A DNA stretch of 33,772 nucleotides from Betaproteobacteria bacterium RIFCSPLOWO2_02_FULL_65_20 (lineage in GTDB: Bacteria > Pseudomonadota > Gammaproteobacteria > Burkholderiales > SG8-39). The translations under genes and the position numbers were made by a program. Below are positions 1 to 33,772 of this stretch, piece after piece (position 1 is the stretch's first letter; every line of letters starts with the position of its first letter). The DNA is taken from positions 1-33,772 of the forward strand of contig MEQZ01000151.1 of the NCBI GenBank assembly GCA_001770425.1. The letters are read 5' to 3'. The notes under the pieces are model-generated. The model did no database searches and was not told the origin of the DNA. It saw only the letters and a list, made by a program, of their open reading frames with translations.

Positions 1-1054
1 CGTTGAACCGGAAGTGGACGATGTCCCCGTCCTGCACCACGTACTCGCGCCCCTCCAGCCGGTACTTCCCGGCCTTCTTGGCCGCGGCCTCGCTGCCCAG
101 TGCTATGAAATCGTCGTAAGCGATGACCTCGGCGCGGATGAAGCCCTTCTCGATGTCGGCGTGGACGGCGCCGGCGGCACGGGAGGCCGGGGTGCCGCGG
201 CGGATGGTCCAGGCGCGGCACTCGTCCTCGCCCGTCGTGAGGAAGCTGACGAGCCCGAGGGCCTGGTAGAGCTCCCGGACCATGATGTCCAGGACCGGTT
301 CGCGCACGCCGAGCATTTCGCGGAACTCCTTCCGCTCCTCCTCGGGCATGGCCTGGATCTCGCCCTCGGACTTGGCGCAACAGGCGAACGTCGGGACGCC
401 GGCGACGGGCAGGCGGAAACGCGCCAGGACCTCGGCCGCCGGCTTCGGGATGTCATCCTCGCCCACGTTGACCACGGCCAGGATGGGACGCGCCGTAAGA
501 AATGCGTAGGTCCGCAGTTCGGGACGGGCCGCGAGACTCGGATCTTCGTAGATGCGCTGGCTGTTATCGAGGATCTTGAGGCAGCGATCGAGTGCGTCGC
601 GCTCCTCGCCCGGCATGCCGGGCTTGCCTTTCTTGTGCTCGAGTGCGTCGCGTTCGAGGCGCGTTTCGACCAGCATCAGGTCGGCCAGGATCATTTCGGA
701 CAGCAGCGCATCGACATCCGCGCGCGGGTCGTTCAGGCCCTCCTCATCGAAGGCGCGCACGACGAGCAGGAAGGCGTCCATCGGCTTGACCAGGTTCAGG
801 AACCCGGCGTCCAGGGCCGACTTGTTCGCCTTTCTCTCGTCCTTGTGAGGGGTGTGCGCCTCGACGACCTCGATGACGGCGTGTGTCGTCTTCTTGGGCT
901 GATACATTCCGGACAGCTTGTCGACGCGTGCGTCCGGAACCTTCACAGTGCCGAGCCTCATCCCCCCCTTCTCGCGGCCCGGCTCGGTGCCGGTCAGGGC
1001 CGCGAACAGGGATGTCTTGCCGCTCTGGGGCAGACCGACGAGTGCGACTTTCAT
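1..1054 (-). CDS. YchF/Ola1-family P-loop ATPase, divergent, 3' end cut by window edge
   Basis: The ORF track misses this gene because it has no stop inside the window. Reading the minus strand from ATG at 1054 gives 351 residues with no stop. The C-terminal part is unmistakably YchF: residues around AWTIRRGTPASRAAGAVH, then EKGFIRAEVIAYDDF and a final VQDGDIVHFRFN, the TGS-like end of the family, so probably only a codon or two is missing (E. coli YchF is 363 aa). The P-loop reads GLPQSGKT (residues 7-14) instead of the usual GLPNVGKS. The ATP-specifying motif is NVGE (196-199) where YchF has NVNE. The switch II block DIAGLVKGAS is absent; EAHTPHKDER occupies its place near residues 65-74. 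YchF proteins bind ribosomes and hydrolyse ATP in preference to GTP. The position downstream of pth is the classical ychF locus. Whether this is the only YchF or a paralogue cannot be told here. The family call is firm; the cellular role is not. Confidence 0.85.
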   Translation of the reverse strand, partial: MKVALVGLPQSGKTSLFAALTGTEPGREKGGMRLGTVKVPDARVDKLSGMYQPKKTTHAVIEVVEAHTPHKDERKANKSALDAGFLNLVKPMDAFLLVVRAFDEEGLNDPRADVDALLSEMILADLMLVETRLERDALEHKKGKPGMPGEERDALDRCLKILDNSQRIYEDPSLAARPELRTYAFLTARPILAVVNVGEDDIPKPAAEVLARFRLPVAGVPTFACCAKSEGEIQAMPEEERKEFREMLGVREPVLDIMVRELYQALGLVSFLTTGEDECRAWTIRRGTPASRAAGAVHADIEKGFIRAEVIAYDDFIALGSEAAAKKAGKYRLEGREYVVQDGDIVHFRFN

Positions 1055-1108
1055 TGGGTTCTCTTCTTCTACGATTCAATGACTGGCGAGTTCATGTGAA
1101 CGCGCCTG

Positions 1109-1295
1109 ATCGGGTCGAGCTAACGGGATTGCGCCCGTCAGCGCTCCCACACCGCCGGACATGCAGTTTGCCGCATCCGGCGGTTGAGCCAGTGGCCGCT
1201 TATGCAGTCTGCAAATCTCATGGTAGCCCAAGGTGTTGGCGAGGTACTGGCTGCCCAGGCCCTCGCCTTTCTGATGAGGAAGCAATCGGTACCCG
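1109..1295 (-). mobile_element. 3' remnant of a group II intron (domains V and VI)
   Basis: On the minus strand, 1184 to 1151 folds as a 34-nt domain V-like hairpin: a 9-bp lower stem (ACCGCCGGA with TCCGGCGGT), a 2-nt TG bulge, a 5-bp upper stem (one G-U pair) and a CAAA tetraloop, with CGC at the catalytic-triad position. It is followed by a domain VI-like stem (GAGC then TGACGGG pairing with CCCGTTA then GCTC) and ends in GACCCGAT, a typical group II intron 3' end near 1109. The remaining bases up to the pth stop (1185-1295) are probably intron sequence too, but this is less certain. No maturase/reverse transcriptase gene is present, so this is a decayed, immobile fragment between pth and the ychF-like gene. 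The 76-aa ORF over it (1076-1306) is not considered a gene. Confidence 0.75.
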
Positions 1296-1895
1296 TTACT
1301 TCCCATCCGGGCCCTCTTGCTCAGGCTTGGTATGAAGTTTGAGCATCGCCGCGTGCATGTCCCCTGCCAGCAGCAGCGGCGAGACCTCCAGGCAGCGCGC
1401 GATCGCCGATTCGATCAGTTCGCGTTCCGGCGCGGGCGGTGATGACAGCACATAATCGGCAACGACATTCTTATCCCCCGGATGGCCGATGCCGATGCGC
1501 AGCCGCCAGTAGTCCTGCGTTCCGAGCTGGTCCGCGACGTCCCTCAGGCCGTTGTGGCCGGCCACGCCGCCGCCGCGCTTGAGCTTGGTCACACCGGGAG
1601 CGAAATCGAGTTCGTCGTGCACGACCAGACATTCCTCTGGCTGGATCTTGTAGAACCGCGCCAGCGCGCCCACCGCCATTCCCGAGGCGTTCATGTAGGT
1701 CTGCGGCATCACGAACCAGATGTCGCTTCCGGCCAGACGCGCCTTCCCCGCCACGCCGTGGAACTTCGGCAGCGAGCGCATCTCCACTTTCTGCAGCGCA
1801 GCCAGGCGCGACACGAACCAGAAGCCGACATTGTGCCGGTCTCTTTCGTGTTTGCGGCCGGGGTTGCCCAGTCCGGCGATGAGTCGTATCGACAT
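1296..1895 (-). CDS. pth: Peptidyl-tRNA hydrolase
   Basis: A 199-aa bacterial Pth that frees peptides from prematurely released peptidyl-tRNAs in the cytoplasm. The N-terminal LIAGLGNPG motif, RHNVGFWFV with the catalytic histidine near residue 21, TYMNASG, VVHDELDF and the GGGVAGHNGLRD loop all match, and the length is normal (E. coli 194 aa). The start is set by the family N-terminus MSIRLIAGLGNPG; no Shine-Dalgarno sequence precedes it, the leader being T-rich (ATTTTATTTTTATG). It follows rplY behind a terminator-like hairpin. The ychF-like gene is 241 nt downstream, separated by the intron remnant, whereas these two genes normally sit closer together. Confidence 0.97.
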   Translation of the reverse strand: MSIRLIAGLGNPGRKHERDRHNVGFWFVSRLAALQKVEMRSLPKFHGVAGKARLAGSDIWFVMPQTYMNASGMAVGALARFYKIQPEECLVVHDELDFAPGVTKLKRGGGVAGHNGLRDVADQLGTQDYWRLRIGIGHPGDKNVVADYVLSSPPAPERELIESAIARCLEVSPLLLAGDMHAAMLKLHTKPEQEGPDGK

Positions 1896-1917
1896 AAAAA
1901 TAAAATGCGGATAAACA

Positions 1918-1946
1918 AAGGGCGCGGAGATCGCCGCCGCGCCCTT
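1918..1946 (-). terminator. Rho-independent terminator-like hairpin after rplY
   Basis: Arms AAGGGCGCGG and CCGCGCCCTT form a perfect 10-bp GC-rich stem with a 9-nt loop. On the minus strand it is followed by the T-rich TGTTTAT. It lies between the rplY stop and the pth start, so it could terminate or attenuate transcription into pth. The T-tract is interrupted, so strength is uncertain. Confidence 0.6.
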
Positions 1947-1966
1947 CGCGTGAGTTGACCTCGACC

Positions 1967-2698
1967 TTACTTCTTCTCGGTCTTCTCGGCTTTCTTCTCG
2001 CCCTTGCCGCCCTTTTTCTCTTCGACAGGCTCGCCCTCGGGCTTCGCCTGCTGCTTGACGGTCGGCACTTCCGACGCGGCCGGGGCTGCCTCTGCGGCCT
2101 CGCCGCCAACCGCTTCTTCCTCGGCAACAAGCACCTTCGGAATCTGCGCAGCCGCAACCGGCGGGTTTTCGGTTCCCTTCAGCGACAGTTCAACGCCCTT
2201 GGGAAGCGCCAGATCGCGCACGTGCATGGAGTGACCGACGGTAAGCTCGGAAAGGTCGACTTCGATGAACTCCGGCAGGTCCGCCGGCAGGCAGCGGATA
2301 TCCAGCTCGTTCATGATGTGGCTCACGATGCCGCCGGAGACCTTCACCGCCGGGGAGATTTCGGCGTTCGCGAAGTGCAACGGCACCTTCATGTGAATCT
2401 TCTCGTCCGCCGATACGCGCTGAAAGTCGATGTGCTGAACCTGCAGCTTCCAGGGGTGCATGTTCACCGCTCGCAGCAGAACCGGCTCGGGCGCATTGTC
2501 CAGCGTCAGCGTCAGGATCGAGGCGTGAAACTTCTCGTTGCGCAGCTGGTGAAATAACCCGTTGTGGTCGATTTCTATCGTCACCGCGGGCTTCTTGCCC
2601 CCGTAGACGATGCCGGGAACCTTCCCGACCAGACGCAGACGGCGGCTCGCACCCGTGCCCTGCTGTTTGCGCGTTTGCGCGACTACTTCAATTGCCAT
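1967..2698 (-). CDS. rplY: 50S ribosomal protein L25 (Ctc/TL5 form)
   Basis: This 243-aa protein has the two-domain Ctc/TL5 layout. The 5S rRNA-binding L25 domain (about residues 1-95) contains GTGASRRLRLVGKVPGIVYGG. The C-terminal beta domain (about 100-190) contains IRCLPADLPEFIEVDLS and MHVRDLALPKG. After residue 195 the chain becomes an Ala/Glu- then Lys-rich tail (EEKKGGKGEKKAEKTEKK), which is common in betaproteobacterial L25 and likely disordered. The start is supported by GGAGG five bases upstream of ATG. It follows prs in the same direction with a 143-nt gap and is followed by a terminator-like hairpin. Confidence 0.97.
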   Translation of the reverse strand: MAIEVVAQTRKQQGTGASRRLRLVGKVPGIVYGGKKPAVTIEIDHNGLFHQLRNEKFHASILTLTLDNAPEPVLLRAVNMHPWKLQVQHIDFQRVSADEKIHMKVPLHFANAEISPAVKVSGGIVSHIMNELDIRCLPADLPEFIEVDLSELTVGHSMHVRDLALPKGVELSLKGTENPPVAAAQIPKVLVAEEEAVGGEAAEAAPAASEVPTVKQQAKPEGEPVEEKKGGKGEKKAEKTEKK

Positions 2699-2748
2699 TG
2701 TTGCCTCCAGATTGACCCCTCGTCGTTCAGACTCGGGGAATTGTCAAG

Positions 2749-2759
2749 GGGTCTGACCC
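2749..2759. repeat. GGGTC-N-GACCC palindrome in the prs-rplY gap
   Basis: The 11-nt palindrome GGGTCTGACCC sits in the 143-nt gap between prs and rplY, with a related GACCCCT/AGGGGTC pair flanking it (2713-2719 and 2747-2753). Short GGGTC-AGACCC palindromes are reminiscent of REP-like elements associated with RAYT transposases in proteobacteria. That link is inference from a short motif. Confidence 0.3.
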
Positions 2760-2841
2760 TCGTTCCATTTGTCCCGCCCGCGACCAGGCAAGACCGCCTA
2801 AAGAACCTCTATCCCGTGACTTCTCGCTTCCTGCTCGATCC

Positions 2842-3792
2842 TTACTCGATGAACAGCGAGCTCACCGAATCTTCATTGCTGATGCGCAGGATCGTCTCAG
2901 CCAGCAGTCCCGCGACCGACAGCACCCGTATCTTCTTGCACGCCTGCGCATCCTTCCTGAGCGGGATCGAGTCGGTCACCACGACCTCGTCCAGGGCCGA
3001 TTCCTCGATCCGCTGCACCGCGTTGCCCGAAAGCACCGGATGTGTGCAGTAGGCAACCACGCGCGTCGCGCCCTCTCTCTTCAACGCGTCAGCCGCTTTC
3101 ACCAGCGTGCCTGCGGTATCGACGATGTCGTCCATGATCACGCAAGTACGCCCCTTCACGTCCCCGATGATGTTCATCACCTCGGAAACGTTGGCCTTCG
3201 GCCGCCGCTTGTCGATGATGGCGAGGTCGGACTCCAGGCGTTTCGCGATCGCACGCGCACGCACCACGCCGCCCACGTCCGGCGACACCACCAGCAGATT
3301 CTCGTAATGGTGCTTCCAGACGTCGCCCAGCAGGATCGGCGTCGCGTAGACGTTGTCCACCGGCACGTCGAAGAATCCCTGGATCTGATCGGCGTGCAGA
3401 TCCATGGTCAGCACGCGGTCAACGCCGACCGCATGCAGCATGTTCGCCACGACCTTGGCCGAAATCGCCACCCTCGCCGAGCGCGGCCGCCGGTCCTGTC
3501 GCGCATAACCGAAGTAAGGTATCGCCGCGGTCACGCGCGCAGCCGACGCCCTCTTCAGCGCATCGACCATGAGCAGGATTTCGACCAGGTTGTCGTTGGT
3601 CGGTTGACAGGTCGACTGCAGCACGAAACAGTCCTTGCCGCGCACGTTCTCCAGCAGCTCGACCATGATCTCGCCGTCGGAGAACTTCGCCACCGACGCC
3701 TGCCCCAGCGGGATGTTGAGCCGCCGCACGAGTGCATGCGCAAGCAACGGGTTGGCGTTGCCGGTGAAGACCATCAGGCTTTCGTACGCCAT
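2842..3792 (-). CDS. prs: Ribose-phosphate pyrophosphokinase (PRPP synthetase)
   Basis: A 316-aa class I PRPP synthetase making phosphoribosyl pyrophosphate from ribose 5-phosphate and ATP for nucleotide, His and Trp synthesis. Visible motifs are the ATP-binding region [23 protein letters not shown], the metal-binding [13 protein letters not shown] segment, and the PRPP-binding loop [17 protein letters not shown]. Length equals the E. coli enzyme (315 aa). The start is the conserved [18 protein letters not shown]. Just upstream, ATTGAGACG is directly repeated with a 2-nt spacer before the ATG, and only weak Shine-Dalgarno character is seen. It is downstream of tRNA-Gln in the lolB-ispE-tRNA-prs order. 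Confidence 0.97.
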
Positions 3793-3858
3793 CGTCTCAA
3801 TCCCGTCTCAATACACCGCTGCTTCAATTACACCGAAAACACTGGCGCAACTGATACC

Positions 3859-3935
3859 TGGCTGGGGAGGAAGGATTCGAACCTTCGCATGTCGGAATCA
3901 AAATCCGATGCCTTAACCAGCTTGGCGACTCCCCA
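3859..3935 (-). tRNA. tRNA-Gln (anticodon TTG), CCA encoded
   Basis: The 77-nt minus-strand sequence folds as a standard cloverleaf: acceptor stem TGGGGAG with CTCCCCA, anticodon stem TCGGA/TCCGA enclosing loop TTTTGAT (anticodon TTG), T arm GAAGG-TTCGAAT-CCTTC, discriminator G and an encoded CCA. A tRNA-Gln between ispE and prs is a recurrent betaproteobacterial arrangement. Confidence 0.97.
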
Positions 3936-3965
3936 AACACTCACTTTCGGCCAACTTACCACTGT

Positions 3966-4814
3966 CTAACCCTGGGTCAACTCCGCCGCCAAAGGATGCT
4001 CTTCGAGCCCGCGTGCCACGAACCCGCACATTTCCGGGGGCAATCCAGACACCACCGCGCGCGCCTGCACCTCGGTGGCAAACTCGGCGTATACACAGGC
4101 GCCGGAACCACTCATCCGCGCGTCCCCGAAGGCCCTCAACCAAGCCAGATAGGCCGCCACCACAGGGTAGCGCGTGCATACGACGGGCTCCAAATCGTTG
4201 TGCCCAAAGCCCGCGGAAAAGCTTGATATTGTGATGGTTTTTGTATCGCGTGTCAATTCAGCTGCGGCGAAAATCTCCTGCGTCGGCACCGATACCGGGG
4301 GCACCAGAACGACATACCAGGCCGGAGGCAGAACCACCGGCTCGAGCCGCTCGCCGACCCCCTCACCAAAAGCGTTTTCCCCGCACAGGAAGAACGGCAC
4401 GTCGGCGCCGAGCACCAGGCCCAGTTCTGCCAGACGTTGCCGCGACAGCCCCAGATTCCAGAGGCGATTGAGCGCGATCAGCGTGGTGGCAGCGTCCGAA
4501 CTGCCGCCGCCGAGACCCCCGCCGATCGGAACGGCTTTCGCGATCGAGATATCCACACCCCGGCGGCACCCCGTTTCCCGTTGAAGCAGCCGCGCGGCGC
4601 GCACGCACAGCTCGTCTCCCTCCTCAACCCCGGGAAGCGGCTGCGCCAGGCGCACCTCGGGGTCCAGCCGGGGGCCGTACCGAAGCCGGTCGCAGCAGTC
4701 GATCAGCCGGAAAACGGTCTGCAGCAGATGGTAGCCGTCCGCACGCCTGCCCACCACGTGCAGAAAGAGGTTGAGCTTGGCCGGCGCCGGCCACACCCGG
4801 TCCCACGGGTTCAA
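3966..4814 (-). CDS. ispE: 4-diphosphocytidyl-2-C-methyl-D-erythritol kinase
   Basis: A 282-aa GHMP-family kinase of the non-mevalonate isoprenoid pathway, which phosphorylates the 2-hydroxyl of CDP-methylerythritol. The substrate-binding PAPAKLNLFLHV motif opens the protein. The ATP-binding glycine-rich loop PIGGGLGGGSSDAATTL lies near residues 91-107, followed by LGADVPFFLCGENAFGEGVGE with the conserved Asp. The third GHMP motif RMSGSGACVYAEF is near residue 234. Length fits E. coli IspE (283 aa). lolB stops 16 nt upstream of the start codon and the tRNA-Gln follows downstream, so co-transcription is likely. Confidence 0.97.
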   Translation of the reverse strand: MNPWDRVWPAPAKLNLFLHVVGRRADGYHLLQTVFRLIDCCDRLRYGPRLDPEVRLAQPLPGVEEGDELCVRAARLLQRETGCRRGVDISIAKAVPIGGGLGGGSSDAATTLIALNRLWNLGLSRQRLAELGLVLGADVPFFLCGENAFGEGVGERLEPVVLPPAWYVVLVPPVSVPTQEIFAAAELTRDTKTITISSFSAGFGHNDLEPVVCTRYPVVAAYLAWLRAFGDARMSGSGACVYAEFATEVQARAVVSGLPPEMCGFVARGLEEHPLAAELTQG

Positions 4815-4830
4815 GGCTTCCCCCCGAGGC

Positions 4831-5379
4831 TCACGGCGCCACCCATTGGTCCACCACCAGCCGGATCTCCAGGTCCGCGCGCGAGATGCGCAGCTTCGAC
4901 GGGCGCGCGCCGTCGTATTCCTGGTATTCGACCCGCCAATCGTCCTGTCTCAGCTCCGACAGGCGAGATTGCGCATCGCGTGTGAACTGCGCGGGGCGCG
5001 CCGGATCTGCCCGGCCCTGCACCCAGTCCGGCAATCCCGTGAGCGGCAGGCGCCAGCCGAGCACCCGCTCGGTCAGCGACTCGGCGTCCGATGCGCCGTA
5101 CTCCTTCTGATCGGCCGTCACGAGCTTGATTTCGCCATCACGGCGCGTAATCCGCGCGATGCCTTGGCCGAGCGCCGAGGTGATAAACAGGTCGTCTGCC
5201 GCGGGGCTGTGCCGCCACGCGATTCGCCCGCTCGCTCCGTCGCTCCCGTAGCGCACCGCGACCCGGCCGGCAAGCTCGAATCCGTCACGCGCGATCCCGG
5301 CGCCTCGCTCCACGGGAAGCGAGGCGCATCCGGCGAGCAGCGCCGACAGGAGGACTGTGACTGACCCAATTCGATGCAC
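4831..5379 (-). CDS. lolB: Outer membrane lipoprotein receptor LolB
   Basis: LolB accepts lipoproteins from LolA and inserts them into the outer membrane. From GTG at 5379 the product is 182 aa, with a short signal peptide ending in the lipobox LLAGC. Family features include FELAGRVAVRYG, the W in IAWRHSP, ITRRDGEIKLVTADQKEYGASDAESL, the LPDWVQG region, and the closing RADLEIRLVVDQWVAP (E. coli ends with similar DNWIVK). The longer ORF in the track (to 5649) reads back into the TPR gene and is rejected. No good ATG exists, so GTG gives the natural signal peptide, though without a clear Shine-Dalgarno. It sits 50 nt after the TPR gene and 16 nt before ispE. Confidence 0.88.
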   Translation of the reverse strand: MHRIGSVTVLLSALLAGCASLPVERGAGIARDGFELAGRVAVRYGSDGASGRIAWRHSPAADDLFITSALGQGIARITRRDGEIKLVTADQKEYGASDAESLTERVLGWRLPLTGLPDWVQGRADPARPAQFTRDAQSRLSELRQDDWRVEYQEYDGARPSKLRISRADLEIRLVVDQWVAP

Positions 5380-5429
5380 GGGGACGGGTGCGGCGCGCCG
5401 GAGGCTAAACGTAGGGACGCCTCTCAGCG

Positions 5430-7241
5430 CTAGCGCTTCTTCAGCCTCTGGATGGTGTTGTTGAGCGTCTCGTTGTCGGGATATTTCTTCACCGCGTCGC
5501 CCAGGATCTTCTCGGCCTCGGCGCGTCTGCCCGATGCCCAGAGCACCTCGCCCAGATGGGCGGCGATCTCGGGATCGGCGCGGCGGCTGAAGGCGCGCTG
5601 CAGGTATTTCACCGCCTCCTCGAGATTGCCCAGACGGTAGAGCACCCAACCCATGCTGTCGACGATGAAAGAGTCCTCCGGCGCGAGCTTCAGCGCTTTT
5701 TCGATCAACTGGCGCGCTTCGTCCAGGCGCAGGTTGCGGTCGGCGTACGTATAGCCGAGCGCGTTGTACGCGTGCGCGTGGTCCGGCCTGAGCTCGATCA
5801 GCCTCTTCAGGCTGGATTCCAGGACGTCGAAGCGCTCGATCTTCTCCGCGAGCATGGCGTAGTCGTAAAGCAGATCGGGGTTTTCCGGCAACCCTTGGAG
5901 CGCACGCTCGACCAGTTCGAACGCCTCCTTGGTCTGGTTGGCGTCGCGAAGTATCTGCGCCTCGGCAAGAACGAGTTGGACGCGCTGCTGATTGCCGCTT
6001 GCGCTCTGCTGCTGAAGATGAGCGCGTGCCTCGGCGAGCCGGCCCTGTTTGGCCAAGACCTGGGCATAGCGGATCTGCGCGGGCAGGTACTGCTCGCCTG
6101 GGCCGACTTCGGCGTAGCGGCGCAGCGCCTCGGAATAGTTCTTCTGCTCCTCGGCAATCTGGCCCAGATACAGCCTGACGGTTGCCTTGTCCGCGTAATC
6201 GAGCTCGAGCAGACGCTTCAGATTGGATTCGGCTGGCCCGTAGTCCGACAACTGCAGCGAGAGCAGGGCAACCGCGTAGATCACGTCGGTATTGGCGGGA
6301 AAATCGGCAATCAGTTTCTGGAACTCGCTGCGCGCCTCCGCATAGCGCCGGTCCGCCACCAGGGCCCGCGCATAGGCGAGGCGCACCTCGCGCGAATTCG
6401 GATAGCGCTGCAAATAGCGCGACAGGCGTTCGAGCCCCGCGGCACCCGAATCGGCGCCGGACTGCAGCGACCGCGCCTCCAGGAGCACTGCGGCTTCCCA
6501 GTCGGGCTTGAGTTCCTGCGCCCGGCGTATCGCCTTCAGCGCAAGGTCTCGCTGGTCGGCGTTGGCCGCGGCCTGCGCCAGCGCGTAATGTGCCTGGGCA
6601 AGCTGGGGATAATCCTCCGTCAGGCGCTGAACCAGATCCAGCGCCGCCGATTTGTCCTTGGCACTCGCCAGCGTGCGGTTGAGCTGCATGAAACCCTCAC
6701 CGGCACCCTCGCCCGCAGCAGCAAGCAGCTTCCTCGCGTATGGGAGCGCCTCCTCGAACCGACCCGCGCTCGTCAGCAACCCTGAGAGTGCCTGTAGAGG
6801 GCGCTGCGAATTGGGCTCGGTTTCGTGCCACACTATGGCAGCCTCTATCGCAGCGTTGCCCATGCGCGCGAACACGGCGATTTCGGTTGCGCGGCGGGCG
6901 ATCCGCGGGTCGCGGGTGCGTTTGGCCAGGTCGACATAGGCCTGCGCGGCGAGCCCGACGTTGCCGCGCTGCGCGGCGATCTCCGCAAGCAAGAACTCGT
7001 ACAGGACGGTATCGGAGAGGTCCTGCTTGGGCAGTTCCGACTCGGGCTCCGGTGCCGGCGGGGATGCCGGCGTGGGCTCGGCGGGCGCAGGCGCCGTCTG
7101 GGCCGCCGCCGGTACGGACTGCGGTGCCTGCGCTCTCGGCGCCTGCTGCGCGCATCCCGCGAGCGCCACCACCACGGCCGCAAGCATCGCGGTGCGACGC
7201 GTTGCGGCGGGCCGGAAACGGGAAACGCCGGGCTGAAACAT
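5430..7241 (-). CDS. TPR-repeat lipoprotein
   Basis: The product is about 603 aa and exported. Basic residues (RFRPAATRR) precede a hydrophobic stretch and the lipobox ALAGC (Cys about 30), then comes a Pro/Ala-rich linker. The remainder is tandem tetratricopeptide helices, seen in segments such as AYNALGYTYADRNLRLDEARQL, SMGWVLYRLGNLEEAVKYLQRA and HLGEVLWASGRRAEAEKIL. Such proteins act as periplasmic or outer-membrane scaffolds; no specific partner can be named, and the lolB-ispE linkage is conserved rather than informative. I chose ATG 7241 because the GTG at 7289 would put VSPVSPVSPP in front of the signal peptide and lies at the predicted promoter -10; ATG 7187 is also possible. The gene is divergent from mutM. 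Confidence 0.85.
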   Translation of the reverse strand: MFQPGVSRFRPAATRRTAMLAAVVVALAGCAQQAPRAQAPQSVPAAAQTAPAPAEPTPASPPAPEPESELPKQDLSDTVLYEFLLAEIAAQRGNVGLAAQAYVDLAKRTRDPRIARRATEIAVFARMGNAAIEAAIVWHETEPNSQRPLQALSGLLTSAGRFEEALPYARKLLAAAGEGAGEGFMQLNRTLASAKDKSAALDLVQRLTEDYPQLAQAHYALAQAAANADQRDLALKAIRRAQELKPDWEAAVLLEARSLQSGADSGAAGLERLSRYLQRYPNSREVRLAYARALVADRRYAEARSEFQKLIADFPANTDVIYAVALLSLQLSDYGPAESNLKRLLELDYADKATVRLYLGQIAEEQKNYSEALRRYAEVGPGEQYLPAQIRYAQVLAKQGRLAEARAHLQQQSASGNQQRVQLVLAEAQILRDANQTKEAFELVERALQGLPENPDLLYDYAMLAEKIERFDVLESSLKRLIELRPDHAHAYNALGYTYADRNLRLDEARQLIEKALKLAPEDSFIVDSMGWVLYRLGNLEEAVKYLQRAFSRRADPEIAAHLGEVLWASGRRAEAEKILGDAVKKYPDNETLNNTIQRLKKR

Positions 7242-7289
7242 GCGGGGGGGGCTGACCGGACTGACCGGGCTCACTATTGCGAGGCCCAC

Positions 7290-7318
7290 AGTTTAGGTAT
7301 ATTTGCCGGGCCCGACAA
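7290..7318 (-). promoter_or_regulatory. Possible sigma70 promoter for the TPR lipoprotein-lolB-ispE operon
   Basis: On the minus strand TTGTCG (7318-7313) and TAAACT (7295-7290) are separated by 17 nt, inside the short TPR gene/mutM divergent region. Match quality is moderate. If real, transcription would begin near 7283, ruling out the GTG start at 7289. Confidence 0.35.
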
Positions 7319-7353
7319 GAACAATAACTCCCCCTTTTCACTGGATATTTCCG

Positions 7354-8166
7354 ATGCCGGAACTGCCCGAAGTCGAGATCACGCGCCGCGGTATCGCGTC
7401 CTTCGTCGAGGGGCGAATCGTGACCGGGGTCGTGGTCCGCGAACGGCGTCTGCGCTGGCCGGTGCCGAGTGACCTTGCGCAGCGCCTGCGCGGCCTCACG
7501 GTGCGACGCGTGCTACGGCGCGGCAAATACCTGCTGCTGGACTGCGGTGCGGGCTGGCTGATCGTGCATCTGGGCATGTCCGGAAGCCTGCGCATCACCG
7601 AACCCGGCGCGAAACTCAAACCGCACGAGCACATCGATCTGGTGTTCGGCCGCATCGCGCTGAGGATGCGTGATCCGCGCCGATTCGGCGCCGTCCTGTG
7701 GACATCGGGCGACCCCGCCGCGCATCCGCTCATCGCTCGCCTCGGTGTGGAACCCCTGTCGCCGGCATTCTCGGGCGCGTGGCTCCACGCAGCGACGCGG
7801 CACCGCCGCAGCGCCATCAAGCCGCTGCTGATGAACGCGGCAATCGTTGTCGGCGTCGGCAACATTTATGCAAACGAGGCATTGTTTCGCGCCGGAATAT
7901 CGCCACGGGCGCCGGCCGCCCGGCTATCCCTTGCCCGCTGCGACAAACTCGCGCGGGCGGTGGTCGAGACCTTGAACGCGGCCATCGCCGCCGGGGGATC
8001 GAGCCTGCGGGACTTTGTCCACAGTGACGGCGGCTCCGGCTGGTTCCAGCAGCACTATTTCGTCTATGACCGCACGGGGCTCCCGTGCCGCGCGTGCGGC
8101 ACGCCGATACGCGTCGTGCGGCTCGGGCAGCGCTCGACATTCTGGTGCCCCCGCTGCCAGAGATGA
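7354..8166 (+). CDS. mutM: Formamidopyrimidine-DNA glycosylase (Fpg/MutM)
   Basis: This base-excision enzyme removes 8-oxoguanine and formamidopyrimidines and nicks the site by beta/delta elimination. From ATG 7354 the product is 270 aa (E. coli 269). The start is fixed by chemistry: MPELPEVE places the catalytic proline next to the initiator Met and the conserved Glu after it, so the upstream extension in the ORF track is rejected. Other signatures are RRGKYLLL with the beta-strand lysine, [10 protein letters not shown], the [19 protein letters not shown] helix-two-turns-helix and the C-terminal zinc finger [21 protein letters not shown] with four cysteines. It is divergent from the TPR gene and upstream of the dynamin-like gene. 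Confidence 0.98.
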
Positions 8167-8271
8167 ACCCGCCCTCACAGCGCACATTGGCGGGGCCGGC
8201 GGTCATTGCGTTGTGCTAGAGTAGCCCGAGCTTCGCGGTTGAGCTCCACCACCGATCGCGGCAGACCGATC

Positions 8272-11603
<3,332 letters not shown>

Positions 11604-11715
11604 TCACCGAGGCAAGCCTGACCGCGAGCGCAGGCGCAAGGAACTTCATCGAGGGGAAGCTGATAGAATCGCGCCGCCATCATAGCGTGAATTTCCGACC
11701 ACCTTCATTCTTTCC

Positions 11716-12732
11716 ATGCTCGGGCTATTCAAGAGAAACGAGGCCGGATCCAAGCCCGGCTGGCTCGAACGCCTCAAGGCAGGTCTGGCGAAGACACGCT
11801 CGCAACTCGGCGGCCTGTTCGTCGGGCGGCGGATCGACCAGGCGCTGTTTGATGACATCGAGGCGGCGCTGCTGTCGGCCGATGCGGGGGTGGCGGCGAC
11901 GCAACATTTGACAGCAGCGCTTCGCGCGCGCGCCAAGAAACTCGGACTGGAGAGCGCCGAGCAGTTGAAGGCCGAGTTGCATGCCCTGATGGTCGAGATG
12001 CTTTCGCCGCTTGAGACGACGGTCGATTGTGCCGCGCACCGGCCATTCATCATCATGATCGCCGGCGTCAACGGCGCAGGCAAGACCACCTCGATCGGAA
12101 AGCTCGCCCACCTGTTTCAGCGCCAGGGGCATTCGGTGCTGCTTGCCGCCGGCGATACCTTCCGGGCGGCCGCGCGCGAGCAGCTCGCGGCCTGGGGCGA
12201 GAAGAACGGCGTCACGGTGATATCGCAGCAGTCCGGCGATCCCGCCGCAGTGATCTTCGATGCGATCCAGGCGGCGCGGGCGCGAGGCATCGGCGTCGTG
12301 CTTGCCGACACGGCTGGCCGCCTGCCCACGCAACTGCACCTGATGGACGAAGTCAGGAAGATCAAGCGCGTCATCGCCAAGGCGGACAGCCAGGCGCCGC
12401 ATGCGGCGTGGCTCGTGCTCGACGCGAACACCGGCCAGAACGCTGTCAGCCAGGTGCGCGCATTCGACGATGCGATCGGACTGACCGGGCTCATCCTGAC
12501 CAAGCTCGACGGCACCGCCAAAGGGGGCGTGGTCGCTGCCATCGCGCTGGCGCGATCCAATCCGGCGATGGCGCGATCCAATCCGGCGATGGCGCGATCC
12601 GGTGACGCGCATCTCGGTTCGAAAGACGCCGCGCAGAAGCCCATCCCCATCGCTTACATCGGCGTCGGCGAAGGCCTGGACGATCTGCGGCCGTTCGATG
12701 CCAGCGAATTCGTGTCTGCACTGCTCGACTAG
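11716..12732 (+). CDS. ftsY: Signal recognition particle receptor FtsY
   Basis: FtsY is the SRP receptor GTPase that hands ribosome-nascent chains to SecYEG. The 338-aa protein has a short N-terminal region, a four-helix N domain and the G domain: GVNGAGKTTSIGKL (G1), DTFRAAAREQL, LADTAGRLPTQ (G3) and LTKLDGTAKGGVV (G4/closing loop), ending YIGVGEGLDDLRPFDASEFV. Between GGVVAAIA and PIPIAYIGVGE, where relatives have roughly seven residues, there are about 30, including a tandem ARSNPAM repeat (residues 279-295). The frame stays open and the downstream motifs are intact, so the protein is probably made. It heads ftsY-ftsE-ftsX with a 1-nt gap to ftsE. Confidence 0.97.
   Translation: MLGLFKRNEAGSKPGWLERLKAGLAKTRSQLGGLFVGRRIDQALFDDIEAALLSADAGVAATQHLTAALRARAKKLGLESAEQLKAELHALMVEMLSPLETTVDCAAHRPFIIMIAGVNGAGKTTSIGKLAHLFQRQGHSVLLAAGDTFRAAAREQLAAWGEKNGVTVISQQSGDPAAVIFDAIQAARARGIGVVLADTAGRLPTQLHLMDEVRKIKRVIAKADSQAPHAAWLVLDANTGQNAVSQVRAFDDAIGLTGLILTKLDGTAKGGVVAAIALARSNPAMARSNPAMARSGDAHLGSKDAAQKPIPIAYIGVGEGLDDLRPFDASEFVSALLD
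12550..12600. repeat. 21-nt tandem repeat inside ftsY
   Basis: The unit GCGCGATCCAATCCGGCGATG occurs twice exactly (12550-12570, 12571-12591), followed by the first nine bases of a third copy. It is in frame and encodes ARSNPAM-ARSNPAM-ARS within the FtsY G domain. Confidence 0.95.
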
Positions 12733-12733
12733 C

Positions 12734-13396
12734 TTGGAAACGGACATCATCAGCTTCAGCCGGGTGTACAAGCGCTACCCCGGTGGCTACGAGGCCCTGA
12801 AGGACGTCAACTTCACCGTCGCGCCGGGGGAAATGGTCTTCATTACCGGGCATTCCGGCGCGGGGAAAAGCACACTGCTCAAGCTCATTGCGGCGATCGA
12901 GCGGGCGACCTCGGGCACGGTACTCGTTGCGGGTCAGAACGTGTCCTCGATACGCCGCCCGGCGATCCCCTTCCTGCGGCGCAACCTCGGCCTCATTTTC
13001 CAGGACCAGAAGCTGCTCTATGACCGCAGCGCATTCGACAATGTGATGCTGCCGCTCGTGGTCACGGGCCACTCCTGGCGCGACGCGGCGCGACGCGCCC
13101 GCGCCGCGCTCGACAAGGTCGGACTCCTGGATCGGGAGCGCGCCTACCCGATCGCGCTCTCCGGCGGCGAACAGCAGCGCCTGTGCATCGCGCGCGCAGT
13201 GGTCAACCGGCCGAACATCCTCATCGCGGACGAGCCGACCGCGAGCCTGGACGCCGAATACGCGGACGCAATCATCGCCATGTTCCGCTCGTTCAACCAG
13301 GTCGGCGTCACAGTACTGATATCCACTCACGATGACCGTCCGATCCGCAAGCTCAATCCGCGCGTGCTCACGCTGCACCATGGGAGCTTGGCGTGA
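12734..13396 (+). CDS. ftsE: Cell division ABC transporter ATP-binding protein FtsE
   Basis: FtsE is the ATPase of FtsEX, which activates septal peptidoglycan hydrolysis through the divisome. All ABC motifs are present: Walker A GHSGAGKSTLL, Q-loop IFQDQKLL, signature LSGGEQQRLCIARA, Walker B ILIADEPTASLD and the H-loop STHD. No ATG fits the family N-terminus. TTG at 12734, one base after the ftsY stop, gives 220 aa (E. coli 222) beginning METDIISFSRVYKRYPGG. An ATG at 12698 inside ftsY is the alternative. No Shine-Dalgarno is visible, so coupling to ftsY translation is likely. ftsX begins within its stop codon. Confidence 0.93.
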   Translation: METDIISFSRVYKRYPGGYEALKDVNFTVAPGEMVFITGHSGAGKSTLLKLIAAIERATSGTVLVAGQNVSSIRRPAIPFLRRNLGLIFQDQKLLYDRSAFDNVMLPLVVTGHSWRDAARRARAALDKVGLLDRERAYPIALSGGEQQRLCIARAVVNRPNILIADEPTASLDAEYADAIIAMFRSFNQVGVTVLISTHDDRPIRKLNPRVLTLHHGSLA

Positions 13397-14301
13397 GGGC
13401 CTGGCTGCGCCATCACGCGCTGAGTTTCGGGCAAACAATGCGGCGGCTTGCCGCGAGCCCGTTTGCCTCGCTGCTGAACGCGCTGGTCATCGGGATCGCG
13501 CTTGCCCTGCCCTTGGGCGGCTACGTGCTTCTCGCGAACCTGCAGCAGTTCGCACGCGGGCTTGCCACCGATGGCCAGATCAGCGTGTTTCTCGCACCCG
13601 AGGCCTCCAAGTCCGATATCGCGGAGATCGACCGACGGCTGCGCGGGACGCCGGGCGCAGCAAGGGTAGAGTTCGTGGGCCGCGAACAGGCGCTTGCCGG
13701 GCTCAAGCGCGCGCCCGGAATGGCCGAGGTGATGGCAACCCTGCGCGATAACCCGTTGCCGGACGCTTTCGTCGTGACCCTTGCGGCGAGCGAACCCGAA
13801 CTCTCGCGGCGCCTGGAGCAGGAAATCAAGGGCTTTCCGAGGGTAGCTCACGTCCAGGCCGACTCCGCCTGGGTGCAGCGGGTCAGCGGCCTGCTCCGAT
13901 TCGGTCGCACGGCCGTGGCGCTTATGGCCACACTGCTCAGCTTTGCGTTGGTGGCCGTTACCTTCAATACCATCCGGCTCCAGATCATGACCCAGCGCGA
14001 CGAAATCGAAGTCTCGAAGCTGATCGGTGCCACCAACGCCTACATCCGCAGGCCGTTCTTCTACCTGGGCGCCTTTCAGGGAATGTTGGGAGGGCTGGCT
14101 GCCTGCGTCATCGTCGATCTGGCGATCGTCGTGCTCAACCGCGACCTCGCCGGACTGGCGACACTGTATGGGTCCGACTGGATACTTCAGCTGCTTGGTT
14201 TGACTGACGGCCTTGCCGTCCTGGCATTCGCCGCTGCGCTCGGATGGCTTGGCACATTTGTGTCAGTAAGCAAGCACTTATACAAAATCGAGCCCCGGTA
14301 G
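13393..14301 (+). CDS. ftsX: Cell division protein FtsX
   Basis: FtsX is the inner-membrane partner of FtsE. The 302-aa protein has the FtsX layout: a cytoplasmic N-terminus, one membrane segment (about residues 27-50), a periplasmic domain (about 55-170) that engages hydrolase activators, then three more hydrophobic segments (about 172-195, 220-245, 270-290) with the conserved MTQRDEIEVSKLIGATNAYIRRPF loop. It starts at GTG overlapping the ftsE stop (GTGA). rpoH follows after a 157-nt gap that carries a CIRCE operator. Confidence 0.96.
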   Translation: MRAWLRHHALSFGQTMRRLAASPFASLLNALVIGIALALPLGGYVLLANLQQFARGLATDGQISVFLAPEASKSDIAEIDRRLRGTPGAARVEFVGREQALAGLKRAPGMAEVMATLRDNPLPDAFVVTLAASEPELSRRLEQEIKGFPRVAHVQADSAWVQRVSGLLRFGRTAVALMATLLSFALVAVTFNTIRLQIMTQRDEIEVSKLIGATNAYIRRPFFYLGAFQGMLGGLAACVIVDLAIVVLNRDLAGLATLYGSDWILQLLGLTDGLAVLAFAAALGWLGTFVSVSKHLYKIEPR

Positions 14302-14363
14302 AGGCATTGTAGAAAATACGCAGGCCCTGGCGGATCCGCAGTTCTCCGAAACTATTTCGTCTA

Positions 14364-14390
14364 TTAGCACTCCAACTCGTCGAGTGCTAA
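14364..14390 (+). promoter_or_regulatory. CIRCE operator (HrcA binding site) upstream of rpoH
   Basis: The inverted repeat TTAGCACTC-N9-GAGTGCTAA is a perfect match to the CIRCE consensus. It ends 68 nt before the rpoH ATG. A plausible promoter overlaps it (TTAGCA, 18-nt spacer, TAAAAT at 14388-14393), so HrcA bound here would be expected to block transcription of rpoH. hrcA itself is not in the window. Confidence 0.95.
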
Positions 14391-14458
14391 AATAGAACCA
14401 TGGTTTAGCGGGGCCGGAAATCGGCCGGCGTTTGATACGAACGGAGCGAAAAAGAGCT

Positions 14459-15310
14459 ATGAGCAACGTTTTTACATTGCCGGTTCCATCGGCGGTCGGC
14501 AGCCTGGATAGCTATGTGCAGGCGGTGAACAGGTTTCCGCTGCTTTCGGCCGACCAGGAAACAAGGCTCGCGCGCAGATTCCGCGAAGAGCAAGACATCG
14601 GGTCGGCGCATCAGTTGGTGTTGTCCCATCTGCGCGTCGTGGTTTCCATCGCGCGCGGGTACATGGGATACGGGCTTCCCCACGCGGACCTGATCCAGGA
14701 AGGCAATATCGGCCTCATGAAGGCGGTCAAGCACTTCGACCCGGACCGTGGCGTGCGCCTGGTGTCGTTCGCGATCCACTGGATCAAGGCGGAGATTCAC
14801 GAATTCGTGCTGCGCAACTGGAGGCTGGTCAAGGTTGCGACGACCAAGGCGCAGCGCAAGCTGTTCTTCAATCTGCGCAGCATGAAACCCGGTCTGGGTT
14901 CCCTCACGCCCGCCGAGATCAAGTCGGTCGCCTGTCAGCTCGGCGTAAAGCAGGAGGACGTGGTCGAGATGGAAACCCGGCTCGGCGGACAGGACATCAC
15001 GCTGGAAGGCGGCAGCGACGATGAGGATGACCATTTCGCGCCCATCGCCTACCTCCGCGACGCGGGCGCAGAGCCTTCGCAGGTTCTGGAAGCAGACCAG
15101 AACGAACGGCTGCGCGCCAGCGGGCTGGAGACTGCGCTGGCGAGCCTGGACGCGCGCAGCCGACGCATCATCGAAGCGCGATGGCTACGCGAAAAGGACG
15201 CGGCGACGCTGCACGACCTCGCCCGGGAGTTTGGCGTTTCGGCCGAGCGCATCCGCCAGATCGAAGCCAAGGCCTTGGTCAAGATGAAAGGCATGATGCC
15301 CTCTGCCTGA
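14459..15310 (+). CDS. rpoH: RNA polymerase heat-shock sigma factor sigma32
   Basis: A 283-aa sigma32 (E. coli 284 aa) directing transcription of heat-shock genes. Region 2 is seen in DLIQEGNIGLMKAVKHFDPDRGVRLVSFAIHWIKAEI. The sigma32-specific RpoH box QRKLFFNLR is at residues 132-140. Region 4.2 ends with DLAREFGVSAERIRQIEAKALVKMK. ATG 14459 is preceded by AAAAGAG and begins with MSNVFTLPVPS, so the TTG-started longer ORF is rejected. A CIRCE operator lies upstream, and likely sigma32 targets (hsp20, hslVU) are within 6 kb. The gene converges on sco. Confidence 0.98.
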   Translation: MSNVFTLPVPSAVGSLDSYVQAVNRFPLLSADQETRLARRFREEQDIGSAHQLVLSHLRVVVSIARGYMGYGLPHADLIQEGNIGLMKAVKHFDPDRGVRLVSFAIHWIKAEIHEFVLRNWRLVKVATTKAQRKLFFNLRSMKPGLGSLTPAEIKSVACQLGVKQEDVVEMETRLGGQDITLEGGSDDEDDHFAPIAYLRDAGAEPSQVLEADQNERLRASGLETALASLDARSRRIIEARWLREKDAATLHDLAREFGVSAERIRQIEAKALVKMKGMMPSA

Positions 15311-15358
15311 GGGCAGTTCCTTCATCAAGCGCCGTTCGAGTCCTGAGTCGGCCCTTCT

Positions 15359-15934
15359 TCAGCCGCCCTTGAGCAGGGTCCGTATGTCGGCCGCGAGAGT
15401 GCCGGCCTGACCGTGACGTGCGAACAGGCGTATGCGCCCCTTGGGGTCGAATACGTAGCTGCCGGTGGTATGGTCGACCGAGTAGTTGTCGGGTCTGGAG
15501 CCCGGCACCTTCTGGTAGAACACCTTGAATTCCTTCGCCGTCCTGGCGGTCTGCTCCTGGTCGCCGTACAAGCCGAGGAAATCCGGCTGGAAAGCGGGCA
15601 CGTACTGCGCCAGCAGCTCCCGCGTGTCCCGCTCGGGATCCACCGTGACGAAAAGAACCTGGACACGCTTGCCGTCCTCGCCGAGCTGCTCGACGACCGA
15701 TTTCAGTTCTGCCAGCGTGGTGGGGCAGACATCCGGGCACCGAACGTAGCCGAAGAACACCACGACGACCTTGCCCCGGAAATCGGCGAGCGTCCTGGGC
15801 TTGCCCGTATGGTCGGTCAGCGAGAATTCGCGCCCCCATTCGGCGCCGGTAATGTCCGCGTTCTTGAAGGTCGGCCCCGACGCTCCGCAGCCTGCAATCA
15901 GCAGCGCAGCAAAGACGGCTGCGAGAAGGCGCAC
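15359..15934 (-). CDS. SCO1/SenC-type copper chaperone lipoprotein
   Basis: Sco proteins are membrane-anchored thioredoxin-fold chaperones needed to build the CuA centre of cytochrome c oxidase. From GTG 15934 the product is 191 aa with a signal sequence and lipobox LLIAGCG. The copper/thiol motif is RCPDVCP and the third ligand is His in YSVDHTTGSYVFDPKGR; VTVDPERDT is also typical. The GTG is one base after the cyoE stop, giving a tight cyoE-sco operon. The longer ORF running into cyoE is rejected. The C-terminus faces rpoH. Confidence 0.94.
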   Translation of the reverse strand: MRLLAAVFAALLIAGCGASGPTFKNADITGAEWGREFSLTDHTGKPRTLADFRGKVVVVFFGYVRCPDVCPTTLAELKSVVEQLGEDGKRVQVLFVTVDPERDTRELLAQYVPAFQPDFLGLYGDQEQTARTAKEFKVFYQKVPGSRPDNYSVDHTTGSYVFDPKGRIRLFARHGQAGTLAADIRTLLKGG

Positions 15935-15935
15935 C

Positions 15936-16826
15936 CTAGAACCGCAGGTAGTGATCCACGAGCAGCGCCGCGAACAGCACCGACAGGTAGGCGATCGAGA
16001 ACCGGAACGTACGCCGCGCCAGCGCGTCGCTGTAGTCCAGGTGAAGCAGCACGGCGTAGCGCAGGAACATTCCCCCCAGGACCACGGCAGCTGCAAGATA
16101 GATCCAGCCGCTCATGCCGTAGGCGAACGGGAACAGGCTGCAGGCGAACAGAATCAACGTATAGAGCAGCACATGCAGCACGGTGAATCTGCGGCCGTGG
16201 GTCACCGGCAGCATCGGCAGGCCGGCACGCGCGTAATCCTCGGTGCGATACAAGGCGAGCGACCAGAAATGCGGCGGCGTCCAGGCGAAAATGATCAGAA
16301 ACAGCAGCAGCGCCTCGGGCGTGACCTCTCCGGCGACCGCGGCCCAGCCGAGCACCGGCGGCATCGCGCCGGAGGCGCCCCCGATCACGATATTCTGCGG
16401 CGTGAGCGGCTTGAGCAACACCGTGTACACGATCGCATAACCGACGAAGGTGCCGAACGTGAGCCACATCGTCAGCGGATTGACGAAGTGATACAGAATC
16501 CACAGCCCGACGCCGCCCAGCACGCCCGCGAACACCAGGGTCTGCAGCGAGCTGAGCTCGCCGCGGGGCAGCGGCCGCGCGCGCGTGCGCATCATCACCG
16601 CATCGATGGTCTGCTCCAGCAGGCAGTTGACGGCCGCAGCAGCACCGGCCACCAGCCATATTCCTGCAGTCGCCGCGGCCAGCAACCCGGGGGGCACCAT
16701 GCCCGGGGTCGCGAGAAACATGCCGATCACCGCGCAGAACACGATCAGCGCAACCACCCGCGGCTTGGTCAGCTGGTAGAACTGACGCAGGCGGTCGCCG
16801 TTGATGAGGTCGAGGGCCAGTTGCAT
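15936..16826 (-). CDS. cyoE: Protoheme IX farnesyltransferase (heme O synthase)
   Basis: This integral membrane prenyltransferase converts heme B to heme O for terminal oxidases (also called ctaB). The 296-aa sequence shows about seven to nine hydrophobic helices and the UbiA-family Asp-rich motif [21 protein letters not shown]; a second conserved segment is [25 protein letters not shown]. Length matches E. coli CyoE (296). It is followed immediately by sco. In many betaproteobacteria ctaA (heme A synthase) precedes it, but here the upstream neighbour is hsp20 and no ctaA is seen. Confidence 0.97.
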
Positions 16827-16976
16827 GGATAGTCGCGCGCGGGATCGGATCGTTGAGGGGCGCGTATGGTATCACAGCCGGCACGCCCTGTGAGGCGGCC
16901 CGGACTGTTGAATGGCGCGGCACGGCACCGTTGCCCTGTCGGCCAACAGTGCCGCCTATTCGGAATGCGGTCCCGT

Positions 16977-17405
16977 CTACTGGATCGTCACTCGCTTGGT
17001 GCTTGCAGCCGCTTTTTTCGGCAGCACGAGTTCGAGCACGCCGTCGCTGTACTTGGCACTCGCCTTCGACTGGTCCACTTCCTGGCCAAGCCGGAAGCTG
17101 CGGGACACCTTGCCGAAGTAACGCTCGCTGTGAATGATGCGCTCGCCTTCCTTGACATCCTTCTCGGCGCGGCTTTCGGCGGAGATCGAAACCACGTCGC
17201 CTTCGATGTCGACCTGGATGTCCTCCTTCTTGACACCGGGAACCTCGGCCAGCACCCTGTACTCGCCGTCTTTCTCGGCAACGTCGATCTTCAGCCGCCG
17301 CGCGGTCTCGCCCGGCTCGACCGCGGCGATCGGACGCACCAAAAAGCCCCTCATCAGATCGTCCAAGACGTCTCCAAAGGGATCGTAACGGGTAATGTTC
17401 GCCAT
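16977..17405 (-). CDS. Small heat-shock protein, Hsp20/alpha-crystallin family
   Basis: This 142-aa ATP-independent holdase binds unfolding proteins. The N-terminal arm MANITRYDPFGDVLDDLMRGF is followed by an alpha-crystallin domain (about residues 40-135) containing VAEKDGEYRVLAEVPGVKKEDIQV and the final GVLELVLPKK motif. The C-terminal tail is KRVTIQ. ATG 17405 is preceded by GGAGAG, and the longer ORF (188 aa) is rejected. A consensus sigma32 promoter lies about 50 nt upstream, so heat induction through the rpoH of this window is expected. Confidence 0.96.
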   Translation of the reverse strand: MANITRYDPFGDVLDDLMRGFLVRPIAAVEPGETARRLKIDVAEKDGEYRVLAEVPGVKKEDIQVDIEGDVVSISAESRAEKDVKEGERIIHSERYFGKVSRSFRLGQEVDQSKASAKYSDGVLELVLPKKAAASTKRVTIQ

Positions 17406-17452
17406 TTGCGCTCTCCATGTTCTGTCGGGCAAAGCGCCCGCATACCCACTAG

Positions 17453-17478
17453 ATGGGGAAGGCCGGCGAAGTTTCAAG
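17453..17478 (-). promoter_or_regulatory. Sigma32 heat-shock promoter of hsp20
   Basis: On the minus strand CTTGAAA (17478-17472) and CCCCAT (17458-17453, continuing CTA) are separated by 13 nt. This matches the sigma32 consensus CTTGAAA-N11-16-CCCCAT exactly and lies 47 nt upstream of the hsp20 ATG. Confidence 0.88.
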
Positions 17479-17531
17479 TGGGGTTGCAACGTCCCGGGGG
17501 CACGCCCAGAATCCGGGGAGAGAGGACAACC

Positions 17532-17759
17532 GTGACCGATCAAGACCGGACCCGCCCGATTGAAACCGCAGCGGCGCGCCCCGAGATAGGCTGTTCAGAC
17601 TGCGCGCGCTGCGGCGCGGCGTTCCAATGCGGGGCCGGGGAGAGATCCTGCTGGTGCGCGGCGTATCCGCACCTGATGCCGGTGCCGCAAGGCGACCGTG
17701 CCTGCTACTGCCCGGCCTGCCTTGCCGAGATGACCGCGCACCCGGCCGTGGGTCGCTAG
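17532..17759 (+). CDS. Cysteine-rich CWC-family small protein
   Basis: From GTG 17532, with GAGAGGA just upstream, this encodes 75 aa. The core CSDCARCGAAFQCGAG..SCWCAAYP followed by CYCPACLAEM carries the spaced cysteines and the CWC tripeptide that define the Cys_rich_CWC family, likely a small zinc- or metal-binding domain of unknown function. There is no signal peptide, so it is probably cytoplasmic. It is divergent from hsp20 and converges on the PCu(A)C gene with a 9-nt gap. The larger ORF in the track (from 16866) is a shadow extension. Confidence 0.82.
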   Translation: MTDQDRTRPIETAAARPEIGCSDCARCGAAFQCGAGERSCWCAAYPHLMPVPQGDRACYCPACLAEMTAHPAVGR

Positions 17760-17768
17760 AGCTTCGCT

Positions 17769-18224
17769 TCAGCGCTGGTGCGCGGGCGCTGCAGCATCGC
17801 GCACCTCGGCGTTGACCTCAACGGTCGAAACCGTCTTGTCCCTGTCCTCGATCTTGAGCTTGAGCGGCACGCTGTCGCCCTTCTTCAACGGCTTCTTCAG
17901 ATCGATCAGCATCACGTGATAGCCGCCGGGCTTGAGCTCGACGGTCCTGCCCGCGGGAAGCTCGAGCCTGGGCACGGCGCTCATTCTCATCACGTTCTTG
18001 TCCATGCGCATATGGTGGACTTCAGCCATCCCCGCGACCGGGCTCTCGACCCCGACCAGGCTGCCGTCCTTCGCGCTTTTCAACTGCATGTAGACGCCGG
18101 TCGTCTTCTGTGCCGCGACGGTGCCCCGCGCCCAGGCAGATTTCACTTCCACCTGCGCCCACGCGGACACGCTGGCGGCGGCGGTCGCGCAGACCAGAAT
18201 CAGTATCCCTCGGAACCCCATCAT
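17769..18224 (-). CDS. Periplasmic copper chaperone PCu(A)C
   Basis: PCu(A)C proteins carry Cu(I) in the periplasm and, with Sco, metallate the CuA site of cytochrome oxidase. The 151-aa product has a cleavable signal (MMGFRGILILVCATAAASVSAWA) and the fold's signatures: VKSAWARGTVAAQKTTGVYM, the copper-site region VHHMRMDKNVMRM, LELPAGRTVELKPGGYHVMLIDL with the HxM pair, and LKKGDSVPLKLKI. ATG 18224 is preceded by GGGAG, and the longer ORF start is rejected. It is 50 nt downstream of the hslU stop in the same direction. A functional link with sco-cyoE about 1 kb away is likely though the genes are not contiguous. Confidence 0.93.
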   Translation of the reverse strand: MMGFRGILILVCATAAASVSAWAQVEVKSAWARGTVAAQKTTGVYMQLKSAKDGSLVGVESPVAGMAEVHHMRMDKNVMRMSAVPRLELPAGRTVELKPGGYHVMLIDLKKPLKKGDSVPLKLKIEDRDKTVSTVEVNAEVRDAAAPAHQR

Positions 18225-18274
18225 GCTTGCACTCCCATTCGCGTGACGGCCGCAGTGAGGACGGCAGCGCGCAA

Positions 18275-19627
18275 TCATAGTACGTAGCGCGCCAGATCCT
18301 CGCTCGCGGCGAGGTCCTTGAGCTTCGCATCGACGTATGCAGCGTCGATGGTGAGCGACTCCTTGCCGCTTTTGCCCGCGTCGAACGATATCTCCTCGAG
18401 CAGTTTTTCCATCACGGTGTAGAGCCGCCGCGCGCCGATGTTCTCCGTCTTGTCATTGACTGCGTGCGCGATCTCGGCCAGGCGGCGGATACCCTCCGGC
18501 CTGAATGTGAGTTCGACCCCTTCGGTGGCGAGCAGCGCCTGGTACTGGCGCGTGAGGCAGGCATCGGTGCCGGTGAGAATCCGCTCGAAATCCCCAACCG
18601 AGAGCGAATCGAGCTCGACGCGTATCGGAAGGCGTCCCTGCAGTTCGGGGATCAGGTCCGAGGGCTTCGCGAGATGGAATGCCCCGCTTGCGATGAACAG
18701 GATATGGTCGGTCTTCACCATCCCGTACTTGGTCGAGACCGTCGTTCCCTCGATGAGCGGCAGCAGATCGCGCTGCACGCCCTGACGCGATACGTCGGCC
18801 CCCGCCACCTCGCTGCGGGAGGCTATCTTGTCGATCTCGTCGATGAACACGATGCCGTTCTGCTCGGCGTTGGTGAGCGCCTTGCTGCGCAGGTCCTCGT
18901 CGTTCACCAGGCGGGCCGCCTCCTCCTCGGTGAGCATTTTCATCGCCTCGCGGATCTTGAGTTTCCTCGGCTTCTTGCGCGCACCGCCGAGGTTCTGGAA
19001 CATCCCCTGGATCTGCTGCGTCAACTCCTCCATCCCGGGCGGCGCAAATATCTCCATCTGCGCCTGGGGGGCCGCAACCTCGATCTCGATCTCCTTGTCG
19101 TCGAGCTCGCCCTCGCGCAGCTTCTTCCTGAATTTCTGGCGCGCTGAGGAATCCTCCGGCGCTGGCGCCCCGGCCGTCAAGCCAACTTCGCGGGCCGGCG
19201 GCAGCAGCGCATCGAGCACGCGATCCTCGGCCGCATCCGCGGCGCGTTGTTTCACCTTGCGCATGGCCGCGTCGCGCGTGTCCTTCACGCTGATCTCGAC
19301 CAGGTCCCGCACGATGGTGTCGACATCGCGCCCGACGTAACCGACCTCGGTGAACTTGGTGGCCTCCACCTTGATGAAAGGCGCTTCGGCAAGCCGCGCC
19401 AGCCTGCGCGCGATCTCGGTCTTCCCCACGCCGGTAGGGCCGATCATGAGGATGTTCTTCGGCGTGATCTCCTGGCGCAGCGGCTCGGCCACCTGCTGGC
19501 GCCGCCAGCGGTTGCGCAGCGCGATCGCCACCGCGCGCTTGGCGCGGTCCTGGCCGACGATGTTCTTGTCCAGCTCGTGGACGATTTCCTGGGGGGTCAT
19601 CTGTGACATGGAGGACAAGAGGGACAT
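18275..19627 (-). CDS. hslU: ATP-dependent protease ATPase subunit HslU
   Basis: HslU is the AAA+ unfoldase of the HslUV protease. The 450-aa sequence contains Walker [19 protein letters not shown], the pore-loop region [17 protein letters not shown], an inserted I domain (about 110-240), Walker [29 protein letters not shown] and sensor-2 [18 protein letters not shown], ending LARYVL whose C-terminus docks into HslV. ATG 19627 has a Shine-Dalgarno (AGGAAG) upstream. The family-like start [10 protein letters not shown] at 19609 (444 aa) lacks one, so the longer start is kept with some doubt. It follows hslV by 117 nt. Confidence 0.97.
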
Positions 19628-19744
19628 GGTTCGACTTCCTGTTGGACTGCGAGGGCCATCATCTCATTGCGACGGGTGTGCAACGCGCAGCACGGCAATC
19701 TCGCGTGTATGGCACACAAACGCGCATAGCATCGCCCGGCTGAT

Positions 19745-20281
19745 CTATTCCAGAAGTTCGACGACTATGTTCTGGTTCGTGTAGATACACAGATCGGCGG
19801 CGATGCACAGCGATTTGCGCACGATCGCTTCCGGGTCGAGCGTCGTGTTCTCCAGCAGCGCGCGCGCCGCGGCCTGCGCGTAGGGGCCGCCCGAGCCGAT
19901 GGCGATCAGCCCGAGCTCGGGCTCGAGCACGTCGCCCATGCCGGTGATCACCAGCGAGCTTTCGCTGTCGGCGACGGCCAGCATCGCCTCCAGGCGGCGC
20001 AGGATCCTGTCGGTGCGCCAGTCCTTGGCGAGTTCGACCGCGGAGCGCAGCAGGTTTCCCTGGTGTTTTTCCAGCTTCGCCTCGAAGCGCTCGAACAGCG
20101 TGAAGGCATCGGCCGTGCCGCCGGCGAACCCGGCGAGTATCCTGTCGTGATAGAGGCGGCGCACCTTGCGCGCGCTAGACTTGATGACGATGTTGCCGAG
20201 GGTGACCTGCCCGTCACCGCCCAGCGCGACCTTGCCGTCGCGGCGCGCGGAGATGATGGTGGTGCCGTGGAATTGTTCCAT
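19745..20281 (-). CDS. hslV: ATP-dependent protease proteolytic subunit HslV
   Basis: HslV is the threonine peptidase of HslUV. From ATG 20281, preceded by GAGGGA, it encodes 178 aa starting [17 protein letters not shown]. Removal of MEQFHG exposes the catalytic Thr. The [13 protein letters not shown] segment, [16 protein letters not shown] and [18 protein letters not shown] are all typical. The ORF-track start 25 codons upstream is rejected. A sigma32-like promoter lies about 50 nt upstream, in keeping with hslVU being a heat-shock operon in proteobacteria. Confidence 0.97.
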
Positions 20282-20328
20282 CGCAGTCCCTCGAAAGACG
20301 TGGCGCCCGCGTGCCACGCGGTTTGGCG

Positions 20329-20357
20329 TATATGGTGCCTCAGCTAGGGAAATCAAG
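20329..20357 (-). promoter_or_regulatory. Sigma32-like promoter of hslVU
   Basis: On the minus strand CTTGATT (20357-20351), a 13-nt spacer and CACCATATA (20337-20329) match the sigma32 consensus with about three deviations. Geometry and distance to the start codon are the same as for the hsp20 promoter. The rest of the 241-nt hslV-znuB gap shows nothing I recognise. Confidence 0.75.
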
Positions 20358-20522
20358 CCGGAACCCGCGGTTTCCGATAATACGCGCGACCTGCCGCATC
20401 CCCGTCGCGTCGAACAGGCGGCCCGTTCGTTCGCCCCCGGCGAATCCGGACGCTCGCCCCGGCCTGATGCGGCCTGATGAATGCGCAGCCGACCTGCCTT
20501 GCACGCCGCAACCGGACGCCTC

Positions 20523-21281
20523 CTAAGCGCTCCCGCGGCGGCCGAGCCAGGCCACGACCCCGCCCGTGATCGCCAGCGCGCAGACGATCATCGCCCCGGA
20601 GGGCAGGTCGGTCGTCGCCGACAACGCCAACCCGGCCGCATAAGCGATCAGCCCGACGGCGTAGGCCTTCAGGGTTCGCCAGTTCGTGCTGTAGTAGGTC
20701 GCGAGCGCGGGTATCACCAGCGTGGCAAATACGAGATAGAGCCCTACCAGCTGCACTGAAACCGTCACCGCGCCCGCGAACAGCACGTAGAACCCCACAC
20801 GGCCAACCCGCGCGCCAAGTCCGTACCATATGGCGAGAATCGCTGCCGCGATGAGGACCTGCAGCGGCAGGCGCTCCGGACTGACCCAGAGAATCTGGCC
20901 GAGCAGCAGGTCCTTGAGGTGCTCGCCCCCGCGCGCGTTACTCGCGAGTAGCAGGAGCGCGACGCTGGAAGCGAGTACGAACACCACGCCGATGATGGCC
21001 TCCTGCACCTCGGGCCAGCGCCGCTCGGTCCAGGTGAGCAATAACGCACCCGCAAGCGCCGCCGAAAGCGCGGCGACCTGCACCGCGACGCCCTGCGGCT
21101 GCCAGCCGAAGGAATCGGCCAGGATCACCCCGACGCCGGCGATCTGCGCGACGGCGAGGTCGATGAACACGATGCCGCGCGCAAGGACCTGCATGCCCAG
21201 CGGCACGTGCGTCGCGGTCACCAGCAGACCGGCGATGAACGCCGGCCACAGGATGGCGAGGCTGGCCGCGTCTAGGTTCAT
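20523..21281 (-). CDS. Zinc/manganese ABC transporter permease (ZnuB-like)
   Basis: A 252-aa ABC-3 family permease with seven to eight hydrophobic segments, forming the inner-membrane channel for Zn2+ (less likely Mn2+). Typical features are [25 protein letters not shown] near the N-terminus, [15 protein letters not shown], and [19 protein letters not shown] in the second half. The start ATG overlaps the znuA-like stop (ATGA), so the two are coupled. An ATPase gene normally belongs in this operon, but none is present here: the next gene downstream is hslV. Confidence 0.92.
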
Positions 21282-22183
21282 TTGACGACTCCGAGCAGGC
21301 GGCCGATGAGGTCATCGAAAAAGCCGTACAGGTCTTTCGCCTTGTCTGTTCCGCCGACGCTATACGGCAGCATCACCGCGGGGATCTTCGTGCGCTCGGA
21401 GAGGAATGCGGCGGCCTTGGGATCGTTGTAGGTGGAATAGACGATCGCCTTCGCGGGCTGACGCCGCATCGCCTCGACCAGCCCGGCAAGGTGCGAGGGC
21501 GTCGGGGGAATGCCGGGGATCGGCTCGAGCGTTCCGACTTCCTTCAAGCCGAGCCAGGCCACGAGATACACGAAGGCCCTGTGGTGCTCAACGATCGGCA
21601 TGCCCTTGAGCGGCGCTGCCTGGCGCTCCCACTTCTCGATCGCGGACCGCCAGCGCTCGAGGAATGACTTGCCGCGCGCGCGATACGCGTCGGCATTCTC
21701 CGGGTCGATCTGAGCGAGGCGCTGCGTGAGCGCTTCGGCCACCTTCGCGATATTGCGCGGGTCGGTGTGTATGTGCGGATTTCCGGCCGGATGAATGTCC
21801 CCGAGCGAGCGATCGACGACGCTCGGCACCTCCAGCTTGGCGACGAACCGGGACGCTTCGAAATATCCCGGACTTCCGGGCTGGATCCTGCCGTTCCCCG
21901 ATTGCGTGAGCAACAGCGGCAGCCAGCCGATCTCCATCTGGGAACCGGTGCAGATCAACAGATCCGCGGACCGCACGCGCGCGATCAGGCTGGGCCGCGC
22001 CTCGATCCGGTCCGCATCCTGCATCGCGGTCGTCGCCGAGTACACCGACACGCGGTCCCCGGCGAGCTCTTGCGCGAGCGCCGCCCACTCCGGCTCGCAG
22101 GCGAACACCCTGAGCGCGGCCGACACCGGCCACGAGAGCATCGAGAACGCCAGAACGAGGAGAAGCTTGATGATTGTCTTCAT
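21278..22183 (-). CDS. Zinc ABC transporter periplasmic binding protein (ZnuA-like)
   Basis: A 301-aa cluster A-I metal-binding protein with a signal peptide (MKTIIKLLLVLAFSMLSWPVSA). Later ligand motifs are visible: GNPHIHTDPRN, VEHHRAFVYLVAWLG and YSTYNDPKAA. The first ligand region reads TTAMQDADRIEARPS, where relatives usually have a His (DPH..), so Asp58 stands in the expected His position. There is no His-rich loop. ATG 22183 is chosen because GAGGT lies seven bases upstream; a GTG at 22192 is possible. It sits 10 nt after the porin gene and overlaps the permease gene. Zinc specificity is inferred from zur and cobW in the same cluster. Confidence 0.9.
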   Translation of the reverse strand: MKTIIKLLLVLAFSMLSWPVSAALRVFACEPEWAALAQELAGDRVSVYSATTAMQDADRIEARPSLIARVRSADLLICTGSQMEIGWLPLLLTQSGNGRIQPGSPGYFEASRFVAKLEVPSVVDRSLGDIHPAGNPHIHTDPRNIAKVAEALTQRLAQIDPENADAYRARGKSFLERWRSAIEKWERQAAPLKGMPIVEHHRAFVYLVAWLGLKEVGTLEPIPGIPPTPSHLAGLVEAMRRQPAKAIVYSTYNDPKAAAFLSERTKIPAVMLPYSVGGTDKAKDLYGFFDDLIGRLLGVVK

Positions 22184-22193
22184 TGTCGGCACC

Positions 22194-23621
22194 TCAGAAT
22201 TTGTCGGCGCCGTGCGCGCCCAGGCTCATGATGTACTGGAGCAGCACCTGATTGTCGGTGGCACCCAGCCGCGATTTGTCGCGCGCGAACTGCAACCGGA
22301 TGCGGCTGAACTCGCTCGGGCTCCAGTCGGCCATCACGGTGTGGCGGGTCGGGTTGTACGCGCTCAGAATCGGGAAGTCCGCGGCGGCGAGCGCGCCCGA
22401 GGCGACCAGGCCGAGTTCGGTCGTGCCGGCGTTCAGCCGGTCGTAGCGGTAGCCGGCGCGCCACCTGCGGACAAACTGGTACACGCCCTGCAGGTACCAC
22501 CCCGACTGCCGCGAGGCGAACGCGCCGGTCTGGGTCCCGAGCGATTGCGCGAGGGTGTCGTAGGTCAGATCGCCGTCCTCCCTGCGCCTGAAGTACTCGC
22601 CCTGCAGCTTGAAATTGGTGGTGGTCGGGTTCCGGTTCGGCGCCCATTTCAGGATCCCGTCGAGCGCCCAGAGCCGGCTCCTGCCGTTATAGCTGTTGGT
22701 CACATTCGTGCCGGTGGAGTCAGGATCGTCGAAGCGGCGGTTCCGGGGCGAGGTGCTGAGATACGAAATTCCGGCCTGCCATGCGGTGCCGGTCCCGATG
22801 TCCCCACCGATATGCGCGAACAGGACGCCGGACCCGAAACCGTTCTTGTTGCGCCCCCCGTCCGGGCCGCCGGGAAACTTGCGGCCCCGGCCCAACTCGA
22901 GTCCGACGTCGACATACAGGTCGGTCGGCGCGATCCACCTGAACTGCACGCCGTCTTCGGCGAGCCGATCGCCGAGGAAGACCTTGTTGGCGAGCGGCGC
23001 GTCGGCGAAATTCCAGGCGTGCGCGTGCATCTGGTTCAGGTAGCCCACCCCGGAAAAAAAGCGCCCCGCCTTGATCGTGAACCCGTTGGAAAGGGAAAGC
23101 GTCTGAATATAGCCCTCCTCGATCTCGGCGCCGTTAGTGTCCGGCGATACCGACGCGATCAGCGTTCCCCGGAAATACGGGTCGATGTTGGCGGCGAATA
23201 CGAGCTCCGACTCTCCCAGGCTGAGGCCGCGCGCCGGTGGACCGATTTCGCCCATCGTCGGAACGAAGCCGTCGATCCTGAAACCGCGCGGGTCCCGCGA
23301 AAGATTCGCATAGACGCTGTTCAGGACGAGCGACACGCCGGGATTCAGGGCATTCTCGGCCACCGGGCGGCTGCTCGCCTGGACCGCGGCCTGGACCGCT
23401 GTCTCTTGCGCCTTGCCCGCGGCCGCTTCGGCCTTGCCGGCCGCCTGCTCGGCCTGCTGCAGCCGCCGCTCCAGCGCTTCAATGCGCTTCTCGTATTCCA
23501 GCTTCATCTGTCGCACCTGCTCGCGCAGATCCTTCAGTTCCTGGTCGCTCACCGCGAAGGCGGAATTCGACAGGCCCAGCGCCGCCGCAACGGCGAACGC
23601 CATGAGTCGGGGTCGGTTCAT
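22194..23621 (-). CDS. Outer-membrane porin-like protein of the zinc cluster
   Basis: The 475-aa precursor has a signal peptide (MNRPRLMAFAVAAALGLSNSAFA), then an N-terminal coiled coil (LKDLREQVRQMKLEYEKRIE, about residues 24-75, periplasmic), then a long region of alternating amphipathic strands with Gly/aromatic pairs (FTIKAGRFFSGVGYLNQ, WYLQGVYQFVRRWRAGYRYDR, FSRIRLQFARDKS) as in beta-barrels. Proteins like this beside znu genes have been named zinc-regulated outer membrane porins. I use that only as analogy; no plug or TonB box is seen. GGAGAG precedes the ATG. The coiled coil may help form trimers. Confidence 0.8.
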   Translation of the reverse strand: MNRPRLMAFAVAAALGLSNSAFAVSDQELKDLREQVRQMKLEYEKRIEALERRLQQAEQAAGKAEAAAGKAQETAVQAAVQASSRPVAENALNPGVSLVLNSVYANLSRDPRGFRIDGFVPTMGEIGPPARGLSLGESELVFAANIDPYFRGTLIASVSPDTNGAEIEEGYIQTLSLSNGFTIKAGRFFSGVGYLNQMHAHAWNFADAPLANKVFLGDRLAEDGVQFRWIAPTDLYVDVGLELGRGRKFPGGPDGGRNKNGFGSGVLFAHIGGDIGTGTAWQAGISYLSTSPRNRRFDDPDSTGTNVTNSYNGRSRLWALDGILKWAPNRNPTTTNFKLQGEYFRRREDGDLTYDTLAQSLGTQTGAFASRQSGWYLQGVYQFVRRWRAGYRYDRLNAGTTELGLVASGALAAADFPILSAYNPTRHTVMADWSPSEFSRIRLQFARDKSRLGATDNQVLLQYIMSLGAHGADKF

Positions 23622-23706
23622 TCGATCTCTCCTTGACTTGCACTCGCGGACCGAACATCGCCCGCACAGCCGTCGCCGCTCGAGGCGGCTCGTTGCGATT
23701 GCTGCG

Positions 23707-24021
23707 CTAGGACAGAACGGGCGGCGCGCGCGAATCGAACGCGATCCGCGGGGAGAACGGCAGGGGCAGGGTGAAAGGAGCGGGGGCCAGAAACGCCACA
23801 TGGTGCAGGTCGAGAGTGGGAGCGAGGCCGCTCAGCGCGCTGTCCATCGCGTGAAATGCAAGGCATTGTGCGGCCGGATGACCGGCGCGGCATGGGCCCT
23901 TTTCCGCGCCCTCTGCGCAGGCGAGGTCCTGCCCGAGGTGCGAAAGCGCGTGGGACTGCGCCGCCTGCTGACATAACAGCAGAACCAGAACTATCAGCAG
24001 GTGGCCTAGGGTGCGCAGCAT
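23707..24021 (-). CDS. Small secreted His/Cys protein, possible periplasmic zinc chaperone
   Basis: This encodes 104 aa with a strong N-terminal signal or anchor (MLRTLGHLLIVLVLLLCQQAAQ). The mature part has HALSHLG, then CAEGAEKGPCRAGHPAAQCLAFHAM and LHHVAF, so several His and three Cys are grouped. The layout resembles small proteins annotated as zinc chaperones of ABC-type zinc uptake systems, which I recall but cannot confirm here. It lies between dksA (66-nt gap) and the porin (85-nt gap), all on the minus strand, consistent with a zinc-starvation role. No clear Shine-Dalgarno is seen. Confidence 0.68.
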   Translation of the reverse strand: MLRTLGHLLIVLVLLLCQQAAQSHALSHLGQDLACAEGAEKGPCRAGHPAAQCLAFHAMDSALSGLAPTLDLHHVAFLAPAPFTLPLPFSPRIAFDSRAPPVLS

Positions 24022-24087
24022 CGAGTTCGGCGTGACTCGCGGGTGGCGGATTTCGATCGGGATCTGCGCCGCAGGCGCTGTGTTGGA

Positions 24088-24762
24088 CTAGTTGCCGTAG
24101 AGCTTCTGCTTCAGTTCGCGGCGCGCCTGCGCCTCGATGGTGAGCGTGGCCGTAGGACGCGCCAGCAGCCGCGGGATGCCGATCGCCTCGCCCGTCTCCT
24201 CGCAATAACCGTAGCTGCCGTCATCGATGCGACGCAGGCTCTGTTCGATTTTCTTGAGCAGCTTTCGCTCCCGGTCGCGGGCGCGCAGCTCGAGCGCATA
24301 TTCCTCCTCGATCGTGGCCTGGTCGGTCGGATCGGGCTCGATGTCGTGCTCGCGCAGGTGCTCGGAGGTGAGGTCCGCCTTCTCCAGCAGTTCGCGCTGC
24401 ATCGCCAGCAGCCGTTCGCGGAAGAACGCACATTGGCTGCTGTTCATGTACTGGGACGTCGGCGCCCGCAGGAGTTCGGACTCGGTCATGCCTGCGTAGC
24501 GCTCCTCGGATTTCGGCGCCGTGGATTTCGGCGCAGATTTCGCGACCGGCTTCGTCGCAGCGTGCTTCGACACCGGCTTCGGCGCGGGTTTCGACGAACG
24601 GACTGCGGCTTTGGCCAATTTCGCCACCGGCTTGTTGTTCCTGGCCGGCTTGCGCGCCTTGGGCGCAGCGGTCCTGGTGGCAGCCTTCTTCGCCTTTGCC
24701 GAGGTCGCCGCCTTCACCGCTTTGACGACGGGTTTCTTCTTTACTGCGGTTGCACGAGACAT
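24088..24762 (-). CDS. dksA: DksA-family transcription factor lacking the zinc finger, with Lys/Ala-rich N-terminal tail
   Basis: DksA binds the RNA polymerase secondary channel and acts with ppGpp. Residues 92-224 form a complete DksA: MNSSQCAFFRERLLAMQRELLEKA, the coiled-coil tip PDPTDQATIEEEYALELRARDRE, and GYCEETGEAIGIPRLLARPTATLTIEAQARRELKQKLYG. Of the four zinc-finger cysteines only Cys187 remains (CEET and TIEA replace CxxC and CxxC), as in zinc-independent DksA2-type proteins. Residues 1-86 are a basic Lys/Ala/Pro tail with KPVAK/KPAPK repeats like histone H1 or AlgP. The ATG lies 22 nt inside the end of the cobW-type gene, supporting this start; a shorter product from Met92 is possible. 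Confidence 0.92.
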   Translation of the reverse strand: MSRATAVKKKPVVKAVKAATSAKAKKAATRTAAPKARKPARNNKPVAKLAKAAVRSSKPAPKPVSKHAATKPVAKSAPKSTAPKSEERYAGMTESELLRAPTSQYMNSSQCAFFRERLLAMQRELLEKADLTSEHLREHDIEPDPTDQATIEEEYALELRARDRERKLLKKIEQSLRRIDDGSYGYCEETGEAIGIPRLLARPTATLTIEAQARRELKQKLYGN

Positions 24763-25748
24763 TGCTCAAGCCCCTTGATAAATATGTCCTCCGGCAGATT
24801 GCGCCCGATGAAAACGAGCGTGCTTTGCCGACTCTCTTCCTGGCCCCAGGCTTTGCCCAGATCGCCGCCCATCAGCATGTGTACACCCTGAAACACCACC
24901 CGGTGCGCATTATCTTTCAGATATACCACACCTTTGTAGCGCAGCATATCCTTCCCGTAGACCTGGATCAGCCCGGACAGAAACTCCTCCAGGCGCACGC
25001 CTTCGAACGGCCGTTCGGAGCGGAACACGAAGGAACTCACCTCCTCGGCGTGCTCGTGCTCGCCCTCCTCAAGGAATTCCGGATCGATCTCGAGGACGGC
25101 AGTCAGGTTGAACCCCCGGATGTCCAGGATCTCCCCGATCGGCGTCTGGCCGAAATGCACCTTTCGGATCGGCGCGCGCGGGTTGATGTGCACCAGGCGC
25201 CTGCGCAGGCGCTCGGCGTCATCCTCGGTGACGAGATCGGTCTTCGATAGAAGGATGCGATCGGCGAACCCCACCTGATCCTGTGCCTCGCGGAATTCGT
25301 CCAGCTGCCGTTCGCCATGCATGGCGTCGACCAGCGTAATCACGCTGTCGAGCAGGTAATAATTGCCGATGGCCTGGTCCAGAAAAAAGGTCTGCGCCAC
25401 CGGACCCGGGTCGGCCATCCCCGTGGTCTCGATGATGACGCGGTCGAACCCGATCGCGCCGGCGTCGCGCCGGTCCTTCAGATCGCCGAGGATGCGCATC
25501 AGGTCGCCGCGGATCGTGCAACAGACGCAGCCGTTGTTCATCTCGATGATCTGCTCTTCACCGCCCCGGACCAGAATTTCGTTGTCCACGCCCGCCTCGC
25601 CGAACTCGTTCTCGATCACCGCGATCCGGTGGCCGTGCTGCTCGTTCAGGATGCGGTTCAGGAGCGTGGTCTTGCCGCTGCCCAGGAAACCGGTCAGGAT
25701 CGTGACCGGTACCATGTTGCTTTCGGCCGCCCCGTTCTCGGCCGTCAT
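24741..25748 (-). CDS. CobW/COG0523 GTPase metallochaperone
   Basis: This 335-aa member of the G3E GTPases likely delivers zinc or another metal to client proteins. Motifs are Walker A TGFLGSGKTTLLNRIL, the metal site NGCVCCTIRGDL (CxCC), ENEFGEAGVDNEI, the guanine-specificity SKTDL, a short His/Glu-rich linker (EEGEHEHAEE) and a C-terminal CobW_C domain (FVFRSERPFEGVRLEEFL). ATG 25748 gives an 11-residue lead before MVPVTILTGF; ATG 25715 is an alternative, and the ORF extension to 25880 looks non-coding. It lies between zur and dksA, overlapping dksA. Context suggests a ZigA/ZNG1-like zinc role rather than cobalamin synthesis. Confidence 0.92.
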   Translation of the reverse strand: MTAENGAAESNMVPVTILTGFLGSGKTTLLNRILNEQHGHRIAVIENEFGEAGVDNEILVRGGEEQIIEMNNGCVCCTIRGDLMRILGDLKDRRDAGAIGFDRVIIETTGMADPGPVAQTFFLDQAIGNYYLLDSVITLVDAMHGERQLDEFREAQDQVGFADRILLSKTDLVTEDDAERLRRRLVHINPRAPIRKVHFGQTPIGEILDIRGFNLTAVLEIDPEFLEEGEHEHAEEVSSFVFRSERPFEGVRLEEFLSGLIQVYGKDMLRYKGVVYLKDNAHRVVFQGVHMLMGGDLGKAWGQEESRQSTLVFIGRNLPEDIFIKGLEQCLVQPQ

Positions 25749-25886
25749 GAGTGATCGTTCCCATGCGTGGCGCAGGCCGGACGCGCCCGGCAAACCACCG
25801 GGACCGCGACTGACATAGCGATGTCCAGCCTGTTCCACCACGACTTGCTCTTGATCATGTTCGAGCCAATCAGTATGCAACCAATC

Positions 25887-26315
25887 CTAAACCGTGCACT
25901 CGGCGCATAGGCCGGTGACCGTCAATTCCGTCCGCTCCGGGCGGCATCCAGCCGGAAGCCGCAGCGGAACGCTGTGCGCCGACAACTCGTCCAGGCACAG
26001 TATTTTGCCGCAACGGTTGCATTGGAAATGCCCGTGCGTCTCGTGCGCCTCGCCCGTCGCCGAAAAACGCCAGACGCGGTCGCGTCCGGCAATCCGGTGC
26101 GCGAGGCCCTGCTCCACCAGCCAGTCCAGCACCCGGTAAAGGGTCACCCGGTCGAGCCGTGCCGCGCCCAGCATGTCTTCGATGTCGCGGTGCGAAAGCA
26201 CCCGCTGGGTGCCAAGCATCGCCGCCAGGACCTGCACCCGCGGGGCTGTCATGCGTGCGCCGGTCCCCCGGATTTTATCGCGGGCGAGGTCGAGCGCATG
26301 CCCCTGCATGGTCAT
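25887..26315 (-). CDS. zur: Fur-family zinc uptake regulator
   Basis: A 142-aa Fur-fold repressor. The winged helix (about residues 1-85) includes GARMTAPRVQVLAAML and LDRVTLYRVLDWLVEQGL. The dimerisation domain carries HETHGHFQCNRCGKILCLDE and ends in CAEC, supplying the structural Cys4 zinc site and His/Glu regulatory ligands. Placement at the head of a znuA-znuB-cobW-dksA cluster makes Zur the best assignment within the family. Its start is MTMQGHALDLARDKI (Met3 is an alternative). A palindrome 22 nt upstream may be its own operator. Confidence 0.9.
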   Translation of the reverse strand: MTMQGHALDLARDKIRGTGARMTAPRVQVLAAMLGTQRVLSHRDIEDMLGAARLDRVTLYRVLDWLVEQGLAHRIAGRDRVWRFSATGEAHETHGHFQCNRCGKILCLDELSAHSVPLRLPAGCRPERTELTVTGLCAECTV

Positions 26316-26337
26316 GTGGGCATACTACTGCCCCTTG

Positions 26338-26351
26338 GTTGTATATGCAAC
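26338..26351. promoter_or_regulatory. Candidate Zur box upstream of zur
   Basis: GTTGTATATGCAAC is a near-perfect 14-nt palindrome (one mismatched pair). It resembles the AT-centred GTTATA..TATAAC core of proteobacterial Zur sites and sits 22 nt upstream of the zur start codon, where bound repressor would block transcription of the cluster. The 129-nt zur-rlmI gap contains nothing else I recognise. Confidence 0.5.
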
Positions 26352-26444
26352 ACAGTTGCGATTCCGTCCGATCTCCGCAATGTAAACCCCACCTGGGCCA
26401 TACCCGTCGACGTTTGACTGACAACAGACCAGCGGCTGTCGCCT

Positions 26445-27638
26445 TCAGTTCCGGCGCAGCAACAACCCCTTGAGGTACTCCCCTTCCGGAAACTCCAGCA
26501 GCACGGCGTGGTCGGGCGACGCGTGAAACCGATCGAGGATTGTGGCCGAAGCACCGGCGTCGGCGGTGGCCCCCGCGACGATTTTCTGGAACAGATCCGC
26601 GGACACCCCGCCCGAGCAGGAGAACGTGGCGAGCATCCCGCCCGGGCGCAGCAGCTTCAGCGCGTTGAGGTTGATGTCCTTGTAGGCGCGCGCGGCCGCC
26701 GGGGCGTGTCGCTCGGTGGGCGCGAACTTCGGCGGGTCGAGTACGATGAGGTCGAAGCTGCGGCCCTGCGATCGCGCGTCGCGCAGGTAACGGAATATGT
26801 CGGCCTCGATCCATTCGGCGCGCGGCGCATCGAAACCGTTTGCCTGGGCATTGCGGCGCGCGAGTTCGAGCGCGGGGCCTGAACTGTCGACCGATACGGC
26901 CGACAGCGCCCCGCCGGCAAGGGCGGCAATCGAGAAACCACCCGTGTAGCAGAAGCAGTTGAGCACCTCGCGCCCTGAAGCGAGCTCGCGGATTCGGTTG
27001 CGATTGTCGCGCTGGTCGAGATAGAAACCCGTCTTCTGCCCGCCGATGACGTCCACCGCATAGCACAGGCCGTGCTCGACGATTTCCAGTGGCACCGCGG
27101 GCGCATCGCCCCGCATGGCGCCAGTGCGCGCGGGCAGGCCCTCAAGTTCGCGCACGTCGGCGTCGGAACGCTCGTAGATGCGCGCGCAGCCGGTCTGCTC
27201 GATCAGTGCATCCGCGAGCACGTCGCGCCAGCGCTCGATTCCTGCCGACAGGACCTGCATCACCAGCGTGTCGGCATAACGGTCCACGATGAGGCCCGGC
27301 AGGCCGTCGGCCTCGCCATGCACCAGGCGAAGCGCGTTATCCCGGCCGCTCCCGTCCCGCGGCCCCAGTGCGCGCCGCAGCGCGAGCGAGCGCCCGATGC
27401 GGCCGCGCAGCCACCCGGCATCCGGCTTATCCGGCTCCTCGAAACTCCAGACGCGCGCGCGGATCTGCGACTGGGAGCTCCAGGCAGCCCAGGCGAGAAA
27501 GCGGCCGTCGGATGCGCGCACTTCGACCGTTTCGCCGCTGGCGGGCGAGCCGCTGACTTTGTCGATTGCGCCTGAGTAGACCCAGGGATGACGGCGCAGT
27601 AGCGACCTCTCCCTGCCGGGCTTGAGACGTACTTTCAC
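26445..27638 (-). CDS. rlmI: 23S rRNA (cytosine(1962)-C5)-methyltransferase
   Basis: A 397-aa RlmI-like enzyme (E. coli 396) methylating C1962 of 23S rRNA. It has an N-terminal PUA-like domain (LKPGRERSLLRRHPWVYSGAI), a central domain (GEADGLPGLIVDRY), and the Rossmann methyltransferase with QKTGFYLDQRDNR, NCFCYTGGFSIAALAGGA, VLDPPKF and TFSCSGG holding the likely catalytic Cys. The start is GTG 27638, overlapping the xerC stop as GTGA. The ORF-track extension to 27839 lies inside xerC and is rejected. The product is cytoplasmic. Confidence 0.94.
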   Translation of the reverse strand: MKVRLKPGRERSLLRRHPWVYSGAIDKVSGSPASGETVEVRASDGRFLAWAAWSSQSQIRARVWSFEEPDKPDAGWLRGRIGRSLALRRALGPRDGSGRDNALRLVHGEADGLPGLIVDRYADTLVMQVLSAGIERWRDVLADALIEQTGCARIYERSDADVRELEGLPARTGAMRGDAPAVPLEIVEHGLCYAVDVIGGQKTGFYLDQRDNRNRIRELASGREVLNCFCYTGGFSIAALAGGALSAVSVDSSGPALELARRNAQANGFDAPRAEWIEADIFRYLRDARSQGRSFDLIVLDPPKFAPTERHAPAAARAYKDINLNALKLLRPGGMLATFSCSGGVSADLFQKIVAGATADAGASATILDRFHASPDHAVLLEFPEGEYLKGLLLRRN

Positions 27639-28564
27639 TTCTTCTTCGCACGCGGGTGGGCCGCGTCGTACGCTTTCGCCAGATACTGAAAGTCCAGGTG
27701 CGTGTAGACCTGCGTGGTGGAGATACTCGCGTGCCCGAGCATCTCCTGCACCGCCCGCAGATCGCCGGAGGACTGGAGCACGTGGGTGGCAAAGGAATGA
27801 CGCAACACGTGCGGGTGGACGTTCGACACCATGCCGCACTTGAGCGCCCAGCGCGCCAGCCGCATCTGAACCATGCGCGCCGAGATGCGCGTGCCGCGGC
27901 TGGAGACGAACAGCGCGCGCTGCCCGGGGGCGGCGAGTCCCCGCCGCAGTTCGAGCCAGAGGACGAGCGCTTGCGCGGCCTTCGCTCCGACCGGGACCAC
28001 GCGCTTCTTGCGGCCCTTGCCGGTGACGGTCACTTCGCCCCCGTTCCCATGCACGGCGGCCGCTGCCGCATCCAGATCGAGACTCACCAATTCGGCTAGC
28101 CGCAGACCCGAGGAATAGCAGAGTTCGAACATGGCCTTGTCGCGGACCTCCAGCGCACCCTCCGGCGCGGGGTCAAGGAGCTGCGATGCGGCATCCGGCG
28201 ACAGTGCTTTGGGCAATGCCTTCGCGCCCCTGGGCGCGCGCACGCCGGCACACGGATTGGCGGCGAATCCACGATGGCGCACGAGCCACGCATAGAGGCT
28301 GCGCCACGAAGAGAGCATACGCGCAAGGGTCTTGCCCGAAAGCCCGCGCGCATGCAACTGCGCAACCGCACGGCGCACCACGTGCGTCTGGATGCGCTCG
28401 AGCGGCAAGCCCGGCGTCAGACCGAACAGGCACTCGATGTCGCGGCAGTAGTTGCTGCTGGTGTGCGGGGACAGGCGCCGCTCGTGCTCGAGGTTGCGCC
28501 GGAACTCGGCGAGAACTGCCAGACGGGGGTCGTCGTCGCGCGCCTGCGACCCACTGGCGACCAT
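27635..28564 (-). CDS. xerC: Tyrosine recombinase XerC
   Basis: XerC resolves chromosome dimers at dif together with XerD. The 309-aa protein has a SAM-like N-terminal core-binding domain (LEHERRLSPHTSSNYCRDIECL) and the catalytic domain with SSGLRLAELVSLDL (Arg), GKGRKKRVVPVG (Lys), HPHVLRHSFATHVL (HxxR) and LGHASISTTQVYTH (His and nucleophile Tyr). ATG 28564 begins one base after the DUF484 stop, the common dapF-DUF484-xerC order, which supports XerC rather than a phage integrase. It overlaps rlmI downstream. Confidence 0.96.
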   Translation of the reverse strand: MVASGSQARDDDPRLAVLAEFRRNLEHERRLSPHTSSNYCRDIECLFGLTPGLPLERIQTHVVRRAVAQLHARGLSGKTLARMLSSWRSLYAWLVRHRGFAANPCAGVRAPRGAKALPKALSPDAASQLLDPAPEGALEVRDKAMFELCYSSGLRLAELVSLDLDAAAAAVHGNGGEVTVTGKGRKKRVVPVGAKAAQALVLWLELRRGLAAPGQRALFVSSRGTRISARMVQMRLARWALKCGMVSNVHPHVLRHSFATHVLQSSGDLRAVQEMLGHASISTTQVYTHLDFQYLAKAYDAAHPRAKKK

Positions 28565-28565
28565 G

Positions 28566-29222
28566 TCAAAGAAAGCGTGCGAGCGAGGCACCCGCCAGCT
28601 CGCCCAGGCGCTGCAGATGCAGCGTGCCCATTTTCGAATGGAAGCGCATGGCGTCCTCGCTGCCGAGCGCGAGCATGCCGAAGCATGTCCCGTCCCGGAG
28701 CGGCATCAACGCCACGGAGCGGACATGGGAAGCCGCTTCACCGAACCATCCTGCCGCCTCGACGTTTCCGCTCGGGCCGCAGTAGGGTTCCGCCAGCGCG
28801 CCCGCGTATTGAATGAGTTCCGCGGATACGGCGCGGAACTCCGGCATTACCTCGGCGCGTTGCGCGGCGTCGCTGCCGCGCCATACGCGCAGCGCCACAT
28901 GCGGAACGACGAAGTCCTCGCGCAGGTTGTAGTACAGAGCCGACAGCAGCGCGGACAAATCACGGCAGGCGAGCAGCGCGAGCGCAAACCGGTGCATTTT
29001 TTCGCCTATGGCATCGTTTTCCTCGCCGAACTGGATCAACTCCGAGAGTTTGGCCTCCAGCACCCTGATCTTCTCGCGCAACGTGAGCACCTGGCGGTCG
29101 GAAAGCGCAATGGCACGCCCGCCATGCGGGCTGGAAACCGAAATCTGCGACAGCATTTCCGAGTATTGCTCGAAAAACTCCGGATTCTCGGTAAGGTAGC
29201 GCGCGACGTCTTCAGCTTTCAT
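28566..29222 (-). CDS. DUF484 family protein (GAF-like)
   Basis: A 218-aa protein of unknown function, found between dapF and xerC in many proteobacteria. It opens with [24 protein letters not shown] and the short [33 protein letters not shown] helix (likely coiled coil), then a GAF-like domain (about 80-218) with [28 protein letters not shown]. There are no catalytic residues or membrane segments to point to a reaction. Its start overlaps the dapF end by 11 nt. Confidence 0.93.
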
Positions 29223-30063
29223 CAGTCTGGATTTCTCCCTCGAATACGGTGACAGCGGGGCCCGTCATCCACACCGCGCAGTTTAGATCATTCTCCGCGC
29301 CCTCCCAACGGATCGTCAATCGCCCTCCGCGCATGTCGACCGCGACGGTCGCATCGAGCAGGCCGCGACGGATGCCGGCGACCACGGCGGCGCAGGCCCC
29401 GGTGCCGCAGGCAAGGGTCTCCCCCGCGCCGCGCTCCCACACACGCAGCCGGATGCGGCCGCGGTCAATGACCTGCATGTAGCCGGCGTTGACGCGCTGC
29501 GGAAAACGCGGGTGACGCTCGATGAGGGGGCCCTGCGTGCTGACAGGCGCGGCATCGAGGTTGTCGACCACCTGCACCGCGTGCGGGTTGCCCATCGACA
29601 CTGCGGTGATCTGCACACTCGAGCCCCCGACCTCGAGGGACTGTACCGCCGCGGCCGAATCGCTTACGAACGGGATGCGCTTGGGCTCGAACAGCGGCGC
29701 GCCCATGTTGACCGTCACCGCGCCGTCCGGCTCCAGGCGCGGGGTGATCAGCCCGGCTTGGGTCTGGACGCAGATCTCGTCCTTCGCGCTCAGCCCCTTG
29801 TCGCGCACGAAGCGCACGAAGCAGCGCGCGCCGTTGCCGCACTGCTCGACCTCGCCGCCATCGGCGTTCCAGATGCGGTAGCGGAAATCCGCGCCCGCCG
29901 CCTGTGGCCGCTCGACCACCAGGATCTGGTCGCATCCGATGCCGAAATGGCGGTCGGCGATGCGCTTCGCAAACCCGGGCGTGAGCACCACCGTCTGGCC
30001 GATGCCATCGAGCACCACGAAGTCGTTGCCCGCGCCCTGCATCTTGGTGAACTTGAGCTTCAT
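29212..30063 (-). CDS. dapF: Diaminopimelate epimerase
   Basis: DapF interconverts LL- and meso-diaminopimelate for lysine and peptidoglycan synthesis. The 283-aa enzyme contains [14 protein letters not shown] at the N-terminus and the two catalytic cysteines in EQCGNGARC and [14 protein letters not shown], plus NADGGEVEQ and [12 protein letters not shown] 30063 gives the family N-terminus [10 protein letters not shown]; the 15-residue upstream extension is rejected. It lies downstream of two acyltransferase genes, after a 198-nt gap with a perfect 22-bp hairpin. Confidence 0.97.
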
Positions 30064-30173
30064 TCCAGGCACCTGGTCCTGATCGGGATTGGCAAGAGGC
30101 ATTGGCAAATTGTACCCGCGCCGTTTCCTAAGCCGGCATAAGCATACAGGTCAGGTTGTTTGGCTTTTTCCCC

Positions 30174-30223
30174 TCTCCTGATTTTGGGACGTTGCAACTT
30201 CGCAACGTCCCAAAATCAGGAGA
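30174..30223. repeat. Perfect 22-bp inverted repeat (hairpin) in the acyltransferase-dapF gap
   Basis: The arm TCTCCTGATTTTGGGACG-TTGC (30174-30195) is followed by the 6-nt loop AACTTC and its exact reverse complement (30202-30223). On neither strand is the stem followed by a clear T-run, so it is not a standard intrinsic terminator. It may be a REP/BIME-like palindromic element or a processed mRNA hairpin. The rest of the 198-nt gap shows nothing recognisable. Confidence 0.85.
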
Positions 30224-30261
30224 CATGAAAGACCCCAATTTCTACGTCGGATGTGTCAACC

Positions 30262-31131
30262 CTAATACCACTTCGCCTCGCCGGCGGGCCGCGTCTTGAA
30301 CCGTTTGTGGGTCCAGAAATACTGCTCCGGCATCTCGCGCACGCGCTCCTCGACGAAAGCGTTCATGCGCCGCGTGTCCGCCGCGACATCCTCGCTGGGG
30401 AAGCTCTCCCACGCCGGGTGGCAGGTCACCACGTAGCCCTCACCACCCTGGAGCATGCGCGTCACGCAGGGCACGACCCGGGCGTCCGCGAGCCTGGCCA
30501 GCCGTGAAAGACCGGTGATGGTGGCCGCCGGCACGCCGAAGAACGGTACGAACATGGCGTCTCTCGGCCCGTAGTCCTGGTCCGGAAGATAGTAGAAAGG
30601 CAGACCCTCCTTCAGCGCGGCCAGCGCCGGGCGCACGCCGTCCTGGCGAGAGTACAGGCGCTGCGCCCCGAACCGGGTGCGCCCCGCCAGCAGCATTCGG
30701 TTCATCACCCTGCTTTTCTGATTGGCGTAGATGCTGGCAAGATCGATTTCGCAGGCGAGGCGCGCAAAACCCACGTCGAGCGAGACGAAATGCGGTGCAA
30801 GCAGGATCACGGGCTGCCCGGCGAGCGAGCGCAGATGCTCGAAGCCGGCGATCCGCACCATTCGCACGATGCGCTCGCGTGGCGCCCACCAAAGAATCCC
30901 GCGCTCGAGCAGGCTGCGGCCGACGGCACGGAAGTGCCGTCGCGCGAGCGCTGAGCGCTCTGATGCGGCAAGCTCCGGCAGGCAACGCGCCAGGTTGAGC
31001 AGGCACACCCGCCGCCGCTCGAGACCGAACGCGTAGAACAGCATCCCGAGCGACTCCCCCGCCCGGGCGAGCAGCGCCAGCGGCAGAAAATGCAGCATCC
31101 ACATCGCGGCGAGTCCGAACCGCGCTAGCAC
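30262..31131 (-). CDS. Lipid A biosynthesis lauroyl/myristoyl acyltransferase (LpxL/HtrB family), second copy
   Basis: Product of 289 aa from GTG 31131, with AGAGGAG upstream. A hydrophobic N-terminal anchor (WMLHFLPLALLARAGESLGMLFYAFG) is followed by the acyltransferase core: the HxxxxD-type motif LAPHFVSLDVG, NQKSRVMNRMLLAGR, YYLPDQDYGPRDAMFVPFFGV with the substrate-site residues, and the ending EQYFWTHKRFKTRP, diagnostic of the LpxL/LpxM family. These inner-membrane enzymes add secondary acyl chains to Kdo2-lipid A. It follows the first copy by 19 nt. Which chain each enzyme adds cannot be decided. Confidence 0.92.
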   Translation of the reverse strand: MLARFGLAAMWMLHFLPLALLARAGESLGMLFYAFGLERRRVCLLNLARCLPELAASERSALARRHFRAVGRSLLERGILWWAPRERIVRMVRIAGFEHLRSLAGQPVILLAPHFVSLDVGFARLACEIDLASIYANQKSRVMNRMLLAGRTRFGAQRLYSRQDGVRPALAALKEGLPFYYLPDQDYGPRDAMFVPFFGVPAATITGLSRLARLADARVVPCVTRMLQGGEGYVVTCHPAWESFPSEDVAADTRRMNAFVEERVREMPEQYFWTHKRFKTRPAGEAKWY

Positions 31132-31150
31132 CCGCCGTGCTCCTCTCGCT

Positions 31151-32002
31151 TCACGTCTTGCGCCCCGGTTCCGGCGGCTCGACCCCGGCGGGAACCTTGT
31201 ACCGGTTGTATGCCCACAGATACTGGGCCGGGCAGCGGCGCACCAATTCCTCGATGGCGCGGTTGAGCCGGCGCTGCGGCGCCTCGCCCGGCAGCGGATC
31301 GAGCATGGGCACGACATGCAGCCGATAACCGCGGCCTCGCGGCAGGCGCTCGGCATAGCCGAACAGCACCGGGGCACCGGTCTTTTGCGCAAGCTTGGTC
31401 ACCAGCGTCATCGTGTAGGCCGGCCGGCCGAAGAATTCCGCCCATTCCCCTTCGCCGATGCCCGGCACTTGATCGGGCAGGATCCCGACCGCCTCGCCCT
31501 TGTGCAGCGCCCGCAGCATGGCGCGCAACCCTGACAGATCGGGGGGCACGCTCTTCATGCCCTCGCGTGTGCGCCCGCGCTGCATCAGCGGCTCCACGGC
31601 ACGCATCTTGGGCGGGCTGTAGAGTACGGTGATTGGATGGCGGCGGCTGGCGTACTGCGCGGTGATCTCCCAGCAGCCCAGGTGCGGCGTAAGCAGTATC
31701 GCTCCGCTGCCCGCGGCCAGCGCGCGCTCGACGAGTTCCCAGCCGTGCACCTCCACCACCAGGTGCGCGGCCTCCTCCTGGCTGCGCATCCAGATCGCGG
31801 GGAGTTCCATCGCGCCCTTGCCCATTTCCGCGACCGCCGCTCGCCTGATTGCCGGGTCGCCATAGGCCGCGGCCGCCAGATTCTCGCGCAGATATTTGCG
31901 AAAGCGCGGCGATCCGAAGTAGACCAGCCATCCCACGAGCGTCCCGACGGCATGCAGGACGGGCAGCGGGAAGGCGGCGAGCACCCTCAAAAGGATGGGC
32001 AT
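31151..32002 (-). CDS. Lipid A biosynthesis acyltransferase (LpxL/HtrB family), first copy
   Basis: Product of 283 aa from ATG 32002. The N-terminal hydrophobic segment (LLRVLAAFPLPVLHAVGTLVGWLVYFG) precedes the active-site motif LLTPHLGCWEITAQYAS (HxxxxE form), YSPPKMRAVEPLMQRGR, LPDQVPGIGEGEWAEFFGRPAYTM and the terminal AQYLWAYNRYKVP. The H-x4-E variant differs from the H-x4-D in the neighbouring copy, suggesting the two are not redundant. It is divergent from metK across 73 nt, as usual for betaproteobacteria. The ORF-track extension to 32128 crosses into metK and is rejected. Confidence 0.92.
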   Translation of the reverse strand: MPILLRVLAAFPLPVLHAVGTLVGWLVYFGSPRFRKYLRENLAAAAYGDPAIRRAAVAEMGKGAMELPAIWMRSQEEAAHLVVEVHGWELVERALAAGSGAILLTPHLGCWEITAQYASRRHPITVLYSPPKMRAVEPLMQRGRTREGMKSVPPDLSGLRAMLRALHKGEAVGILPDQVPGIGEGEWAEFFGRPAYTMTLVTKLAQKTGAPVLFGYAERLPRGRGYRLHVVPMLDPLPGEAPQRRLNRAIEELVRRCPAQYLWAYNRYKVPAGVEPPEPGRKT

Positions 32003-32010
32003 GGAGTGGG

Positions 32011-32038
32011 TTGCAGGTTCGACGGCGTGTGTTATTCT
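32011..32038 (+). promoter_or_regulatory. Likely sigma70 promoter of metK
   Basis: TTGCAG (32011-32016), a 16-nt spacer and TATTCT (32033-32038) lie 37 nt upstream of the metK ATG in the divergent region. No SAM-binding riboswitch fold was recognised in the short leader. Confidence 0.55.
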
Positions 32039-32075
32039 TTGAGCCCTTTTTTGTCGATCAGGAACTGCCCCGAAC

Positions 32076-33257
<1,182 letters not shown>

Positions 33258-33277
33258 CGCAGGCCTCCGGAAGCAAT

Positions 33278-33303
33278 AAAGGCCGGCTCGATGCCGGCCT
33301 TTT
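33278..33303 (+). terminator. Rho-independent terminator after metK
   Basis: AAAGGCCGGC and GCCGGCCTTT form a 10-bp stem with loop TCGAT, ending in a short T-run (CCTTTTGCTTT), 21 nt after the metK stop. The flanking A and T runs make it potentially bidirectional. Confidence 0.88.
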
Positions 33304-33339
33304 GCTTTGATCTTGAGGCCGCCGCGCGCAGCGCGCAGT

Positions 33340-33368
33340 TTGCGCAGCCGGATATGCCCTGTTATACT
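33340..33368 (+). promoter_or_regulatory. Promoter of the toxin-antitoxin operon
   Basis: TTGCGC (33340-33345), a 17-nt spacer and TATACT (33363-33368) lie 21 nt upstream of the antitoxin ATG. The GC-rich GCGCGCAGCGCGC just before it is partly palindromic and could be an operator for the antitoxin, as such operons usually self-repress. Confidence 0.65.
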
Positions 33369-33389
33369 TTTGTTTAATGTGACGAGGCC

Positions 33390-33653
33390 ATGATGGCAAC
33401 AGCAACGCTTCGAAAACTGGGCGGCTCGGTGGTGATGACCTTGCCGCGCAAGGTGCTCGCGCTCGTAAATCTCGATGCCGGCGCGGAGGTGAAGCTCTCG
33501 GTCGAAAACGGCAGGCTCGTGGTTTCCCCCCAAGGCAGGCCGAAGTATCGCCTCGCCGAGCTGCTTCACGCCTCCCGCGGCAAAAAGCCGCGTCTCACTG
33601 CCGAGGACCGTCACTGGCTGAATGAGGGGCCGGTCGGCAAGGAGCTCATCTGA
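33390..33653 (+). CDS. AbrB/MazE-type antitoxin
   Basis: An 87-aa protein with the SpoVT/AbrB swapped-hairpin DNA-binding domain: LRKLGGSVVMTLPRKVLALVNLDAGAEVKLSVENGRLVV (about residues 7-46), then a hydrophilic C-terminal half (AELLHASRGKKPRLTAEDRHWLNEGPVGKELI) of the sort that wraps the toxin. It resembles the ChpS/PemI/MazE antitoxins, which neutralise MazF RNases and repress the operon. Two ATGs (33390, 33393) follow a GAGG. The stop TGA overlaps the predicted start of the toxin gene. Confidence 0.9.
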   Translation: MMATATLRKLGGSVVMTLPRKVLALVNLDAGAEVKLSVENGRLVVSPQGRPKYRLAELLHASRGKKPRLTAEDRHWLNEGPVGKELI

Positions 33654-33772
33654 AGCGCGGCGTTCCCGAGCGGGGTGACATCCTTCATCTCGACTTGAAT
33701 CCGACGTTCGGCCATGAGGAACGCGGGCGGCGCTACGTTCTCGCGCTATCGGTGGAAGAGTTCAATCGGCTC
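33650..33772 (+). CDS. MazF/PemK-type endoribonuclease toxin, N-terminal part (cut by window end)
   Basis: The reading frame after the antitoxin encodes KRGVPERGDILHLDLNP followed by TFGHEERGRRYVLALSVEEFNRL. This is the N-terminus of a MazF/ChpB/PemK sequence-specific mRNA interferase, including the RGDI strand and the GHE..GRR..L segment. No ATG, GTG or TTG is available in frame. CTG at 33650 overlaps the antitoxin stop (CTGA) and has a perfect AAGGAG five bases upstream, so it is the most likely start. The ORF track misses it because the gene continues past 33772. Confidence 0.82.
   Translation, partial: MKRGVPERGDILHLDLNPTFGHEERGRRYVLALSVEEFNRL

Follow-up and report, generated by a model that had tools for sequence, protein, structure and literature searches.

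In the window that we analysed (33,772 nucleotides, contig C151 of a 3.59-Mb betaproteobacterial draft genome in 257 contigs, 87% complete), the gene of the heat-shock sigma factor sigma32, rpoH, is preceded by a perfect CIRCE operator, whose two arms share bases with the -10 elements of two predicted promoters, one of the sigma-E (envelope-stress) type and one of the sigma70 (housekeeping) type. We observed that both promoters keep a conserved register relative to CIRCE throughout the class (Gammaproteobacteria as defined by GTDB, with the betaproteobacteria included), and that the bases added to the operator are absent from the CIRCE sites of groESL. On this comparative evidence, we consider it likely that throughout the class this conserved region serves the repression of rpoH by HrcA, with CIRCE overlapping the -10 elements of both promoters. 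The HrcA/CIRCE system controls groESL and dnaK in Bacillus subtilis and in many bacteria. Operator and repressor family are identical in the present case; the target, however, is the sigma32 gene, and the bases that form the -10 elements at rpoH are missing from the CIRCE sites found at groESL in the same group.

The features of the rpoH locus are collected in Table 1. The 27-bp CIRCE match has no mismatch in its 18 specified bases and lies in the intergenic region downstream of ftsX, 68 bp before the rpoH start codon. The perfect motif TTAGCACTC-N9-GAGTGCTAA occurs in a single copy within the window and in 0 of 100 dinucleotide shuffles, and its presence at rpoH is confirmed as far beyond chance. 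A flawless CIRCE between ftsX and rpoH had been proposed in an earlier note on this DNA, and both the operator and the identity of the two flanking genes were borne out. The interval given there, 14364-14393, does contain CIRCE, but its last three bases (AAT) lie outside the operator and complete a -10 hexamer. As is expected for a member of an HrcA/CIRCE regulon, the operator matches the consensus without mismatches, it is located in the promoter or leader region of a heat-shock gene, it is conserved in relatives, and hrcA is encoded in the same genome. No forward terminator was found between ftsX and rpoH, so that read-through from ftsX into rpoH is possible. An RNA thermometer in the rpoH leader was considered and rejected, the fold of 14400-14490 being no better than that of shuffles (z -0.33). 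The closest named relatives of the encoded RpoH are betaproteobacterial, with a best identity of 73%.

Table 1. Features of the ftsX-rpoH region, in window coordinates.
Feature	Position	Strand	Basis
ftsX, upstream neighbour of rpoH, same strand	13393..14301	+	over curated cut-off
Sigma-E-type -35, GAAACTA, 5/7 to GGAACTT, 16 bp before CIRCE	14348..14354	+	motif comparison
CIRCE operator (putative HrcA binding site), perfect, TTAGCACTC-CAACTCGTC-GAGTGCTAA	14364..14390	+	consensus match, conservation before rpoH
Weak sigma70-like -35, TTAGCA, 4/6, 18-bp spacer, within left CIRCE arm	14364..14369	+	promoter search
Sigma-E-type -10, TCCAA (fits TCNNA), 16-bp spacer	14371..14375	+	motif comparison
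Probable sigma70 extended -10, TGC-TAAAAT (TGCTAAAAT)	14385..14393	+	promoter search; conserved at rpoH, absent at groESL
Probable rpoH ribosome-binding site, GGAG	14443..14446	+	sequence
rpoH, heat-shock sigma factor sigma32, 283 aa	ATG 14459..15310	+	TIGR02392, 405 bits vs cut-off 323

The predicted sigma70 promoter is built on the right arm of CIRCE, which supplies TGCTAA, the first six bases of an extended -10 element consisting of TGN and a TATAAT-like hexamer conserved in place. Among the betaproteobacterial rpoH sites, the bases that follow the operator (xAT) show A in 68 of 77 and T in 75 of 77 cases. In the class sample, xAT completing TGCTAAxAT was present at 71 of 98 rpoH sites vs. 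0 of 16 groESL sites (p ~2e-8). Transcription from this promoter is predicted to start at about 14399-14401. The earlier note had named an rpoH start that leaves CIRCE outside promoter and leader as an argument against its reading; as far as the sequence can tell, CIRCE is not so placed.

The position of the promoter bears on a different mode of action, in which CIRCE would work mainly in the mRNA or leader, as at groESL, with transcription starting upstream and the operator serving as a roadblock or in mRNA stability and not by covering a -10 element. Such a role would be in keeping with the groESL sites of the same group, where CIRCE follows the promoter, and with part of the Burkholderiaceae, where the sigma-E -10 lies instead 5-8 bp before CIRCE and the operator would thus fall in the leader of that promoter. 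We regard it as improbable, given that the xAT extension is specific to rpoH sites and that the sole forward promoter-like match in 14250-14480 is the extended -10 overlapping CIRCE.

The sigma-E-type promoter is joined to the left arm of CIRCE, the end of which forms the TC of the -10 element (TCNNA), and a GGAACTT-like -35 pairs with this -10 at about 16 bp. At 62 of the 98 sites of the class, the first base of the -35 lies 16 or 17 bp upstream of CIRCE; other positions are far less frequent. The fifth -10 position, which falls in the nominally free CIRCE spacer, is an A at 72 of 98 rpoH sites as compared to 2 of 16 groESL sites (p ~5e-6). As CIRCE itself dictates the TC, it is the -35 register and this fifth-position A that count as independent evidence. 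The full motif was found in 56 of 80 upstream regions vs. 3.5 expected by mononucleotide shuffling, an expectation that ignores the TC given by CIRCE; chance or base composition as the source of the motif was ruled out both by the shuffles and by its position. A sigma-E-type promoter as a group property of these rpoH regions has strong support from the sequence comparison. The copy in the window, GAAACTA-N16-TCCAA (14348-14375), is a weaker example, with a 5/7 -35 and a TC fixed by CIRCE. In Achromobacter (loci L057 and L061), the sigma-E -10 lies immediately next to CIRCE.

HrcA might also repress rpoH at the sigma70 promoter only, the sigma-E-like motif being a non-working promoter in this organism. 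The weak match of GAAACTA and the 22 of 98 CIRCE-bearing rpoH regions in which the criterion used detected no sigma-E motif would fit this explanation, which nevertheless appears unlikely to us, because the -35 register is conserved class-wide and the free CIRCE spacer shows the constraint that a sigma-E -10 would impose. Moreover, an RpoE-type sigma factor is encoded in the genome (TIGR02939, 326 bits, cut-off 236), and the related rpoH (fam) promoter of Bordetella bronchiseptica is transcribed by SigE in vitro (PMC3490749). The putative sigma-E promoter would be of the same type as E. coli rpoHP3 and B. bronchiseptica fam, where rpoH is driven by an RpoE-type sigma factor. Unlike in the window, CIRCE is not mentioned for the sigma-E-dependent rpoH promoter of B. 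bronchiseptica in the available text of that report (PMC3490749).

The association of CIRCE with rpoH proved to be general. In a set of 80 rpoH loci from named betaproteobacteria, 79 of which were readable and one too short upstream, CIRCE with up to three mismatches precedes rpoH in 76 of the 79 loci and is perfect in 51 of these. A family-balanced sample of the class, mostly with one or two genomes per family, was screened for rpoH, CIRCE and hrcA, and the rpoH upstream region was read in 120 genomes. CIRCE at rpoH was found in 91 of 97 genomes with hrcA vs. 7 of 23 without it (Fisher p ~4e-10), and CIRCE anywhere in the genome in 128 of 130 vs. 10 of 55 (p ~1e-30); these p values assume independent genomes, and family balancing reduces kinship though it does not remove it. 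Several of the 7 genomes that have an rpoH CIRCE and no hrcA are incomplete drafts. By this comparison, the proposed control of rpoH by HrcA is well supported. That the present operator, which matches all 18 specified bases and belongs to a genome encoding HrcA, is a relic or a chance match with no present role is very improbable, considering also that CIRCE at rpoH is conserved in most sampled families and that the chance expectation is near zero. Its loss in some lineages that keep hrcA would be compatible with such a relic. These are the three loci without an rpoH CIRCE (L009, L016 and L034), from Nitrosospira/Nitrosovibrio-type genomes that retain hrcA as well as CIRCE before groES, so that only the rpoH branch is missing; these cases count against our full model, as do the 7 genomes with CIRCE at rpoH but no hrcA, and the 5/7 sigma-E -35 and the weak sigma70 -35 of the window. 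The CIRCE-less rpoH regions of Nitrosospira type retain a perfect GGAACTT with TCTTA. Upstream of its rpoH, L034 has an almost complete left arm (TTAGCGCTC) in the expected register, possibly belonging to a decayed CIRCE.

The view of the rpoH CIRCE as something unusual did not hold, since it is the rule among hrcA-bearing relatives and has a precedent in Geobacter sulfurreducens, for which HrcA control was predicted from a CIRCE before rpoH (Rodionov et al., 2004; PMC545781, Table 8). That site is likewise perfect and is placed at -51 from the start codon. G. sulfurreducens, however, is a deltaproteobacterium, its site is a computational prediction, and in the available text of that study an overlap with promoters is not described (PMC545781). 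CIRCE before rpoH is therefore already known in kind, and the class-wide composite layout of operator and promoters is possibly the new part. A study by Permina and Gelfand from 2003, which by its title is said to deal with the HrcA regulons of beta- and gammaproteobacteria, may already list CIRCE at rpoH. In our literature search, which did not reach this study, no description of CIRCE overlapping rpoH promoters was found.

The hrcA gene, whose absence the earlier note would have taken as evidence against its proposal, is present in one intact copy on contig C141 (PF01628, 8.6e-69), adjoining ORFs that by eye resemble NAD kinase and ferrochelatase; grpE is on the same contig. The search for further CIRCE sites, also suggested there, gave no second site with two or fewer mismatches across the whole draft genome. 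The groES gene was not found in the draft assembly, and groEL is truncated by the start of its contig (G000:C169:1-1068, L116), so that a key HrcA target is missing from the assembly; this may be why rpoH carries its only strong CIRCE. One CIRCE-like site with three mismatches, CTGGCACTC-N9-GAGTGCCAA (G000:C135:2748-2774; L002:1501-1527), is intergenic, with a DAHP-synthase-like ORF on one side and an AAA ATPase ORF on the other. It was rejected as a second genomic CIRCE, before the AAA ATPase, and is probably due to chance, since matches of its core class occur at about the chance rate (4 vs. 5 in the reversed control).

HrcA is known to be kept active by GroEL (review, PMC6032397). If this applies here, HrcA kept active by free GroEL would sit over the -10 elements of both promoters, holding rpoH expression low; once unfolded proteins occupy GroEL, HrcA would fall off and rpoH would be transcribed by sigma70 or, when the envelope is also stressed, by sigma-E. 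Most likely HrcA occludes both promoters, and a shortage of chaperonin would then relieve rpoH transcription. The two-tier HrcA/sigma32 circuit proposed in the earlier note is thus plausible but incomplete, as envelope stress would feed into the same control region. Its further claim, that all sigma32 genes are gated by HrcA, goes too far in view of the sigma-E-type promoter in the same region, the possible read-through from ftsX and the post-transcriptional control to which sigma32 is normally also subject.

The textbook picture of sigma32 control derives from E. coli, which lacks HrcA. In our hrcA search, E. coli was accordingly negative among the control genomes and, considering that the layout described above occurs in most hrcA-bearing relatives, it looks like the exception. 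With some reserve, we lean towards the view that the ancestral rpoH region of the class was a single module of about 46 bp, in which the HrcA operator, the sigma-E -10 and the sigma70 -10 share bases and which would combine GroEL/HrcA and envelope-stress signals, the E. coli layout being a remnant after loss of hrcA and CIRCE. Should HrcA repress rpoH in the majority of hrcA-bearing families of the class, two heat-shock systems that are usually called alternatives would form one hierarchy there; chaperonin availability would be sensed through the transcription of rpoH, with envelope stress acting through the same site.

Some further observations were made on individual loci. In betaproteobacterial groESL regions (L089-L110), CIRCE directly follows an element of the type CTTGAA...CCCTATAA, sigma32-like by eye, and the promoter-operator layout thus differs between groESL and rpoH within the same genomes. 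In one genome (L058), the hrcA match is in two pieces with an internal stop (G018:C2:27746-28403), which may reflect a broken gene or an assembly error; CIRCE at rpoH and another CIRCE persist in this genome despite the split match. Finally, upstream of rpoH in L217 (G034), the perfect CIRCE is immediately preceded by another CIRCE-like repeat (ttagcagtc...gagtgctaaaat), the two forming an apparent tandem operator.
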